Assembly (NCBI GenBank): GCA_017617035.1
Contig: JAFZWV010000021.1
Location: 1-64,000, forward strand
Source: Bacteroidales bacterium
GTDB taxonomy: Bacteria; Bacteroidota; Bacteroidia; Bacteroidales; UBA932
Reading direction: 5' to 3'
DNA length: 64,000 nt
Positions 1 through 64,000 of this stretch are shown one piece after another. Each line of letters begins with the position of its first letter. Within the stretch, counting starts at the first letter, position 1. The notes under the pieces were generated by a model that was not told the origin of the DNA, did no database searches, and saw nothing but the letters and a program-made list of their open reading frames with translations. A program made the position numbers and the translations under genes.

Positions 1-1427
1 CCGAACTGGCCGGCGCCGCCGGACTGCTTCTTATGACGGTACTGGGCGGTAGCGACCTTAGTGATAGTCTCACGGTAAGGGACCTTCGGGGCGAAGAGCT
101 CGATCTCGAGACCGAACTCGTTGTTTACTCTCCACTTGACGGCATTGATGTGCTGCTCGCCGTTTCCGCTGAGGATGGTCTGACGGAGTTCCTTAGAGTA
201 CTCTACGATGACGGTAGGATCCTGCGAGGAGATCTTCTTCAGGGCCTCGCCGAGTTTCTGCTCGTCCTGCTGGACCTTGGCCTTGATGGCGCAGCGGTAC
301 TTGGGTGCAGGATACTGGATCTTGTCGAAGCTCAGACCTGAACCGATAGCGGAAAGGGTAGTGTTGGACTTGCCGTTCTTGAGCTTCACTGCGCAACCGA
401 AGTCGCCGGCCTTGAGAACCTGGACGGGCTCTTTCTTGGTACCTGCGACAGCGTAGATGGCGCTGAGACGCTCCTTGTCACCGGTCTCAGGATTCTCGAG
501 GTCGAGACCTGCGGTAACGGTGCCGGACATCACCTTGAAGTAGGAAACCTCTCCGAGGTGGTGCTCAACGTTGTTCTTGTAGATGAAGAGGCCAGCTGCA
601 CCCTTCTCGTCGGCTGCAGGAGCAACTGCGGAGTTGATGGTGAACTCGAGCAGGCGCTTTACGCCGATGTCCTTCTTTCCGGAGATGCAGAGGACGGGAT
701 AAACCTCGCGGTTCTTGATACCGATTGCGAGACCGTTCTTGATTTCTTCGTCGGAAAGGGTTCCTTCCTCAAAGAACTTCTCCATGAGGGCGTCGTCGAA
801 CTCGGCGACCTTCTCGATGAGGGCCATGCGGGCTTCCTCTGCCCTGTCTGCGAACTCTGCAGGAATATCCTGGGTGTCGTTGTACTTCATGGTGAGGACA
901 TCGACTACTCCGTCGAAACCTACGCCGGTGTTGGTCGGGAACTGGATAGCAAGATACTTGCTGCCGAGGGCCTCCTTAAGGGCGTGCTGGGCGAGATCCC
1001 AGTCGGCCTTCTCTCCGTCGAGGTGGTTAACTGCCACGATGAGGGGGAGCTTGTACTGGTCTGCATAACGGAGGGCGTTGCGGGTACCGACCTCGATGCC
1101 CTGCTGGGCGTTGACAACGAGGATACCGTTCTCGCATACGCGGAAACCTGCATATGCGCCGCCGATGAAGTCATCGGAACCGGGGGCGTCGAGGATGTTG
1201 ATCTTCTTGCCCTGGAACTCGGCGTAGACGGGAGTCGCATAGATCGACCTCTGGTTGAGCTTCTCGAGTTCGTCGAAATCGGAGACGGTGTTTTTGTCCT
1301 CAACGGTACCGCGCCTGTCGATAACCTTTCCGTCGAAAAGCATAGTTTCTGCAAGAGTGGTCTTACCGGACTTAGTTGCACCCAGAAGAACCACGTTGCG
1401 GATGTCTTGTGCTGAATACTCTTTCAT
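1..1427 (-). CDS. EF-G2-like translation factor (EF-G paralogue), 3' end beyond the window
   Basis: About 475 N-terminal residues of an EF-G paralogue are present; the gene runs off the left edge within domain IV, at RHKKQSGGAGQFG. The GTPase domain is recognisable but altered: the P-loop reads GATKSGKTT (residues 16-24), the G3 motif reads DAPGSDDF where canonical EF-G has DTPGHVDF, and G4 reads NHLD rather than NKxD. The catalytic histidine of G3 is therefore Ser, and the switch I RGITI motif is not recognisable (RSIYA at the matching place). From family knowledge this resembles Bacteroides thetaiotaomicron EF-G2 (BT2167), reported to work in translation without GTP hydrolysis and to help fitness in the gut. 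The ATG at 1427 is 40 nt downstream of a TAGATTTG promoter box. It is not the main fusA. Confidence 0.9.
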   Translation of the reverse strand, partial: MKEYSAQDIRNVVLLGATKSGKTTLAETMLFDGKVIDRRGTVEDKNTVSDFDELEKLNQRSIYATPVYAEFQGKKINILDAPGSDDFIGGAYAGFRVCENGILVVNAQQGIEVGTRNALRYADQYKLPLIVAVNHLDGEKADWDLAQHALKEALGSKYLAIQFPTNTGVGFDGVVDVLTMKYNDTQDIPAEFADRAEEARMALIEKVAEFDDALMEKFFEEGTLSDEEIKNGLAIGIKNREVYPVLCISGKKDIGVKRLLEFTINSAVAPAADEKGAAGLFIYKNNVEHHLGEVSYFKVMSGTVTAGLDLENPETGDKERLSAIYAVAGTKKEPVQVLKAGDFGCAVKLKNGKSNTTLSAIGSGLSFDKIQYPAPKYRCAIKAKVQQDEQKLGEALKKISSQDPTVIVEYSKELRQTILSGNGEQHINAVKWRVNNEFGLEIELFAPKVPYRETITKVATAQYRHKKQSGGAGQF

Positions 1428-1466
1428 CTTAGTTATTGGTTTTTTATAGATATTTCAGAAAGTCTG

Positions 1467-1474
1467 CAAATCTA
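1467..1474 (-). promoter_or_regulatory. Promoter -7 box of the EF-G2 gene
   Basis: On the minus strand this reads TAGATTTG followed by C, matching the Bacteroidetes -7 consensus TAnnTTTG, about 40 nt upstream of the start codon. Confidence 0.5.
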
Positions 1475-1510
1475 TTAAAAATAGTGGTCTAAAACAATAT
1501 GTAGCACTCA

Positions 1511-1534
1511 GAAAATGGGGACAACCCCATTTTC
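1511..1534. terminator. Hairpin after mutS
   Basis: A perfect 10-bp stem (GAAAATGGGG / CCCCATTTTC) with loop ACAA lies directly after the mutS stop codon. It has no long T-tract outside the stem, but the A/T-rich stem ends and position fit a terminator for the rnhB-mrp-mutS unit. Confidence 0.6.
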
Positions 1535-1535
1535 G

Positions 1536-4148
1536 CTAAATACCTAATTCAGACTTCATTTGACGCAGCAGATCGAAGGCCTGCATGGGAGTCATGTTGT
1601 CGAGGTCGGCAGCCTCGAGCTTTTCGCGCAGGCCGGCGAGTGCCGGATCGTCGAGCTGGAAGAACGAAAGCTGGAGGCTTCCATCCGCCTCGACCTTGCC
1701 CTGCTTGGACAGGGCTTCCGCGCGTTTTTCGCGCCTCTCGAGCTCGACCAGCGTACGCTCGGCCGATTCTACTACCTCCTTGGGCATGCCCGCGAGGCGG
1801 GCGACATGAATACCGAAACTGTGGGCCACTCCGCCTGGTTCGAGCTTGCGGAGGAAAATCACGTCCTTGCCCTGCTCCTTGACCGCGATGTGGTAGTTCT
1901 TCACGCGCGGGTAGGAGAGTTCGAGGTCGTTGAGTTCATGGTAATGCGTCGCGAACAGGGTCTTGGCGCCACGGCCGTATTTGTGGACATACTCAACCAG
2001 CGCGCGGGCGATCGACATGCCGTCGTAGGTAGAGGTGCCGCGGCCGATTTCGTCGAGCAGAACGAGCGAGCGGGCGCTGAGGTTGTGCATGATCATGGCC
2101 GTTTCGAGCATCTCGACCATGAAGGTCGACTCGCCGCGGGAGATGTTGTCGGTCGCGCCCACGCGGGTGAAAATCTTGTCGAAGTAGCCGATGCGCGCGG
2201 CGTCCGCCGGGACGAACGAACCCGCCTGGGCCATCAGGATGATCAGGGCGGTCTGGCGCAGCAGCGCGCTCTTTCCGGCCATGTTCGGGCCGGTCAGGAT
2301 CATGATCTGGTTGGTGGCGCTGTCCATCCGGATGTCGTTGGGCACGTACTGCTCGCCCGCGGGCATGAGCGTCTCGATCACGGGATGACGGCCGGCCTTG
2401 ATGTCGATCGAGTTCGACTTGTCCATCTCGGGACGGCAGTAGCCATGGTCAAGGGCCTGCTGGGCATAGCCCTGGAGCACGTCGAGCTGCGCGACCACCT
2501 TGCAGTTCGCCTGGATGTCGCGGATGCTGCCCTGGATGTAGGCGATAAGCTCGCCGTAGATGCGGCTTTCGATTTCGTAGATGTTGACCTCGGCGCCGAG
2601 GATCTTCTCCTCGTAGTCCTTGAGTTCCTGGGTGATGTAGCGCTCGGCGCTGACCAGGGTCTGCTTACGGACCCACTCCGGCGGGGCCATGTTCTTGTAG
2701 GCGTTGCGGACTTCGAGGTAGTAGCCGAAGACGTTGTTGTAGCCGATCTTGAGCGACGGGATGCCGGTGCGCTCGCTTTCGCGCTGCTGGAGGTCGAGCA
2801 GGTACTGCTTGCCGCCGGTGGAGATGTTGCGCAGGTCGTCAAGGGTTGCGTCTACGCCTTCCGCGATGACCGGGCCCTTGCCGATTTGGGCGGCGGGGCT
2901 TTCGGTGAGCGTCTCGTTTATGCGGGCGACGACCTTCTCGCAGTTCTTCATCTTCGATGCGAGCTTTTCGAGTGCGTCGACGCCGGAGCCGGCGCAAAGG
3001 TCACGGATAGGGGTCATCTGGGCAAGGCTGCGGCCGAGCTGCATGGTCTCGCGCGGCAGGATCTTGCCTGTCGCAGCGCGGGCGATAATGCGCTCGAGGT
3101 CGCCTACCTTGCTGATTTCGTCCTGGATTTCCTCCAGGGCGCCGTCGTTGTCGTAGAAGAACTGGACGCAGTCGTAGCGCGCGTTCAGTTCGCTTAAGTC
3201 CATGCTCGGCAGCGCGAGCCATTGCCTGAGCAGGCGTGCGCCCATAGGCGAGCAGCAGCGGTCGATGGTCTCGATAAGGCTGACGCCGTCTTTACCGCTC
3301 GCGCTTGCGAAGATCTCGAGGTTGCGTACGGTGAATTTGTCCATCCACACGAACTTCGCTTCATCGATGCGGGAGATGCTGCAGATATTCTTGAGGCCTA
3401 CATGCTGGGTCTGCTCAAGGTAGAAGATCAGCGCGCCGGCGGAGCAAATCGACAGCGGGAAAGTGTCCACGGCGAAGCCCTTCAGGCTCTTCACGCCGAG
3501 CTGCTGGCAGAGCTTTTCGTATGCGGCTTCATAGACGAAGGCCCATTCGTCGACGCTGGTGATATAGTAGTCGCCATAGCGCTCCTTTACTGCGTTGCGT
3601 ACTGAGCGCTCGACTATAAGCTCCTTTGGTTGGAAGGAAGAAAGCAGGGTTCCGATATAATCGAGGCTTCCCTGAGCCACCTGGAAGGTTCCGGTCGAAG
3701 CGTCGAGGAAGGCCGCTCCGCAGACATTGTCTTCGAAGTAGAGGCCGCAAAGGTAGTTGTGCTCTTTCTGGTCGAGCATGCCTTCGCCGAAGGCTACGCC
3801 TGGCGTAAGTATCTCTGTTACACCGCGCTTAACAAGTTTGTTCTTGACGAGCGCGGGGTCTTCCAGCTGGTCGCAGATGGCTACCTTATAGCCTGCGCGG
3901 ATGAGCTTCTGGAGGTAAGTCTCGATTGCATGGTGCGGGAAGCCGGCCATCTCGGTCGGACCCTTCTCGCCGTTCGAGCGCTTAGTGAGGACTAGCCCCA
4001 GGACCTTGCTTACCAGCACGGCGTCGTCGGAGTAGCACTCGTAGAAGTCGCCTACTCGGTAGAGCAGAACGGCTTCGGGGTGCTGGGCTTTCACGGCAAA
4101 GTAGTGCCGCAGCATCGGGGTATCCTCTGTTTTCTTGGTTTTAGCCAT
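1536..4148 (-). CDS. mutS: DNA mismatch repair ATPase MutS
   Basis: Recognises base mismatches and small loops and recruits MutL for repair. The 870-residue length is normal for bacterial MutS1. The N-terminal mismatch-reading motif GDFYE is intact (Phe35, Glu37), followed by connector, lever/core and clamp domains. The C-terminal ABC-type ATPase carries Walker A GPNMAGKS near residue 620 and the Walker B/signature region VLLDEIGRGTSTYDG. It is the last gene of an apparent rnhB-mrp-mutS operon, starting 4 nt after the mrp stop codon, and it ends in a hairpin. Identity is certain from the intact motifs. Confidence 0.98.
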   Translation of the reverse strand: MAKTKKTEDTPMLRHYFAVKAQHPEAVLLYRVGDFYECYSDDAVLVSKVLGLVLTKRSNGEKGPTEMAGFPHHAIETYLQKLIRAGYKVAICDQLEDPALVKNKLVKRGVTEILTPGVAFGEGMLDQKEHNYLCGLYFEDNVCGAAFLDASTGTFQVAQGSLDYIGTLLSSFQPKELIVERSVRNAVKERYGDYYITSVDEWAFVYEAAYEKLCQQLGVKSLKGFAVDTFPLSICSAGALIFYLEQTQHVGLKNICSISRIDEAKFVWMDKFTVRNLEIFASASGKDGVSLIETIDRCCSPMGARLLRQWLALPSMDLSELNARYDCVQFFYDNDGALEEIQDEISKVGDLERIIARAATGKILPRETMQLGRSLAQMTPIRDLCAGSGVDALEKLASKMKNCEKVVARINETLTESPAAQIGKGPVIAEGVDATLDDLRNISTGGKQYLLDLQQRESERTGIPSLKIGYNNVFGYYLEVRNAYKNMAPPEWVRKQTLVSAERYITQELKDYEEKILGAEVNIYEIESRIYGELIAYIQGSIRDIQANCKVVAQLDVLQGYAQQALDHGYCRPEMDKSNSIDIKAGRHPVIETLMPAGEQYVPNDIRMDSATNQIMILTGPNMAGKSALLRQTALIILMAQAGSFVPADAARIGYFDKIFTRVGATDNISRGESTFMVEMLETAMIMHNLSARSLVLLDEIGRGTSTYDGMSIARALVEYVHKYGRGAKTLFATHYHELNDLELSYPRVKNYHIAVKEQGKDVIFLRKLEPGGVAHSFGIHVARLAGMPKEVVESAERTLVELERREKRAEALSKQGKVEADGSLQLSFFQLDDPALAGLREKLEAADLDNMTPMQAFDLLRQMKSELGI

Positions 4149-4152
4149 GGTT

Positions 4153-5208
4153 TTATGCTATTTCCGCCACTTTTCCGGCGAGTTCTATGAAGGCCTGGGA
4201 GTCGGGGCCGGAGCCGAGGGCCGCGGGCTCGCCGAGGTCGCCGCTCTCGCGCACGCTCTGCACGAGCGGGATCTGCGCGAGCAGCTCGAGGCCCAGCTCC
4301 GCGGCCATCCCGGCTCCGCCTTCCTTTCCGAAGATGTAATACTTCTCCGACGGGTGCTCGGCCGGAGTGAACCAGGCCATGTTCTCGACTATGCCGAGTA
4401 TCCTGCGGTTTACGTTCTCGTTCCGGAAGAGGCCGATGCCCTTGCGGACGTCGCTGATCGCCACCTTTTGCGGGGTGGTCACTATTATCGCCGAGTCGAG
4501 GCGGATGTCCTGGACCAGCGAGATGTGGATATCGCCCGTTCCCGGAGGGAGGTCGATCAGGAGGAAGTCGAGCTCGCCCCAGTCGACCTGCAGGATCATC
4601 TGCTTGAGAGCGCTGCAGGCCATGGGCCCGCGCCATATCAGAGCCTGGTCCTCGCCGGCGAAATAGCCTATCGACATCCATTTCACGCCGTACTTTTCGA
4701 TTGGGACCATGAGTTCGTGGCCTTCTTCCCCGTACGCGGCCGGCTGCATGCCTTGGGTGGCGGTCATGGTCGGTATCGACGGCCCATATACATCCGCGTC
4801 TGCCAGTCCCACTTTGTAGCCCAGTCTCGCGAGCGCCACGGCCAGGTTCACGGCCACGGTCGACTTCCCGACTCCGCCCTTTCCGGAGGCGATGCCGATG
4901 ATCTTGCCGATGTGCATAATGGTGTCGCCGCTCAGCTCAAGCTTCTTTTTCGCGGGCTTCGGGTCTTCCTGCACCTCGGTCTTCACCTCGGACTCAATAC
5001 CGGGGAAGTTGCGGATAAGGGTTGCCCTAGTCGCGCCGATAAGATATTCTGCGAGCGGGTCGCGGCGCTTGGGGAAGAGCAGGGTCACGGTGATTTTGGT
5101 GTCAGTGGCCTCGATGTCTCCGACCATGCCGAGTTCGACTATGCTTTTGTTCTGCTTGCCGGGGTGGACGACCTCCAGCAGGGCAGCGCGTATGTTGTTG
5201 CTATCCAT
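4153..5208 (-). CDS. mrp: Mrp/ApbC-family P-loop ATPase (Fe-S cluster carrier)
   Basis: A cytoplasmic MinD/NBP35-type ATPase thought to carry Fe-S clusters to apo-proteins. An N-terminal MIP18/DUF59-like region (about residues 1-90) precedes the ATPase with its deviant Walker A, GKGGVGKST. The segment where many Mrp proteins have a CxxC cluster motif reads WFTPAEHPSEKYYIFGKEG, with no cysteines. I believe this is common in Bacteroidetes, but it leaves the cluster ligands unclear. Start ATG overlaps the rnhB stop in a TAATG junction, suggesting translational coupling; mutS follows 4 nt later. Confidence 0.93.
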   Translation of the reverse strand: MDSNNIRAALLEVVHPGKQNKSIVELGMVGDIEATDTKITVTLLFPKRRDPLAEYLIGATRATLIRNFPGIESEVKTEVQEDPKPAKKKLELSGDTIMHIGKIIGIASGKGGVGKSTVAVNLAVALARLGYKVGLADADVYGPSIPTMTATQGMQPAAYGEEGHELMVPIEKYGVKWMSIGYFAGEDQALIWRGPMACSALKQMILQVDWGELDFLLIDLPPGTGDIHISLVQDIRLDSAIIVTTPQKVAISDVRKGIGLFRNENVNRRILGIVENMAWFTPAEHPSEKYYIFGKEGGAGMAAELGLELLAQIPLVQSVRESGDLGEPAALGSGPDSQAFIELAGKVAEIA

Positions 5209-5825
5209 TAAAACAATGTTGGTTCGAGTTCTTTGGGGTGGAAGCTTTTGCGGTGGTGCTTCGTGTACCCGTATTTCTTAATTGCCGCTATGTGTTCCGG
5301 AGTGGGGTAGCCTTTGTTGGTTTCCCAGCCGTACTGCGGGAATTCCTTCGCAAGCTTGACCATGTATTCGTCGCGCCAGGTCTTCGCCAGGACCGAGGCC
5401 GCGGCTATGCTCGCATAGGTTGCGTCGCCATGGACAACGGTTTCATACTTTTCGCGGGTGTATTCCGCAAAGGGGCGGAACTTCGGCCCGTCGATCAGAA
5501 GGAACTCCGGCTTAGGCTTGAGTCTTAATACCGCGCGTTGCATTCCAGTCACCGATGCCCATAGGATATTAAGCTTATCTATCTCCTCTGCGCTCACCTC
5601 CTCAACGGCCCATGCGATCGCCTCTTTTTCAATAATAGGCCTCAGCTCTTCGCGCTGGTGTTCGGTCATCTGCTTAGAGTCGTTCAGAAGCGGATGATAG
5701 AAGTCCGGCGGGAGTATCACCGCCGCGGCGAACACCGGCCCGGCGAGCGGGCCTCTCCCCGCCTCGTCGCACCCCGCCTCAACCACACCCTCCGTCCTGA
5801 AGGGCCTGAGCCGTATCTCCTTCAT
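5208..5825 (-). CDS. rnhB: Ribonuclease HII
   Basis: Removes ribonucleotides and RNA-DNA hybrids from DNA. At 205 residues it has normal family length, with the N-terminal signature GCDEAGRGPLAGPV providing the first acidic catalytic pair (Asp, Glu), a downstream DGPKF motif, and the TNKGYPT/TKHHRKSF segment typical of the family's C-terminus. It is first in a coupled rnhB-mrp-mutS unit. A TAAATTTG promoter box ends only 7 nt before the ATG, so the message may have almost no leader. The MKEIRLRPF start is the only one compatible with the family N-terminus. Confidence 0.96.
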   Translation of the reverse strand: MKEIRLRPFRTEGVVEAGCDEAGRGPLAGPVFAAAVILPPDFYHPLLNDSKQMTEHQREELRPIIEKEAIAWAVEEVSAEEIDKLNILWASVTGMQRAVLRLKPKPEFLLIDGPKFRPFAEYTREKYETVVHGDATYASIAAASVLAKTWRDEYMVKLAKEFPQYGWETNKGYPTPEHIAAIKKYGYTKHHRKSFHPKELEPTLF

Positions 5826-5832
5826 ATCCTTA

Positions 5833-5840
5833 CAAATTTA
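5833..5840 (-). promoter_or_regulatory. Promoter -7 box of rnhB
   Basis: Minus-strand TAAATTTG ending 7 nt before the rnhB start codon; transcription would begin at or next to the ATG. Confidence 0.5.
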
Positions 5841-5867
5841 ATCAAAATCCCGGTTTTTTCATTTGTG

Positions 5868-6014
5868 CTATTTTGTCTTTGGTTCTCTTTTTTGTCTTGT
5901 GACGGCCGTCTTTTTTGCTGGGCTGGTCTTTTTAGCCATGTGGCGGTCGTCTATTATTGAGGGTCGGGTCTTTTTTTTGTTTGTTTCGGGTTGTTTTGTG
6001 TCGGTTGCGTTCAT
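5868..6014 (-). CDS. Possible small lysine-rich peptide (doubtful)
   Basis: An open frame of 48 codons starts at an ATG 22 nt outside element A and ends 42 nt before rnhB. The product would be strongly basic, with runs such as MAKKTSPAKKTA resembling lysine-rich tails of histone-like proteins. No clear promoter precedes it, and the plus strand here is unusually T-rich, which alone would generate Lys codons on the minus strand. I do not recognise a family; it may be a composition artefact. Confidence 0.2.
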   Translation of the reverse strand: MNATDTKQPETNKKKTRPSIIDDRHMAKKTSPAKKTAVTRQKREPKTK

Positions 6015-6035
6015 CGACAAGCTATTTTCGCGTGT

Positions 6036-6163
6036 ATGACGCACACGGACCCCATCTACGATGTCTTGTAGGTCCCCTCCCTGTGCGGCGAGGGGCAATT
6101 TTGCCCCCAGCCGCACACGCATCAATCACAGGGACCATTCTAATGGGGTTCACTGTGCGTCAT
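6036..6163. repeat. Palindromic element copy A (RAYT-linked family)
   Basis: A 128-bp imperfect palindrome. The outer stem ATGACGCACA / TGTGCGTCAT (6036-6045 with 6154-6163) is perfect and continues after an internal loop as CCCCAT / ATGGGG. A small side hairpin CTAC...GTAG follows, then GGTCCC / GGGACC. The centre is a hairpin GTGCGGC / GCCGCAC (6083-6089, 6110-6116) topped by GGGGCAA / TTGCCCC. The central hairpin is 37 nt from each outer arm. The same plan occurs at 7565-7688, 32045-32188 and 54573-54700. It lies 28 nt upstream of the plus-strand XRE gene. Confidence 0.85.
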
Positions 6164-6191
6164 TTAAGATATAAACTCAGACTTTTTCGAT

Positions 6192-6587
6192 ATGAACATA
6201 TTACTAATCCGACAAAATATTATCAACGCAAGGATTTCCTTGAATTTGACCCAGGTTCAGATGGCGCAATTACTGGGCATTTCCCGCCAGGCTTACATCA
6301 ACATCGAAACCGGCAAGACCGCGCTTATCAACAAACAAATAATCAAGATGTCCCAGAAATGCGACCTGACTCTGGAGCGAATCCTCTTCGGTCATCTCCG
6401 GATGTCCGACACGGTCGAAGTCCTTGTCGAGGAGAATGATCAAATCATCTCCGCCCTGAAAAACAAGTTGGACACCCTGATCCAGTTGTTATATACCGCA
6501 AAGCAGCAAATACTAATGCAAAGCCGTCAGATCGAGGAGCAGCGGGCCCGAATCACCCAGCTTCTCCGCGACCGAAATCACCTCTAA
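6192..6587 (+). CDS. XRE-family regulator with C-terminal coiled coil
   Basis: A 131-residue protein. Residues about 5-60 form an XRE/Cro helix-turn-helix with the recognition segment LGISRQAYINIETGKTA, while residues about 75-131 are polar and heptad-like, consistent with a coiled coil for dimerisation. It is clearly paralogous to the minus-strand protein at 7710-8180: both share GISRQAYIN, a GKTA motif and INKQI. It sits between palindromic element A and the RAYT gene, converging on the latter with a strong hairpin between. Control of the transposase or of the element is an inference from position only. Surrounding DNA is AT-richer than the housekeeping genes. Confidence 0.85.
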   Translation: MNILLIRQNIINARISLNLTQVQMAQLLGISRQAYINIETGKTALINKQIIKMSQKCDLTLERILFGHLRMSDTVEVLVEENDQIISALKNKLDTLIQLLYTAKQQILMQSRQIEEQRARITQLLRDRNHL

Positions 6588-6592
6588 CCAAC

Positions 6593-6620
6593 CAGCGGCT
6601 GCCGGGAAGGGCAGCCGCTG
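6593..6620. terminator. Bidirectional hairpin between XRE gene and RAYT
   Basis: A perfect 11-bp stem CAGCGGCTGCC / GGCAGCCGCTG with a 6-nt loop sits between two convergent genes, 5 nt after the XRE stop and 3 nt before the RAYT stop. Confidence 0.75.
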
Positions 6621-6623
6621 ATA

Positions 6624-7544
6624 TTATTTGATATATCTTCTTAGTTCATTTTCCGGAAGGTATACCAATGTTGCCAATTGCCTGAAACTCAGGCGGTAGG
6701 ATCGTCGAAGTTGTTGGGCGAGGGTTATACGCCTGGGCGCGTCTAGTCGTCGGGCATCGCGGAAACCAAATAGCTGTTTACACACATTGCCGCATATTGT
6801 TCTCGCCTCCAGGTCGTCCATTGATATGCCGCGATACTCAGCCATTTTGCGCAACAGCTCCTCTTCCCGTTGTTTTGGGCTTGATGAGAAAACCCTAAAA
6901 CGGTTATGAGTTTTGTAAATACTTTCGAAGCGAGAGGTGTCGATATAATTGTACGGGAGGATTAGTCCGTTGCAAATCAGCCAGTTATCAGGGATTGTTA
7001 ATATTCTGGAATGAACGATCTCTCTTCTATCCCTGGTTCCCAGTTCGCCAAATCTGATCGGAGTATGAATGATGCTTTGGTCGTCGTGGTGCCAGACGGG
7101 TGTGGAGTATTTGTTCCTGAAGTACATAGAGCCGGTTCCCCAGCGATAATCGTAGTACATGACCGGCTTTCCGTCCTTGGTGGGTTGGATAATAGTGTAG
7201 ACTGCTACATTAAGCAGGTAATCAAGATCGTCTCCTATTGGATACAGCTCACAATGAAGGGAGAAGGGCATGCCTTTCGGGTGCGTCTTCGCCGCATAGT
7301 GGCGAGATTGATTTTCATATAGCTTCATGAAGTCAAGGCACGCCTGTTTGGTCCCCCACAATAGACCATGCGGGTGAGTGTCCTCGAAGGAATAAGAGAC
7401 GACTTCTGCGTCGGAATTGGCAGCGCAAACTCCCATCAGATTGAAGTTGGCGCGATAGTCTCGTTCGCAAATAATGAAATTTCGAGTTTCTGCCCCGTGG
7501 GCACAGAAATGATAGTACTGTTTGCTTTCCATAGTTGCTGACAT
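6624..7544 (-). CDS. REP-associated tyrosine transposase (RAYT, Y1/HUH superfamily)
   Basis: A 306-residue HUH single-strand nuclease of the IS200-like Y1 family, Bacteroidetes RAYT type. The HUH motif is HPH (57-59) in THPHGLLWG, matching MPNHVHLLL-type motifs. The likely catalytic tyrosine is Tyr116 in LLNVAVYTIIQP, aligned with the AYIDRNP region of relatives, followed by YRWGTGS, the YPWGS counterpart. The C-terminal 35 residues look like a DNA-binding helix-turn-helix. I chose the ATG at 7544; a longer frame to 7571 needs a GTG inside the repeat, and an ATG at 7532 is also possible. Palindromic element B begins 20 nt upstream and element A lies downstream, as RAYTs are flanked by their REP palindromes. 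No IS ends or target duplications were seen. Confidence 0.85.
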   Translation of the reverse strand: MSATMESKQYYHFCAHGAETRNFIICERDYRANFNLMGVCAANSDAEVVSYSFEDTHPHGLLWGTKQACLDFMKLYENQSRHYAAKTHPKGMPFSLHCELYPIGDDLDYLLNVAVYTIIQPTKDGKPVMYYDYRWGTGSMYFRNKYSTPVWHHDDQSIIHTPIRFGELGTRDRREIVHSRILTIPDNWLICNGLILPYNYIDTSRFESIYKTHNRFRVFSSSPKQREEELLRKMAEYRGISMDDLEARTICGNVCKQLFGFRDARRLDAPRRITLAQQLRRSYRLSFRQLATLVYLPENELRRYIK

Positions 7545-7564
7545 TAAATGGTTTTTGCGGAGAA

Positions 7565-7688
7565 GACGCACCGGCGGCTAGCCCTGATCGGCCTTATGCG
7601 GGCGGCGTGGTGCGGCTAAGGGCAAAATTGCCCCCAGCCGCACGCTTACCGGCCGCAAACCGCCGCTCAGCGCCCGTGGCCGTGCGTC
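7565..7688. repeat. Palindromic element copy B (RAYT-linked family)
   Basis: A 124-bp palindrome directly upstream of the RAYT start. Outer arms GACGCAC / GTGCGTC (7565-7571, 7682-7688) extend inward with GGC pairing. The central hairpin GTGCGGCT / AGCCGCAC (7610-7617, 7636-7643) is capped by GGGCAAAATTGCCC. Exactly 38 nt separate outer arm and central hairpin on each side, and these side arms can partly pair (TGCGGGCGG against CCGGCCGCA with one mismatch). Confidence 0.85.
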
Positions 7689-7709
7689 AAGCTCGCGAAA
7701 ATGAGTTTT

Positions 7710-8180
7710 TCATTCCCGGCGTCCCTTGAAGGAGCGGAGTTCCTTGCGGAGGGAGAGGTTTTCCTGGGCGAGGTGGGCGATGCGGTTTTTCTGCTCCTCG
7801 ATAAGGTGATTCTGGGTCTTGATGTTCTGGCGCTCGGCGAAGATGAGTTCGGTCAGGACATCGAGTTTTTCCTTGAGCGAAGATATCTCCTCGTCTTTCT
7901 CTTCGACAAGGGCTGTCATCTGCTCCTTGTAGGCCTCGTTTTCCTGAAGCATCGCGGAAGAAACCTCCTCGATGCTGTAGCCATACATGATTTTCTCTTC
8001 CGGCATATCGCAGGTTTCGGCCATCTTGGTAATCTGCTTGTTGATTACTGCGGTCTTGCCGTGTTCGAGATTGATGTAAGCCTGACGGGAGATTCCCAGT
8101 TTGTCGGCCATTTCCGCCTGAGTCAGGTTCAGGGATTCGCGGACTTTCGCGATGTTTTTCTTAATGCTTGAGTTGCTCAT
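7710..8180 (-). CDS. XRE-family regulator with long coiled coil
   Basis: A 156-residue protein with an N-terminal XRE helix-turn-helix (about residues 8-65, core LGISRQAYINLEHGKTA) and a long C-terminal coiled coil (about 80-150) rich in Glu, Lys and Leu heptads. It is a paralogue of the plus-strand protein at 6192-6587 with a longer coiled-coil tail. The start is the ATG at 8180 (MSNSSIKK); an in-frame upstream extension to 8240 has no support. It is separated from secDF by a 104-bp palindrome and followed by palindromic element B. Target is unknown. Confidence 0.87.
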   Translation of the reverse strand: MSNSSIKKNIAKVRESLNLTQAEMADKLGISRQAYINLEHGKTAVINKQITKMAETCDMPEEKIMYGYSIEEVSSAMLQENEAYKEQMTALVEEKDEEISSLKEKLDVLTELIFAERQNIKTQNHLIEEQKNRIAHLAQENLSLRKELRSFKGRRE

Positions 8181-8307
8181 TTTATTATTGGTTATAAATG
8201 AGCTACAATAATAAAGCACTAATACCGGATTTCCGACCAACCAATACTTTACCCCGTAAACACCCGTCTTACATTTGCCCTAAAATCGATAATATTTTAC
8301 TGCTAGA

Positions 8308-8411
8308 CAGAACAAACTACACCCCCAAAGCCGCATTTTCCCGGACTAGGGTCGCTTCCAGACGCGCAGCGTCACCAAGCGATAGCGGTTTTGGGGGTGT
8401 AGTTTGTTCTG
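8308..8411. repeat. 104-bp near-perfect palindrome downstream of secDF
   Basis: 27-nt arms (8308-8334 and 8385-8411) pair completely apart from one position that is a G-U wobble on the plus strand. The 50-nt interior holds a second hairpin TCGCTT...AAGCGA enclosing GACGC-GCA-GCGTC, and a short CCC...GGG pair. It is unrelated in sequence to elements A-D. It may be a MITE, a bidirectional terminator or a structured RNA. I saw no target duplication and no second copy in the window. Confidence 0.85.
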
Positions 8412-8423
8412 CTTTAACCGAAA

Positions 8424-11400
8424 TTACTTCTTCGCAGTTTTAGCTTGTTTGCGTAGAACGCTGTCGACCATGATCGGGGTACCGATCATAATCGAAGCGT
8501 AGGTTCCGATAACGATACCGAGGCAGAGGGCTACCGAAAGACCACGGATGGACTCGCCGCCGAAGATTGCGATAGCAAGCATAGGGAGGAGGGTCGAAAC
8601 CGAAGTGTTCACCGTACGGGTGAGGGTAGCGTTGAGAGCCTTGTTGACGGTATCCTTGAAGTCATCGTTCGGATGGAGCATCAGGTTCTCACGGATACGG
8701 TCGAAGATAACCACGTTGTCGTTGATGGCGTAACCGATAATCGTAAGGATAGCGGCGATAAACGTCTGGTCAACGTCGAGGTTGAACGGCAGAATACCCG
8801 AGAAGAACGAGAAGAAGCCGATGATGATGATTGCGGTGTGGGCCAGCGAAACGACGCCGCCAAGACCCCAGGCCCAGCCCTTGAACCTCCAGGCGATGTA
8901 GCCGAAGATAACGAGGAGGGCGATGATCACCGCGATGATGGCGTTGCGCCTAATATCACTTGCGATCGAAGCACCGACCTTGTCGGAACTGATGATACCG
9001 TTGGGGTTGTCGAGGGTAGAGGTGAACTCGCTGAAGCTGACGGGCTCTGCGTAGAATCCGCCTAGTGCCTCATAGAGCATTCCTTCGATCTCTGCGTCGA
9101 CTGCCGAAGACTCATCCTTGTACTTGTAAGAGGTGGTAACCTTCATCTGGCTGTCTCCACCATACTGCTTGACCTCGACAGAGGCGTTGCCAACGGTTTC
9201 GTCGGCAGCGACAGCTGCGTCGAACACCTTGATGGTGGCCGCACGGACTTCCTCTGCTACCACGGGCTTGTCGAAGCGCACGATGTAGGTGCGGCCGCCG
9301 GTGAAGTCAACACCGTAGGTAAAGCCCTTGAAGAAGATAGAGCAGAGAGCCAGCACGATAACAGTACCGGAGATGATGTATGACCACTTGCGTCCGCCGA
9401 TAAAGTTGATCTTGGTGTTCTTGAGGAAGTTCTTGGTGAGGTTGTTCTCGAAGGTGACGTTCTTACCCCTGCTGACACGGTCGTCGAAGATAATCCTGGT
9501 GATGAAGATTGAAGTAACCACCGAGGTAACGATACCGATGATGAGGGTAGTTGCGAAGCCCTGGATAGGACCGGAACCGAAGACGAAGAGAACGATACCG
9601 GTGAGGAGGGTAGTCACCTGGCCGTCGATAATGGCGGAGTATGCGTTCTGGTAACCGTCGTGGATAGCCTTGCTCAGGCCCTTGCCGGCCTTAAGCTCTT
9701 CCTTCACACGCTCGTAGATAATAACGTTGGCATCCACAGCCATACCCAGCGTCAGGATTAGACCCGCGATACCCGGGAGGGTAAGGGTCGCTCCGAATGC
9801 GGCGAGGGTACCGAAGAGGAATACTACGTTGGTAACAAGCGCCACGTCTGCCACGAGACCTGCTCCCTGATAGAAGAAGATCATGTAGAGGAGGACGAGG
9901 ATGAAAGCGATGATGAAGGAGATGAGACCCGCACGGATGGACTCGGCACCGAGGGAAGGACCTACGACCTGCTCCTGCACGATGGTGGCAGGGGCGGGAA
10001 GCTTACCGGACTTAAGAACGTTGGTAAGGTCGGTTGCCTCTTCGATATCGAAGTTACCGCTGATCTCGGAGTTACCTCCGGTGATCTCGGTGTTCACGAC
10101 AGGGTACGAATATACGGTACCGTCGAGCACGATAGCGATCTGCTTGCCGATGTTGTCCTTGGTGAGGCGTGCCCAGATGTTGGCGCCCTCAGCGTTCATG
10201 GACATGGAGACGGAAGGAGCGCCGCCGCCGCGCTGGTTGTTGTAAGAAACGCGGGCGTCGGTAACTACGCTACCGTCGAGAGGGGCTTTGCCGTCGCGGG
10301 AGCTGACCTTGATGGCGATGAGCTCATAGACATTGTCGACCGCTACATACTCTGAAGGCTTGACCGACCACATGGGGCGGAACTCGGCCGGGAAGATGTC
10401 TGCGGTCTCCTTGAGGAGAGCGTTGACCCTGGCGGTATCGACAGCGTTTGCATAACCGATCAGAGCGCCCTGACGGGACTGAGAGGGGGTAAGGACTGCG
10501 AAGAGGGGGTTAGCCTTCTTGTAGGCCTCGAGCTCAGCGTTCGATGCTTTCTGGGATGCGAGCTCCTGGGCTACGACGTCGTCGGAAGCGGCGGCCTTGG
10601 GGGCTGCGGTCTCCGAGCTCACGAGCTGTGCGAGGGTCTCGTTGGCTTCCTCGAGGTAAGGCTGGATCTCAGAGTTCTCGAAGGTTGTCCAGAACTCGAG
10701 GGAAGCAGTTCCCTGGAGGAGTTTACGAACACGCTCAGGCTCTTTTACGCCAGGGAGTTCGATAAGGATGCGTCCGGTGTTTCCAAGCCTCTGGATAGAG
10801 GGAGAAGCAACGCCGAAGCGGTCGATACGGTTACGGAGCACGTTGAAGGAGTTGGCCACGGCGGCCTCCGCATCTTCGCGGATCACCGAAATGACTTCGT
10901 CGTCGGTGCTGTCCGGCTTGATGCGGTCGCGCATCTCATATGTACCGAATATCTGGGCGAGCCTCTGGCCGTTTGCAACTTCCTTCCATGCCTCTGCGAA
11001 GAGGGTGATGAAGTCGCCGCGGCTGCTCACCGAACGCTCCTTGGCAAGGGCGATAGCCTTGTTGAACTCAGGGGTATGCTCACCTGCGAGGGCCTTCACG
11101 AGGTCTTCGAGCTGAACCTGCAGCATGACGTTCATACCGCCCTTGAGGTCAAGACCGAGATTGATTTCCTTTGCCTTTACATCTTTGTAAGTTTGTCCAA
11201 GATAGACTTTCTCGGAGGAGATGGAGTCTGTGTACCATCTGCTCTGGTGCTTCCTGATGGAGTCAAGCGCGAAGGCCTGGTCCTCAGCAGCAACTTTAGT
11301 CAGGTCGAATGCCTCAATAGCCTTATCAGCATACTTGTCGGCTTTCTTGTCCATAATAGCCGTCACGGCGGTGAAGGAAAGCTGCCATACGCATGCAAGA

Positions 11401-11444
11401 GCGATGAGAATCATTACGAGTCTGATTGCGCCTTTACTTTGCAT
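8424..11444 (-). CDS. secDF: SecD-SecF fusion, protein export membrane protein
   Basis: A 1006-residue fused SecDF that uses proton motive force to complete protein translocation after SecYEG. The SecD half starts with a membrane segment, then the LGLDLKGGM motif and a large periplasmic domain, followed by the RND-type membrane bundle with TLGMAVDANVIIYERVKEE. The SecF half repeats this, with the periplasmic segment and IGYAINDNVVIFDRIREN. Fusion into one chain is usual in Bacteroidetes. The promoter box TAAATTTG lies at 11497-11504, divergent from the PD40 gene. A large palindrome follows the stop codon. Confidence 0.97.
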   Translation of the reverse strand: MQSKGAIRLVMILIALACVWQLSFTAVTAIMDKKADKYADKAIEAFDLTKVAAEDQAFALDSIRKHQSRWYTDSISSEKVYLGQTYKDVKAKEINLGLDLKGGMNVMLQVQLEDLVKALAGEHTPEFNKAIALAKERSVSSRGDFITLFAEAWKEVANGQRLAQIFGTYEMRDRIKPDSTDDEVISVIREDAEAAVANSFNVLRNRIDRFGVASPSIQRLGNTGRILIELPGVKEPERVRKLLQGTASLEFWTTFENSEIQPYLEEANETLAQLVSSETAAPKAAASDDVVAQELASQKASNAELEAYKKANPLFAVLTPSQSRQGALIGYANAVDTARVNALLKETADIFPAEFRPMWSVKPSEYVAVDNVYELIAIKVSSRDGKAPLDGSVVTDARVSYNNQRGGGAPSVSMSMNAEGANIWARLTKDNIGKQIAIVLDGTVYSYPVVNTEITGGNSEISGNFDIEEATDLTNVLKSGKLPAPATIVQEQVVGPSLGAESIRAGLISFIIAFILVLLYMIFFYQGAGLVADVALVTNVVFLFGTLAAFGATLTLPGIAGLILTLGMAVDANVIIYERVKEELKAGKGLSKAIHDGYQNAYSAIIDGQVTTLLTGIVLFVFGSGPIQGFATTLIIGIVTSVVTSIFITRIIFDDRVSRGKNVTFENNLTKNFLKNTKINFIGGRKWSYIISGTVIVLALCSIFFKGFTYGVDFTGGRTYIVRFDKPVVAEEVRAATIKVFDAAVAADETVGNASVEVKQYGGDSQMKVTTSYKYKDESSAVDAEIEGMLYEALGGFYAEPVSFSEFTSTLDNPNGIISSDKVGASIASDIRRNAIIAVIIALLVIFGYIAWRFKGWAWGLGGVVSLAHTAIIIIGFFSFFSGILPFNLDVDQTFIAAILTIIGYAINDNVVIFDRIRENLMLHPNDDFKDTVNKALNATLTRTVNTSVSTLLPMLAIAIFGGESIRGLSVALCLGIVIGTYASIMIGTPIMVDSVLRKQAKTAKK

Positions 11445-11496
11445 AATTTTTGTTAGTATTTTTGATTATTATTTGTTCTGTTGCCAATTGAGCCCG

Positions 11497-11504
11497 CAAA
11501 TTTA
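11497..11504 (-). promoter_or_regulatory. Promoter -7 box of secDF
   Basis: Minus-strand TAAATTTG, about 53 nt from the secDF start, in a divergent region shared with the promoter at 11547-11554. Confidence 0.5.
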
Positions 11505-11546
11505 ACAAATTTTTCACACAAAGAAAGGACAAATCATCTTATTTGC

Positions 11547-11554
11547 TATTTTTG
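11547..11554 (+). promoter_or_regulatory. Promoter -7 box of the PD40-nfeD-floA unit
   Basis: TATTTTTG on the plus strand, 20 nt upstream of the ATG at 11575, matching TAnnTTTG. Confidence 0.5.
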
Positions 11555-11574
11555 TAATCTATACACATATAGGT

Positions 11575-12933
11575 ATGAAAGGGAGGGGCCTCAAAACTGT
11601 CGTGCTGCTTGCGCTTCTGGCGCTGGCTACCCCGCTCTTTTTACCGGCCGCATCAGCCGACAATAAACTTAAGCCAGCCCCCAGGGGTCCGCTTAAGCAT
11701 CTGGACAGCCTTTGGATCAAGATGGTGACCGATTCCGCTTTGGTTATTCTCCCCGGAACCGACACTACTTTCATGCAAGACGCACCCGAAGACACCCTCC
11801 TGGACCGCGAAGAGGCCTACCTGGCCTGGCTGGATAGCGTCCAGACTGCCCGCCGGATTGCAGACAGCCTCATGATGCGCCAGGACAGCATCATCAGGGC
11901 CCAGAGGTTGGCCGACAGCCTTGCTCAGGCCAGACAAGACAGCCTGGACCGCATCGCCGCGAAGATAGACGAGCTGGTCCAGAAAGGAAACGACTACAGC
12001 GAGCTGTACTATTTCGCAAAGGCATACGAGAGCTTCCTGCAGGCAGAAGAGCTCTGCTCGGATCCCGAGTTCAAGGCCGCGATAGCCGAGAACAGAAAGA
12101 AATGCGACTATGCCCGCAGCCATACCCAGAAGATACCTGATCTTACGGTAGTCGCGCGCGCACTTTTCAGTGTTGACGACTTCTTCCTCTACTACCCCCT
12201 GCCAGACAAATCGTGGCGTCCGGTAGTCGGAGCCCCGGCGGTCTATTATACCGGTACGGAGTCGGAGATTCACCTCAACCGCGACGCTTCGCTGGACATG
12301 ATCTACCCGATGTACGACGGCGACCGTATGTATTTCGCTTCGAAGAACCTGCCCGGCTTCGGCGGCTACGACCTGTTCTACGCCGACTGGGATGAAAACC
12401 TCGGAGAGTGGGGAGAGCCCCACAACATGGGCTTCCCTTACTGCTCGCCCTACGACGACTTCCTGTTCGTGAAGACTGAAGACGGCCAGTACAGCGTTTT
12501 TGCTTCGACCCGCGGACTCGGCGAGGATGGCGAAGATGTCCATGTCTACGTAATCAAGAACACGGAAAAGACCACCTATCGCTCGGTCACCAAACCTAAG
12601 GAGCTGGCCCAAATAGCCGAGCTTGCCCCGACTAAGGGCCTCTCGTCGGCCGAGACACAAATCGACGGCCTTCAGGCCCAGTACCAGGCCGCGGTAGACA
12701 AGGAGCAGGAACTGCGTACAAAACTCGACTCGGTCTCCGCTGAGGAGCGTCCTACCGTGCAGGCTGAGCTCGACGGCGTCCTTGCTGAGAAGGCACGACT
12801 CGAAGAGCAGATCCTCAATGCTTCCAGCGACATCTTCGGCGACAACGAGATAGTCACCACCGGCGTCGAGGGCTCATTCCCGTTCACTAAAAAATCTTAC
12901 GGACCAAAAATAAAAATCATATTCGACGAATAA
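11575..12933 (+). CDS. Secreted PD40/WD40-like repeat protein with coiled coils
   Basis: A 452-residue exported protein. An N-terminal signal peptide (about residues 1-28, ending near AASA) precedes a Glu/Arg/Asp-rich helical stretch (about 75-185) that looks like coiled coil or TPR-like packing (YSELYYFAKAYESFLQAEEL). A beta-propeller-like part of PD40 type follows (about 225-335), with the repeat motif DRMYFASKNLPGFGGYDLF. A second predicted coiled coil spans about 360-430. PD40 proteins in Bacteroidetes often accompany envelope complexes. It ends 1 nt before nfeD, so it is probably cotranscribed with nfeD and floA, but no specific function can be assigned. Confidence 0.75.
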   Translation: MKGRGLKTVVLLALLALATPLFLPAASADNKLKPAPRGPLKHLDSLWIKMVTDSALVILPGTDTTFMQDAPEDTLLDREEAYLAWLDSVQTARRIADSLMMRQDSIIRAQRLADSLAQARQDSLDRIAAKIDELVQKGNDYSELYYFAKAYESFLQAEELCSDPEFKAAIAENRKKCDYARSHTQKIPDLTVVARALFSVDDFFLYYPLPDKSWRPVVGAPAVYYTGTESEIHLNRDASLDMIYPMYDGDRMYFASKNLPGFGGYDLFYADWDENLGEWGEPHNMGFPYCSPYDDFLFVKTEDGQYSVFASTRGLGEDGEDVHVYVIKNTEKTTYRSVTKPKELAQIAELAPTKGLSSAETQIDGLQAQYQAAVDKEQELRTKLDSVSAEERPTVQAELDGVLAEKARLEEQILNASSDIFGDNEIVTTGVEGSFPFTKKSYGPKIKIIFDE

Positions 12934-12934
12934 T

Positions 12935-13408
12935 ATGACCCCTACTCTTATCATTATTTCACTGGTACTCATCGGCATCCTCATGATGTTGATAGAGTTT
13001 CTGCTGACCCCCGGAATGGGCTTCGCCGGCATAGTCGGTCTCGCCTCGTTCGTGGGTGCATGCGTCTACGCTTTCCTCAAGGCCGGAACCCAGACCGGAA
13101 CAATAGTAACCGCAGTCGTTGCGGTTATCGTCGTAATACTGTTTATCTGGATGCTCAGGGGCAAGACCTGGAAGAAGCTCGAACAAAAAGAGCAGATAGA
13201 CAGTAAAGCCAACACCGAGGTCGAGAAGGTCTCGGTCGGCGATAAGGGAGTTACTCTCAGCCGCCTCGCCCCCATGGGTAAGGTCAAGTTCGATAAAGTC
13301 ACCTGCGAAGTCAAGACCCTCGATGGCAAATATATAGACCCGGGTCAGGAAGTCGAAGTGATAGCCGTCGACGACAACGAAGTCACAGTAAAACCAATTA
13401 ACAAGTAA
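12935..13408 (+). CDS. NfeD-like membrane protein
   Basis: A 157-residue short-form NfeD protein. Residues about 1-70 hold two to three hydrophobic helices, and the C-terminal 60-65 residues form the soluble OB-fold ([19 protein letters not shown] and [20 protein letters not shown]). Short NfeD proteins partner with flotillin-like proteins, and here floA begins 4 nt after the stop codon. A role in organising membrane microdomains follows from the family pairing; nothing in the sequence specifies more. Confidence 0.92.
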
Positions 13409-13412
13409 CAAT

Positions 13413-14363
13413 ATGCCGCAAATCATTGTCTGGGGTGCGATAATCATCGTCGGCCTCATCATCTTACTCTGGTTCTTCCCCGTTCCGCTCTGGTTCCAGG
13501 CAATTCTGTCGGGAGTCCGCGTCAGTCTCATTCACCTGGTGCTCATGCGCTGGAGGGGCGTGAACCCCAATACCATCGTCATGGCCCTGATTACCGGTAC
13601 AAAAGCCGGCCTTACCCTCAAAGCCAACGAGCTTGAGGCCCACTACCTCGCCAAGGGTAACGTCTCGAAGGTCGTCATGGCCCTGATTTCGGCCAACAAG
13701 GCCAACATCCCGCTCGACTTCAAGATGGCAGCCGCAATCGACCTCGCCGGCCGCGACGTTTTCGAAGCCGTGCAGATGTCGGTTAACCCCAAGGTCATCA
13801 ATACCCCTCCGGTAACGGCCGTTGCAAAAGACGGTATCCAGCTGATCGCTAAGGCCAGGGTTACCGTCCGTGCCAACATCAAGCAGCTCGTCGGTGGCGC
13901 CGGCGAGGAGACAGTTCTCGCTCGCGTAGGCGAAGGTATCGTCTCCTCCATCGGTTCGGCCGAGTCCCATAAGGAGGTGCTCGAGAATCCGGATTCCATC
14001 TCTAAGGTCGTGCTAGGCAAGGGCCTCGACGCCGGAACAGCATTCGAGATTCTCTCGATCGATATCGCAGACATCGACGTGGGTAAGAACATCGGTGCAG
14101 TCCTTCAGATGGACCAGGCCGACGCTGATAAGAATATTGCCCAGGCGCGCGCAGAGGAGCGCCGTGCAATGGCAGTAGCCCTCGAGCAGGAAATGAAGGC
14201 CAAGGCGCAGGAGGCGCGCGCCCAGGTTATCGAAGCCGAAGCTCAGGTTCCTCTCGCAATGGCCGAGGCCTTTAGAAACGGCAATCTCGGTATCATGGAC
14301 TATTACAGGATGAAAAACATCCAAGCCGATACCGAGATGCGCGAAACTATCGCCAAAGACTAA
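13413..14363 (+). CDS. floA: Flotillin-like protein FloA (UPF0365)
   Basis: A 316-residue bacterial flotillin. The N-terminal hydrophobic hairpin (about residues 5-45) anchors it in the cytoplasmic membrane. An SPFH-like domain follows, with [20 protein letters not shown], and the C-terminus is an Ala/Glu-rich helical stretch (about 225-290) with [20 protein letters not shown]. It forms an operon with nfeD. The stop codon lies only 3 nt from that of the convergent malQ and no hairpin separates them, so the two transcripts probably overlap at their 3' ends. Confidence 0.96.
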
Positions 14364-14366
14364 GCT

Positions 14367-16247
14367 TTAGCAATACCTATTGCTATCTTTCACAAGGCCT
14401 TCGATCTGCACCCGCAGTTCGGAGGCTTTTTCAGAATTCAGTTCGTCGATGTTGAGGTGGAAGCGGAAACGCCAGTGATGGTTCGGATCCGCAGGCTGAT
14501 TGACGCGCTCGTTCTCGAAGTCCTTGCGGCGAAGGTTCTCGTCGAGGCCAACCCAATCCTGAAGCGGGAAGATAGCAAGCATACAGGCGGAATTCAGGTG
14601 ATCCCAGAGGATGCGCCTGAGGTCCCAAGGCGAAAGGTCGCCCCTGCCGGCCTCGGCGTTCTGCATGCGCAGGGTAGCCATGTCGTGGCTGGAGGTTGCG
14701 CAGACGCTGAGGTACGGCCACTCGCGACCCTTGTCCATCTGGACCATCTCCAGAGACAGAATCTTCCAGTGGTCCATGACTCCGGGGACGCAGTCGGGAA
14801 CCATTCCGAGGTCCTCGCCGCAGGCGAGCATACCGCTGGCGCAGAGTAGCTCAGGGAGCTTGCGCTCGGCGTTGCGGCGCCAGAAATCGTCGTGACGATG
14901 GTAGAAGAAGTCGATATAGAGCTTGTCGAAACGATCCTTCTCGGCCTCGCTGAGTTTGCTGGTATCAGGGTTAATTAACGGCTGATAGCAGTTCGGATGG
15001 CGGGGGTCTTCATGGAAGAGGCCTTCGCGAGGCAGGCGCATGAAGTAGATATCTTCTGCGCTGTAGGGCATGGCCGGGTTGAAGTGGCCCATGAGGCCGC
15101 TCTTGTATTCTACAGGAATCTCCCAAATGCGGAAGAAACCCAGGATATGGTCGATGCGGAAGGCGTCGAAGTACTGGCTCATCTTCTTAAGCCGGCTCTT
15201 CCACCATGCGAAGTCGTCCTTGGCCATTTCCTCCCAGTTGTAGGTCGGGAAGCCCCAGTTCTGACCGTCGGTAGAGAAGAAATCCGGCGGTGCGCCCGCG
15301 CTCGAATCGAGGTTGAAGAGCTCCGGGTGGAAGTGGGCGTCGGCGCTGTCGCCGGAGACGCCGATGGGCAGGTCGCCCTTAAACGAGATTCCCTTCGCGC
15401 GGGCGTAGGCCACCTCTTCGCTAAGCTGCTTGTCGAGGTGGTACTGAATCCAGCGGTGATAGTCGGCCTCGTTCTTATCTCTATGGGCGCAGAACTCGGC
15501 ATACTCGTCAAGCCAGAAAGCGTTCTCCTTGCAGAACTTCTTATAGGCAGCTGAAGCCATGTCCTTTGCTCCACGAGCCTCGAAGGCCTTGCGAACGAGC
15601 TTCATCTTGGCCTTGAACACGCGCGGATAATCGATTTCCGGCAAGTCGTTGAGGGCCTTCTGCTCTTTCTTGAATGCGGCGTCCTCTTTAATGCCAAGAT
15701 CCTGGAGGTGGATATACAGCGGATGCAGACCGAAGCTGCTCACCGGGCTGTAAGGATAGGAATCCTTCCACTCACCCTTGCGAGTCGTATCGTTGATAGG
15801 AAGCAGCTGGATCAGGCACTGACCGGTAGAAACCGCGAAGTCGACCAGGGGCCTGAGGTCGCGGAAGTCTCCGATGCCGAAGTCGCGCTCCGTCCGGAGC
15901 GAAAACACCGGCACGGCTATGCCCGCGCCCCTGAATCCGGGCCTGTCGAACTTCTCCGCGATATGCTTGCGCGGGAACGGGCAGCCCCAGACAGGGCAGT
16001 CGATCCACGAGTCGTGGATTTCCGGCGCCAGCTTTGCGCTGTGGTTGGTCCACTCCACGCGAAGGATGAGGCCGTCCTGCATCAGGACATAAGAGTAGTC
16101 CTCAAGCTCCTTTGCGGAGACTTTATTCAAAGATACTGTCCATACATCACCCTCAGTCCATGACATAGGGTATTTCTTGCCGCCGAGAACAAGCGAGATA
16201 CTCTCGCCCCAGCGGGTATGATACTCAATAGAGAAGTTTACTTTCAT
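14367..16247 (-). CDS. malQ: 4-alpha-glucanotransferase (GH77) with N-terminal starch-binding domain
   Basis: Disproportionates maltodextrins by moving alpha-1,4-glucan segments, releasing glucose. A CBM20-like domain (about residues 1-100) is followed by the GH77 barrel. Visible catalytic motifs are FRIDH (nucleophile Asp), CGEDLGMVP (acid/base Glu) and SSHDMATLR (transition-state Asp). At 626 residues it is shorter than many Bacteroidetes MalQ proteins, which I recall as having two CBM20 domains and about 890 residues; only one CBM20 is clear here. No signal peptide is seen. The start codon overlaps the stop of the double-GH13 gene (TAATG), making this the last gene of the sus-like operon. 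Confidence 0.94.
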   Translation of the reverse strand: MKVNFSIEYHTRWGESISLVLGGKKYPMSWTEGDVWTVSLNKVSAKELEDYSYVLMQDGLILRVEWTNHSAKLAPEIHDSWIDCPVWGCPFPRKHIAEKFDRPGFRGAGIAVPVFSLRTERDFGIGDFRDLRPLVDFAVSTGQCLIQLLPINDTTRKGEWKDSYPYSPVSSFGLHPLYIHLQDLGIKEDAAFKKEQKALNDLPEIDYPRVFKAKMKLVRKAFEARGAKDMASAAYKKFCKENAFWLDEYAEFCAHRDKNEADYHRWIQYHLDKQLSEEVAYARAKGISFKGDLPIGVSGDSADAHFHPELFNLDSSAGAPPDFFSTDGQNWGFPTYNWEEMAKDDFAWWKSRLKKMSQYFDAFRIDHILGFFRIWEIPVEYKSGLMGHFNPAMPYSAEDIYFMRLPREGLFHEDPRHPNCYQPLINPDTSKLSEAEKDRFDKLYIDFFYHRHDDFWRRNAERKLPELLCASGMLACGEDLGMVPDCVPGVMDHWKILSLEMVQMDKGREWPYLSVCATSSHDMATLRMQNAEAGRGDLSPWDLRRILWDHLNSACMLAIFPLQDWVGLDENLRRKDFENERVNQPADPNHHWRFRFHLNIDELNSEKASELRVQIEGLVKDSNRYC

Positions 16248-19231
16248 TATTCAGGTTTGTATTGAAGAATCATAAAACTCTTTTCGTCCATATTCATCGC
16301 ACGAGGATCGATCATCTCGCCAGAGATAACGTCGTACCAGACGCCGTCGCCCATCTGCGAGGTAATCTCTTTGTAGTCGGCCCAGGGAATCTCAACTCCC
16401 TCTGAGCCATTGTTGATATAGACAAACACTACGTCCGAGAAGTCGGGCAGGTAGCGGAAATAAGCATAGGTATTGTCTCTGCGAAGGAAATGGGTCAGCA
16501 GGCCCTTCTGCACTGCGGCAGAGCCCTTGCGCCAGTTAAACAGCGTCTTGAAATAGTCGTGCATGTCGGACATAGTCGCGTCCTGCTCCCACTCGAGCGG
16601 GAAGTCGATGCGCAGTCCGCCATGGCCCTGGCTGAGGTCCTTGCTGACCGCACCGAGCTCATCGGCATAGAGCACCTGGGGGATACCGCGGAGGGTGGCG
16701 ACAAGCGCGAAGGCGGCCTTGATCCTGTACTCGTCCTTGCCCACGCAGTCTGCGATTCGCTCCTGGTCATGGTTGCCGGGGAAGATGAGGATGTTGTCTG
16801 GGTCGGCATAGAACTGGGCGTTGGCGATGCAGTCATATACGCGCACCATGCCTTCGTCCCACCAGACCTTGCCGTTGTGGTTAAGGGCCTGAATGATGGC
16901 GGTCTGCAGCGGGAAGTCCATGATCGCGGGGAGGTTCGAGTCAAACCCGTCGCGGTTGAGGGCGCCCGACTGCCAGTAGGCCAGCTGAGGGACGTTGTTC
17001 GTCCATACCTCGCCCACTATATTAATATTGGGGTACTCGTTACGTACGGCGGCGCACCACTCGCTCATCGGGTACTTCTCGTTGTACGGGTAGGTGTCTA
17101 CGCGCAGTCCGTCGAGGTCGGCCCACTCAATCCACCAAATCGCCCACTGCTGGAAGTAGCGCAGCAGGAACGGGTTGTCGAGGTTCATGTCGACCATGGC
17201 CCTGTCAAACCAGCCGCCCTCCATATTCAGGCGGTCGATGGTAGCGGCGTACGGGTCGTTCTGGGTCGAGAAGCTGCAGTTCGAGTGGGTGTACTCCGGC
17301 CACTGATGGATCCAGTCCTGGAACGGCAGGTCCTCCATCCACCAGTGCTTGTCGCCGCAGTGGTTCGGTACTATGTCCATGATCATCTTGATGCCATGCT
17401 CATGGGCGTCCTGCACTAGCGCGCGGTAGTCTTCGTTCGAGCCGAAGCGGCTGTCGATCTTGTAGTAGTCGGTGCACGCGTAGCCATGGTAGCTCTGCAC
17501 GGGCTCGTTGTCCTCGAGCAGCGGCGTATTCCAAATCGCGGTCACACCCAGGTCCTGCATGTACGCGAGCTGACTGCGGATGCCGGCGATGTCTCCGCCG
17601 TGGCGGCCGAAGAACTCCTCGGGCGCTGCCTGTTCGGCGGTATCGGGCGTGCTGTCGTTGGCGGGGTCGCCGTTGACGAAGCGGTCGGGCATGATAAGGT
17701 ACATAAGGTCGGCGGTCGAGAAGCTCGTGCGGGCTGCCGATCCGCTGCGCCGGCCGAGAAGCTCGTAGGGCACTTTAAACTCCTCCTCTCCGTTCGAGAA
17801 GCATAGCTGGTAGGTGCCGGGCCTGGCGGCCTTGTCGATGTCCACGTCGATGAAGAGGTAGTTCGGACTCTCCACTTCGTGGGCCACGGTCGCGCGTACC
17901 CCCTTGCCGCCCTCAATCCACACGTCGAAGTCGCGGATACCCTCGCCCTGGACCATCAGCTGGAGGGGCATTTTCATGCCGGTCCACCAGCACAGAGGCT
18001 CGACATGCTTGATGCGGTCCGCGCCGGTCTTGAGCGACCATGTCCATGGCGCCTGAAGTTCTACGCTCACTGTCACCGCATCGCCGCCCTTGCTGCGCTT
18101 GAACACGATGCTCGTCGAATCGCTCGGGATAATCTCGAACGCAGCGTCGGAGTCAAGAGCTGGGTGGGCGTGCTTGAACTCAGCGAGGTACTTGTAGAAC
18201 TCGGTGTATTCGTTGGCCTCCCATGTGGGGGCAATATCCTTCTCGAAGAACGCGAAACGGCGGTCGTAACCTACTTCCTGGCCGGTGTAGATGAGCGGCT
18301 GGGTATGGGGCAGAGTCCAGCAAAGTATGCTCATGGCTTTCCAGGCCTCGCCCATGCGCTCGAACTCGGTTCCAGACCAGCTGTTTTCGTCGTGGTTGGA
18401 GGTGAAGGCCATGCGGTTGCCCGGGCATGAGACGTAGGTCTTGTTGATTTCTTCAAGAAGGTCGTTTTTGGCTTTCTTGCCCTGAGCCAGGTCGTTCATC
18501 AGATGAAGCAGCCTCCATGCGTACATAGAGTTGAATCCGGCCTCATACATCCAGTCTTCCTCGGCCTCTGCGAGCATGTAGATTGGCTTGCCTGCGAGAG
18601 CGCGGAGTTTCTCGATGCTGGGTTTCCAGAAGGTCGCGGGGACCTGGAAGGCTACATCGCAACGGAAACCGTCGATGCCGCGCTTGATCCAGAACTCCAT
18701 GGAGTTGTACATGGCCTCATGGACATCCGGGTTATCGTAGTTGAGTTTTGCAATATCGGTCCAGTCGTACTCGACCAGAGTATGGCCGAGCGAGTCACGG
18801 TAGTACCAGCTCTGGTCTTTCTCTGTCACCCACGGATGGTCAGGCGAAGTATGATTCGCAACCCAGTCGAGGATAACCTTCAAGCCAAGTTCATGGGCTT
18901 CGGCGAGGAACTCATCGAAGTCTTCCATGGTGCCGAACTCCGGATTGACGTCGCAATAGTCTCTGATGGCATAGTAAGAGCCGAGGCTGCCTTTCCTTTC
19001 GAGAACTCCGATAGGATAGATGGGCATCAGCCAAACTACATCCACACCCAGTTCCTTTAGGCGCGGAAGCTGCTCCCTGGCGGCATCGAAGGTGCCCTCC
19101 GGGGTAAACTGGCGGGTGTTGAGTTCGTACACTACGCCGTCGGAGACGAAATGGTCGTCGGGCGCGGGTTGCTTTTGGGCGCATCCTGCAGCCAGAGCGA
19201 TGGCTACGATCAGGAATAGATATCTTTTCAT
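16247..19231 (-). CDS. Lipoprotein with two GH13 domains (amylase plus neopullulanase-like)
   Basis: A 994-residue predicted lipoprotein (lipobox LAAGC) carrying two complete GH13 enzymes in one chain. The first barrel (about 30-390) has FRCDVAF (nucleophile Asp), MLAEAEEDW (acid/base Glu) and SNHDENSW. A beta-sandwich resembling the cyclomaltodextrinase N-domain (about 395-500) leads into a second barrel (about 510-900) with LRVDTYPYN, VGEVWTNN and PGNHDQERI, then a C-terminal beta domain. The second half resembles SusA neopullulanase of about 600 residues, so this looks like an amylase fused in front of SusA. I use the ATG at 19231, which overlaps the upstream stop (TAATG); a TTG at 19240 is less likely. 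Both active sites look intact. Confidence 0.9.
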   Translation of the reverse strand: MKRYLFLIVAIALAAGCAQKQPAPDDHFVSDGVVYELNTRQFTPEGTFDAAREQLPRLKELGVDVVWLMPIYPIGVLERKGSLGSYYAIRDYCDVNPEFGTMEDFDEFLAEAHELGLKVILDWVANHTSPDHPWVTEKDQSWYYRDSLGHTLVEYDWTDIAKLNYDNPDVHEAMYNSMEFWIKRGIDGFRCDVAFQVPATFWKPSIEKLRALAGKPIYMLAEAEEDWMYEAGFNSMYAWRLLHLMNDLAQGKKAKNDLLEEINKTYVSCPGNRMAFTSNHDENSWSGTEFERMGEAWKAMSILCWTLPHTQPLIYTGQEVGYDRRFAFFEKDIAPTWEANEYTEFYKYLAEFKHAHPALDSDAAFEIIPSDSTSIVFKRSKGGDAVTVSVELQAPWTWSLKTGADRIKHVEPLCWWTGMKMPLQLMVQGEGIRDFDVWIEGGKGVRATVAHEVESPNYLFIDVDIDKAARPGTYQLCFSNGEEEFKVPYELLGRRSGSAARTSFSTADLMYLIMPDRFVNGDPANDSTPDTAEQAAPEEFFGRHGGDIAGIRSQLAYMQDLGVTAIWNTPLLEDNEPVQSYHGYACTDYYKIDSRFGSNEDYRALVQDAHEHGIKMIMDIVPNHCGDKHWWMEDLPFQDWIHQWPEYTHSNCSFSTQNDPYAATIDRLNMEGGWFDRAMVDMNLDNPFLLRYFQQWAIWWIEWADLDGLRVDTYPYNEKYPMSEWCAAVRNEYPNINIVGEVWTNNVPQLAYWQSGALNRDGFDSNLPAIMDFPLQTAIIQALNHNGKVWWDEGMVRVYDCIANAQFYADPDNILIFPGNHDQERIADCVGKDEYRIKAAFALVATLRGIPQVLYADELGAVSKDLSQGHGGLRIDFPLEWEQDATMSDMHDYFKTLFNWRKGSAAVQKGLLTHFLRRDNTYAYFRYLPDFSDVVFVYINNGSEGVEIPWADYKEITSQMGDGVWYDVISGEMIDPRAMNMDEKSFMILQYKPE

Positions 19232-20625
19232 TATTTGCAAGTATTGATTATCGTTTGGGTTTTAACCTGAAAGAAATTGTTCGGTCCTTCGGTGAGCAGG
19301 CGGTAGTTGGGCATGTTGCCCCAACTCGCAGGCTCATCGCGGATTTCGCAATCCTCTCCGGTATCGTTGTTTATGTGGTCTTTAACTAAATCCTGCCAGT
19401 CCCTGATGCGCTGCATACTCGCAGTGTAGTAAAAAAGGGCTTTGTCGGGATCTACAAGCTCAAGCAGGGCGTCCCTGTAAATGTTGCGGAAATCCTCGAA
19501 GCGAAGAAGTCGGGCAATAAGAGGGTTGTTGTCATTGCCCCAATGGAAGGGATCCTGGGTGCCCGAGTCCATCATCTGGCTCGTCCCGAGCGTATTGTCG
19601 TAGTCGAACGGGATGAAATAGAACTTGTATTTGTACTTATCCGTCGAATTGAAATAGATGTAGTAGTTGTTCTGATTACACCAGTAGTCGTCCCACATTC
19701 CTACCGTGACGTTTACCGCATAGGTGCGCAGCAGTAGAGGGACGTCGCACACTTCCTGTATCCATGTATGGAAGCTTTCCTCTCCTTTGCCGGTCAACTT
19801 CAGGATGAAATCTTTAAGCTGTTCCTTCGCCGCGTTGAAATCATTGTCGTCAGACTTGAACTCATAAACGAATTCTTTGTCGCTTCCGTCGTCCTTTCCG
19901 AAGTAAGCGTCTGTTGAGGCCAGGTTCGCGCCGTAGCGGCATTTCCAAAGGTTGCCCTTGGTATCGCCAAACTGGTCTTTGCGGGCCTTGATGAAGCGAT
20001 TATCTATTGATTCGAGCAGTTCGTAAACTCCAAAGTATGTTTCCTTGGAATCACCATCTACCTTAAGCCATAAGCGGCAATAAGTGCTGCCAGGAGCCGT
20101 CCATACGCCGAATCTCCTGAAAAGGTCGTAGCAGTAAACCTCACGCGCATATACAGCATCGTCCTTGAACCACTTCAGATTGACTTTCCGCAGACCCTTT
20201 ACCTGATGGGATTCATCTTTTGAAAACTTGTCGAAGTGGAGACCGAAGTGGCAGTGGTGCCAGTCGGCATTTGTCTGGTGTTGTTGACCACCCCAACCCT
20301 CGGGGCGCCTCCGGGAGGTGTTACCCCTCAGCCTTAATCCAGCATCTTTGATCTCCAAATGATCCTTTTCATCTATATAAACTACATCGCAGGACACATA
20401 GGCCTTGGTCTTACCGTTTTCGTCGTACTTGGCGAGCAGGGTGTTCCACTGGTCCAAAGGCACGGTTATGTGGAATTCCGGTATTTCCGCATTTTCAAAA
20501 ACATCCTTCTTACCGTTGTCGTCCCTTGTGACGCTGTTCTCAGGCGAAGGGATGAATTCAAATCCTTCGCATGAACAGACCACTGGGACGAGCAGGGCCA
20601 GAAGTATGAACGCGCGGTACTTCAC
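19231..20625 (-). CDS. CotH kinase-family lipoprotein in the glucan operon
   Basis: A 464-residue predicted lipoprotein (VVCSC lipobox near residue 19). The CotH family contains atypical protein kinases that phosphorylate secreted proteins. Family-like features are LRLRGNTSR (about residue 97), a central segment VNLKWFKDD, and the metal-binding-like IPFDYDNTLG near residue 340. It sits between the SusG-like amylase (stop 2 nt upstream) and the double-GH13 gene (TAATG overlap), so it is tightly coupled to the starch genes. Modification of a surface glucan-binding protein is only a guess. A second CotH protein lies at 42973-44577. Confidence 0.87.
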   Translation of the reverse strand: MKYRAFILLALLVPVVCSCEGFEFIPSPENSVTRDDNGKKDVFENAEIPEFHITVPLDQWNTLLAKYDENGKTKAYVSCDVVYIDEKDHLEIKDAGLRLRGNTSRRRPEGWGGQQHQTNADWHHCHFGLHFDKFSKDESHQVKGLRKVNLKWFKDDAVYAREVYCYDLFRRFGVWTAPGSTYCRLWLKVDGDSKETYFGVYELLESIDNRFIKARKDQFGDTKGNLWKCRYGANLASTDAYFGKDDGSDKEFVYEFKSDDNDFNAAKEQLKDFILKLTGKGEESFHTWIQEVCDVPLLLRTYAVNVTVGMWDDYWCNQNNYYIYFNSTDKYKYKFYFIPFDYDNTLGTSQMMDSGTQDPFHWGNDNNPLIARLLRFEDFRNIYRDALLELVDPDKALFYYTASMQRIRDWQDLVKDHINNDTGEDCEIRDEPASWGNMPNYRLLTEGPNNFFQVKTQTIINTCK

Positions 20626-20627
20626 GT

Positions 20628-23048
20628 CTATTTGACAGAGAATACTACCGAACTGTAAGCGGGAAGTGTGACAGAAGTGCCGCCCACGGTGATGTGGCCG
20701 TTGGCGCTGGAGACGATCACATCGCCCGGGGTAACGGGAGCGGTAACCGTGGCCTCGGCGTCTCCAAGGTTGTGCATTACGAGCACCGTCTCTCCGCCGC
20801 CTACCATCTTCCAGACCGCAACGGCTTTATTGCCGGAGTTCACAGCCTCAATCTCTCCCTTCGCAAGTGCGGGATGGGTGTTGCGGGCATAAGCAAAGTG
20901 ACGGTAGAGCTGCAGCAGCGAGCGGTTGTCGGCTGCCTGCTCCTGGACCGACATGCCCTCGGTAAGGATCGAGGTGTCGAAACTGCACCAGCTCTTCGGG
21001 ACGCTGCCGTTCTTCTCCCAGTAGATAGGCTGGCGGACGTTCTGGTCTCCGCTGGTTTTAACGCCCCAGTAGCCGAGTTCCTCGCCCTGGTAAATGAAGG
21101 GCTTGCCCGGCGAGGTGAGCAGAATAGCACCGGCGAGGCGCTTCTTCTGGTCGTTGTTGCCGAGTTCGGAGGCTACGCGGGTTTCGTCGTGGTTCGAGAG
21201 CTTGATGGCATCCTCGAAACCGGTGGAATGCGTATGCTTGCGGGCCGCATAAGCATTCTTGTTCTTCGTCTGGATGCTGGCGATCGTGCTGCCGAGATCC
21301 GAGCCGTTGCCCTTGGAGATGCGGTCCTTGACTGTTCCGTAGTATGCGAAGTCGAACAGCGAAGGAAGGCCCTTGTAGTAAGGAGCCACGACATCGGCGC
21401 TCCAGTCGTAGGCCTCTCCGACCATATATAGGTCGCCCTTGCCGCCGCGCGCCTTGTAGGTAGCGTTGCAGTGATTGTACCACTCGCTGAGGAACTTCAC
21501 GTTCGCGTCGGTGTGGCACTGGTAAATCCACATCACGGCGTCGAGCCTGAGGCCGTTTACACCGAGGTTGATCCACTTGTCTGCCGAGGCTGCGAGGTCC
21601 TGGAAGGCCGCCGAGTTCTGGCAGCTGCTATAAGGGCCATAGTTGAGGTCCGGCATGGACTTGTCGAAGCTGGCGAAGTACGAGGTGACGTTTGAGGTGA
21701 AGATGATGTTGTTGGCGTTCTTGCCGCTGACCAGCGTCTTCGCCTTGCCGAAGGTGACAGGCTGGTCGCCTGCCTTTGCGCCCCACTTGTAGGCGTCGTC
21801 GGTGCCCCATTCCGTAGCGTGAGACTTGATAAGCACGCCCCAGTCGTTGGTGGGCTTGAGGACTATTTCGTAGGTGTTTGCAGCCGATGCTTTGTACATC
21901 CTGACGGCGGTCGTACCGGTATAGTAGACGAACCAGTTGACATCGCTGTCTGAGCTTGCAGACTGGACTGCCGCATCGGTCTCGGTGATGGTGAGTTTCG
22001 GGGCGGTCTTGCTGGTAGCGTCGAGGACGAACTTGAGGTTCTTGCTGCCGGAGTAGCCGGCGTTGCCCGACGAGACGCTGTGCCATGCGCCCATGTGGGG
22101 ATCGGTCTGGCCGGCAAAGTTGTCAACCTTCTTGGCGGCCACGTCTGCGGCATAATCATCGGAGATTACATAGTAGTCTCTGTAGGTTGCGTTGCCAGCG
22201 ATAGCCTTCTTGAACCATTCGTTCTGGTCGCCCGAGTGATTGAGGACGTAGTCGATATAGATGTCGATGTTCTTTTCAGCCGCTTTCTGGCAGAGCTCCT
22301 GAAGTTTCTGCTGGGCCTTGGCGGCTGTGGCGCCCTTTCCTCCGTAGACGGGATTGATCGAGTAGTAGTCCTTGATGTCGTAGGCGTGGTAGCTCTGGGA
22401 TGCGTTGACCGGCGAGAGCCAGAGAGCCGTAGCGCCGATAGCGTCCAGATAATCCAGATGATCGATTATGCCCTGGAAGTCGCCCCAGCCGTCGCCGTCG
22501 GAATCTGCGAACGAATAGACGTTGAGCTGGTAGGTGATGCCGGACTGTTTGTCTGAAGGGGTAAGGCTGGCGGAATACGCTCCGCCAAGGTCCGCTCCGG
22601 TAGTCTCCTTCCCGTCCGCGGCGTGGGTGAACTCCGAGCCTGCGGTCAGGAAATATGCAATCGAGTTGCCAGGCGCAAGATAGATATCATATTTTCCTGC
22701 GGCGATCTTGATGTTGTCGCCGCCCTGGGAAAGGTTTACTTTCTCCCCTGCTTTCACCGAGCCGGCGCCGAAGTTGACGTCCCAACTCTTGTTCTGGCGG
22801 AACTTGAACTGGTCAGTAGCTTTGATGTCGATGCTGAATGCGGCGTGCCAGGTGCCGTTGGTCTTCATCGCGATGTCTTTGTCCCAGCTGGCTCCGCCTA
22901 TGGTGCCGATAATCGTCCACTCGCTGTTTGCGGTGAAGTCGGACGGCTTGAGGGTTTTGTTTTCGGGACCTCCCTCGGGATCTTTCCCGCAGGAAACGGA
23001 TATGGCCGCTATGAGAAGCGCGGCGAGAAACATAATCGGTCGCTTCAT
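20628..23048 (-). CDS. susG: SusG-like surface alpha-amylase (GH13) with SusE-type N-domain
   Basis: An 806-residue lipoprotein (ISVSC lipobox) that should cut starch at the cell surface. After the anchor, residues about 38-140 form a SusE/F-type glucan-binding domain (SEWTIIGTIGGASWDKD, FKFRQNKSWDVNFG). The GH13 barrel follows, with catalytic motifs LRLDAVMW (nucleophile Asp), MVGEAYDWS (acid/base Glu) and SNHDETRVAS. A long insertion before the nucleophile (about 340-460) occupies the place of the CBM58 insertion of Bacteroides SusG. It lies 59 nt after the SusE/F-like gene. It is a shorter paralogue of the 1179-residue enzyme at 32335-35874. Confidence 0.92.
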   Translation of the reverse strand: MKRPIMFLAALLIAAISVSCGKDPEGGPENKTLKPSDFTANSEWTIIGTIGGASWDKDIAMKTNGTWHAAFSIDIKATDQFKFRQNKSWDVNFGAGSVKAGEKVNLSQGGDNIKIAAGKYDIYLAPGNSIAYFLTAGSEFTHAADGKETTGADLGGAYSASLTPSDKQSGITYQLNVYSFADSDGDGWGDFQGIIDHLDYLDAIGATALWLSPVNASQSYHAYDIKDYYSINPVYGGKGATAAKAQQKLQELCQKAAEKNIDIYIDYVLNHSGDQNEWFKKAIAGNATYRDYYVISDDYAADVAAKKVDNFAGQTDPHMGAWHSVSSGNAGYSGSKNLKFVLDATSKTAPKLTITETDAAVQSASSDSDVNWFVYYTGTTAVRMYKASAANTYEIVLKPTNDWGVLIKSHATEWGTDDAYKWGAKAGDQPVTFGKAKTLVSGKNANNIIFTSNVTSYFASFDKSMPDLNYGPYSSCQNSAAFQDLAASADKWINLGVNGLRLDAVMWIYQCHTDANVKFLSEWYNHCNATYKARGGKGDLYMVGEAYDWSADVVAPYYKGLPSLFDFAYYGTVKDRISKGNGSDLGSTIASIQTKNKNAYAARKHTHSTGFEDAIKLSNHDETRVASELGNNDQKKRLAGAILLTSPGKPFIYQGEELGYWGVKTSGDQNVRQPIYWEKNGSVPKSWCSFDTSILTEGMSVQEQAADNRSLLQLYRHFAYARNTHPALAKGEIEAVNSGNKAVAVWKMVGGGETVLVMHNLGDAEATVTAPVTPGDVIVSSANGHITVGGTSVTLPAYSSVVFSVK

Positions 23049-23107
23049 GGTCTTTAGTGTTTTAATTGGGAGACCGGAGTCCGGTCAGGGGCTCCGGTCC
23101 AGTAGTG

Positions 23108-24217
23108 TTAGTTGGCTTTTACAATCTTTGCCTTCGCTGTATCAGGATTGAGGTACAGGTGGTAAGTACCATCTTCTTCAACCTTGATATTCGGTCCATC
23201 CTGGGTCACGTCGAATTCCTCGCCGAGAGTAGCAAGGGTGCCACCGAAGTTGACTGCCCATGCGCCATCCTTGCGGAACTTGAATTCGTCTGATGCGGCG
23301 AGTTCGAGATCCCTGCAGACATGCCATGTGCCGTCGGTGGTCATCTCTTCGTCTGCATTCCAGCTGTTGCCGGTAGATGCGATCTTTCCAATGACGCTCC
23401 AGTCACTTTCTTCGGTGAAGGCTGCGAACGGGTCTTCCTTATGGACGACGATCTTGGCCTTTCCGGTATCCGGGTTGAGAAGCAGGTCATAGACACCATC
23501 CTCGGGAACCTTGATGTTCGGTCCGTCCTGGGTGACTTCGAACTCTTCGTCGAGAGCGGTGAAGTTACCGCCGAAGTTGACTGCCCAAGCGCCATCCTTA
23601 CGGAACTTGAATTCGTCGGAAGCCGAGAGTGTGAGGCCCTCGCAGACATGCCATGTTCCATCGGTGGTCATCGCTTCGTCTGCATTCCAGCTATTTCCAG
23701 TAGAAGCAATCGAGCCGATAACGCTCCAAGGGCTGTCCTCGGTGAAGGCTGCATATGCGCCTCCTGCAGGCTTCTTGAGTTTAAGATCGAAGTTGTATGA
23801 ATCCTTGGAATCGATATAACCATTGGTTACACCCTTCGAAGGATCCTGGATGGTAGCGCGAACAACGATAGAAAGGTTCACGACATCGCCGTAGTTGTAT
23901 CCACGGGGAAGAAGTGCGTTGGTGATGTTCGCCGCGGAGATGGAAAGAACGTGGTTAACAGTGTCGTTCTTTGCATTAAGGGTCTGGTTGACCTTTACGC
24001 TGTCGATCTCGACTATGGCAAGGGTATGATAGGTCAGCATCTTCTGGTTGAAGTTCGTCTTGAACTCACCGGGAGTATAAGCGACCTTGATGTTTCCGGT
24101 CACCTCTCCAAGGATAGGAGCGACGGCGTCGGAAGTCTTGAGGATAGCCTTGTCTTTGTCGCATGCGGCAAAGGCGATAAGACCCGCAAATAATATTGTC
24201 AAAAACTTTTTCATCAT
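23108..24217 (-). CDS. SusE/SusF-like outer-membrane glucan-binding lipoprotein
   Basis: A 369-residue lipoprotein (FAACD lipobox). The N-terminal SusE-like beta domain (about 25-150) is followed by two tandem glucan-binding domains of about 109 residues (about 155-262 and 265-369) that are nearly the same sequence. Both contain WSVIG, NSWNADE, MTTDGTWHVC and EFKFRKDGAWAVNFGG, with tryptophans that likely stack on glucose rings. The repeats are similar at DNA level too (period about 327 bp), suggesting a recent internal duplication. It follows susD by 12 nt and precedes the SusG-like amylase. It should hold alpha-glucan on the cell surface; binding is inferred from the family. Confidence 0.9.
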   Translation of the reverse strand: MMKKFLTILFAGLIAFAACDKDKAILKTSDAVAPILGEVTGNIKVAYTPGEFKTNFNQKMLTYHTLAIVEIDSVKVNQTLNAKNDTVNHVLSISAANITNALLPRGYNYGDVVNLSIVVRATIQDPSKGVTNGYIDSKDSYNFDLKLKKPAGGAYAAFTEDSPWSVIGSIASTGNSWNADEAMTTDGTWHVCEGLTLSASDEFKFRKDGAWAVNFGGNFTALDEEFEVTQDGPNIKVPEDGVYDLLLNPDTGKAKIVVHKEDPFAAFTEESDWSVIGKIASTGNSWNADEEMTTDGTWHVCRDLELAASDEFKFRKDGAWAVNFGGTLATLGEEFDVTQDGPNIKVEEDGTYHLYLNPDTAKAKIVKAN

Positions 24218-24229
24218 TCGGTCCTCCTA

Positions 24230-25798
24230 TTATTTGAGATAACCCTCATTCTGAGTGAGGTTGGGGTTAACCATAAGGTCGGAAGTAGGGATTGGATAGA
24301 GGTTCTTGTAGTCCTCGACAGCCTTTCCTTCCTTCACGCCGCCCTTCCACTGCCACTTATAAGCGTCGGTAGTGAACTGTCCGGCACGGATGAGGTCCTG
24401 ACGGCGCCAGAGCTCGAGGTAGAGCTCGCGTCCGCGCTCGTCGAGAAGGTTCTGTGCGTTGAGTGTGATGGAACCGAGGCCGGCACGTGCGCGGACCTGA
24501 TCCATGTAACCCTGGCCTTCAGCCATGGTGATTTTGGTCGAGCCGTTAAGTGCGCACTCGGCAGCCATAAGGAGAACGTCGGCATAACGGAACATAGGGA
24601 AGTCCGTATCGGGGAAACCGTCGGCCTTGCCGGCAGTGCCGTCAGACTTGATGTTCTTGTACTTCTGGATACCGTAACCGTTGTTCCACTCGCCGAAGTC
24701 ATCGACGCTCTTGATGTGTCCCGTGGTCCAGAAGATGGCGCGGTCGTCACCTGCGGTGAACTTGTCGTAGAACTCGGGAGTTGTACGGCAGCCGCCCCAA
24801 CCCGAGGAAATTCCGAGGTCGTCCATGTCCATGGTCTCACCTGCGAAAGCGAAGATGAGGTAAGTGGTTACGCCCCAGCTCTGGGTGTCTGCGCCGTCCT
24901 GCTCGATTGCGAAGATGATTTCATCCGTACGCTGGTCGTTGTCGGCGAGGAAGAGCTCCTGGTAAGGTGAATAAACTGCTCCTGCAGCTGTGGTGTGGAG
25001 GCTGTAGCCGTCGTCCATGATGTCTTTCAGGACGTCTGCGCACTTGTCCCACTGGGCTGTGCCGGTGTAAGTTTCAGCATTGAGGTAGAGCTTTGCGAGA
25101 ATCATCTTGGCAGCCGTCTTGTTGATGCGGCCGTATTCAGTAGCGGCGCGATCTGCGAGGGCGCTGTTGTCGATGATGTCGGTAAGTTCAGTCTCAAGCC
25201 AATTATAGAGATCTCCGCGGGTGATACGCCTGGGGGTCTCACCTACGAGGGAGGTCTCATCGGCGAAAGGAACGTTTCCGAAGTTGTCGATTGCGTGGTA
25301 GTAGCTCATGGCCCTGAGGGCGCGGGCTTCAGCAATCCATTCGTCTTTAAGAGGAAGGTTCACTGAGGTCGCTTTGGCCTCACGGATGAACTCGTTGCAC
25401 TGTGCAATCTGGAAGAACATACGGGAGTAGATGGAGTAGATAAGACCGGTATTTTGGTCCCACTGCATCTTGCAAACATCAGGAACTCCTTCGTCGTTCC
25501 ATCCGCAGACATAAATGTCGGTGGAAAGTTCGCAGATGTGGAAGAGTCCACGGACATACTGGCTCATACCGCCGTCCAGGCCGGAGATTGAAGGATCTCC
25601 ATTGGGACCGTAGTAGCCGGAGGTTGCGTAGCCGGTATAGATACCTGCGAGAAGCGCTGCGAAATCTTCCGGAGTAGTAAGGGCTTTGTCTGCAGTGTTC
25701 TTATTGGGGTCGATAGGGACCACGTTAAGATCGTTCACGCAAGAGGTGAACATTGCTGCGACAGCGAGGGAAGCGAATAAATATTTCAATGTTTTCAT
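24230..25798 (-). CDS. susD: SusD-like outer-membrane glycan-binding lipoprotein
   Basis: A 522-residue lipoprotein (MFTSCVND lipobox) of the SusD/RagB family. It forms the surface lid over the SusC transporter and presents oligosaccharides to it. The N-terminal helical (TPR-like) region and the C-terminal RagB/SusD domain are both present, ending in YPIPTSDLMVNPNLTQNEGY, typical of the family. It lies 14 nt downstream of susC and 12 nt upstream of the SusE/F-like gene. Substrate (alpha-glucan) is inferred from the amylases in the operon. Confidence 0.96.
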   Translation of the reverse strand: MKTLKYLFASLAVAAMFTSCVNDLNVVPIDPNKNTADKALTTPEDFAALLAGIYTGYATSGYYGPNGDPSISGLDGGMSQYVRGLFHICELSTDIYVCGWNDEGVPDVCKMQWDQNTGLIYSIYSRMFFQIAQCNEFIREAKATSVNLPLKDEWIAEARALRAMSYYHAIDNFGNVPFADETSLVGETPRRITRGDLYNWLETELTDIIDNSALADRAATEYGRINKTAAKMILAKLYLNAETYTGTAQWDKCADVLKDIMDDGYSLHTTAAGAVYSPYQELFLADNDQRTDEIIFAIEQDGADTQSWGVTTYLIFAFAGETMDMDDLGISSGWGGCRTTPEFYDKFTAGDDRAIFWTTGHIKSVDDFGEWNNGYGIQKYKNIKSDGTAGKADGFPDTDFPMFRYADVLLMAAECALNGSTKITMAEGQGYMDQVRARAGLGSITLNAQNLLDERGRELYLELWRRQDLIRAGQFTTDAYKWQWKGGVKEGKAVEDYKNLYPIPTSDLMVNPNLTQNEGYLK

Positions 25799-25812
25799 AA
25801 TCTCATCCCTTT

Positions 25813-28800
25813 TTAGAAGTTAAGTTTCGCTCCGAGAACAAAGGTGCGGGGGCGAGGATAGACGGTGCCGTCGATTCCGCCGAAGACCTCAGGGTCGATG
25901 CCCGAGTAACCGGAGATGGTAGCGATGTTCTGGATGGTTCCGAACACGTTGAGAGTAGCTGCGCGGTCCGCATTGAGCTTGAAGATTTCAGGGAAGGTGT
26001 AGCCTACGGTGAAGTTGTCGAGCTTGAGGAAGGAAGCATTCTCGATATAGTAGTCGGAGATATACATTGCATCCTCGAAGTTCGAATCAAGCGCGGAGTG
26101 GAGCCTGTTCGATACGAAGCCGTTCACCCAGAGGTCCTTGAACATCTCGGTGTTGGAAGCTACGTTGTTGTAGACGTAGTTGCCGAGAGCGGCGTGGGCG
26201 TTGAGGGCGAAGTTCCAGTTCTTGTAAGTGTAGCTGGCGTTGAAGCCGAAGTTGAAGTCGGCCGCCGGCTTGTGGTAGAAGTAGCGGTCGCTCTCGTTGA
26301 TTACGCCGTCGTTGTTGCGGTCGACATACTGTCCGAAGATAGGCGAGCCGTCCTCGGCGTAGACCTGCTGGTAGACGTAGAATGCGCTCATCGGATGGCC
26401 GACCTGGTGCATCTGCACCCAGTTGTCGGTACCACCGGAGATACCGCCGGTGCGAACACCGGTATTGTTCTCGTTGGAGGCGTTGAGCTTGGTGATCCTG
26501 TTCATGTTCCAAGCGACGTTGCCGCCGATGGTGAGGCTCTGCTCCTTGGTGGAGATGAGAACCTTGTTGACCTCGAGTTCAACACCCATATTGGTCATCG
26601 AAGCGATGTTGCTGTTGAGGTAGTTGGTGAGGTTCGAGAGGGCTGCAACCTGAACATATGAAAGAAGGTCCTTAGTGTCCCTCTTGTAGATATCGAGGCT
26701 GGCGGTGAACTCGTCGTTGTCCTTACCGAAGTCGATACCGATGTTGTAGGTTGTGGTGGTTTCCCACTTAAGGTCGGCGTTGTAACCGAGAGCCGTCATA
26801 GGGATAACGGTGTTGCCGCCGATCTGGTAGTAAGATCCGAGCTGGTTGGTGTAGAAGGTGGCGAAAGTGTCATAGTATCCGCCCACATCCTGCTGACCGG
26901 TCATACCCCAGGAAGCACGAAGCTTGAGGGTAGAGAGGTTCATATCCTTCGGTGCGAAGTCTTCCTTGAGCATATTCCATCCGAATGCAACTGAAGGGAA
27001 GAGACCCCACTTGTTGTTCTGGAAGCGGGAAGTACCATCCCTACGGAGAGTAGCTGTAACCATGTACTTCTCTGCGTAGGAGTAGTTGGCCCTGCCGAAG
27101 AAGGAGATGAGGAAGTACTCGCCCTTGTAGATGCTGTCGCTGATGGTGTCGCCATCGCTGAGCTTCACGGTCTTGGATGAGCTGTCGTTGTAGAAGTGCT
27201 GCCAGCTGTAACCTGCCATGAGGTCTACGAAGTGATCGTCGAAGGTCTTGTTCCAGTCGCCGTAGAACTCGATGGTGGAATTCATACGTCCGTAGGTATA
27301 GTCGGTGTGGGAACCGCTTGCGCGCTTTGCTCCGGTGCCGTCCTTATACTGGTGCTGGGTGTTGTGGTAAGACATTTCAGAGTCCTCTGCAACTTCGGTG
27401 ATACCGCCGGACTTGGCCCAGTCGATACCGAGGTTGAGGTTGAGCCTGAGGTCTTCGAAGCCATGGACTTTGTAGTCGAACTGTGCGTTACCGATGAAAC
27501 GGTTGGCAGTTGCATAGTCCTGCTGCTCTTCGAGCTGGGCTACGGGGTTGGTGGTTGCCATGGAGTTAACGTCGCCGTTGGCCATTCTCCAAACACGGTA
27601 GCCGTGGATTCCACCCTCTTCGTCGGTAGCATAGACCGGCTGGGTAGGGTCGTAACGGAGAGCTGAGCCGATGGCGCCCTGGTTTGCGTACCAGTTCTTG
27701 GCCATGGTGTACTTACCGTTGAGGTTTACGGTGAGGTGCTTGTCGAGCATGGTGGGAGCGAGGTTGACGCTCAATGTTCCACGGTCCATCTTCGATCCCT
27801 TGAGGGTACCGTTCTGGTCGGTGAAGCCGCCGGATACGCGGTACGGGAGGGAGAAGCCGCCGAGAACGAGGTTGCCGTTGACGCTGAGGTTCGCATCGAC
27901 TACCGGAGCGGCATGGTAGATAAGCTTCTGCCAGTCGGTGTTGGCGGTGCCGAGTGCGTCAAGCGCTGTTGCGGCGGTGAGGCCTCTTGCTACACGGTCC
28001 TGAAGGAGGGCACGCATTTCGTCGCCGGTCAGGACGTCCTGATACTTGGCGATGGTGTTGAGCGAAGAGGTTACGTCTACCGCTACGTGAGGGAGACCGG
28101 CTGCATGGGCAGACTTGGATCCCTTCTTGGTAGTGATGACGATAACACCGTTGGAAGCACGGCTACCGTAAATAGCGGTTGCGGATGCGTCCTTGAGAAC
28201 GGTGAAGCTCTCGATGTCTTCCGGGTTGATGGATGAAAGCGGGTCGCTCATACCGGAGATTCCGTCGTTGGACACGGGAAGGCCGTCGATGATGTAGAGA
28301 GGGTCGTTGGATGCGTTGAGGGATGCGCCGCCACGGATACGGACGGTAGCTCCCGAGCCCGGCATACCGGAACCCGAGGTGACGACGACACCTGCGCTCT
28401 TACCTCTGAGGAGGTCGGCGGGAGTCGTAATCACACCCTTGTTGATTTCATCTGCCTTCACAGTCGCTACGCTACCGGTGAGGTCGGTCTTCTTGACCGT
28501 ACCGTAACCGATAACCACGACATCTTCCAGGTACTCTGTGTCTTCCCTGAGGAGGATAGTGGCCGGTACTTCGCTAGCCTTGAATGACTGCGCTGCGTAA
28601 CCGATGCAACTGATTTCGATGATGGCGTTTGCATCCTTCACCTTGAGGGAGAAGGCGCCGTCAAAGTCGGTGCTGGTACCGTTGCTGGTTCCCTTCTCGA
28701 GAACCGCGGCTCCAATCACCGGACCCCAGTCGTCAACCACTGTACCCTTAACCACGTATCCGCCCTGGGCGAATGCAATGGAGCCTGCTACTAGGAGCAA

Positions 28801-28827
28801 GGCTGCTAAGGTTAGCAATTTTTTCAT
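25813..28827 (-). CDS. susC: SusC-like TonB-dependent outer-membrane transporter
   Basis: A 1004-residue outer-membrane importer of maltooligosaccharides. It has a signal peptide (about 1-20), an N-terminal carboxypeptidase-regulatory-like beta domain (about 22-100), the VVVIGYGTVKKTDLTGSV segment preceding the plug, the plug domain with RIRGGASLNASNDPLYIIDG, and a 22-stranded barrel ending in ...FVLGAKLNF with the usual C-terminal Phe. First gene after the promoter box at 28894-28901. Its partner susD follows 14 nt later. Confidence 0.97.
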   Translation of the reverse strand: MKKLLTLAALLLVAGSIAFAQGGYVVKGTVVDDWGPVIGAAVLEKGTSNGTSTDFDGAFSLKVKDANAIIEISCIGYAAQSFKASEVPATILLREDTEYLEDVVVIGYGTVKKTDLTGSVATVKADEINKGVITTPADLLRGKSAGVVVTSGSGMPGSGATVRIRGGASLNASNDPLYIIDGLPVSNDGISGMSDPLSSINPEDIESFTVLKDASATAIYGSRASNGVIVITTKKGSKSAHAAGLPHVAVDVTSSLNTIAKYQDVLTGDEMRALLQDRVARGLTAATALDALGTANTDWQKLIYHAAPVVDANLSVNGNLVLGGFSLPYRVSGGFTDQNGTLKGSKMDRGTLSVNLAPTMLDKHLTVNLNGKYTMAKNWYANQGAIGSALRYDPTQPVYATDEEGGIHGYRVWRMANGDVNSMATTNPVAQLEEQQDYATANRFIGNAQFDYKVHGFEDLRLNLNLGIDWAKSGGITEVAEDSEMSYHNTQHQYKDGTGAKRASGSHTDYTYGRMNSTIEFYGDWNKTFDDHFVDLMAGYSWQHFYNDSSSKTVKLSDGDTISDSIYKGEYFLISFFGRANYSYAEKYMVTATLRRDGTSRFQNNKWGLFPSVAFGWNMLKEDFAPKDMNLSTLKLRASWGMTGQQDVGGYYDTFATFYTNQLGSYYQIGGNTVIPMTALGYNADLKWETTTTYNIGIDFGKDNDEFTASLDIYKRDTKDLLSYVQVAALSNLTNYLNSNIASMTNMGVELEVNKVLISTKEQSLTIGGNVAWNMNRITKLNASNENNTGVRTGGISGGTDNWVQMHQVGHPMSAFYVYQQVYAEDGSPIFGQYVDRNNDGVINESDRYFYHKPAADFNFGFNASYTYKNWNFALNAHAALGNYVYNNVASNTEMFKDLWVNGFVSNRLHSALDSNFEDAMYISDYYIENASFLKLDNFTVGYTFPEIFKLNADRAATLNVFGTIQNIATISGYSGIDPEVFGGIDGTVYPRPRTFVLGAKLNF

Positions 28828-28893
28828 AAAAGGTTGGTTGTTGTTTGGTTATTTGGTTTTGTATACAGTTTTCGTGTTTTTCGTATAAGCTCC

Positions 28894-28901
28894 CAAAGAT
28901 A
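28894..28901 (-). promoter_or_regulatory. Promoter -7 box of the susC operon
   Basis: Minus-strand TATCTTTG, 66 nt upstream of susC, inside the short gap after the BIG2 lipoprotein gene. It gives the operon its own start. Confidence 0.5.
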
Positions 28902-28920
28902 CGAAATATTTCGAAATGTT

Positions 28921-30240
28921 TTATTCCACCGCGACGGGGCGGACGTTGGCTCCGTAGTAGCGGTCTGCGCCCGTGGTAATCATGATGTCGCGGATCTGGG
29001 ACTTGATAATCAGCTGATAAGCCTTCTTGTTGTTGTCGGGGTTGAGCGACGCGGTCCAGAATTCGCCGTATTCGCCGCTATGGACAGAGCCCCCGCCATG
29101 GCCATAACGATAACCGCCGGCCGGGAAGAAGAGGACTCCGCCGTTGAGTTTGCTGGTCATGACGATTCCGTAGACGCCGTTGTAGCGCGTCCATTTCATG
29201 TCGGAGTTGTTCATGAGCGCGGTCATTTCTTCGACCGTGGGCATGCGCCATGCGGAGCCAAGCTTGACCGAGGCCGCATCGTCGGCAGGGAGGAGCGTGA
29301 CGAGGCCGTCGACAGTGCCGTCGCCGGATCTGGTGCAGTACTTGGTCATGCGGTCGTAGGACGCGCGGAAAGCGTAGGACTCCCAGACGTAGTTGTCCTT
29401 GGTCGCTGTCTCGCCCCACGCGAAGAAGTCGCCGAACTCCTCGGGCTTAGTCGCGCCGACATTCCAGCCGCGCCATTTCACGCTAAGGCCCATGTCGACC
29501 GTCTCTTTTAAAGCGGGCAGCTCGGCCGTGGTGAAAGACTGGACCTCGCTGAAGTAGTAGACACCGTCGATGTCGGTCGCGGCCACGAAACAGTAGCGCG
29601 TTCCGACCGCGAGCTGCTGCACCAGCACGGAGAACTCGCCGCCGGGCGTGGCCATGGTCTTGGATATCGAGTTCTTGCCGTCTTTCTTGATGGCTTCGGC
29701 CGTCGGGGTTTCGTTGGTCTCGAGGTAGTAGAATACCGCGCTTACGTAGTTGGCGTCCGTACCTTGTACATTGATGACACCGTTAAGGGTCACGCTCGAG
29801 AAGGCTATGTCGGAGATGGAGATATTACTGAAGTTTACGTTGAAGGCTTTGATGACGGTTACTTTGCAAACGACGCTCTTCTCACCGCACTCCATTTTTA
29901 TGCTTGCCTGGCCTTCTTTTATTGCGGTTACTTTTCCGCTAATATCGACTTCGGCGACATCAGGGTCGTCGGTGGAGAACATGATAGGGTTTGTTTCGAG
30001 AGCCGCCTCCGGAGTGACTACCGGGGAGAGGGTGTATTCCTGCCCAACTTCGAGTTCGAGGTTTTCGGGGTCTATAGTGATGCTTTCAACCTTGATTGGT
30101 TCCGGTTTTGGTTCCGGTGGGGTCACCTGGGTGGTATCTTTCTGATCCTGTTTCCCGGGATCGTCCGGTATTTGGGTCTCATCACATCCCGCAGCCACCA
30201 TTGCCGCTATTGCCAGCATAGCTAAGAGCGTTTTTTTCAT
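28921..30240 (-). CDS. Lipoprotein with BIG2 and fibronectin-like domains and a FISUMP-like C-terminus
   Basis: A 439-residue predicted lipoprotein (AAGCDE lipobox). Residues about 50-130 form a bacterial Ig-like BIG2 domain (LELEVGQEYTLSPVV). Residues about 135-235 look like a fibronectin-type sandwich, and residues about 245-439 resemble the paralogous FISUMP/DUF1566-like domain, with AWRMPTVEEMTALMNN, FWTASLN and a final NVRPVAVE. Such proteins are common surface proteins of Bacteroidales. It is upstream of and co-oriented with susC but has its own promoter box at 30274-30281. A role in adhesion or glucan capture is inferred from position only. Confidence 0.75.
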   Translation of the reverse strand: MKKTLLAMLAIAAMVAAGCDETQIPDDPGKQDQKDTTQVTPPEPKPEPIKVESITIDPENLELEVGQEYTLSPVVTPEAALETNPIMFSTDDPDVAEVDISGKVTAIKEGQASIKMECGEKSVVCKVTVIKAFNVNFSNISISDIAFSSVTLNGVINVQGTDANYVSAVFYYLETNETPTAEAIKKDGKNSISKTMATPGGEFSVLVQQLAVGTRYCFVAATDIDGVYYFSEVQSFTTAELPALKETVDMGLSVKWRGWNVGATKPEEFGDFFAWGETATKDNYVWESYAFRASYDRMTKYCTRSGDGTVDGLVTLLPADDAASVKLGSAWRMPTVEEMTALMNNSDMKWTRYNGVYGIVMTSKLNGGVLFFPAGGYRYGHGGGSVHSGEYGEFWTASLNPDNNKKAYQLIIKSQIRDIMITTGADRYYGANVRPVAVE

Positions 30241-30273
30241 AACCTTTGGTTTATTGGTCGTTTATTAGTCACG

Positions 30274-30281
30274 CAAAGATA
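30274..30281 (-). promoter_or_regulatory. Promoter -7 box of the BIG2 lipoprotein gene
   Basis: Minus-strand TATCTTTG followed by C, 34 nt upstream of the start codon and back to back with the plus-strand box at 30315-30322. Confidence 0.5.
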
Positions 30282-30314
30282 GCAAATCCGGCCCACCTTT
30301 TTAGTAATAATTAT

Positions 30315-30322
30315 TATATTTG
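30315..30322 (+). promoter_or_regulatory. Promoter -7 box of the plus-strand arm
   Basis: TATATTTG followed by C on the plus strand, 54 nt before the small peptide gene. Only 33 nt separate it from the divergent box, so one regulator could act on both arms. Confidence 0.55.
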
Positions 30323-30375
30323 CCCGATTGCCCTTCAACGAGGGCCCACATGAAAACACTAAAAATCATATAATT

Positions 30376-30528
30376 ATGAAACAAAAAACAACCTATGAAG
30401 TTCCCGAAGTGGAGCTTGTAGATGTAAGACTTGAGGGAGCCATGCTCACTCTGTCTAATGGGGTAACCCAGGCGCCCAATGTAGAGGGTATAGCTGGTGG
30501 AGATATTTTTAATGATCCTAATTGGTGA
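30376..30528 (+). CDS. Small acidic peptide, 50 residues
   Basis: An ATG at 30376 opens a 50-residue frame with a Tyr-x-x-Pro-x-Val N-terminal pattern (TYEVPEVELVDV), then EGAMLTLSNGV and a Gly/Asp/Asn-rich tail ending NDPNW. No signal peptide or membrane segment is seen. Small proteins of this general shape recur in Bacteroidales, but I know no function for them. It is the first gene after the promoter at 30315-30322 and lies 21 nt before the fimbrillin-like gene. A longer start at 30328 lacks support. The split between an acidic leader and a Gly-containing tail recalls peptide precursors, but no modification enzyme is nearby. Confidence 0.7.
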   Translation: MKQKTTYEVPEVELVDVRLEGAMLTLSNGVTQAPNVEGIAGGDIFNDPNW

Positions 30529-30549
30529 TAATCTTAAACTATTTTTGCG

Positions 30550-31971
30550 ATGAAAAAGTACATTTTTATTACCATAGCGGCTATTTCCATTCTTGCAGTC
30601 GGATGCAAAAAAGAAGTTGCACCTATCGACGAGCCCACACCTATTGAGAATAATGTAATCGAAGAGCAGCCTATCGCTGGCGAAGATATGGTTACTTATT
30701 CGTTCACTATTGACAATAAGGATCTCAAATCGACCCTCGATAATGAAGGTCATTTCGCATGGGTAACAGGGGATCATATTGCAATCTACAATGAAACGTC
30801 TACTTCGTACGTCGACTTTGAGGTGAAGTCTGTGGATGGATCAGGCAATGCAACCATCGAGGCATCAGCCTCTCCTGGCGCAGTCTGGACCAATGCAATC
30901 TATCCCGCAGCCCGTGCCACAGGTTCGGGCAATGCCGTTGATTACACTGTAACTACTGTCTCGGGTCCTATCCTTGTAAGTAAGGTTGATGGCCAGAACC
31001 TGAATTTCAAGTATCTCGGAGCTGTTGCCAATATCCGTGTTGACGGTGTTCCCGGAACCCCGACGACTCTTACTTTCACCGCCAATTCGAACGTCTTTGG
31101 AAGTCGCACTTTCAGCTGGAGCGGAGATTCTCCCGTTCTTGGCGGATCGGGTTCTCAGGCCAGCATCACCGTGCCCTTCACCAACGCTACTATTATCTCG
31201 GTTCCTATCCCTCAGGTATCTTACACAGGTGGTTTCACCATCGCGGTCAAGAATGCCGGTGGACGCATCCTCTACAAGAAGACAACCACCAACACCTTCG
31301 ACATGTCTTCGAAGAAGCTCCTCCCGATGCCTACTCTGACATATGAGGCCCCAACAAAGTATTATGTGAAAACTGTATCCGCCTCCGGGTATTGGGATAG
31401 AGGCTGTGTCCGTATGATTCAGACTGGCGATAATACTTATAATGTGCAGATGAATTGTGATGGAGGTACGGATGTTTACATTTTCGACAATTATAATATC
31501 GGGAATGAGACCACAGGATACCTGAACAAGGGTCATGTGGACGGTGGTAATTTTTACGAAATTAGCTGGAATACCTCCACTTCTTCTGGCGGCCCCAACT
31601 ACATTTCTGGCACAAGGGATTATCCGTTCTTTCATGATGCATATCCCGTTGGCGAGCATGAAATGTCTTTGTCTGGCTCCTTCAATTCATGGTCTCACGA
31701 CGCAAATCCCTTTACTTACAATCTCAACATGAGCTGGAGTTTGGAGGGACTCACGATTGCCTCAGCCGGGACGTACACCTTTAAGATCAGGAAAAATAAT
31801 AGCGACTGGTCATATGCGGCTGGTGGAAACTCTGGTTTAGGAAGTTCTTTGTATGGTTCTTTGAAGGGTGATAACGGTGATGCCAGTATTAATCTTGCTG
31901 CCGGTACGTACAATGTGTATCTGAACGCCACATCCGATTGGTATTACAATATTATGTTCGAAAAGCAGTAG
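30550..31971 (+). CDS. Fimbrillin-like lipoprotein with a glucan-binding-like C-terminus
   Basis: A 473-residue predicted lipoprotein (LAVGCKKE lipobox). The N-terminal half (about 45-265) follows the fimbrillin/Mfa-like plan, with an FAWVTGDHIAIYNE segment, a conserved FKYLGAVANIRV, and an LYKKTTTNTFD strand before the linker. A middle beta domain (about 270-365) and a C-terminal domain (about 370-473) follow. The last contains LSGSFNSWSHDANPF and YTFKIRKNNSDWSYAAGG, resembling E-set/CBM48-type glycogen-binding modules. DNA here is AT-richer than in the operon opposite. Its place in an amylase locus suggests a surface or pilus-like glucan binder; that is inference. Confidence 0.7.
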   Translation: MKKYIFITIAAISILAVGCKKEVAPIDEPTPIENNVIEEQPIAGEDMVTYSFTIDNKDLKSTLDNEGHFAWVTGDHIAIYNETSTSYVDFEVKSVDGSGNATIEASASPGAVWTNAIYPAARATGSGNAVDYTVTTVSGPILVSKVDGQNLNFKYLGAVANIRVDGVPGTPTTLTFTANSNVFGSRTFSWSGDSPVLGGSGSQASITVPFTNATIISVPIPQVSYTGGFTIAVKNAGGRILYKKTTTNTFDMSSKKLLPMPTLTYEAPTKYYVKTVSASGYWDRGCVRMIQTGDNTYNVQMNCDGGTDVYIFDNYNIGNETTGYLNKGHVDGGNFYEISWNTSTSSGGPNYISGTRDYPFFHDAYPVGEHEMSLSGSFNSWSHDANPFTYNLNMSWSLEGLTIASAGTYTFKIRKNNSDWSYAAGGNSGLGSSLYGSLKGDNGDASINLAAGTYNVYLNATSDWYYNIMFEKQ

Positions 31972-32044
31972 TAATATCGCAAGTACATTTTACCCCCGGG
32001 CGACTCGCATGAGCCGCCCTTTTTTGTGCCGAGAGGGGGCGGAT

Positions 32045-32188
32045 TCGCGGAAGTGACGCACGTGGAGCGGGGTGAAGAGGTTGTCTGACGGGGGACAAGG
32101 TGCGGCTGGGGGCAAAATTGGGCTCAGACGCACACAAACAAACCCCACGCGCCCCTCTCGCCGCGGTTGATGTGCGTCACATCCGCGA
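32045..32188. repeat. Palindromic element copy C (RAYT-linked family)
   Basis: A 144-bp copy inside the glucan locus. The outer stem is longest here: TCGCGGA, an A-A mismatch, then GTGACGCAC, pairing with GTGCGTCAC and TCCGCGA (32045-32061 with 32172-32188). The central hairpin GTGCG...CGCAC (32100-32104, 32129-32133) keeps the GGGGCAAAATTG core but is more degenerate. The spacing from outer arm to hairpin is 38 nt on both sides, as in the other copies. Confidence 0.8.
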
Positions 32189-32251
32189 TCTCCCCCGCCC
32201 CAAAAAACAGCCTCAATCCCCCCTGAATTTTGATATTGTCGTCAGAATGAG

Positions 32252-32259
32252 TACTTTTG
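32252..32259 (+). promoter_or_regulatory. Promoter of the large amylase and fimbrillin genes
   Basis: TACTTTTG at -7 with TTTG at 32229-32232, 19 nt apart, a canonical Bacteroidetes pair. It lies 64 nt downstream of palindromic element C and 75 nt before the gene. Confidence 0.6.
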
Positions 32260-32334
32260 TGGTTACGCGCGCTGGAGCGAATACCGCGCATGTGCGAGAG
32301 AACCGCAGCCGCAGCGCGTAAAAGACACTAAACA

Positions 32335-35300
32335 ATGACCACAAAATCGTTCGCGATCAGGGCCCTGACAGCCCTCACGTTAGCAATTCTTATTATCCCT
32401 TCATGTAAGAAGGAACCCAAGCCCGTTACTACTCCAATGATCGAAGCCTCGGTGGAAACCCTGAGCTTCGCCGGCGACGGAGACACCAAAACTCTCGAAA
32501 TCACCGCAACCGGAGCGTGGACCAGCGGTAGCGAAGCCGGCTGGATTACCATCGACCCGGCGAGAGGCAAGGGAAATGCGACCGTGACCGTAACCGCATC
32601 TGCAAACCAAAGCAATGATACTCGCACGGGCGAGATCATCTTCGCGCTCGATAATCCGGCGGCGATCCTGACGACCGTGACCATAGTCCAGAGCGGTAAA
32701 GGCCAGGAAGATCCGGGTCCCGTGATTCCGGAGGTGGACAATTCATCGGTCGTGATCCCGAAGGCAAACTTCACGGAGGAGAGCGACTGGGGCGTGACCG
32801 GCAGCATCATGTCGCTGGGCTGGAACAAGGATGTTCCGATGCTTGGCGAGAGCGAGTATGGATGGGTGGCGGCATTCGACGTGGAGGTAAAAGATGCTGA
32901 AGAGCTCAAGTTCCGTCTCGGCGGCGAATGGGACACCAACCTCGGCACCGGAGCTGGCCAGCCGGCAATCGACACGCGCTACACCCTCGCTGAGAACGGC
33001 GGCAACATAAAGCTCGCGGCCGGCACCTACGACCTCTACATTCACCCGACCTACAGCCTCCTCTATGTGGAGACGGCGGGCGCGACCTTTGCCCATGGCG
33101 ACGCGGTCCCCGCAAGCCAGATAGGCGAGAACGTCCGCATCTACGTGCTCAACAACTCGACGTGGAACAAGCCGTACATGTACGCCTACGTCGGCTCGGG
33201 CGAGCTTCAGCCCTACGGTGAATGGCCGGGCACCTATGCAGCAGGCACGAAAAAGTATGGCGAGTATACATGGACATACTGGGAGGCCTCCGGCTTCAAC
33301 GGAGTCGGCGGCGTGAACCTGATCCTCAACAACGACGGTACCGCCCAGTACCCCGCTCCCGACGAGAAGGACCCGCTTTGGAGCGACCTCACCGTCCTCA
33401 ACACCCTCTACTTCATCTGGGACGGCACCAAGGTCACCCAGGTCGAAGACCCCGCCAACCCCGGCGTCACCGGCAAGGGCATCGAGCCCATCGAGATGAA
33501 GTTCGGCTCAAGCAGCTGGACTGTTATCGGCACGTTCGGCCAGACGAACTGGGACTACGACTTCCCCATGGACACTGAAGGTTACTGGGAGGTCGCGCGC
33601 GAGGTGAGCATAGCCGCCGGCGAGCAGTTCAAGTTCCGCCAGAACCGCAAGTGGGACACCAACCTCGGCTGCGGAGAATTCAGCGAGACGGGCTCCAACA
33701 ACGTTACTATCGGCAGCAAGATTAACCTCGACTGGGGCGCGGGCAACATGTCCGTCGCCAAGTCGGGCAGCTACGATATCTACCTCTCGGTCGAGAGGAA
33801 AACGGCCTACGTGCTCAACGCTGGCTCGGCATGGACCCATGAATCCGACGGTAAGCCGGACTACGAGGTAGGCGGCGTCTACAACCCGACCATCGCTGCG
33901 GCCGACAAGCACTCGGGCCTTACCTACCAGGTCAACGTCTTCAGCTTCAAGGACTCCGACGGCGACGGCTATGGCGACCTCAACGGCCTCACCCAAAGCC
34001 TCGACTACTTCGACGCACTTGGCGTGACGGCCCTCTGGCTCTCGCCTATCCAGCCCGCCCAGAGTTACCATGGCTACGATGTGACTGACTATGAGGCCAT
34101 AAACAAGAAGTTCGGTACGGAAGCCGACTTCCAGAACCTCATCAAGGAGGCCCATAAGCACAACATCCGTATCTACATGGACTACGTCATGAACCACTCC
34201 GGTGACCAGAATAAGTGGTTCCTCGACGTGAAGGAAAAGGGAACCAAGAGCGAATACTGGGATTACTACTCCCTGTCGAAGGACCCGGCAGCCGATGTTG
34301 CCGCAGGCCGCATCGCTCAGGTTCCGTCCAGCTTCGGCTACAACGGCTACAAGTGGTTCCCCGTCAACATCGGTGGCAAGGGCGAGCATCGCTACAAGAT
34401 CGATCTCGACTGGACCAACGCTTCCGCGCCTACGATGACGGTTACCGAGACAACTGCCGCCGTGACCACTTCCGGAACTTACAACAACCCGGCGCGCTAC
34501 CTCTACTGGGGCGACGGAACTTATACTCAGTTCGTCGATGCCGGAACCAACAAGTATACGCTTACTCTGAACTATAACAGCTCCTGGGGCTGCCTCGTCC
34601 GCACGACCAACAAAGATGTTTGGACAGACAAGACCAAGTGGGGCTTCAACTCCACGGCCGACCAGATGAAACTTGGTGTGGCCCATATCCTCTACTCCGA
34701 CGATGACCCGAATAAGGTCCAGACTATCGTAATGCCCGGCGGAGAGATTTACTACTACTATTCCGAATTCGGAACCGGCGTGTTCGCCGACTTCAACTAC
34801 GGCCCCGCATCGAGCTGCCAGAATTCCGCAGCGTTCAAGGCCATCATGGTCGGCGTGGAGAAGTGGCTGAAGATGGGTGTCGACGGATTCCGCCTCGATG
34901 CGGTCAAGCACATCTATGCCGACGAAAACGGCCCCGAAAACAAGGTCTTCTGGGGTAAGTTCTACGATGCAGCGAACGCCATCTACAAGGCTAATGCTTC
35001 GGCGCGCGCCGACCTCGCCGGCTCGGGCGACTCCGATATCTTTATGGTCGGAGAGGTCCTCAGCGGCGACGGCGAATGCACCCCGTTCTACAGCGGCCTG
35101 CCTGCCCTGTTCGAGTTCCAGTTCTGGTGGGATGTCCGTAACTGTCTCAACTCTGAGAATATCTACGGCGCCGGCTACAGCCAGACCCTCCCGGGATCCC
35201 TCAGCTATCGCTGGAATGGCCATAGGGAAGTACGCAGCAATGCCATAGCCACCCCGAAACTCGCCAACCACGACGAAGACAGGACTGCCTCTTCGCTCGG

Positions 35301-35874
35301 CAACTACAAGCCGAAGATCCGCCTCGCGGCCGCTATCCTGCTGACTTCGGCCGGCCGCCCGTTCATTTACCAAGGCGAAGAGCTTGGCTACTGGGGGACC
35401 AAGTCCGGCGGCGACGAATATGTACGTACGCCTATCATGTGGACCTCGTCTACCAGCAGCGTTGCCTCCAAGGCCCTCGGCCAGAAGGTCGACTGGGGCA
35501 TGCTAAAGCCGTCGATCTGTGTTGAGACTCAGGCTGCCGACGAGACTTCGCTCCTGACTCTCTACCGCCACTTCGGCTATGCCCGCAACATTAACGCGGC
35601 GCTCGCCGACGGCTGGCCCGAGCCCGACTCGGCCGACAACTGTGGAGGCAAGCTCGCGGCTTGGTACCTTCACCAGAACGGCGGCGAGAAGGTCGTGCTC
35701 GTCCTGCACAACCTCGGTTCGTCGACCATCACTACCAAGCGTTGGGCGGGCGAGAACGTCTCGTCTTCGACCCTGCTTGTCTCCAACGGCAAGGTATCCG
35801 TCAGCGGTACCGTTGCCGACGGTCCTACAGTTACACTTCCCGCTTACAGCTCGGCGGTATTTGCATTGAATTAA
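32335..35874 (+). CDS. Very large multi-CBM surface alpha-amylase (GH13, SusG-like)
   Basis: A 1179-residue lipoprotein (IIPSCKKE lipobox). Domain order: a BACON domain (about 35-122, ending VTIVQSGK); a SusE-type glucan-binding domain (about 140-260); a CBM26-like domain (about 263-370, NVRIYVLNNSTWNKPY); a second SusE-type domain (about 385-505, FKFRQNRKWDTNLG); then GH13 from about 515. Catalytic motifs are FRLDAVKH (nucleophile Asp), MVGEVLSG (acid/base Glu) and ANHDEDRTAS. A CBM58-like insertion precedes the nucleophile. It is paralogous to the 806-residue amylase at 20628-23048 from the second SusE-type domain onward. It starts a four-gene plus-strand run with fimbrillin-like genes 19 nt downstream. 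Confidence 0.92.
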   Translation: MTTKSFAIRALTALTLAILIIPSCKKEPKPVTTPMIEASVETLSFAGDGDTKTLEITATGAWTSGSEAGWITIDPARGKGNATVTVTASANQSNDTRTGEIIFALDNPAAILTTVTIVQSGKGQEDPGPVIPEVDNSSVVIPKANFTEESDWGVTGSIMSLGWNKDVPMLGESEYGWVAAFDVEVKDAEELKFRLGGEWDTNLGTGAGQPAIDTRYTLAENGGNIKLAAGTYDLYIHPTYSLLYVETAGATFAHGDAVPASQIGENVRIYVLNNSTWNKPYMYAYVGSGELQPYGEWPGTYAAGTKKYGEYTWTYWEASGFNGVGGVNLILNNDGTAQYPAPDEKDPLWSDLTVLNTLYFIWDGTKVTQVEDPANPGVTGKGIEPIEMKFGSSSWTVIGTFGQTNWDYDFPMDTEGYWEVAREVSIAAGEQFKFRQNRKWDTNLGCGEFSETGSNNVTIGSKINLDWGAGNMSVAKSGSYDIYLSVERKTAYVLNAGSAWTHESDGKPDYEVGGVYNPTIAAADKHSGLTYQVNVFSFKDSDGDGYGDLNGLTQSLDYFDALGVTALWLSPIQPAQSYHGYDVTDYEAINKKFGTEADFQNLIKEAHKHNIRIYMDYVMNHSGDQNKWFLDVKEKGTKSEYWDYYSLSKDPAADVAAGRIAQVPSSFGYNGYKWFPVNIGGKGEHRYKIDLDWTNASAPTMTVTETTAAVTTSGTYNNPARYLYWGDGTYTQFVDAGTNKYTLTLNYNSSWGCLVRTTNKDVWTDKTKWGFNSTADQMKLGVAHILYSDDDPNKVQTIVMPGGEIYYYYSEFGTGVFADFNYGPASSCQNSAAFKAIMVGVEKWLKMGVDGFRLDAVKHIYADENGPENKVFWGKFYDAANAIYKANASARADLAGSGDSDIFMVGEVLSGDGECTPFYSGLPALFEFQFWWDVRNCLNSENIYGAGYSQTLPGSLSYRWNGHREVRSNAIATPKLANHDEDRTASSLGNYKPKIRLAAAILLTSAGRPFIYQGEELGYWGTKSGGDEYVRTPIMWTSSTSSVASKALGQKVDWGMLKPSICVETQAADETSLLTLYRHFGYARNINAALADGWPEPDSADNCGGKLAAWYLHQNGGEKVVLVLHNLGSSTITTKRWAGENVSSSTLLVSNGKVSVSGTVADGPTVTLPAYSSAVFALN

Positions 35875-35893
35875 TAATTAAACATCAGATAAT

Positions 35894-37192
35894 ATGAAAA
35901 AGGTTATTTTGACTCTCTGTGCAGTCGCCGCACTGGCGGCCTGCCAGAAAACGGAGATCCGTCCCTATGTGGGCGACAGATCCAGACCGGTAGTCTTCAG
36001 TGTGGAGAACATCTACTCCATCGAGACCAAGGCCGATCCTATCGCCAACGGAAAGCAGGTTGGCATTTATGCCGGTGCACCTATCTCCAAGGATAACGTG
36101 GCTTTCAACGTGACCATGACCAGCGAGACGGCCGGAACTCTGGCTCCTGCTGTGACCAACTCCCTGCTTTGGGGTGTCGGCCAGACCACTCAGGCTACCA
36201 ACTTCCTCGCGGTTTATCCTTATGCATCAGAGCGCACTCTGACAGGAGCAGAGGAGGCTAATAAGTATTTCGAGTATGCCATCTCCGATGCGGAGAATGT
36301 GGACTATGCCGACAAGTTCCTTACGGCGGTCGCTTCGCAGGCCCCGGGAACTGGAGAGACTCCCGCGAAAGTCGCTCTTGCTTTCTCACATCCTTTTGCA
36401 AAGCTTCTCTACAACATCGACAACCAGACCGATGACTACGTTGCCGGAGTTAAGATCAGCGGCATCCACCGTTCGGGTAAGATTATGTTCATCTCGGGCG
36501 CAGCAGTTGCCACCGGCGACGCCGTCGCAGCGGAAGATGCTATCGCTCTCAACGAGATCACGCCCAATGCCAGCTATATGACGGTCGTGATGCCAGAGAC
36601 CTCAGCCGTGAATCCAGTAGTCACCGTGAACATGGTTTCGGGTGCTAAGTATACATTCTCGCTTGCGGCAGGAGTGGCTCTTGCGGCAGGAAAGGTCTAC
36701 ACCGCTTCCATTACGCTTTCCGGTTCCCATGGCACCGAAGAGTCCGACCGCACCATGCTCGGTACTTTCACGGTTACCGATTGGGCAAATGTTGACGCTG
36801 GCGCCATGACCGGCGGAGTTACTTCTGAGGCTACGAAATGGTGGTATCTCGAGGGTAATATCGATGAGGTTGGTGGCACTGAGGATGGGAATTGGAATAA
36901 GCATATTCCTCTTAAGTGTATTGCCCCCACCGTGTGGACAGTAGATTTCTACTATGCCGGAGGTACTGATATCGACAGCGGCTTCAAGGTAAGATATGCA
37001 GCCGATGCTTCAGACTGGGATGATTCATGGGGTAAGGACGTCGTTATAGAAGCTGCCGGAATTACTGCCGAGGGTACTCTTCTCCAGGGCCTGTCACAGG
37101 GTGGCCCCAATATGAGAATCGACGCTGTCGGCAAGTACAGAATCAACTTCTATACTGATACCCACGATTTCCACATCTACAAAATCGACTAA
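35894..37192 (+). CDS. Fimbrillin-like lipoprotein with C-terminal SusE-like glucan-binding domain
   Basis: A 432-residue predicted lipoprotein (LAACQK lipobox). Residues about 25-300 follow the fimbrillin/Mfa-like pattern: IETKADPI, VGIYAGAPI, LWGVGQTTQATNFLAVYPY, then LAFSHPFAKLLYNI. The last 120 residues (WWYLEGNIDEVGGTEDGNWNKHIPL, split here only by length, and GPNMRIDAVGKYRINFY) match the fold pattern of the SusE-type domains in this locus. It lies between the large amylase (19 nt) and a similar gene (11 nt). Fusion of pilin-like and glucan-binding parts suggests glucan capture at the surface; no pilus assembly genes are in the window. Confidence 0.72.
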   Translation: MKKVILTLCAVAALAACQKTEIRPYVGDRSRPVVFSVENIYSIETKADPIANGKQVGIYAGAPISKDNVAFNVTMTSETAGTLAPAVTNSLLWGVGQTTQATNFLAVYPYASERTLTGAEEANKYFEYAISDAENVDYADKFLTAVASQAPGTGETPAKVALAFSHPFAKLLYNIDNQTDDYVAGVKISGIHRSGKIMFISGAAVATGDAVAAEDAIALNEITPNASYMTVVMPETSAVNPVVTVNMVSGAKYTFSLAAGVALAAGKVYTASITLSGSHGTEESDRTMLGTFTVTDWANVDAGAMTGGVTSEATKWWYLEGNIDEVGGTEDGNWNKHIPLKCIAPTVWTVDFYYAGGTDIDSGFKVRYAADASDWDDSWGKDVVIEAAGITAEGTLLQGLSQGGPNMRIDAVGKYRINFYTDTHDFHIYKID

Positions 37193-37203
37193 TACATATT
37201 GTT

Positions 37204-38514
37204 ATGAAAAAGATATTTGCAGCTATTATCATGGTCGCGGCGGTCTTCTCAGCTTGCACCAAACCGGACACCGACAATACTGGAAAGATGGGACGCCAGT
37301 CCAGCGTCGTAAAGTTCGGTGTGACCAACCTCTACAGCTTCGAGACCAAGGCGGCTATTGCAGCCAGCTCCCACGTGGCTGTTTATGCAGGAGCTCCTAT
37401 CAATGTCAAGAATGCGGACTATACTGTAGCAACTATGCCTACCGCTGAGCCTGCAGCAGCGGGTACTCTCTCTGGTAGCGCTATTCTTTGGGGTATTGAG
37501 CAGATAGGTACCGACACCAACACTAAGTTCTTTGCAATGTATCCTTATGCCAGCTCAGACGATCGCAATGCTTTCGGTGAGGGTGGTACTCTGACCTATG
37601 CAATCGATGCGAGCGCTGAGTCTGAGGCTTATGCTAAGGACTTCCTCGTAGATGTGGTAGACCAGAACCCTGGCGCCGATGTCGAGAACCCCAACACGGT
37701 GACCTTCAATCTCGAGCACCCGTTTGTTCTACTCAGGTATGTCATTACCAATGCCTCCGACGATGCCATTCGTAAGGTCGAGATCTACGGCGTACGTAAG
37801 GCGGGTACCATCGCTTATGCGACTGCGGCCGCCACTCCTACCGGAGACGCCATTGCAGAAGGTTCGGCACGTGAGATGGCCCTCGAGAGCGAGGAAGGCA
37901 ATGTGAAGACATTCTACAGCGTGATTATGCCTGAATCTTCCAGCATCAATCCGACCATCAAGGTTACCACCTGGGGCGGTTGTACTTCAACCTATCAGCT
38001 CAGCGCCGCACAGGCTTTTGTTGCAGGTAAGAAGTATACAGCTTCCATTACTTACAGCAATGTTCACACTGCCGTTACCTCCAATCGCACCATGACCGCA
38101 GCCTTTGATGTTACTGGCTGGGACGCCCAGAACGTGACTGCTGGCAGCCAGACTGGCTACAATGGCAATGATAACGAATGGCCCTTCCTTCGTGGCGTCG
38201 GCTTTACCGGCGGTACCTGGGACGACGGCGTTGCACTTACTTGCTACGGTTCGAACTCCTTCAAGAAGGTCCTCAACATGACAGGCGATGGAGAGTTCAA
38301 GGTATACAAAGCTACCTCCCCGGCGACATGGCTTGGCAAGGTAAGCTCTGAGGTTATTTCGGGTTGGACAAAGATTACTATGGGCGCATCTGGTGAGGGA
38401 GACAACATCGCCGTTACCGCCACCAATGGCCAGAAGTGCACGGTCCGTTATTTCGTAGACTCAAACGAAGTTTGGTTCAAAGTCGACGACGCTGAGTCGG
38501 AGTGGCCGTTCTAA
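37204..38514 (+). CDS. Fimbrillin-like lipoprotein with extra C-terminal domain, second copy
   Basis: A 436-residue predicted lipoprotein (FSACTKP lipobox). It parallels the preceding gene: FETKAAI, VAVYAGAPI, ILWGIEQIGTDTNTKFFAMY and FNLEHPFVLLRYVI define the fimbrillin-like part (about 30-305). Residues about 320-436 form an extra beta domain with FLRGVGFTGGTWDDGVALTC and FKVYKATSPATWLG, similar in plan to the SusE-like tail of its neighbour but diverged. The two genes are probably tandem duplicates. The next gene starts 7 nt later. Glucan binding by the tail is inferred. Confidence 0.7.
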   Translation: MKKIFAAIIMVAAVFSACTKPDTDNTGKMGRQSSVVKFGVTNLYSFETKAAIAASSHVAVYAGAPINVKNADYTVATMPTAEPAAAGTLSGSAILWGIEQIGTDTNTKFFAMYPYASSDDRNAFGEGGTLTYAIDASAESEAYAKDFLVDVVDQNPGADVENPNTVTFNLEHPFVLLRYVITNASDDAIRKVEIYGVRKAGTIAYATAAATPTGDAIAEGSAREMALESEEGNVKTFYSVIMPESSSINPTIKVTTWGGCTSTYQLSAAQAFVAGKKYTASITYSNVHTAVTSNRTMTAAFDVTGWDAQNVTAGSQTGYNGNDNEWPFLRGVGFTGGTWDDGVALTCYGSNSFKKVLNMTGDGEFKVYKATSPATWLGKVSSEVISGWTKITMGASGEGDNIAVTATNGQKCTVRYFVDSNEVWFKVDDAESEWPF

Positions 38515-38521
38515 AGTCTGA

Positions 38522-39376
38522 ATGAAAAGGGTTATTGTCAGCCTTCTCGCTCTTGCGGCGCTTTTCTCGTGTTCGAGGAAAGTGACCGTAATTATCCCCG
38601 TCAATCCCGATGAGGTGAAGTTCACCGCTTCAGTGGAGACTTATACCACTAAAGCGACAGACTCCGCCTTCGAGGACGGGGATAAGGTGAGTATTGCTGC
38701 AGGTAACCCTATCAATGAGACCACGGTCGGAACTATCTCGGGAACTGAGATTTCTATTGAAGAGCCGATCTATTGGACTAAAGACCAGACTGCCTCGACT
38801 ACTTTCGTAGCAGTTTATCAAGCTGGCGGAGTGGCTGAGCCTTCGGCCAATCTTTCTTATGACCTTTTGAAGGGCGGGCGCCACGACTACGCGGCCCACA
38901 ACCTCTTTATGGTGGCCGCGCGCACCGCGGCGCCCCGCACTCAGGTCAACCTGAAGTTTAAACATCCTTTTGCCAAGGTAGGCTTCGTAATCCACAACCA
39001 GTTGGATGAAGCCATTTCCAAGGTGGAGATAAAGGGCGTCGTAATGGATGCCAGGTTGGATATTAAGGAAGAAAAGGTCGTGCTAGGGACTACCACAAAG
39101 ACCTTCGAACCCGTTAAGTTGGCTGACGACAGCTATGCTGCGGTTATTATGCCACAGACAGCTACTATGAGTGTTGTTGTGACCGCCGCGAGCGGCACGA
39201 CTTACACCTTTGAGCAGCAGGCCGGGTTCGTTTACGCTCCCGGTACAGCATACAGCACTGAGATAACGGTCGATAAGAAATCTTCCGGCCCGGTTGCCTT
39301 CGAGTTTACGGTCGTCCCCTGGTCTTCCGGTGGGTCGCTGGACTACGAACTAGACAAAGACATCTCACACGAGTAA
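38522..39376 (+). CDS. Fimbrillin-like lipoprotein, short form without the extra domain
   Basis: A 284-residue predicted lipoprotein (LFSCSRK lipobox) with the same fimbrillin-like core: YTTKATDSAFEDGDKVSIAAGNP, shown here in part as EDGDKVSI, then FKHPFAKVGFVIHN and the VIMPQTATMSVVV strand. It ends soon after the core, at FEFTVVPWSSGG, so it lacks the C-terminal glucan-binding-like domain of its neighbours. It closes the plus-strand run and is followed by a strong terminator at 39418-39451. It may be a base or cap subunit if these proteins assemble, which is speculative. Confidence 0.72.
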   Translation: MKRVIVSLLALAALFSCSRKVTVIIPVNPDEVKFTASVETYTTKATDSAFEDGDKVSIAAGNPINETTVGTISGTEISIEEPIYWTKDQTASTTFVAVYQAGGVAEPSANLSYDLLKGGRHDYAAHNLFMVAARTAAPRTQVNLKFKHPFAKVGFVIHNQLDEAISKVEIKGVVMDARLDIKEEKVVLGTTTKTFEPVKLADDSYAAVIMPQTATMSVVVTAASGTTYTFEQQAGFVYAPGTAYSTEITVDKKSSGPVAFEFTVVPWSSGGSLDYELDKDISHE

Positions 39377-39417
39377 GCCGCGTGGAGTATAAGTGATTGA
39401 TAATCACGGAATAAACT

Positions 39418-39451
39418 AAATTAGGTCTGCCAAAAACGGCAGACCTAATTT
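39418..39451. terminator. Strong terminator closing the fimbrillin-like run
   Basis: Perfect 14-bp stem AAATTAGGTCTGCC / GGCAGACCTAATTT with loop AAAAAC. It ends the plus-strand unit and can also stop the convergent MFS transcript. A smaller GGAGG-TTGG-CCTCC hairpin follows near 39471-39484, in the rest of the gap. Confidence 0.85.
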
Positions 39452-39500
39452 TATTAAACCGCTGTGGCCCAGGAGGTTGGCCTCCACGGGCATAACGGCA

Positions 39501-40823
39501 CTATTTTTTAATTAAGCGGACGCAGAGGGATCCTATCACGAGGAAGGCGGCGGCGACCAGGAACATCGCGGGCTGACTGCCGCCCACGGCGCTGATCACG
39601 AGTCCGCCCGTCGCCGCCGCTACAATCTGCGGCAAGCAAATCGTGCAGTTGAACAATCCCAGATAACTGCCCATATACGGGCTGCCCTCAAGCGCATTGG
39701 TAAGCAGCGTAAACGGAAGGGCGAGCATTGCGGCCCATGCGGCGCCTATAAGGAGGAAACTGCCGAAGAGCACGTACTGGTTAGTTACGAAGAACACAGA
39801 AGCAAAGCCGACTGCTCCGATCAACAAAGATACCACGTAGGCTGTCTGTACCTTCTTAAAACGAGGCAGGACGAGCGCCCAGAGCATAGAACCGATGGCC
39901 TGGATGGCGAAGATTACGCCCACCCAGTTGCCCGCAGCCTGATAGTCGGCAGAGGCGGCGTCGGTTGTTCCCCAGACATTCTTAGCGATGGCGCCATTGG
40001 TGTAAGTCCACATATAAAGGAACGCAGCCCAGCAGAAGAACTGCACGAGACCGACAGTCCAGAAGGTCTTAGGGGCCTGTCGAAGCAATTTGATGAAGCC
40101 GGGATTCTCGGGCTTTTCTTCAGAAGCCTGGATGCCGTGGAACTCGGCGTACTCCTGAGGATTCATCTCCTTAACCTTGAAGAAGGTGAAGAGCACGCAG
40201 CAGATCAGTATCGCGGCGCCGATATAGAAGCTCCAGATAACCGAGTTCGGGACGACTCCCTCGGGGGCGGTGTTGGCAATACCTATCCATGTGAAGAATA
40301 TGGGGAACAGGTATCCGAACAGGCTGCCGGCGTTGCAGAGGAAGCTCTGAGTACTATACGCCAGGGTCTTCTGCTCTTCGGTCACCATGTCGCCGACCAT
40401 CATCTTGAACGGCTGCATCGCTATATTAATAGAGGTATCGAGGAAGATGAGGCTGAACAGTCCGAACCACATCGCAGCGTTCAGGCCCAGGAACAGCCAT
40501 GCCTTGCTGAGGTTTAAACTTCCTGCATTCGGCAGCAGTATCATAACCAGAACCGCGATGATAGCACCGACCAGCAAATATGGTTTGCGGCGTCCGAGTT
40601 TGCACCAGGTCTTGTCGGACCACTTGCCTATAAGGGGCTGCACTATCATACCCATGAGGGGCGGCAGTATCCAGAAAAAGCTGAGCTGATGGGGGTCAGC
40701 GCCCAATGTTGCGAAAATACGGGAAATGTTTGCGCTCTGAAGAGCATAAGCAATCTGAACCCCGAAGAATCCGAAGTTCAGATTGAATATTTCCCCAAAA
40801 GAGAGTTGTTTTTTGATGGCCAT
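39501..40823 (-). CDS. MFS sugar transporter (SLC45/GPH-like, probable maltose or maltodextrin permease)
   Basis: A 440-residue 12-helix inner-membrane carrier. The segment QPLIGKWSDKTWCKLGRRKPY carries the family loop (GKWSDKTWCKLGRRKPY) typical of the SLC45/GPH-like sugar carriers often next to amylase genes in Bacteroidetes. It probably moves maltose or short maltodextrins from the periplasm to the cytoplasm for MalQ. It sits at the edge of the glucan locus on its own minus-strand promoter (40854-40861). Substrate is inferred from location. Confidence 0.85.
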   Translation of the reverse strand: MAIKKQLSFGEIFNLNFGFFGVQIAYALQSANISRIFATLGADPHQLSFFWILPPLMGMIVQPLIGKWSDKTWCKLGRRKPYLLVGAIIAVLVMILLPNAGSLNLSKAWLFLGLNAAMWFGLFSLIFLDTSINIAMQPFKMMVGDMVTEEQKTLAYSTQSFLCNAGSLFGYLFPIFFTWIGIANTAPEGVVPNSVIWSFYIGAAILICCVLFTFFKVKEMNPQEYAEFHGIQASEEKPENPGFIKLLRQAPKTFWTVGLVQFFCWAAFLYMWTYTNGAIAKNVWGTTDAASADYQAAGNWVGVIFAIQAIGSMLWALVLPRFKKVQTAYVVSLLIGAVGFASVFFVTNQYVLFGSFLLIGAAWAAMLALPFTLLTNALEGSPYMGSYLGLFNCTICLPQIVAAATGGLVISAVGGSQPAMFLVAAAFLVIGSLCVRLIKK

Positions 40824-40853
40824 AATTCAGTGTTAACAGCCATCAAAGATAAG

Positions 40854-40861
40854 CATTTTTT
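40854..40861 (-). promoter_or_regulatory. Promoter -7 box of the MFS gene
   Basis: Minus-strand TATCTTTG, overlapping the stop codon of the upstream SDR gene and 30 nt before the MFS start codon. Confidence 0.5.
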
Positions 40862-41654
40862 AGAGTTTGTAGTACACGCTCATCACCCAGGCGAACCAGC
40901 GCGGGGGGAGAATCGTGCGTGCAAACACCGAGAGTTTCTGCAGGAAGGTGGATATAATATAATGGTATCCGGGACGTTTCTTGCGGATTATCTTGCTTAT
41001 CTTCTTCGCCAGAAACTCGGGCTTCAGGCCGCTGTTCTCATCGTGCTCGATCGAAGCGAGCGAGCGGGCGTAGCCGGGGTAAACCTCATGGACCTGCGGG
41101 TTGTCGACAGACTTGCGCTGGGCCGTAAAGGCGGTGGCGAAATCGCCGGGCTCGATCGTGGTTACATTGATGCCGAAGCCGCGGATTTCGAGCCGCAGTG
41201 CCTCGCAGTAACCTTCGATAGCGAACTTGGAGGCGCTGTACATGCCCTGATACGGCAGGCCTACCAGTCCTCCGATGGAGCTGAAGCAGATAATATGGCC
41301 ATGGCCCTGCTTGCGCATGACCGGGACGACCTCGCGTATGTAGCGTACCATGCCCATGAAGTTGACGTCCATCTGCCTCTGGCAGTCCTCGATCGAGCAG
41401 AACTCGAGCGGGCCGCCTATGCCCATACCGGCGTTGTTGATGAACACATCGATCCGGCCCTCGGCGTCCACGACCTGCCTGACCGCGGCCTCGACCTCGG
41501 CCTGGTTGGTAGACTCCGCCTTGATGTAGGTGACGCCCGGGATGAACTCGGTCGCCTTGCGGTGGGTGCCGTAGACCTTGTGGCCTTCGGCGCTGAGACG
41601 CTCGGCCATGGCCTTGCCAAAGCCCGAGGTGATGCCGGTGATGAGTATGACCAT
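40860..41654 (-). CDS. Short-chain dehydrogenase, candidate 3-ketosphinganine reductase
   Basis: A 264-residue classical SDR. The nucleotide-binding motif is TGITSGFGKAMA (residues 6-17), the NNAG motif is present, and the catalytic Ser and YSASK (YxxxK) follow FSSIGGLVGLPYQGM. The C-terminal 40 residues are hydrophobic and basic (FLQKLSVFARTILPPRWFAWVM), as expected for membrane association. It starts 3 nt after the serine palmitoyltransferase gene. Serine palmitoyltransferase makes 3-ketosphinganine, so this reductase is the obvious candidate for the next step to sphinganine. SDRs are a broad family, so the assignment rests on the operon. Confidence 0.75.
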   Translation of the reverse strand: MVILITGITSGFGKAMAERLSAEGHKVYGTHRKATEFIPGVTYIKAESTNQAEVEAAVRQVVDAEGRIDVFINNAGMGIGGPLEFCSIEDCQRQMDVNFMGMVRYIREVVPVMRKQGHGHIICFSSIGGLVGLPYQGMYSASKFAIEGYCEALRLEIRGFGINVTTIEPGDFATAFTAQRKSVDNPQVHEVYPGYARSLASIEHDENSGLKPEFLAKKISKIIRKKRPGYHYIISTFLQKLSVFARTILPPRWFAWVMSVYYKL

Positions 41655-41657
41655 GGC

Positions 41658-42854
41658 TTAGCCTTCGATTATGCCGTACTCCTTGAAGATCTTGGTGAGG
41701 ACCTCGACCGCCTGGTCGACATGCTCGCGGTTGTGGGTTGCCATGAGGGCGAAGCGGATGAGCACGTCCTTTTCGGGCACGGCCGGTGCGATAACCGGAG
41801 TGATGAACACACCCTGGCGGTAGGCCTCTTCGACCAGCGATAGGGCCTTGATCGTGTCGCGTACCATCAGCGGGATGATAGGGGACTCGGTCAGGTTGAT
41901 ATCGAATCCGTTCTCGCGGAAGCACTTCCATGCGTAGCGGGTGGTGTCCCAGAGGTGCTCGCGGCGCTCGGGCTCTTCGATCATGATGTCGAGGGCCTTC
42001 GATGCGGCTGCGGTTGCGGCCGGGGTCATCGACGCGCTGAAGATGAGCGAGCGGGAGTTGTGCTTGATGAAGTTCAGCACGTCGTGGTCGCCGGCGATGA
42101 AGCCGCCCAGCGAACCGAAGCTCTTGGAGAATGTGCCCATGATGAGGTCGGTGCGGTCGGTCAGGCCGAAATGGCTTGCTGTACCGCTGCCGTTCTCACC
42201 GAATACGCCAAGGCCATGGGCATCGTCGATCATGACGCTGGCGCCGTACTTGTCGCAGAGATCGCAGATCTCCGGGAGTTTGGCCAGGTCGCCGAGCATT
42301 GAGTAAACACCGTCGATGACGATGAGCTTGTAGGCATCGGGCTCGCAGACCTTGAGCTTCTTCTCAAGGGCCTCCATGTCGTTGTGCTTGAACTTGTAGA
42401 CGGTGCTCCAGCCGAGGCGGCTGCCGTCGATGATGCAGGCGTGGTCGGTGTCATCGAGGAGGATGTAGCCGCCCTTGAATCCAAGGCAGCTCACCACTCC
42501 GAGGTTGACCTGGAAACCGGTGCTATAGGTAACGGCTTCTTCCTTGCCGACAAACTTTGCGAGTTTCTCCTCGAGCTCCTGGTGGATATCGAGGGTTCCG
42601 TTGAGGAAGCGGCTGCCTGAGCAGCTTGTGCCGTATTTCTTAACGGCTGCGATTGCAGCTTCTTTGAGTCTGGGGTCGTCGGAAAGTCCGAGATAGGAGT
42701 TCGAGCCGAACATCAGGACCTTATGGCCGTCGGCCATGGTCACTACCGGATCCTGGCCCGAGCTGATGGGTTTGTAGTAAGGGTAGATACCCTTTGCTTT
42801 TACTTCCTGAGGTACTGTGTATCTTGCACAGATCTCATTGAGTTTACGTTTCAT
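41658..42854 (-). CDS. spt: Serine palmitoyltransferase (sphingolipid biosynthesis)
   Basis: A 398-residue alpha-oxoamine synthase (PLP-dependent) that condenses serine with an acyl thioester to 3-ketosphinganine. Visible motifs are FGSNSYLGL, GSRFLNGTLDIHQELE, the PLP-contact DDAHGLGVFG, and GTFSKSFGSLGG with the Schiff-base lysine. The GSRFLNG-TLD-H pattern and the N-terminal VKAKGIYPYY fit Bacteroidetes serine palmitoyltransferases better than KBL or BioF. The adjacent SDR supports this. A TATATTTG promoter box lies at 42892-42899. KBL or another oxoamine synthase is the alternative. Confidence 0.88.
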   Translation of the reverse strand: MKRKLNEICARYTVPQEVKAKGIYPYYKPISSGQDPVVTMADGHKVLMFGSNSYLGLSDDPRLKEAAIAAVKKYGTSCSGSRFLNGTLDIHQELEEKLAKFVGKEEAVTYSTGFQVNLGVVSCLGFKGGYILLDDTDHACIIDGSRLGWSTVYKFKHNDMEALEKKLKVCEPDAYKLIVIDGVYSMLGDLAKLPEICDLCDKYGASVMIDDAHGLGVFGENGSGTASHFGLTDRTDLIMGTFSKSFGSLGGFIAGDHDVLNFIKHNSRSLIFSASMTPAATAAASKALDIMIEEPERREHLWDTTRYAWKCFRENGFDINLTESPIIPLMVRDTIKALSLVEEAYRQGVFITPVIAPAVPEKDVLIRFALMATHNREHVDQAVEVLTKIFKEYGIIEG

Positions 42855-42891
42855 ATCAATAGGTTTAGTACGTTCTACTTAAATTGAGCCG

Positions 42892-42899
42892 CAAATATA
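42892..42899 (-). promoter_or_regulatory. Promoter -7 box of the spt-SDR operon
   Basis: Minus-strand TATATTTG followed by C, 37 nt before the spt start codon. Confidence 0.55.
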
Positions 42900-42921
42900 C
42901 AAACTATTTTTAATATGGGCG

Positions 42922-42965
42922 TTTTTGGACTTCTCCCCCCTTTTTTACGGGGAGAAGTCCAAAAA
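42922..42965. repeat. 44-nt repeated hairpin, copy 1
   Basis: 17-bp perfect stem TTTTTGGACTTCTCCCC / GGGGAGAAGTCCAAAAA with a 10-nt loop CCTTTTTTAC. Located 7 nt after the stop of the second CotH gene. A second copy with two base changes is at 63062-63105. Likely a terminator used as a dispersed repeat. Confidence 0.85.
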
Positions 42966-42972
42966 TTCAGAA

Positions 42973-44577
42973 TCACTGGTGAACCAGTTGATTGAATTTG
43001 GTCAGGCGGCCGGTGATATAGTTCTTCACTACCTCCACCTCGCCGGAATAGCTGCCGGCAACCTGAGGATTCTGGTGGACATAACTGTTCAGGATGGGCC
43101 AGCGAATGAAATTCAGCTGTTGGGATTCATCCAGCAGGGCGGCCGTGCTGTCTACATAATCATTCAAGTCCATAAGGGAAGGTTTAACATCATCCCATAT
43201 CTCGACAAGGCGGGCTTTTGAGCTCGCATTGCTCTTCACTATTTTGGTGACGATTCTCCGGACTTCATCTGCGGCGACAGATCCCTTGGTGGCGTAGATG
43301 TAGCCCCAAAGGTTGTTGATGGGAGCGGTTCTTCCGTCGTTTTCGAAAGACAGATCGTAGTCCCATATCGGCCCTGTATACAGGACGCCGTTTGCGCCGT
43401 CTTTATACATATTGACGCTCCAGTAAGTATCCGTATTGCCGCAGAATTCCCCGACTATAAAATTGCGCAGGAAACTGTCGATGTCCAGATACTGGCTATA
43501 GTCCGAAGCGGACTCAAACTTATTGAAGAAGTCTACGATGAAGTTGTATTGCTCGTTGGTTATAGTACCTTCTTTCGGATATTTGACGGTTACCGGTATT
43601 CCGCGATTCGAATAAAAATAAACGTCCTCCCCATTCGCGTACGCGTCAATCTCAATAAGGTATCCGTCCTTGGCGTCTACACGCCCTTTTGCAACTTCAA
43701 CCTGGTCGCATAACTGGTAGCATCCCTTGTAATCGCCGTTCAGGATAACATCAACCGGAGCGCAGAATGGCGTGTAAGCCATTCCTACTCGACGGCTCAC
43801 TTCAAATGCCAGGATATTGCGCATCAAGGTTTTATCGCCATAGTTGTTGATGAGAGTCCAGTCTTTGTTTTCGGATGGCGCATCGAGAACCTTGTGCTTT
43901 TCGGCGAACTTTATCCTGTAAGGCTTTTTAGGGAAGTCCCAGCTGGCATTTCCACGGCCGCGCACTCCCGTTTCACTCGTCTCAAGAAGCTGGGCTCCGT
44001 TATTCGATATTATATATACGTTGGAAGCAAGGTACTCTTCTTTGGAAGTGATATCCAGGGCGTTTTTGGTGTTGATGACAACTGTAGGGAGGTTGGTCAG
44101 CTGGCAAAAGCGCGAATTGTCTCCCTGGCCCTTATGCCCATATAGAGTAAGGCTCGCCAGCGAGCAGTTCCTTCCTTGAGGGGCGATGTAACGGACGTAA
44201 CGGAAACCCTTAGAGCAGTTGACCTCCAGAGTAAGAGTGGATTCAGAGCCAATGGTTTTGATTATCCCAAGAGGCAGGGCGTCGCTGAAATCCTTATTGT
44301 TTGCACCTTCAAACAGGCCGAGTTTCTCACAACCCTGACGGGAATACTCTATGCGGGAGATCACATGGGGTTCTCCAAGATCCAGCCCTTTCCAGGTCGT
44401 TTTACTTATCTCTGTTCCCGCAAGCTTTTCGGGAGTTTTATCATGAGAAACGGTATCCGGTTGTTCTATCGGCTTCTGAGGCTCTACTTCTTCCTCCGGC
44501 CTCACCACAACGGTCTCCGGAGTACATCCTACAGCAAGAACCAGAACGATTGCCGCTATATATCTCTTAATTTTCAC
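42973..44577 (-). CDS. CotH kinase-family lipoprotein with discoidin-like N-domain
   Basis: A 534-residue predicted lipoprotein (LAVGCTPE lipobox). Residues about 55-170 look like an F5/8-type C (discoidin-like) sugar-binding domain. The CotH kinase-like domain follows, with VRGRGNASWDFPKKPYRIKF (family pattern RGRGNxSW..xKKPYRxKF), GYLIEIDAY and the metal-binding-like IWDYDLSFEND. The start is the GTG at 44577, since the lipobox must be near the N-terminus; a longer frame from 44637 would read through the upstream terminator. A TATATTTG box ends 5 nt before that GTG, so the message may be leaderless. It ends in the repeated hairpin at 42922-42965. Substrate unknown. Confidence 0.85.
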   Translation of the reverse strand: MKIKRYIAAIVLVLAVGCTPETVVVRPEEEVEPQKPIEQPDTVSHDKTPEKLAGTEISKTTWKGLDLGEPHVISRIEYSRQGCEKLGLFEGANNKDFSDALPLGIIKTIGSESTLTLEVNCSKGFRYVRYIAPQGRNCSLASLTLYGHKGQGDNSRFCQLTNLPTVVINTKNALDITSKEEYLASNVYIISNNGAQLLETSETGVRGRGNASWDFPKKPYRIKFAEKHKVLDAPSENKDWTLINNYGDKTLMRNILAFEVSRRVGMAYTPFCAPVDVILNGDYKGCYQLCDQVEVAKGRVDAKDGYLIEIDAYANGEDVYFYSNRGIPVTVKYPKEGTITNEQYNFIVDFFNKFESASDYSQYLDIDSFLRNFIVGEFCGNTDTYWSVNMYKDGANGVLYTGPIWDYDLSFENDGRTAPINNLWGYIYATKGSVAADEVRRIVTKIVKSNASSKARLVEIWDDVKPSLMDLNDYVDSTAALLDESQQLNFIRWPILNSYVHQNPQVAGSYSGEVEVVKNYITGRLTKFNQLVHQ

Positions 44578-44582
44578 GGACG

Positions 44583-44590
44583 CAAATATA
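44583..44590 (-). promoter_or_regulatory. Promoter -7 box of the second cotH gene
   Basis: Minus-strand TATATTTG, directly after the T-tract of the upstream terminator and 5 nt before the GTG start codon. Confidence 0.55.
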
Positions 44591-44596
44591 GCAAAA

Positions 44597-44624
44597 AAAG
44601 ACCGACCCATCAGGGCCGGCCTTT
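44597..44624 (-). terminator. Terminator of the outer-membrane barrel gene
   Basis: On the minus strand a 12-bp stem (two G-U pairs) with loop TGAT is followed by seven T. The two pairs that fail on the plus strand are wobbles on the minus strand, which fixes its direction. Confidence 0.85.
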
Positions 44625-44646
44625 GTGTTTGACTCAAATCTTTCGA

Positions 44647-45276
44647 TTAGAACAGATAAGCTACGCCGAAATAAAGCTGAGCGTCGTTGACCTTGTAGTC
44701 ATCGCGGTTGTCACGATCAAGAAGACCGATGTCATAACCGAACTTGAAGCGGATAGTGTTCATAAGGTCTACACCTACGCCTGCGCCGAGGAAAAGATTG
44801 GTGCGGCTGTAGTTGCTGCCATCAGCATAGTTGTCGGTGATGTTGACATCATCGGTAATGTTGTTGGTAGTCTTAACCTTTGAGCTCAGACCCATTGCGA
44901 AGGTCGGGCCAGCGAAACCGAACACCTTGAAATCGTTGGTGATTGCATAGGTGTAGTTGCACTGAATCGGAACTGCGATGTAAATCTCAGTCGACTTTCC
45001 GGTAGCGGAAGCGCCAAGGAGAGAGACGGTCTTCTCACCGAAGAGGAAAGAACCCTTAAGACCGGCAGTGAGGCCGAGGCCCTGTCCGAGATCAAAAGCG
45101 TAGTCTGCACCTGCATAGAAACCCTGAGTGGTGGTAGGGGTGATGGTAGTTGTGCTACCGGAGGTGTAGATATCCTTCTGGGTGTTCTGGAGATAACCAG
45201 CTCCTACGGAGAACTGAGCGAATGCGCTGGTAGCTGCTACAGCTACGAGTGCAAGAGTCATAAGAACCTTTTTCAT
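44647..45276 (-). CDS. Outer-membrane beta-barrel protein (PorT/OmpX-like)
   Basis: A 209-residue protein with a signal peptide (MKKVLMTLALVAVAATSAFA) and alternating hydrophobic strands ending in AQLYFGVAYLF, with the terminal Phe typical of outer-membrane barrels. It has an eight-strand-like length. It fits the Bacteroidetes outer-membrane beta-barrel family (PF13568-like). Start at 45276 puts the signal peptide first; an upstream ATG adds eight residues without support. Promoter at 45311-45318 with TTTG 19 nt before it, and terminator at 44597-44624, so a single-gene unit. Function unknown. Confidence 0.82.
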   Translation of the reverse strand: MKKVLMTLALVAVAATSAFAQFSVGAGYLQNTQKDIYTSGSTTTITPTTTQGFYAGADYAFDLGQGLGLTAGLKGSFLFGEKTVSLLGASATGKSTEIYIAVPIQCNYTYAITNDFKVFGFAGPTFAMGLSSKVKTTNNITDDVNITDNYADGSNYSRTNLFLGAGVGVDLMNTIRFKFGYDIGLLDRDNRDDYKVNDAQLYFGVAYLF

Positions 45277-45310
45277 GATATTGATTAAAGTTGTTTGCAT
45301 TTAAGCGGTG

Positions 45311-45318
45311 CAAAGTTA
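45311..45318 (-). promoter_or_regulatory. Promoter of the outer-membrane barrel gene
   Basis: Minus-strand TAACTTTG with an upstream TTTG at a spacing of 19 nt, a full -33/-7 match. Confidence 0.6.
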
Positions 45319-45349
45319 GGGAAAATAACCAAAATGGCAAATTCACGGC

Positions 45350-47047
45350 TTATTTTGAGCGGAGAGTCTCGCCGTTGTCGCGGACTATAGCCCTCTTGAA
45401 GCGGTCTGTGTAGCCGGGCTGGGTAAGACCTTCGGGAGTACCGTCGTGGTACTTGGTGTGAAGGAAGTTGCCCTTGGCGTCCTGGGCCTTGACATTGCCG
45501 TCGATGAACTTGACCAGCAATACTTCTTCGAGCTTAACCCATGCCTTGAACTGTTTCTGGGCGGTTTTTACCGAGAAGTCGGTCATCATCTTGATGGCTT
45601 TGTCGGCCTTGCCTTCAATAACGAGTTCGGAGAGTTTCTTGTCCATGTCGGGCACCGACTTATTGAGCTGTTCGTTCTCGAAGGCGTCGACCCTTTCGCG
45701 CACGAAGGGCTCCATGAGGTTGTACATCCTGTAGCAGGAGTTCGAGATGCGGTTATTGATCCAGAACGCCGATTTCGCGGAGTAGTGGAGCAGGTCGCCG
45801 TTGCCTACCTTGAAGCACTCGGGGACCTCGGTCGAGCTTACGTAGATAGGGGTAAGCCATGAGGTGGCGGTATCGTCCACGCCGAACCAGAGCAGTGCGC
45901 CGACGGCATCCGGGAGGCTCGGGCGTGCCTGGGCCACGAACCAGAAGCCGGTCTGCTGGGTCGCAATCGCGCGCTCGTTGACGTACTCGACTCCGTCGAC
46001 CTTGAAGCTCATGGGCCTCCAGCGGTAGGGGCATGCATTTCCGCCCGCGCCGGCATCAACCCTCATGTCCATGGGCGTGCCCTCGAAGTGGTCACGCATG
46101 GCGTCGGCGACGTTCTTGACCGTGAGCTTACGGAGAGGCTTGACGAACAGCGGCATCTCGCCTTTGAGGTCGTAGCCCATCGCGTAGTTCAGGTAGTCGT
46201 CGGCCGAGGCGCCACGTTCGTTGCCATAGGAGTCCACGTAGGTGAAGTGGCCGTCGCACAGGATGTTGAAGGCCGACCAAACGCGCGACTCGCAGCCGCG
46301 TGCACCGCCGAAATCGAGCGGGTTGTAGGCGTCGCGGAAGCTGAACTCTTCGTCGCTGCCGCTGAACCAGCCGTTCGCGCGGGCGAAGCTAATGACGTCG
46401 TCGGAGTACTGGCAGTTGCCGGAGTCATGGAGCGGGAAGCGGGTGATGCGGGCCTGGTTTGCATGGGCGCAGATGAAGCCGTCGGGAACACGGCGGGCCA
46501 CCCAAACAATGCCCTTTTCCTTGCCTTTTCCGACCAGGTCCATGATCCAGGCCTCGTCCTTGTCGGCGATGGAGAAGGTCTCGCCCTCCGAGCAGTAGCC
46601 GTAGGTGTTGGCGAGCTCGGCAATGATCTTGATGGCCTCACGGGCGGACTTGGCGCGCTCGAGCGCTATGTACATAAGGGAGCCGTAGTCCATGAGACCG
46701 TCTTTGTTGATCTGCTCCTCGCGGCCGCCCCAGGTGGTTTCGCCTATGATGAGCTGGTGCTCGTTCATGTTGCCCATGCGCTGGTAGGTCTGCGCAGCCT
46801 CGGGAATCTTGCCGAGGGGCTTGTAGGTGTCCCATTCGATGACCTGACGCATGGCGTTGGGCTTGAAAGCGCCTGCCTTTTTGAGGTAAAGTTCGCCGTA
46901 GAGCCAGTGGGAGTCGGCGGCATAAGAGACCATGGTCGAGCCGTCAGCGCTGGCTTCTTTTGTGACGATAATGTTGGTGCATGCGAAGACGTCGGCTGCG
47001 CTCAGAATCATCAGCGCGGCGACGGCTAAGAGAAGCTTGTTTTTCAT
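45350..47047 (-). CDS. C69-family dipeptidase (PepD-like), exported
   Basis: A 565-residue peptidase of family C69. The signal peptide (about 1-22) is followed immediately by Cys23 in CTNIIVTKEASADGSTMV, matching the family where the N-terminal nucleophile cysteine is freed by processing. Further family motifs are ETTWGGREEQINKDGLMDYG, cited here in parts (TTWGGRE, DGLMDYG), and GAGGNACPYRWRPM. Likely a periplasmic dipeptidase acting on imported peptides. Its promoter (47092-47099) overlaps face to face with that of the neighbouring plus-strand gene. Confidence 0.92.
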   Translation of the reverse strand: MKNKLLLAVAALMILSAADVFACTNIIVTKEASADGSTMVSYAADSHWLYGELYLKKAGAFKPNAMRQVIEWDTYKPLGKIPEAAQTYQRMGNMNEHQLIIGETTWGGREEQINKDGLMDYGSLMYIALERAKSAREAIKIIAELANTYGYCSEGETFSIADKDEAWIMDLVGKGKEKGIVWVARRVPDGFICAHANQARITRFPLHDSGNCQYSDDVISFARANGWFSGSDEEFSFRDAYNPLDFGGARGCESRVWSAFNILCDGHFTYVDSYGNERGASADDYLNYAMGYDLKGEMPLFVKPLRKLTVKNVADAMRDHFEGTPMDMRVDAGAGGNACPYRWRPMSFKVDGVEYVNERAIATQQTGFWFVAQARPSLPDAVGALLWFGVDDTATSWLTPIYVSSTEVPECFKVGNGDLLHYSAKSAFWINNRISNSCYRMYNLMEPFVRERVDAFENEQLNKSVPDMDKKLSELVIEGKADKAIKMMTDFSVKTAQKQFKAWVKLEEVLLVKFIDGNVKAQDAKGNFLHTKYHDGTPEGLTQPGYTDRFKRAIVRDNGETLRSK

Positions 47048-47064
47048 TTTATCTTGGAATTGAT

Positions 47065-47072
47065 TAATTTTG
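47065..47072 (+). promoter_or_regulatory. Promoter -7 box of the small secreted protein-pheS unit
   Basis: TAATTTTG on the plus strand, 27 nt before the ATG at 47100. It lies within the 5' leader of the divergent dipeptidase gene. Confidence 0.45.
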
Positions 47073-47091
47073 CGTGCTTAGTGTGGTTTAG

Positions 47092-47099
47092 CAAATATA
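47092..47099 (-). promoter_or_regulatory. Promoter -7 box of the C69 dipeptidase
   Basis: Minus-strand TATATTTG followed by C. It abuts the start codon of the plus-strand gene, so the two promoters face each other across about 20 nt. Confidence 0.55.
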
Positions 47100-47510
47100 A
47101 TGAAAATATTCCGCATACTGGTTTTCGCATTGGTTTTGCTGCCCGCGGCAGTTTTCGCCCAGGAGCAGAAAACACCCGAGCAGAGGGAGAAAGAGGTGCG
47201 CGAATGGATAGATAAAGAGGTGGAGAAGTATACTCGCGCCCTCGATCTGGACTTCGCCCAGGAGTTCTACGTGGACTCTATCCTCACCCACGACTACTAT
47301 GCGATGATGGAAGAGACCAAGGAAAAGAGTATCGCAAAGGTCTCCAATTCAGATATATACCAGGCCATCCAGGACAAGTGGGCAGAGCGTATTTATGTGG
47401 CGTTCAGAAAGGTTCTGGACGACGAGCAGTGGGAGAAATACCTGAAGGGCGGAGCCGGTCGCGAGAAAAAGGCCCGCGACAAGCGTGAAGCAAAGCGCAC
47501 ATCCAAGTAA
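47100..47510 (+). CDS. Small exported protein upstream of pheS
   Basis: A 136-residue protein with a clear signal peptide (residues 1-20, cut after VFA) and a highly charged, helical mature part. The C-terminal 25 residues are Lys/Arg-rich (GREKKARDKREAKRTSK). The mature part (EWIDKEVEKYTRALDLDFAQ, DDEQWEKYLKG) is like small periplasmic helical proteins of the Spy/DUF4890 sort, but I do not recognise a specific family. It ends 2 nt before pheS and shares its promoter; the link may be only transcriptional. Confidence 0.75.
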   Translation: MKIFRILVFALVLLPAAVFAQEQKTPEQREKEVREWIDKEVEKYTRALDLDFAQEFYVDSILTHDYYAMMEETKEKSIAKVSNSDIYQAIQDKWAERIYVAFRKVLDDEQWEKYLKGGAGREKKARDKREAKRTSK

Positions 47511-47512
47511 TT

Positions 47513-48550
47513 ATGAAGAAAGAAGATATTCAGCAGGTGATTTCGGAGCTTCAGGCTCTGAAATGTGAGACTTTGAAGGACGTAGAGGAAGCGAGAGTGC
47601 ACTTCCTTGGAAAGAAAGGCGTCATTACCGCCCTGTTCGAGGAATTCCGTACGGTAGACCGTGAGCAGAAAGCGGAGTTCGGCCGCCCGCTCAACGAGCT
47701 GAAGCAGCTCGCTATCGCGAAGGTCGAGGAACTCCGCGAGGCGCTCGCTCTGTCCGAGGCTGCCACCGGCCCGCGAGAGGACCTCTCGATGCCCGGCGAC
47801 GCCCGCGAACTCGGCTCGCGCCATCCTGTAAGCATAGTCCGTAAGGAGATAGTCGACATCTTCCGCAAATTCGGTTACGATGTAGCCGAGGGCCCGGAAA
47901 TCGAGGATGATTACCATGTCTTCGAGGCCCTGAACTTCCCTCCGAACCACCCCGCACGCGATATGCAGGATACCTTCTTCGTGTCCGCGGGTCATCCCAA
48001 TCCGCTGCTTCTGCGCACCCACACCTCGTCGGTGCAGGTCCGCGCCATGGAGAAGATGCCGCTCCCTATCCGCGTCGTCTGCCCCGGCCGCGTGTTCCGC
48101 AACGAAGCCATCAGCGCCCGCGCACACTGCATCTTCCACCAGATCGAAGGACTCTATATCGACGAAAACGTGACCTTCGCCGACCTTAAGCAGGCGATTC
48201 TCCTATTCGCCCGCGAGATGTTCGGCCCCGAGACCGAGATCCGTATGCGCCCGTCTTACTTCCCCTTCACCGAGCCCTCCGCCGAGGTCGATGTCAGCTG
48301 CAACATTTGCCATGGCAAAGGCTGCAATATCTGCAAGGGAACCGGCTGGCTCGAGATTCTGGGCTGCGGGATGGTGGATCCTAATGTCCTTGAGGCATCG
48401 GGGATTGATCCTAAGAAGTACAGCGGCTTCGCCTTCGGCATGGGCCTCGAGCGTATCGCTATGCTCAAGTGGCAGGTCAACGACCTCCGCCACTACTTCG
48501 AGAACGACCTTCGCTTCCTCCGCGAGTTCAACACCGCGGTGGAGGTGTAA
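47513..48550 (+). CDS. pheS: Phenylalanine-tRNA ligase alpha subunit
   Basis: Charges tRNA-Phe together with the beta subunit PheT, which is not adjacent here. At 345 residues it has normal length: an N-terminal coiled coil (about 1-90), then the class II core with motif 2 (RVFRNEAISARAHCIFHQIE), the FPFTEPSAEVDV signature and motif 3 (FGMGLERIAMLKW). The paired cysteine segment (NICHGKGCNICKGTGWLEI) is a normal feature of many bacterial PheS proteins. Followed by a terminator at 48572-48601. Confidence 0.97.
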   Translation: MKKEDIQQVISELQALKCETLKDVEEARVHFLGKKGVITALFEEFRTVDREQKAEFGRPLNELKQLAIAKVEELREALALSEAATGPREDLSMPGDARELGSRHPVSIVRKEIVDIFRKFGYDVAEGPEIEDDYHVFEALNFPPNHPARDMQDTFFVSAGHPNPLLLRTHTSSVQVRAMEKMPLPIRVVCPGRVFRNEAISARAHCIFHQIEGLYIDENVTFADLKQAILLFAREMFGPETEIRMRPSYFPFTEPSAEVDVSCNICHGKGCNICKGTGWLEILGCGMVDPNVLEASGIDPKKYSGFAFGMGLERIAMLKWQVNDLRHYFENDLRFLREFNTAVEV

Positions 48551-48571
48551 TTAACGCGCACAATAAACGAA

Positions 48572-48601
48572 AAGAACGCAGCCCGTTTGGGTTGCGTTCT
48601 T
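48572..48601 (+). terminator. pheS terminator
   Basis: 13-bp stem AAGAACGCAGCCC / GGGTTGCGTTCTT (one G-U) with loop GTTT, preceded by an A-run and followed by T-rich sequence. Its last base starts the 33-bp direct repeat. Confidence 0.8.
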
Positions 48602-48633
48602 CGTTTGAGCGGAAAACGGGGCTCGGACCCGCG
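48601..48633. repeat. 33-bp direct repeat of the tRNA-Gly 3' end, distal copy
   Basis: Identical over 33 bp to 48776-48808. It contains the last 26 nt of tRNA-Gly (T-arm and acceptor strand) plus 7 nt beyond the gene. Sequence next to it does not continue as a tRNA, so it is a fragment. It resembles an attachment-site scar or a remnant of tRNA duplication. Confidence 0.8.
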
Positions 48634-48666
48634 GCGTCGCTTCGCAACGCCTTCGCTTAATACGTT

Positions 48667-48703
48667 ACCCCCCGGCGGCACGGCCGCCGCCCCCTCGGGG
48701 GGT
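48667..48703. other. GC-rich hairpin between the two tRNA-end repeats
   Basis: Outer stem ACCCCCC / GGGGGGT encloses GGCGGC-ACG-GCCGCC. It has no T-tract, and I see no gene in the surrounding 140 bp. Confidence 0.6.
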
Positions 48704-48747
48704 CTGTTGAGGTCGCGGTCCCTTGGAACCGGACTACCATAAACGCC

Positions 48748-48774
48748 GAATGACTGCCACGAGGGCAGTCATTC
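48748..48774 (-). terminator. tRNA-Gly terminator hairpin
   Basis: Perfect 11-bp stem GAATGACTGCC / GGCAGTCATTC with a 5-nt loop, 8 nt beyond the 3' end of tRNA-Gly on the minus strand. Confidence 0.65.
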
Positions 48775-48775
48775 A

Positions 48776-48808
48776 TCGTTTGAGCGGAAAACGGGGCTCG
48801 GACCCGCG
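48776..48808. repeat. 33-bp direct repeat of the tRNA-Gly 3' end, copy within the gene
   Basis: The tRNA-borne copy of the repeat at 48601-48633, offset by 175 bp. Confidence 0.8.
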
Positions 48809-48855
48809 ACCTCAACCTTGGCAAGGTTGCGCTCTACCAACTGAGCTATTTCCGC
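48783..48855 (-). tRNA. tRNA-Gly (anticodon GCC)
   Basis: A 73-nt cloverleaf on the minus strand. The acceptor stem is GCGGAAA / TTTCCGC, the D-arm contains AGCTCAGTTGGTAGAGC, the anticodon arm is CAACCTTGCCAAGGTTG with GCC in the loop, and the T-arm contains GGGTCCGAGCCCC. CCA is not encoded. The promoter box TATATTTG (48940-48947), with TTTG 19 nt upstream of it, gives a leader of about 80 nt. A hairpin terminator follows. Its 3' end is duplicated 175 bp downstream. Confidence 0.95.
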
Positions 48856-48939
48856 CTGTGGCGGTTATGTCGGCTGCGGCTCGGAATAAAGTGAACTTTC
48901 TTCACTCGCCTTGCACGACATTTCCGCGATAAGGGACTG

Positions 48940-48947
48940 CAAATATA
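48940..48947 (-). promoter_or_regulatory. Promoter of tRNA-Gly
   Basis: Minus-strand TATATTTG with an upstream TTTG at a 19-nt spacing, about 85 nt before the tRNA 5' end. Confidence 0.6.
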
Positions 48948-48984
48948 CGGCAAAAATTGTAATCCACAAATTTTTTTCGTTTAA

Positions 48985-49023
48985 GTGTAAAAGATGTCCC
49001 AAGAACTGGGACACCTTTTACAC
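48985..49023 (-). terminator. hicAB terminator
   Basis: 16-bp stem GTGTAAAAG[G/A]TGTCCC with a 7-nt loop. The single mismatch on the plus strand is a G-U pair on the minus strand, so it acts for hicAB. It lies 11 nt after the hicB stop codon. Confidence 0.8.
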
Positions 49024-49034
49024 TGGTCGATTTA

Positions 49035-49436
49035 TCACAACGCAACCGTCAGCAGCTCATTCCCAATTTGTTTGATTGCCGAAAGGATCTTTTTAGTGGT
49101 CTTTTCGCAGGGAAAAGCTAGTCCACTTTTGTACTGGCGCATCTTGGATTCGTTGATCCCGACGTAGGAAGCGAACTTGCTGATGTTGATATAGTCGAAA
49201 TAATTGAAGAAAGACGGCAAGTCGTAGGTGAAAAGCACACTTATGTCTTTCATTTCAGGAGGGTTGAAACCTTCCTTTGTCGCATCCTCGATAGCCTCTT
49301 CGATACTTACCAGAAAATCTTCTCTGGCTTCGTCGACACTGTCGCCAAAGCCACCAAGACAACATCTGCCAATCATGTCGTCCGACCTGACCGCATACAT
49401 TTCTTTCCCTTTTTCAATAATGCCTGTAATTTTCAT
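49035..49436 (-). CDS. hicB: HicB-type antitoxin with C-terminal DNA-binding domain
   Basis: A 133-residue antitoxin. Residues about 1-60 form the partly degraded RNase H-like HicB fold (GCLGGFGDSVDEA-type segment and ISVEEAIEDA-like helix, here SIEEAIEDATKEG). Residues about 75-133 form a helix-turn-helix (NISKFASYVGINESKMRQYKSG, in part FASYVGINESKMRQYKSG) that should bind the operator. Its ATG overlaps the hicA stop in ATGA. It probably neutralises HicA and represses the pair from the inverted repeat at 49641-49656. Confidence 0.88.
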   Translation of the reverse strand: MKITGIIEKGKEMYAVRSDDMIGRCCLGGFGDSVDEAREDFLVSIEEAIEDATKEGFNPPEMKDISVLFTYDLPSFFNYFDYINISKFASYVGINESKMRQYKSGLAFPCEKTTKKILSAIKQIGNELLTVAL

Positions 49437-49621
49437 ATTAATAATCCTGCTTTTTTCAAAATTATTCTCAATGTTCCAACAGGGATCTCTCTGGCAGTAT
49501 GCCTGGGAAGCAATATCTTCAATCCGCTTTTAGGCGAAAACCATTGATCATGTTTTTTCCCTGTTCCAAGCGGGTAGCACCCGTTTTGTCGCAGTATTCT
49601 TTCAAGTTCTCCACGTTTCAT
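49433..49621 (-). CDS. hicA: HicA-type mRNA interferase toxin
   Basis: A 62-residue toxin with a double-stranded RNA-binding-like fold that cleaves mRNA. It has the family's catalytic histidine (His24 in GTGKKHDQWF), followed by LLPRHTAREIPVGTLRIILK, which matches the canonical C-terminal pattern. It is first in the pair and overlaps hicB by 4 nt. Full length for the family, so it is probably active. Confidence 0.92.
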   Translation of the reverse strand: MKRGELERILRQNGCYPLGTGKKHDQWFSPKSGLKILLPRHTAREIPVGTLRIILKKAGLLI

Positions 49622-49635
49622 CTTAGGTTATGTTG

Positions 49636-49656
49636 CGAAAGTAACGATTTCGTTAC
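49636..49656 (-). promoter_or_regulatory. hicAB promoter with overlapping operator
   Basis: The minus-strand -7 box TACTTTCG (49636-49643) overlaps a perfect inverted repeat GTAACG-ATTT-CGTTAC (49641-49656). This is a natural site for HicB autorepression. The repeat is seen; its role is inferred. Confidence 0.55.
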
Positions 49657-49667
49657 GAATTTCCAAA

Positions 49668-50861
49668 TTATTCCAATGCGAAGCTGATTAATACGTCACC
49701 GAAACGGCCGGAGACCCAGTCGGCTTCCTGGAAGAAGCTGGCGCTTAGCTGGCCACGCCAGACTATGTCGTCTTTTTCATTGTAGGGAATATCGCACTCA
49801 AAGCCGTAGCTTTTGGATTTAATCTTAACCGTCGCGGAGCACTTCCATGAAGTCTGAGTCCCTCCGTCGTCTTCCGTTATCAAGAAGGCCAGGTTCTCCA
49901 ACTGATTAGTGAAATCGGTCATAATGATGCCGTTGTAGGGTATCTCCTCGCCGAGTTGCTTACGCTTCACGACCACCATAAAGTCGGTAACGCTCGGGAA
50001 GTACAGTTTCATCTCCGCTTCGGTAGTAGCATGGAAGCCGTTTACCGCTCCGCACTTCACAAAGAACTCCGATCCTCCGCGGAACCAGCTGTCGTAGTGG
50101 CGCAGCATAGTGAATGAGCGCAGATATAACATACGCGGGCCTGACTTGGTCTCCTTGTCATCTCGACCGAGTGCAGCGAGCGGAGAGATCTCCATTCGAT
50201 ACATATCTAGCGGAGTATAGCCGGCATCGTCGTTGGTATTGATGACCCATACAGGGTGATAGCGAGCCACATCTTCGTCGACATAAACGGAATCAACGAC
50301 GTGGTAACCATTGGAGTCGACACCTATCTTATATCCATAATTATACTCCGATCCGTAACCAGGATCGAAGGTAATAATCGGGAGCTCCTCGCCATTCCAA
50401 TCCTCCGAATATGGCCAGTACAGTTGCAGATCCGACTTCGAAAGGGCGTTTAGATACTCTTCTACATCCTTTGCGCCGGCCTTAGTCTCGGTCTCCAGAT
50501 ACTCCGCAATCATATCCCTTAGCGGGCGCGTATAGTGGCCAGCCTTAGTCGGACTGTCTCCGACTCCGCACCCCGGAGCTTCGATAAGTTGCTTCATAGT
50601 ATACTCCTCATCATAACCGTTTACGGCAGAAGACGAAGCGGCATCCATTACTTCCTCCATCTGGTCTATACCAAGAGGAAGCGCAGCGAACATCCGGGCC
50701 AGAGACGATAAATCGAATCCGGAAGAATCAGATTCGGCTGACGACGAAGACTCATCGGGCGTGTAGTAAGAAGGCCCGGATGCGTATTTGCTGCAAGAGG
50801 TGAAAACGGCCGCCAGAATACCGACGGCAATAAGTCCATGAATTAATAATGAGTTTCTCAT
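49668..50861 (-). CDS. Unrecognised lipoprotein
   Basis: A 397-residue predicted lipoprotein: hydrophobic N-terminus with lipobox FTSCSK, then a Ser/Glu-rich linker (DESSSSAESDSSG) and a globular part rich in aromatic residues and beta strands. A Tyr-rich middle (GYGSEYNYGYKIGV) and a C-terminal beta-rich part can be seen. I recognise no family. The ATG at 50861 puts the signal peptide first; the upstream ATG at 50882 adds seven residues. It is a lone minus-strand gene between hicAB and a divergent PRTase operon. Confidence 0.75.
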   Translation of the reverse strand: MRNSLLIHGLIAVGILAAVFTSCSKYASGPSYYTPDESSSSAESDSSGFDLSSLARMFAALPLGIDQMEEVMDAASSSAVNGYDEEYTMKQLIEAPGCGVGDSPTKAGHYTRPLRDMIAEYLETETKAGAKDVEEYLNALSKSDLQLYWPYSEDWNGEELPIITFDPGYGSEYNYGYKIGVDSNGYHVVDSVYVDEDVARYHPVWVINTNDDAGYTPLDMYRMEISPLAALGRDDKETKSGPRMLYLRSFTMLRHYDSWFRGGSEFFVKCGAVNGFHATTEAEMKLYFPSVTDFMVVVKRKQLGEEIPYNGIIMTDFTNQLENLAFLITEDDGGTQTSWKCSATVKIKSKSYGFECDIPYNEKDDIVWRGQLSASFFQEADWVSGRFGDVLISFALE

Positions 50862-50947
50862 AGCATTGTTTGTTTGGTTCACGGCAAATAGACAAAAAAT
50901 AATCCGAGGAAAAAAGTGTTTACACGGCTATGTGACGAAAATTTATT

Positions 50948-50955
50948 TATATTTG
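50948..50955 (+). promoter_or_regulatory. Promoter -7 box of the PRTase-codB operon
   Basis: TATATTTG on the plus strand, 23 nt before the ATG at 50979. Confidence 0.55.
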
Positions 50956-50978
50956 TAACCCGGTTAGTTCTAATCGGG

Positions 50979-52034
50979 ATGTTTCACACTTTAGTCCGAA
51001 TAGATCAGGAGACCCCTCTTTACAGGCTCGTCTCCAAGGGTTCTCTAAATGATTACTTCGTGATCAGCAGCGAGGGGACCCGCAAAATGATGGCCTCGCC
51101 CGAGGTCATCGGCTACGACTGCTGCGATGCTGTCCGCAGGCCGATGACCGCAGCACTGAAAGCCTTGGAGCCCGATCTGTGCAAGGCTACCATACTTACA
51201 ATACTTCGCGGCGGCCTCAATTATCCCATCGAGGAATGCTGCCACGACTGCGGTATCCGCATAGACAACATCAACTTCCTCAGCTGCGAGCGCGTCATCC
51301 GTGACCATGTCATTGAAGGACTGGAGATCAAATACGAAAAGCTCCATCCCGAGAAAGACTGCACCATGATGATAGGCGATATCGTCGCCAGCGGCGACAC
51401 CCTCCGCAAATGTCTGCTGCACGCCATCGATGTGTTCGACCGCGCCGGCGGCTCAATCCGCAAAATAATCTTCTTCACCATAGGCGGCACGAAAGCCATC
51501 ACGCTGATGGAGGAGCTCACCGCGCAGATACGCGCGAAATGGCCTGCGTTCGAGGGTTTCGAATGCGTCTTCTTCGAAGGAGCGTTTACCGTCTACGAAG
51601 ACAAGGGCGTTACCGGCGTCAATGTGCCCATGATCGATTTCGGCTGGAAGGGCGGCTGCATAGCTCCCGAGTTCCGCGAATACGTTCTCGACTACAAGTA
51701 TGCCCCCGCACTGCTTGAAAAGTGCATAATCTACGACGGCGGGGCGCGGCGCTACGAGATCGGGGACCATTTCGAGGAGGTGATCGGCTACTGGGAGGAT
51801 CTCAGGCTCGCCGCGCCCGCCGCCGACTTCGACTCCTTCCTTGCAGAAAAGGTGGGCTATCCTCTGGGAACGGCCTATCCCGAATGGCTCAGCCTCAACG
51901 GCTACTCGCCCGACTGGAATCTCGAACCTTTATATAATAAGGAGCAAAGGTATCTTGCCGACCTCCGCACCCGCAGCCTGAAAGAAATCTGCGAAACACG
52001 CCTGAAACAATTAAATAAAACAATACAGCAATGA
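50979..52034 (+). CDS. Phosphoribosyltransferase-like protein, long form
   Basis: A 351-residue protein with a type I PRTase core. The PRPP-binding loop appears as MMIGDIVASGDTL (about residues 127-139), where a Gly-Asp replaces the usual acidic pair. The preceding TILRGGLNYP resembles the ILRGG-type motif of uracil and other PRTases. About 150 extra residues follow the core and have no known match to me. It overlaps codB by 4 nt (ATGA), suggesting that it salvages the imported base, or senses it. The start is the ATG at 50979, after the promoter; an in-frame ATG at 50916 lies upstream of it. Confidence 0.75.
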   Translation: MFHTLVRIDQETPLYRLVSKGSLNDYFVISSEGTRKMMASPEVIGYDCCDAVRRPMTAALKALEPDLCKATILTILRGGLNYPIEECCHDCGIRIDNINFLSCERVIRDHVIEGLEIKYEKLHPEKDCTMMIGDIVASGDTLRKCLLHAIDVFDRAGGSIRKIIFFTIGGTKAITLMEELTAQIRAKWPAFEGFECVFFEGAFTVYEDKGVTGVNVPMIDFGWKGGCIAPEFREYVLDYKYAPALLEKCIIYDGGARRYEIGDHFEEVIGYWEDLRLAAPAADFDSFLAEKVGYPLGTAYPEWLSLNGYSPDWNLEPLYNKEQRYLADLRTRSLKEICETRLKQLNKTIQQ

Positions 52035-53287
52035 GCAAAATCGACCACGACTTCTCAAATTCGAGCGTACCGGCCTCCTCGCGCCGCGGTACGCTGACCA
52101 TGTTCATGATCATGCTCGGCTTCACATTCTTCTCCGCAAGTATGTGGGTCGGACAGAACCTGGCCGCAGGCCTTGATTTCAAAGGCTTTATCGGCGCCCT
52201 TATTCTGGGTGGCGTCATACTCGGAGCTTATACGGGCTCGCTCGGGTACATCGGTGCCGAAAGCGGGTTGTCGCTCGATCTTCTCGCCCAACGGTCATTT
52301 GGCCGCAAGGGCAGCTGGCTGCCCAGCGCCATGATCAGCTTCACGCAGATGGGCTGGTTCGGCGTAGGCCTTGCGATGTTTGCGATCCCGGTCGCGAAGG
52401 AGATCCTCGGGCTCGACGTGACGCCCGATTTCATGCCATGGCAGGGCTACCTGCTCGTCGCCATCGCCGGCGTGCTGATGACTGCCAGCGCCTACTTCGG
52501 CATCAAGAGCCTGACGATCGTGAGCTACATCGCCGTCCCGCTGGTCGCTATTCTGGGCACCGTGGCCATGATCATGGCCGTCCGTCAGGGCGATAGCGGC
52601 CTCATCGAGCAGTTCGCGAAGGGCACCAAAGACCTCGGCGTCATCGCGGGCGCGGGCCTGGTCATCGGCAGTTTCGTGTCCGGAGGCACGGCCACCCCGA
52701 ACTTCACCCGCTTCGCCCGCAACGGTAAGATTGCGGCAATCGTAACGGTGTGCGCCTTCTTCCTGGGCAACTCGCTGATGTTCTTCTTCGGCGCCGTTTC
52801 GTCCATCTACGTAGGCGGCAATGACATCTTCGAGGTCATGCTCAACCTCAACCTGTTCTACGTCGCGGTCGCGGTGCTCGGCCTGAACATCTGGACCACG
52901 AACGACAATGCCCTGTACTCGACCGGCCTCGGTCTGGCGAACATCACCGGCGGCTCGAAGAAGCTGATGGTACTTATCTCGGGTGTTATCGGAACAGTCG
53001 CGGCTGTGTGGCTCTACTGGAACTTCTGCAGCTGGCTCAACGTCCTTAACTGCACACTTCCTCCGGTTGGTATTATCCTGATTCTGGGATACTTCATGCA
53101 TAGGAAAGCCTATCTCGACGGCTCGATCGAGATCAAGACTGTCGACTGGTTCGCAGTGCTGGGCGTGGTCGCCGGCGCTGTCGTAGCGAACCTCGTCCAC
53201 TGGGGCATTCCTTCCATCAACGGAATGGCTACTGCCGCAGTTATTTATGTGGCAGGTCAGCTGATTAAGCGCGGATGCCGCAAATAG
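52031..53287 (+). CDS. codB: Cytosine permease-like NCS1 transporter
   Basis: A 418-residue inner-membrane nucleobase carrier. Its similarity to E. coli CodB is plain at FFSASMWVGQNL, GYIGAESGL, GQMGWFGVG-type (here FTQMGWFGVGLAMFAIPV) and LNIWTTNDNALYSTGLGLAN, with about 12 helices. No cytosine deaminase (codA) is adjacent; instead the upstream gene is a PRTase. It overlaps the next gene by 13 nt. The base imported may be cytosine or another purine or pyrimidine. Confidence 0.92.
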   Translation: MSKIDHDFSNSSVPASSRRGTLTMFMIMLGFTFFSASMWVGQNLAAGLDFKGFIGALILGGVILGAYTGSLGYIGAESGLSLDLLAQRSFGRKGSWLPSAMISFTQMGWFGVGLAMFAIPVAKEILGLDVTPDFMPWQGYLLVAIAGVLMTASAYFGIKSLTIVSYIAVPLVAILGTVAMIMAVRQGDSGLIEQFAKGTKDLGVIAGAGLVIGSFVSGGTATPNFTRFARNGKIAAIVTVCAFFLGNSLMFFFGAVSSIYVGGNDIFEVMLNLNLFYVAVAVLGLNIWTTNDNALYSTGLGLANITGGSKKLMVLISGVIGTVAAVWLYWNFCSWLNVLNCTLPPVGIILILGYFMHRKAYLDGSIEIKTVDWFAVLGVVAGAVVANLVHWGIPSINGMATAAVIYVAGQLIKRGCRK

Positions 53288-54522
53288 CCATTATCGGCGC
53301 GGGCGCAGCCGGTTGTTTTTGCGCGATTGAATTGAAGCGCAGAATGCCCGGCGCGGACGTGACGGTCTACGAGGCGGGGGCAAAGCCCCTCGCGAAGGTA
53401 GCCGTCACAGGCGGAGGCCGCTGCAATATCTCCAACACTTTCGACTCTGTCGACTCACTGGCGGAAGTCTATCCCCGCGGGGAGAAACTGGTAAAAAATG
53501 CTTTTCGGACGTTTTCTCCGGCCGATACAAGAAGTTGGTGGGAAGCAGAAGGGGTGAAACTGGTCGAAGAATCAGATTGCAGATTGTTCCCTGTATCTCA
53601 GTCTGCCCTTCAAGTTGTCCATACTCTTGAGAATTTGATACGCAAACTGGGTATCGAACTCAAATGCCGCACGAAGGTTGAAAAAATCCGCCGCGAGGCC
53701 GCCGGCTACTCTCTGACTTTGGCAGATGACTCCTGCGTTAGCGCCGACAAGGTAGTTGTCACCACCGGCGGCGGTGCGCTGAGCCTGCTTTCCGACTTGG
53801 ATATCGATATAGTTCCTCCGGTCCCCTCTCTGTTTACCTTTAAACTATCGGATCATGGCGTTCGCGAACTGACAGGAACTTCCGTCGAGAATGTAACCCT
53901 TTCGCTGGCCGGGACTAAGTTCCGTTCCCATGGAACCCTGCTCCTGACCGACTGGGGCGTCAGCGGCCCTGCGACCCTGCGACTATCATCCTACGCGGCT
54001 CGCCACCTTGCGGACTCCTCCTACCGGGCGACCTTGCTGATCGGCTGGCTCTCACTCGCGGAAGCCGAAGTCCGCTCCCTGCTCGCCGCAAGCGCTCACG
54101 TCGGTTCCGCCGACGGAGCAATGACCAACCGTGCAATAACGTCGTCCCCCGGAGTTTTGTCCAAGATGGTCGCCAACACCCCTCCTGCCGGTATATCGTC
54201 GCGGCTTTGGCGCCATTTGTTAAGCCGCGCCGGTCTTCGCGAAGACATTCGCTGGACCGAATTAGGCTCAAAGGGGCTGAATCGACTCGTCGCCGTGTTG
54301 ACGGCCGACACCTACGAAATAATCGGTCGTGCGAAGTTCAAAGAGGAGTTTGTCACCGCCGGCGGAGTGTCGATGTCCGCCGTTCGCCCGGCGACCCTCG
54401 AATCGCGCCAGCACCCCGGCCTCTTCTTCGCCGGCGAGGTTCTGGACATCGACGCCCTTACCGGCGGCTTCAACCTCCAGTCCGCCTGGTCTACCGCATT
54501 CCTCGTCGCCCGCAGCCTTTAG
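53275..54522 (+). CDS. HI0933/BaiN-like flavoprotein (NAD(P)/FAD-dependent oxidoreductase)
   Basis: A 415-residue flavoprotein. The Rossmann motif is GAGAAGCFCAIEL (residues 8-20), followed by KVAVTGGGRCNISN, a signature of the HI0933-like family. The C-terminal GGVSMSAVRP and LFFAGEVLDIDALTGGFNLQ segments complete the FAD site. Its start overlaps the end of codB by 13 nt, and the sequence after the stop codon holds palindromic element D. The substrate is unknown; family members are reductases of varied roles. Confidence 0.9.
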   Translation: MPQIAIIGAGAAGCFCAIELKRRMPGADVTVYEAGAKPLAKVAVTGGGRCNISNTFDSVDSLAEVYPRGEKLVKNAFRTFSPADTRSWWEAEGVKLVEESDCRLFPVSQSALQVVHTLENLIRKLGIELKCRTKVEKIRREAAGYSLTLADDSCVSADKVVVTTGGGALSLLSDLDIDIVPPVPSLFTFKLSDHGVRELTGTSVENVTLSLAGTKFRSHGTLLLTDWGVSGPATLRLSSYAARHLADSSYRATLLIGWLSLAEAEVRSLLAASAHVGSADGAMTNRAITSSPGVLSKMVANTPPAGISSRLWRHLLSRAGLREDIRWTELGSKGLNRLVAVLTADTYEIIGRAKFKEEFVTAGGVSMSAVRPATLESRQHPGLFFAGEVLDIDALTGGFNLQSAWSTAFLVARSL

Positions 54523-54572
54523 GGTTCTCTCTTTCCGCCGATCTCAGACTCTTTCCCTACTCTTCCGCAAAC

Positions 54573-54700
54573 CAGACGCACAGTCACCCAACTCAGAAAG
54601 CCCTGTACGGTATCCCACCTTGCGTGAGGGGCCTAAATAGGCCCTAGACGCAAGGCGAGCCACCCTCAACGCATATCTGGCAGGGGTGTTGGTGCGTCTG
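54573..54700. repeat. Palindromic element copy D (RAYT-linked family)
   Basis: A 128-bp copy after the flavoprotein gene. Outer arms CAGACGCAC / GTGCGTCTG (54573-54581, 54692-54700). The central hairpin is CTTGCGT / ACGCAAG (54619-54625, 54648-54654) with GGGCCTAAATAGGCCC on top. Its hairpin sequence differs from copies A-C yet stays fully paired, and the 37-nt spacing on each side is kept. It fills most of the gap between two convergent genes. Confidence 0.8.
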
Positions 54701-54723
54701 TCTGGCAGAAAAGGATGAATATC

Positions 54724-56508
54724 CTAAGCAAGAGGTTCCAGCACGGCCATTTCGCAAGCTCCGCAGTCGAAGAGCAGAGGAAAGCGGCGGCCATTATTTA
54801 CCAAATATAGAGATTCCTTCGCTTCGCTCGGAATGACAGCCTTGCCGGCTTTTAGTGGAAGTTGGTGTACCGGACAAATGCCGAGTTCGTACTTGATGCA
54901 GTACTTGCTGCGCATGAGTTCACCTGGGCGGCGGCCGGTCTGAAGAGTATCATGAGAGATTACCCGGGAGTTAACTGCGGAGCTGTACTGTGTTCCGGCA
55001 AGCGGAATCGCCCGAACAGCAATCGAGTCGAGCTGTGCCGCGAGATCGCGTCGCAAACCATTCAGAACGGCTGAGCTGAGGTGCGGAAGAGCGCCGTCAT
55101 CGGAAAGCGACGCTACTGTGAAAGAATAATGGTCGACGCGCTTGGACAGTTGACCGGAAATCAGCGCAGCGGCGCGCTCAAGGTCGCGGGCCGCCTCGCA
55201 ATCTGAAAGCACAACGGATGCCTGGCGCCCATCTTGCGACAGAGCGGAAACGCTTAACGATGATCCGCTTGCCGAGACGCTCAGCGCTACCGGGACGAAC
55301 CTCTTGCACGGGTTGGCGTCAAGCGACTTCTCGAAAGCTTGCGACACATTGCGCCACAGAACCACCCCTGCGCGAAGACCTGCGACCGGCTTGCAGATAA
55401 TGCGGTCCCCCTGACACACATCTCCCCTAAAACCGATAATCTCACCTTCGGAAACGAACGCGAAACCGTCGCCGTTATGCAAATCCGATGCTTTGGAAAC
55501 AGTTATCTCGAGCCCCTGAGCCACAGCGCGAACCGAGCTGACAATCCCGATTTCTTCGCCCATGGACTTGGGGGCATCCATACAGGCCCACGCCCCTCGC
55601 TTTCCATCCAAATACAATTCGGTGAAACCGCGGTTGAAGGTTTTTGACAGATCAGGAATGAATCCGCCCTCGACCCGCCCGAACGAAGAGCGTCGCAGCG
55701 CTCCGCCGGAAGCCGCGACCAGCTTATCCAGCAGCAGCGAGTATTCTCTGACGGTATTCCTGACGAAAGATGCGTTCTTCAACCTGCCTTCAATTTTAAA
55801 GGAAGTGACCCCGGCCGCGACCAGATCGTCAAGCCGCGCGCTGAGATTGAAATCCTTGAGAGACAGCAGGGCCTTACCCCGCATCAAAACGCGGCCGTCC
55901 TCAGTGACCAGATCGTAGAGATTCCTGCAGGCCTGGATACATTCGCCGCGATCTCCGCTGCGTGCGCCGCCCGTCAGGACCTCCGACATTGTGCATTGGC
56001 CGCTGTAGCATACGCACAGCGCGCCATGGACAAAGCACTCGATCTCGCAAGGCACCGCCGCGGCGATCGCACGAATCTGCTCAAGCGGCAGCTCCCGCTC
56101 AAGAATCAACCGCGAACAACCGGCTTCGGCGAACATGCGGGCCCGCTCGACGTCGCGAATTGCGCACTGGGTCGAGGCGTGGAGTGGTACGTGAATATCA
56201 TCCCATAGTCCGATGCGCGGGTCCCTGATGATAAAGGCGTCCGCGCCGGCCTGCTGGGCAGCGAGCATCTGGCGATGAACCTCGGGCATCTGCTCCTCGC
56301 GCAGGATGATGTTGAAGGTGACGAAAATGCGTGCCCCGAACTTGTGTGCATACGCACAGAGCCGCTCAATCTCCGAGGTGGGATTGCCGGCATCTTTGCG
56401 CGCCCCGAAATCTGGCCCGGCGATATACACCGCATCGGCACCGCAGTCGATGGCCGCGATGCCGATGTCTGTATTTCTTGCCGGAGCAAGAAGTTCGAGG
56501 TATTTCAT
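54724..56508 (-). CDS. U32-family protein (YegQ/RlhA-like RNA hydroxylase)
   Basis: A 594-residue member of peptidase family U32, whose characterised members (RlhA, TrhP) hydroxylate RNA rather than cut protein. The N-terminal barrel begins ELLAPARNTDIGIAAI with GADAVYI. The cysteine cluster typical of the group is in CVCYSGQC and GECIQACRN, followed by KDFNLSARLDDLVAAGV. The C-terminal half (about 330-594) is the DUF3656-like extension seen in long forms. Its ATG directly follows the stop of the TPR gene, so they are coupled. Confidence 0.85.
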   Translation of the reverse strand: MKYLELLAPARNTDIGIAAIDCGADAVYIAGPDFGARKDAGNPTSEIERLCAYAHKFGARIFVTFNIILREEQMPEVHRQMLAAQQAGADAFIIRDPRIGLWDDIHVPLHASTQCAIRDVERARMFAEAGCSRLILERELPLEQIRAIAAAVPCEIECFVHGALCVCYSGQCTMSEVLTGGARSGDRGECIQACRNLYDLVTEDGRVLMRGKALLSLKDFNLSARLDDLVAAGVTSFKIEGRLKNASFVRNTVREYSLLLDKLVAASGGALRRSSFGRVEGGFIPDLSKTFNRGFTELYLDGKRGAWACMDAPKSMGEEIGIVSSVRAVAQGLEITVSKASDLHNGDGFAFVSEGEIIGFRGDVCQGDRIICKPVAGLRAGVVLWRNVSQAFEKSLDANPCKRFVPVALSVSASGSSLSVSALSQDGRQASVVLSDCEAARDLERAAALISGQLSKRVDHYSFTVASLSDDGALPHLSSAVLNGLRRDLAAQLDSIAVRAIPLAGTQYSSAVNSRVISHDTLQTGRRPGELMRSKYCIKYELGICPVHQLPLKAGKAVIPSEAKESLYLVNNGRRFPLLFDCGACEMAVLEPLA

Positions 56509-57444
56509 TTATTTGCCGAGAGCCTTGAGCTGCTTCTGGGCGTCTGCTCCGTAGGTAGGATCGTTCTCAACCATCTTGTAGAACTCGGCTGCTTTTGCGT
56601 TGTTCTTCAGACCCTGATAGAGGCTGGCGATGGTGAACTTAACCGCTGCTACGTTGCCTGCGCCGGGTTTGAGCTCGACATACTTCTCGAAGTTGGCGAT
56701 AGCCTGCTCAGCTTTTCCAAGCTGCTGGCTTGCAAGACCTGCGATGTAGCAGGCGTCTGCATTCTCAAGATAAGAGTTGCTCTTGCCAGCCATCTCGATA
56801 GCTTCTGCGAACTTCTTAGCCTTGTTGGCTGCGTTGGCCTTCTTAAGGAAGATAGCGGAAAGCTGCTTGTTGGCTGCCTTTTCCTGGCCAAGAGATGCTG
56901 CGATTTCATAAGTCTCAACAGCCTTGTCGACATTTCCGAGCTTATCGTATGCCTGGCCCATGTAGAGGGCTGCCTTGGCGTTGTTGGGATCTACATCGAG
57001 AGTCTGCTGGAAAGCTTCTGCTGCGGCTTCGTACTCCTTTGCTTTAAGAAACTTGGTTCCCTTCTGGATGTATACCTGAGGTATGAGTGCTTCTGCTTCC
57101 GCTGCGACTGTGTCTGCATTGAGTTTCTCTGAAAGACTTATGGCCTCACGGAGCTTAGCGACGGCTCCGTCGTAATCTCCTTCATTGAGGGCGTCCTTTG
57201 CGATGCGAACACTGAGTTTGGGCATGATGCTTTCGCAATTTGCTATAACCTCAAGGCCTGCTTCACCGCACTCTCCTGCGAGGTTGTAAGCCTTCTGGAA
57301 ATAATCCAAAGCGCCGGCATTATCGCCGAGTGCCAATGCATCAGTGCCATATCTATAAAGAGTAATGGCTTCATTTACGTCCTGCGCGAAGCCTAAAGAA
57401 AGAGCGGCCACAAATGCGCAAATAGATACTAATACCTTCTTCAT
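56509..57444 (-). CDS. Exported TPR-repeat protein
   Basis: A 311-residue protein with a signal peptide (about 1-20) and TPR helices through most of its length. Clear repeats start at about residues 130-165 (AAEAFQQTLDVDPNNAKAALYMGQAYDKLGN) in part AFQQTLDVDPNNAKAALY, then VDKAVETYEIAASLG, and near the C-terminus AIANFEKYVELKPG. It probably scaffolds periplasmic proteins. The promoter TAATTTTG is at 57477-57484, and the U32 gene begins immediately after the stop codon. Confidence 0.85.
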   Translation of the reverse strand: MKKVLVSICAFVAALSLGFAQDVNEAITLYRYGTDALALGDNAGALDYFQKAYNLAGECGEAGLEVIANCESIMPKLSVRIAKDALNEGDYDGAVAKLREAISLSEKLNADTVAAEAEALIPQVYIQKGTKFLKAKEYEAAAEAFQQTLDVDPNNAKAALYMGQAYDKLGNVDKAVETYEIAASLGQEKAANKQLSAIFLKKANAANKAKKFAEAIEMAGKSNSYLENADACYIAGLASQQLGKAEQAIANFEKYVELKPGAGNVAAVKFTIASLYQGLKNNAKAAEFYKMVENDPTYGADAQKQLKALGK

Positions 57445-57476
57445 ATCGTTAAATCTTTTGTTGCCAGGTTGAGGGG

Positions 57477-57484
57477 CAAAATTA
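57477..57484 (-). promoter_or_regulatory. Promoter -7 box of the TPR-U32 operon
   Basis: Minus-strand TAATTTTG followed by C, 32 nt before the TPR start codon. Confidence 0.5.
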
Positions 57485-57504
57485 ATAATTTTTTATCACG
57501 ACTC

Positions 57505-59274
57505 CTAACCAATCGGGCGGGTTTTCTCATGGAGCCACCGGGCTACCTCTTCATCAAGCAGCGTGCCAAGATTCTCGAACACGGTCCTATGGTACTCGTT
57601 GAGCCACTCTATTTCCCACTTGTCGAGCAGGCTCAAATCGAGGATAGACGTATCGAAATGGCACATCGTGAGCGGCTCGAAACGAAGGAAATGGCCGAAC
57701 TCAGAAGTTCCGGCGTCCACCGTCAGGACGAGGTTCTCATGGCGCACGCCGTGCTTGCCCTCGCGGTAGATTCCCGGCTCGTCGGAGGTAATCATGCCCT
57801 CGACCATGGGGGTAGGATCGAGGTTCTGCCGGATTTGGTGCGGCCCCTCGTGGACTCCAAGGAAGAAACCGACGCCATGGCCGGTGCCATGGCCAAAGTT
57901 CATCAGCGACTTCCATAGAGGCAAGCGCGCGGCCGCATCGATTCTGCAGCCGGGAGTTCCGGCAGGGAATACCGCCATCGCCAGATCGATATGGGCCTTA
58001 AGGACAAGCGTGTAGTCGCGTATCTCCTCGGGGGTGCACTCGCCCATGGGCACGGTTCGCGTGATGTCGGTCGTGCCACTCAGGAACTGGCCGCCCGAAT
58101 CGCAGAGATACAGGCCATGGCCCTCGATGACGGGGGCATCCTCCGACGGGGTTATGTAATGGGGCAGCGCGGCGCCCTTGCCGTAGGCCGAGATGGTCTC
58201 GAAGCTGTCGCCCTGGTAGTCGTCGATTTCAGCGCGGTACTGCCCGAGCTTTACGGCCGCCTCCCATTCGGTCACGGTCTTGCCGGCCTGGACGCTCTTT
58301 TCGAGCCAGTAGAGGAACTTTTCCATGGCCACTCCGTCGCGGATGTGGCATTCGCGTATCCATTCGATCTCCTGCGGGTTCTTTTGCTCCTTGCGGCGCG
58401 CGACGGGGCTCGGAGCTTCGATGGCCCGGCCTCCGGCCGCCTCGCGAAGCTCGCAACTGACCGTCGCGCTGTCCAGCCAGAGGCGTCCCTCGAAAGCCGA
58501 CAACTCAAGGCCTACCTCCGAGTAGGGAAGCAGCTCGATGCCGTCGCCCTGGAGCGCGTCAAAGGTCTCTTCGGTGACGGGATCTTCCACATCTTCCTTC
58601 AGGACAAGCCATTTCGCAAAGTCCTGTCCTACAAGGAGATATGAAATCACCATCGGGTTATATTCTATGTCGGAAGCGCGGACGTTCAGCACCCATGCTA
58701 TCTCGTCGAGCGCGCTCAGCAGGATGGCGTCGGCGCCGCGCTCTGCGAGCTCGCCGCGCAGCCACTCCATCTTCTCTTCGCGCGACTCTCCCGCCTGGAT
58801 GCGGAATATCGAAGTCTGCGGAATACCCGGCCTGTCTTCCCATATAACATTCAGCAAGTCCGGTACACCGACTAACGTAAAACCACTGTCGCGCAGTTCG
58901 TCGGCCGCAGCGGCGCTGGTGCAAAGCGAATCCACTGCTATCACCGCGCCTTCGCCGAGCTGGCTGCGCAGCCACTCCGGGATAAGCACCTGCTCGGGAA
59001 CGCGCGTCTTATGCAGAACGCAGCCCGTGCCCTCGAGCTGCTCTACCGCCTGAATGAAGTAGCGAGTGTCGGTCCACAGTCCGGCATGGTCCGCCGTAAC
59101 GACGACATCACCCGCCTCGCCCGTGAACCCGGTAAGCCAGCGCACCTGTTTCCAGCGCTCGGCCGGATACTCGCTTTGGTGCGGGTCACCGCTCCATATT
59201 ATCACCGCGTCCCACCCGCGCCCGCGCATGAGCGAGCGCAGCGCCTCGATTCGTTCTGCGTAAAGGTTATTCAT
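57505..59274 (-). CDS. Xaa-Pro aminopeptidase (M24B)
   Basis: A 589-residue aminopeptidase P that removes N-terminal residues next to proline. It has the three-domain eukaryotic-type layout: two creatinase-like N-terminal domains, then the pita-bread metal domain. Metal ligands are visible in CDSGGQFLSGTTDITRT (two Asp), NFGHGTGHGVG (His) and DEPGIYREGKHGVRHEN (two Glu). I chose the ATG at 59274, which has GGAG just before it and overlaps the upstream gene by 8 nt; an ATG at 59286 is possible. Confidence 0.93.
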   Translation of the reverse strand: MNNLYAERIEALRSLMRGRGWDAVIIWSGDPHQSEYPAERWKQVRWLTGFTGEAGDVVVTADHAGLWTDTRYFIQAVEQLEGTGCVLHKTRVPEQVLIPEWLRSQLGEGAVIAVDSLCTSAAAADELRDSGFTLVGVPDLLNVIWEDRPGIPQTSIFRIQAGESREEKMEWLRGELAERGADAILLSALDEIAWVLNVRASDIEYNPMVISYLLVGQDFAKWLVLKEDVEDPVTEETFDALQGDGIELLPYSEVGLELSAFEGRLWLDSATVSCELREAAGGRAIEAPSPVARRKEQKNPQEIEWIRECHIRDGVAMEKFLYWLEKSVQAGKTVTEWEAAVKLGQYRAEIDDYQGDSFETISAYGKGAALPHYITPSEDAPVIEGHGLYLCDSGGQFLSGTTDITRTVPMGECTPEEIRDYTLVLKAHIDLAMAVFPAGTPGCRIDAAARLPLWKSLMNFGHGTGHGVGFFLGVHEGPHQIRQNLDPTPMVEGMITSDEPGIYREGKHGVRHENLVLTVDAGTSEFGHFLRFEPLTMCHFDTSILDLSLLDKWEIEWLNEYHRTVFENLGTLLDEEVARWLHEKTRPIG

Positions 59275-59854
59275 CTCCGTTGACATGTTTAGCGGCGGCG
59301 CAGAGAGCTTCGTAGAACTCTTCGCCGTAGGCCGCAATCAATGGTTTCTTTAAGAATTGATACACGCGTATCTTCTTTTCGCGTCCCAGGCGAAAGGCAT
59401 CCTTGCAGATGTGCCATCTGTGGAGGTTCAGGGCCTGGCCTCCGCCGGTAAGCCTGGTAACGCGTATTGGATAAAGGCTACAGGAAATAGGTTTGCGCAG
59501 CCCCTTGCACTCTACCGCGCACAGACAGTTGCCGTCGCCGGGAAAGTGGCAGAACGCGCACGCTCCGGAACCCGCGGCCAGCGGGGTGACCATGTCGCCG
59601 TCGCGGTCAATCGCGAAGAAGCCATCGCGCGCGACTGCCTCCCGCCCGGCGTCGTTCATTAAATCCTGATACTCGGGGTAAAAACGTTCAAGCCTCTCAG
59701 CCTCGCCTTCGCCCAGCGGCGCCCCGCTTTCGCCCTCGATGCAGCATGCGCCTTTGCAGGCCTTATAGTCGCAGGCGAAGTACTCGCTCACGACCTCCTC
59801 CGACACGAGGATGTCGCCTATCTGGATGATGGTTCCGAAAAGGTCGCGATACAT
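59267..59854 (-). CDS. DUF3109-family cysteine-rich protein
   Basis: A 195-residue protein with clustered cysteines: CDYKACKGACC (about 28-38), ACAFCHFPGDGNCLCAVEC (about 98-117) and CSLYP. This layout matches DUF3109, related to YkgJ-type zinc- or iron-binding proteins. Function in the cell is unknown. It is coupled to the M16 gene upstream (TAATG) and overlaps the aminopeptidase start downstream, so it belongs to one operon of nif3-M16-DUF3109-aminopeptidase. Confidence 0.87.
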   Translation of the reverse strand: MYRDLFGTIIQIGDILVSEEVVSEYFACDYKACKGACCIEGESGAPLGEGEAERLERFYPEYQDLMNDAGREAVARDGFFAIDRDGDMVTPLAAGSGACAFCHFPGDGNCLCAVECKGLRKPISCSLYPIRVTRLTGGGQALNLHRWHICKDAFRLGREKKIRVYQFLKKPLIAAYGEEFYEALCAAAKHVNGDE

Positions 59855-62262
59855 TATTTGACTATATATTCCACAACGCCAGACGAGATTATCTCCTCGA
59901 TAATGAGGCGAACGTCATCGTCGTCGATGCGGTCTATGCTTCTGGAATATAGCGAGATAAGGTCCTTACCCTCGCTGTAGCGGTAGAGGCAATACTTAAT
60001 CATGCCCTCGGGGGTGGCAAGTTCGTGTGCGATATTGCCCCTGACTATTTCTTTGTATGCCTTGAACTCTGCGTCGCTTACGGAGAAAAACATCAGGTCA
60101 TCGAACTCGGCCCTGATTTCGCGCACGGCCGCGAGGGGCTCGAGCGGCTCGACCCCATCCGGCAGGCCGTCCGCGGCGCAGGGCCGGCAGGTAATATAAA
60201 GGGTCATTCGCTCAACCGGCGTCAGGTCCATTCTTCCACTGACTTCGGCATACATGCCCAGCGGAGCGAGCCTTCTGGCCAGCTGCTTCTTTATAGCCTC
60301 CTGCGCAATCAAAAACGCATAGTAATTGTCTATGGTCGCGGGGAAAAGACCGGTCGCAGCTAGGTTCACGCTATGGTCTTCGCCCTCGACCATGTGGGTA
60401 CTGCGCCCGCTGTGGAGATTGTAGCGCACCGGCTCGCGAAGCGAATAGATACGCGAAGTCTTGAAATTGCCTATGTACTTGCTTAGGGCCTGCAGCAGGG
60501 CTTCCTCAGAGATGTTTCCGGTGAAAACGAAGATGCCGTCGGCGGCGTTGCTGAAGCGGGCTGTCAGGTATTCCGCTACCCTGTCGGGCAGGTCTTCGCG
60601 TATGTTGTAGCCCGAGCTCTTATCCAGGAACATGTAGTCCGGGCAGATAAGGCTGTCCATCACTTCCGTAACGGACGTGGGCACCGACAGACTCTTGATT
60701 ATGGCCGATTTGCGGAAATAGTCGAACGACGCGAGGTCGGATTCGTGTTCATAGCCCACCTTGATCATGGCCTTAAGCACAGTCTCCAGATCCTTCTTCT
60801 GGGCCCTGCCGTAAACGCGCATGTCTTCGAGTGTGATGAGCCCGTTCATCACGATTCCCTCGGCAAGCAGCATCTGCCTGAAATCGTAGGTCGGCACGCC
60901 GGCCACCCTGCCAAGTCCGAGGGCCGAGGTCAGGTAAGCGCTTTCGCCCTGCCGGATATCGCGCACCGAAGAGGCGCCGCCCCTGGCCGCGAAGCAGAAG
61001 TGGAATCCGTCGGCCGCCAGATCGGGCTTGTAGATGACCTTGATGCCGTTGCTGAATGTCCATAGCTTGCCGCCGGATACTGGATCGATGGTGGTGTTGG
61101 TCAGCTTGACGCCCCTGACGACAGGGGTCTTAAGCACCTCGTCCAGGATGGGGTAACGCTTGAGTTGGGCCCCGCCCTCCGTCTCCTGCCAGTCGTCGCC
61201 AAGGAAGGCGTGCGCGAAGTTGTTGAACAGCTCGAGCTCGCGCTTGGGGGTTATCTTGCGGCCCTTGAAGAAGTTGCGAATGATTTCCTGCGATGCGAGG
61301 TTGGTGCCGAAACGGGCTGCCGAGACGCAGCGCTGTACGTAGAAAGCGTTGCTCTTGCCGGGCTTTAGGCCGGTTTCAACTAGCCTGGCGAGCGAGATTC
61401 GCTTGGCCTTATCGAACTCCGCGAGGGTCACGTCCCCCTTCGAAATGGCGGCGAACACTCCGCCTATGGCCGCGAAGGCCTTGGTCCGCAGGCTATCGGC
61501 CACGTAAACCTTGAGTGTGTTAAGCCTGGCGTCCATGTAGCAGGGGATGTCGCGCGCCTGCAGTTCGATGCGTATGCGGTCGGTAACTATGTAGCTCATC
61601 TCGCGCCCCAGCAGCTCTGCCACGAGGGGAACGGGCGTATTTGCCTGGTCGCGGGTGACGCTGCCCGGCCGGAAGACGAACTCGATAGGGCCATGGCCAG
61701 GGTCATCGTAACTCAGCACCGCCCCCTGCTTGGGTAGGTTCTCGCGCGGTCCCGGGGTGATGCGGGGGATCGTGAGACCGAGGGTGTGGAGGGTGTTACG
61801 GTAGGCCGCACGGTCGATGTCGCCGCTGATGATAATGGCCTGCTCGCCGTCCGACAGGTGCATCAGGTCGAGCATGAGCAGCAGGGTCGAGTCGGCCGTC
61901 GCCTTCGAGCTTATGTCCACGTCGGGGAAGTGGAAGGTGCGGGCGTTCTTCGAGATTTCGACGTAGCCCTTGGGGGTGTACGGGATGCCGCTGTGTTGCA
62001 GGAAGTCCTTGGGGCTGAGATGCTCGAGCCTGGTCAGCGCCTGACGGGTCTGGGCCACGTCGGTCAGGTTTTCCTGGACCAGGGCGAAGTCCGCACGGCC
62101 TTTGGTGGCCGGGTTGGCGACCAGATAGTATACGATACCATTGGGCAGGGTCCCGGTCGTGACCTCTTCGGCCTGCTTAAGTTTCGGGAGACCCTGGGCC
62201 TGCAGGCTGACTGGAAGCAGAGCGAGAAGCGCCGCCGCTAAGTATCGTCTTATGCCTCTCAT
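59854..62262 (-). CDS. M16-family protein lacking the zinc-binding motif
   Basis: An 802-residue exported protein (signal peptide about 1-22, cut near LQAQ). Both halves follow the M16 fold pattern: TLPNGIVYYLV near the start and FSNGIKVIYK around residue 395. The HxxEH zinc site should lie soon after the first but is missing; the nearest segments read RLEHLSPKDFLQHSG. It is therefore probably a non-catalytic M16 partner, like the inactive subunits of processing peptidases, or works differently. ATG overlaps the nif3 stop (ATGA) and its stop overlaps the DUF3109 start (TAATG). Confidence 0.85.
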   Translation of the reverse strand: MRGIRRYLAAALLALLPVSLQAQGLPKLKQAEEVTTGTLPNGIVYYLVANPATKGRADFALVQENLTDVAQTRQALTRLEHLSPKDFLQHSGIPYTPKGYVEISKNARTFHFPDVDISSKATADSTLLLMLDLMHLSDGEQAIIISGDIDRAAYRNTLHTLGLTIPRITPGPRENLPKQGAVLSYDDPGHGPIEFVFRPGSVTRDQANTPVPLVAELLGREMSYIVTDRIRIELQARDIPCYMDARLNTLKVYVADSLRTKAFAAIGGVFAAISKGDVTLAEFDKAKRISLARLVETGLKPGKSNAFYVQRCVSAARFGTNLASQEIIRNFFKGRKITPKRELELFNNFAHAFLGDDWQETEGGAQLKRYPILDEVLKTPVVRGVKLTNTTIDPVSGGKLWTFSNGIKVIYKPDLAADGFHFCFAARGGASSVRDIRQGESAYLTSALGLGRVAGVPTYDFRQMLLAEGIVMNGLITLEDMRVYGRAQKKDLETVLKAMIKVGYEHESDLASFDYFRKSAIIKSLSVPTSVTEVMDSLICPDYMFLDKSSGYNIREDLPDRVAEYLTARFSNAADGIFVFTGNISEEALLQALSKYIGNFKTSRIYSLREPVRYNLHSGRSTHMVEGEDHSVNLAATGLFPATIDNYYAFLIAQEAIKKQLARRLAPLGMYAEVSGRMDLTPVERMTLYITCRPCAADGLPDGVEPLEPLAAVREIRAEFDDLMFFSVSDAEFKAYKEIVRGNIAHELATPEGMIKYCLYRYSEGKDLISLYSRSIDRIDDDDVRLIIEEIISSGVVEYIVK

Positions 62263-63023
62263 TTATAGAGGATTGGGTTGGTGTTGATAGTTGTTTTTGT
62301 TACCGGAACGCACTTGATTGTTTCGGCCAGCAGGTCGATGGTGAACTGCTCGCTCTGGTAGTGGCCCAGCTCTGCGAGAAGCATCCCGTCGTTATCGAAA
62401 TAGTCGTGGTAGTGGATCTCGCCGGTTATGAAGGCGTCGGCGCCCTTTTCGAGGGCTGTCTGCATCAGGAATGCGCCCGCACCGCCGCAGAGAGCCACTT
62501 TATGTATGGGTTTCGTCGGCTCGCTGTGTCTGAGGCTTTCGATTTTGAAGGTGTCTTTAAGTTGCTTCAGAAATGCCTCAGCTTCGAGGGGTTCATTGAG
62601 TTCTCCGATCAGGCCGCTGCCGGCATCCATTCCTTCTTTCGGCTCCAACCAGTGGAGGTTCTTGAGCTTAAGAAGTTCAGCTATCTTATAGTTCACTCCG
62701 CCGGGAGCATTGTCCAGGCTGGTGTGGGCCGAGTAGATGGCGATACCCGCTTTGATAGATTTCGTAACGCACCTCTGCTGGTAAGTGGAGTCGCTGACTT
62801 GCTTCAGAGCGTGGAACAGCAGCGGGTGGTGCGATACTATCATAGAACAGCCTTTTTGAATGGCCTCGTCGACTATTGCTTCGGTGATGTCCAGGCAGGC
62901 TAGAACGCCTTTGACTTCATCTTCGAGGAAACCCACCTGAAGACCCGAGTTATCCCATTCGTCCTGATAGTATACCGGCGCCACCGCCTCTATCTCTTTG
63001 ATAACATCCTTTACTTTTGTCAT
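62259..63023 (-). CDS. Nif3-like dinuclear metal-centre protein
   Basis: A 254-residue NIF3/DUF34 protein. Metal ligands are visible in VSHHPLLFHALK (about residues 63-74), in the AHTSLDNAPGGVNY segment near 101, and in ELGHYQSEQF toward the C-terminus. It has the short-form length. The family has been linked to GTP cyclohydrolase type 2 activity, but its cellular role is uncertain. It is the first gene of the four-gene operon. A box TATATTCG, near consensus, lies 6 nt before the ATG, so the leader may be minimal. Confidence 0.92.
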   Translation of the reverse strand: MTKVKDVIKEIEAVAPVYYQDEWDNSGLQVGFLEDEVKGVLACLDITEAIVDEAIQKGCSMIVSHHPLLFHALKQVSDSTYQQRCVTKSIKAGIAIYSAHTSLDNAPGGVNYKIAELLKLKNLHWLEPKEGMDAGSGLIGELNEPLEAEAFLKQLKDTFKIESLRHSEPTKPIHKVALCGGAGAFLMQTALEKGADAFITGEIHYHDYFDNDGMLLAELGHYQSEQFTIDLLAETIKCVPVTKTTINTNPILYK

Positions 63024-63061
63024 AGCCTACGAATATACGAATTTCTTCCCACTCCTCTGTC

Positions 63062-63105
63062 TTTTTGGACTTCTCCCCCCTATTTTACGGGGAGTAGTCC
63101 AAAAA
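63062..63105. repeat. 44-nt repeated hairpin, copy 2
   Basis: Stem TTTTTGGACTTCTCCCC / GGGGAGTAGTCCAAAAA with one mismatch and a loop CCTATTTTAC. It abuts the hemW stop codon, just as copy 1 (42922-42965) follows the second cotH gene. Confidence 0.85.
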
Positions 63106-64000
63106 TTATATCAAATTGGCGATGATGGAGTCGGCGACGAACCACTGATCTTCGGGAATGGCGACATGTTTGCCGTCGATATCGATTCCTTCGGCACGCC
63201 GAAGACCGAGCATGATCTTTTCTTCGCGGATCTCTTTAGGGGAAAGTGTCTCGAAACTGCGTGTCCAGCCGGTCAGGCTTTCTGAATTCCAGCTGCGCAC
63301 TTCGCGGAATCCGCCGGGGGCGCTGTCGTCTATAACGGTTTCGAGGGAGTGCGCGCCGGGGCCGAGGCCAACGTAAGGACGCCGCGTCCAGTAGGCGCTG
63401 TTGTGTTTGGCCTCCTTCCCCGGCCGCGCCCAGTTCGAAATCTCGTAGTGGCGGTATCCGGCTTCGCGCAACTTATCGCATATCAGTTTGTACTGCGCTG
63501 CGCACTGGTCGTCCGGAAGTTCGGAGTACTTGCCGTCGGCAATGTCTTTCGCGAGCTGCGAACCTTCTTCTATCGACAGCTGATAGGCCGAGATATGTTC
63601 CGGGCTCATCTCGATAATACCTTCGAGGGTATCATTCAGCATCTCGTTGGTCAGGCCGTTGATTCCGAAGATGATATCCAGGCTGATGTTGTCGATTCCG
63701 CCGTCGCGAAGGATCTCGAAGGCAGCCCTGGCCGCGGCGCTGTCATGGCGCCTGCCCATCCATCGCAGCAGTCCGTCGTCGAGCGACTGGACCCCCATGC
63801 TCACCCGGTTTACCCCGATCTCGCGCAGCATGCGCATGAAAGCGTAGCCGCGGCCGACTATGTCGTCGGGATTGACTTCGACCGTGAATTCGTCGTAAGG
63901 CCCTTCAGGCAGGGCCTTCTTCAGGTCAAAAAAGAAACGGAGGGGCATCACCGACGGTGTGCCACCTCCTATGTAAAGCGTATTGACTCCTTGAGTCGCA
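63106..64000 (-). CDS. hemW: HemW-like radical SAM heme chaperone, 5' end beyond the window
   Basis: About 298 C-terminal residues of a HemW/coproporphyrinogen III oxidase-like radical SAM protein; the frame is open to the right edge. The segment TLYIGGGTPSV near 63951-64000 is the family's GGGTPS motif, followed by FTVEVNPDD, RVSMGVQSLDD and HYEISNWARPGKEAKHN. The cysteine motif for the 4Fe-4S cluster lies outside the window. An ATG at 63951 is internal, not the start. The C-terminal HemW domain (about the last 100 residues) is complete. Confidence 0.93.
   Translation of the reverse strand, partial: ATQGVNTLYIGGGTPSVMPLRFFFDLKKALPEGPYDEFTVEVNPDDIVGRGYAFMRMLREIGVNRVSMGVQSLDDGLLRWMGRRHDSAAARAAFEILRDGGIDNISLDIIFGINGLTNEMLNDTLEGIIEMSPEHISAYQLSIEEGSQLAKDIADGKYSELPDDQCAAQYKLICDKLREAGYRHYEISNWARPGKEAKHNSAYWTRRPYVGLGPGAHSLETVIDDSAPGGFREVRSWNSESLTGWTRSFETLSPKEIREEKIMLGLRRAEGIDIDGKHVAIPEDQWFVADSIIANLI

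Follow-up and report, generated by a model that had tools for sequence, protein, structure and literature searches.

In RAYT (TnpAREP) and REPIN systems, as set out in the portions of the reports accessible to us, a Y1 HUH protein has cognate palindromes beside its gene (Bertels & Rainey 2011, PMC3116915; PMC8266576), and hairpin-forming units of defined length, either 20-50-nt REPs or 71/110-bp doublets, are dispersed in hundreds of copies with a recognition motif tied to the enzyme (PMC3116915; PMC8266576). In the same portions, TnpAREP is described as requiring single-stranded DNA and cutting at REP hairpins (PMC8266576; PMC6006769). The nearest described systems to the locus reported here, on a comparison that covers their main text, figures and supplements aside, are TIRtrons, in which a RAYT-like (TIRYT) gene lies between long repeats that have dispersed copies and are self-complementary in some cases (Di Nocera et al. 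2013, PMC3733652), and TnpAY1 subclass 2.6 of the Bacteroidetes, with its "atypical secondary structures" (Quentin et al. 2018, PMC6006769). Among the papers listed by searches of the open literature on RAYT/REPIN, TIRYT, REPtron, Bacteroidetes RAYTs, Cryptobacteroides transposases, long palindromes in Bacteroides and cloverleaf structures, none was seen to describe the family or the element below.

In the 64,000-nucleotide stretch of a Bacteroidales genome that was analysed (the window), a RAYT-like gene is bracketed by two large palindromic elements, with further copies elsewhere:

6025..6174, + strand: element A, nested palindrome of 150 nt with a 124-nt core at 6038-6161, beyond the gene 3' end and the HTH gene
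6192..6587, + strand: HTH_3 regulator gene between the two elements, regarded as a passenger
6624..7544, - strand: RAYT-like Y1 HUH protein gene, 306 aa, with H57-P-H59, Y116 and a predicted helical C-terminal half
7552..7701, + strand: element B, nested palindrome of 150 nt with a 124-nt core at 7565-7688, directly upstream of the gene
7710..8165, - strand: second HTH_3 gene just outside element B, ~46% identical to the first in amino acids, a neighbour
32042..32191, + strand: solo element copy in an intergenic gap, core 32055-32178
54562..54711, + strand: solo element copy in an intergenic gap, core 54575-54698

Like TIRtrons as their main text presents them (PMC3733652), this gene family has long flanking repeats mostly unrelated to GTAG REPs, some of them self-complementary and some with dispersed family members, and some genomes have two or more such genes, every one with its own repeats. 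The repeats here are mostly direct (37 versus 4), whereas those of TIRtrons are inverted, although orientation is a weak notion for near-palindromes; the element of the close clade also differs in its length of ~150 nt, nearly fixed, and in the alternating orientation of its motif, and the protein in its long C-terminal half. Subclass 2.6, again by its main text (PMC6006769), likewise belongs to Bacteroidetes, and its genes have atypical secondary structures on their flanks, further copies of which occur in the genome, but its proteins have a median of 179 aa and a median HuH-Tyr spacing of 82, compared to 288-357 aa and 56-58 here. The likeness to RAYT/REPIN systems (PMC3116915; PMC8266576, in the portions cited above) lies in the Y1 HUH protein, the palindromes beside its gene and the dispersed units of defined length with a motif tied to the enzyme; the unit here, however, is 150 nt with a conserved centre, and about 3-10 copies were found per genome rather than hundreds. 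IS200/IS605 elements (IS608, ISDra2) share the HUH core fold and likewise have folded DNA flanking the gene, and one would expect the same chemistry, but the genes here are divergent instead of near-identical and multicopy, and lie between two like palindromes instead of distinct left and right ends. The element looks like an oversized variant of REP-RAYT repeat systems, and we consider it likely that the locus is a REPtron/TIRtron-like system in which a chromosomal RAYT-like Y1 HUH endonuclease is paired with its own non-autonomous 150-nt nested palindrome.

The RAYT-like protein and its neighbours

The gene runs on the minus strand from a start codon at 7544 (ATG), or at 7532, which fits the homologues better, to a stop at 6624. 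A first-pass annotation made from the sequence alone had pointed to His57-Pro-His59 and Tyr116; these are present, and His57, His59 and Tyr116 were invariant across alignments of 31 and 73 sequences, window protein included. Position 120 is N in 39 of the 73 and Q in 34, including the window protein, and P stands at 121 in 39 (the Y---NP signature). Following the account in the main text of PMC6006769, position 120 is likely a metal ligand, which makes Q120 of the window protein a possible one. Family proteins are 288-357 aa long (median 301 aa), with a HuH-Tyr spacing of 56-58 in all 73.

Alone, the window protein gave no Pfam, NCBIfam or PHROG match above cut-off and one stray Pfam match at E 0.085. 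PF01797 (E <= 0.1) and NCBIfam REP_Tyr_transpos (NF047646; E <= 0.01) each matched 14 of the 31 aligned members, the window protein not among them in either case. An AlphaFold model, whose input alignment consisted of the window protein and sequences from related loci only, had a mean pLDDT of 94 and a pTM of 0.77. Foldseek with this model returned nothing at E <= 0.001; its top matches were ISDra2 TnpA, the REP-bound RAYT 4er8 and IS608 TnpA (entries 2xm3, 4er8, 2a6o), with probability 1.00 and E 3e-3 to 4e-3 over alignments of ~110-150 columns in the N-terminal half. Searching PDB sequences with the family alignment returned no match at E <= 1. TIRYT and subclass 2.1 proteins are characterised by a DnaA-like or HTH domain at the C-terminus. 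In the predicted model the C-terminal half is helical, and ten C-terminal pieces showed weak HTH-type Pfam matches, all below cut-off, and no match to Bac_DnaA_C. The gene product was confirmed as a divergent RAYT-like Y1 HUH protein and, by analogy with its relatives, probably cuts single-stranded DNA.

Because the HTH_3 gene inside the bracket had no homologue (E <= 1e-6) at 125 other loci, some being one place counted twice, we take it for a passenger. The second HTH_3 gene was not found at other loci either, and the HTH genes were rejected as a component of the system.

Architecture and folding of the element

Both 124-nt cores begin with GACGCAC and finish with GTGCGTC, which bears out the earlier proposal that palindromes with these ends bracket the gene. 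An outer inverted repeat, TTTTYGC-N6 ... N6-GCRAAAA, extends the core to 150 nt, which corrects the size of 124-144 nt first given for the palindromes; in element A the outer arm is poor on its 3' side. The first half consists of outer arm, N6, motif GACGCAC, ~38 variable nt and inverse motif, followed by a 20-nt centre with a GGC..GCC hairpin, after which the second half runs through motif, ~38 variable nt, inverse motif, N6 and outer arm. A 7-nt motif of the GNNGCAC type thereby stands at both element ends, and a similar motif lies in the inner arms, with alternating orientation. Elements A and B have ends, centre and spacing in common but not their interiors, and only 64 of 124 positions are identical; the window pair is old.

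A covariance model, R1, built from six of the window genome's eight copies, found eight places in this genome: four in the window and single ones on contigs C24, C15, C23 and C14. The match after these had an E of 9.5. The pattern GACGCACN{95,125}GTGCGTC occurred at five places in the window genome, all exactly 124 nt, and its reversed control at 0. Across a table of 72 close-clade elements, hand-picked with one orientation per place and with about a dozen places omitted (partial matches and several loci's flank copies), GT[AG]G fell within the first 30 nt of 8, at no fixed position. At ~150 nt and with no GT[AG]G foot, the element is not a canonical GTAG REP.

Folded as single-stranded DNA and compared with dinucleotide shuffles, element A reached a z of -6.3 and element B of -4.9, with 0 of 200 shuffles as good in each case. 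Mean z was -5.6 for the 72 elements and -5.9 for 48 bracketing elements at 24 loci (repeat pairs >200 nt or with a score <60 excluded), compared to -0.3 for 25 control segments. In six window-genome copies, 86% of the cells in 27 proposed pairs were standard pairs, against 28-50% after a shift of the partner by 1-3 columns; being invariant in these copies, the outer motif stem is uninformative on covariation in the window genome. Across many genomes, using the 69 of the 72 elements that measure 147-152 nt, pairing at 20 outer positions was 83% within an element, 78% between same-genome copies and 63% with arms swapped between genomes, and the corresponding values for the 7-nt motif arms were 92%, 86% and 69%. 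The GTGC/GCAC core was present on both inner arms in 53 of the 69.

Over the same 69 elements, mutual complementarity of the ~38-nt interiors was at chance level (5.9 vs 6.3), and side arms did not outperform shuffles (mean z -0.35), which limits our claim to the outer and central stems. The description as a long symmetric palindrome thus holds for the outer arms and central hairpin, which are strong, but not for the interiors. The multi-branched fold suggested at first pass found no support beyond those stems, and a cloverleaf was rejected for the close clade, interior pairing and side arms being no better than with swapped or shuffled interiors. Rfam had no match in window positions 5800-8000, and a structured RNA reading was rejected on that account. 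Parvovirus terminal repeats offer a comparison for the element, as an analogy only. Strong side arms were noticed by eye at loci L070, L107, L114 and L135.

Association of gene and element across genomes

The genus sampled (101 genomes) is probably Candidatus Cryptobacteroides; an earlier search of 20 genomes, hand-picked for gene presence or absence, was repeated on all 101 with stricter filters. The covariance model matched 14 of the 101 at E <= 1e-4. All ten genomes with a close homologue (at least 52% identical), a set that includes the window genome and one other genome whose gene is cut by a contig end, carry the element, compared to 4 of the 91 others by the model (p 5e-11, kinship of genomes ignored); with the window genome excluded the count is 9 of 9. 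With a pattern search added, 6 of the 91 genomes without a close gene carry the element (p 4e-10, kinship again ignored), and it was not found in 85 of the 101. Three genomes with members 39-49% identical (G011, G080, G095) were counted as lacking a close gene and had no element at E <= 1e-4. Nine element places in four gene-less genomes, G016 and G032 not included, had no family gene in the retrieved flanks. The first-pass annotation had proposed comparing copies with RAYT presence in related genomes, and this comparison went its way (10 of 10 with the gene, 6 of 91 without); the contrary outcome that it named, an element common without any RAYT, was seen to a small extent, in those 6 of the 91 that lack a close homologue. 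The association of the RAYT-like gene with large structured repeats is strongly supported.

Because model R1 favours 150 nt, element length was tested with plain patterns. An open-length pattern, CAAANNGNNGCACN{95,125}GTGCNNCNNTTTG, matched 10 genomes, five with the close gene, and yielded two more gene-less genomes; all 26 places measured 134-136 nt, with 121-151 allowed, despite differing interiors, and the reversed control gave 0. In the other 100 genomes, GACGCACN{95,125}GTGCGTC gave seven single matches, fewer than its reversed control (35 in 27 genomes). At 27 distinct close loci (at least 50% identical; L092, at 50%, left out), the 150-nt model showed 20 to be flanked by elements on both sides, 4 on a single side and 3 not at all, one of the no-element genes being cut by a contig end; at L086, counted among the both-side loci, the upstream element is ~0.9 kb away. 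It is fair to use the earlier label, a possible new RAYT-REP type with large structured substrates, but what it names is a variant, TIRtrons and subclass 2.6 being already in print.

Taking the family as a whole, matches (E <= 1e-5) were present in 85 of the 101 genus genomes, and three other members, 20-25% identical to the window protein, were found in the window genome. Matches in 18 of 295 other genomes of a phylum sample (E <= 1e-15) covered only about residues 1-153, the catalytic core; this sample is poor in close relatives and so sets no bound on the family. Among the best 80 of 210 relatives, which are the loci we named, one is labelled Spirochaetales and the others Bacteroidales, Bacteroidia, Bacteroidaceae or a Candidatus genus, including Cryptobacteroides, Colenecus and Equibacterium, and the hosts, where named for these 80, are ruminants or horses. 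No match was found on plasmids, phages or viral contigs, and carriage on any of these was rejected.

At 78 of the 80 loci a two-sided repeat could be tested, two having flanks too short. A repeat common to both flanks (score >30) was found at 41 of the 78, including 20 of the 41 loci at <38% identity, and no pair above that score at 37; the clean control, made only from pairs <45% identical in protein, gave 0 of 710, with a maximum of 17. A first control (n=312; mean 11.5, 99% at 19.4) had a maximum of 73 because related loci were paired, and a within-locus far control, upstream flank against 1.5-2.2 kb downstream (n=69, mean 13.7), reached 105, indicating that some loci carry further repeats nearby. 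The shared repeats were direct at 37 loci and inverted at 4, near-identical at many, and at the 27 best loci had a median length of 151 nt (range 108-302). The shared repeats, looked at for palindromy at some of the loci, are not all palindromes, the one at L057 not looking like one.

Elements differed between the loci compared. In 300 pairs among 25 loci, element sequences had local alignment scores of at most 27.5, even where proteins were 60-75% identical, against a within-locus median of 106, which is high because the 25 were chosen for a within-locus score >45. These loci came from the 73-sequence alignment (A4, 72 relatives plus the window protein), and none of their pairs exceeded 75% protein identity. 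A4 omits eight of the 80 loci: L062, L064, L067, L102, L111 and L120 as near-duplicates or spares, and L086 and L092 for broken frames. Near-duplicate pairs left out of the comparison, for instance L066/L067, L110/L111, L062/L069 and L063/L064, have elements in common by eye or BLAST. Flanking cognate palindromes that are also dispersed in the genome, a RAYT trait, were found in the close clade and not, by BLAST, in one other clade: a search of six genomes with the L046 element, which would miss copies with diverged interiors, returned only its own pair and the G052 orthologue. The REP-RAYT theme is thereby extended to a large gut genus, often with several divergent family members per genome, many having their own long two-sided repeat.

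Concerted motif change, a proposed mechanism and alternatives

The variable letters of the motif tend to be common to one genome's copies, flanking and solo, and solo and flanking copies have the same ends. GACGCAC was found in 5 of 7 standard-length copies in the window genome, GAAGCAC in 6 of 6 in G035 (a seventh, shorter match lacks it), GCCGCAC in 3 of 3 in G003 and the GAGCGCAC type in 6 of 6 solo copies of G087. Other genomes are mixed, with GCTGCAC in 6 of 9 copies in G092 and two or more types in G019, G068 and G071, and GGCGCAC recurs across several genomes. G092 and G019 have two related units each, every unit with its own element type, 91-96% alike within a locus, while the two genes in each genome are ~70% identical at the DNA level. 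In G071, G092 and G019 a unit is found at one common site, beside the same neighbours; between G071 and G092 its flanks are ~80% and its gene ~73% identical, and no element alignment was reported between the two (GGCGCAC in G071, GCTGCAC in G092), and both copies therefore differ in motif. Within G071 the two copies fall short of near-identity. The upstream elements of G052 and G067 are orthologous (81%), whereas the downstream element of G067 is a 95% copy of its upstream one over 168 nt coinciding with the palindrome, and in the same place G052 has a diverged element with like ends, by eye. The best reading is a REPtron/TIRtron variant whose giant double-palindrome substrates tend towards concerted evolution.

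A mechanism for such a system may be sketched from what TnpAREP does. The element would become single-stranded, for example on the lagging strand, and pairing of its outer arms and centre would give a long hairpin; in this the HUH protein would read the motif in the paired arms, cut near the base with Tyr116, and move or copy the element to other intergenic sites. We infer the motif reading and the cutting at the base by this analogy. Because the two stems that bear the motif lie at a fixed spacing, this spacing may serve the protein as a ruler, perhaps with two subunits seated on a single element. As the motif would have to fit the protein, gene-side and active source copies would retain similar ends, centres and lengths, whereas interiors would drift and solo copies would preserve earlier versions. 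A bolder and more doubtful version, though one we hold to be possible, is self-rewriting recognition, in which each HUH gene maintains its own measured 150-nt palindrome and the enzyme copies it over the partner and selected sites; two motif stems at a fixed distance would let one folded strand serve both enzyme subunits. If this were true, a new motif could sweep through every copy, and lineages would each acquire a specificity of their own.

The near-identical flanking copies have other possible sources. Generic gene conversion without the protein could homogenise them, and if plain homologous conversion between direct repeats were the entire account, the HUH protein would be a domesticated bystander or regulator. 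The G067 downstream element, a 95% copy of its neighbour where G052 holds a diverged one, is what such conversion would leave, and no dedicated enzyme is required; we nevertheless judge this account improbable, since conversion, if local, leaves unexplained both the motif letters common to dispersed solos in several genomes and the tracking of the gene by elements across genomes. The direct orientation of 37 of the 41 shared flank repeats, near-identical at many loci, and the common ends of solo and flanking copies also suit an IS-like composite, in which the palindrome-gene-palindrome unit moves and a solo is the scar that remains after recombination between direct repeats has looped out the gene. 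This too is unlikely: the genes are not near-identical multicopy (window-genome members 20-25% identical, the G092 and G019 pairs ~70% in DNA), a unit keeps the same site and neighbours in G071, G092 and G019, and no plasmid, phage or viral contig matched.

It would be harder still to regard the elements as host sites, such as terminators, structured RNA or sites bound by a protein that organises the chromosome, that the gene happens to use. Fixed motif spacing with free interiors does resemble a protein-binding array, elements are kept in 6 of 91 genomes without a close gene, and some solos are inherited at shared sites. Yet the element was not found in 85 of the 101 genomes and occurs in all ten that have the close gene, distant family members are bracketed by different sequences, and Rfam had no match at the window elements; we consider this reading very unlikely. 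The system lends itself to a natural comparison of enzyme, motif and fixed element length over many species. Two questions thereby become testable: by what means RAYT-like enzymes recognise their repeats and spread them, and how specificity changes jointly in enzyme and repeat.

Several observations concern the sites themselves. No insertion junction, target site, excision product, circle or new copy was seen, the sole presence/absence comparison (L163, G092 with the element and G019 without) being unclean; it was rejected as a clean empty site, with no readable junction because the intergenic regions are too rearranged. At L161, tried as another empty-site comparison, the query returned separate pieces only, and an in-place inversion of the unit in G048 (L015) was not concluded, one flank matching the opposite side and the other having no match. 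Among 36 solo copies in ten genomes, 33 do not lie inside an ORF of at least 120 aa, and some are inherited at shared sites. Four contigs, from three genomes, begin within 20 nt of an element, and elements may thus explain some breaks in metagenome-assembled genomes.

Genes in and around the bracket

In the window, the transposase gene (6624-7544, minus strand) is flanked, one per side, by two paralogous genes that face each other and show below-cut-off similarity to RstR/DicA-type repressors:
6192-6587, HTH_3 gene
7710-8165, HTH_3 gene

The bracket of the closest relative (locus L056, 67% identical) encloses a different small ORF (L056:3419-3715), hydrophobic and membrane-protein-like, so a bracket can accommodate passenger genes.

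Other members of the family

The window genome carries three further family members, each adjoining repeats of its own, different kind:
L007 (contig C18), a repeat cluster with GGTGTCC motifs
L008 (contig C26), a single palindrome, upstream
L009 (contig C21), a pair of 85-nt palindromes with 92% identity

Another member, L122, lies on a contig labelled Spirochaetales (Water_buffalos_Rumen), which is either a transfer or a mis-binned contig.

Elements at contig ends and homology breaks

In three of the related genomes, an element was found 1-20 nt inside a contig start (G035:C20, G035:C43, G070:C18 and G087:C72), as if the assemblies had broken at these repeats; element copy numbers may therefore be underestimated. 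One solo element was inherited in three species (L173:712-860, compared with L171 and L197), and the homology of genome G068 to the other two species ends at one edge of the element, which is a rearrangement or an assembly join.

Repeats neighboring solo elements

A second dispersed repeat of ~110-150 nt (L163:1166-1316, G092:C99) was observed near a solo element; genome G082 has roughly twelve copies that are 80-94% identical, and G019 has several. It possibly belongs to a different family member. Tandem arrays of a 52-nt unit adjoin solo elements at two other loci (L169:283-616; L165:323-436 and 489-594). The half-element, from motif to inverse motif, also measures 52 nt; the array unit differs from it in sequence.
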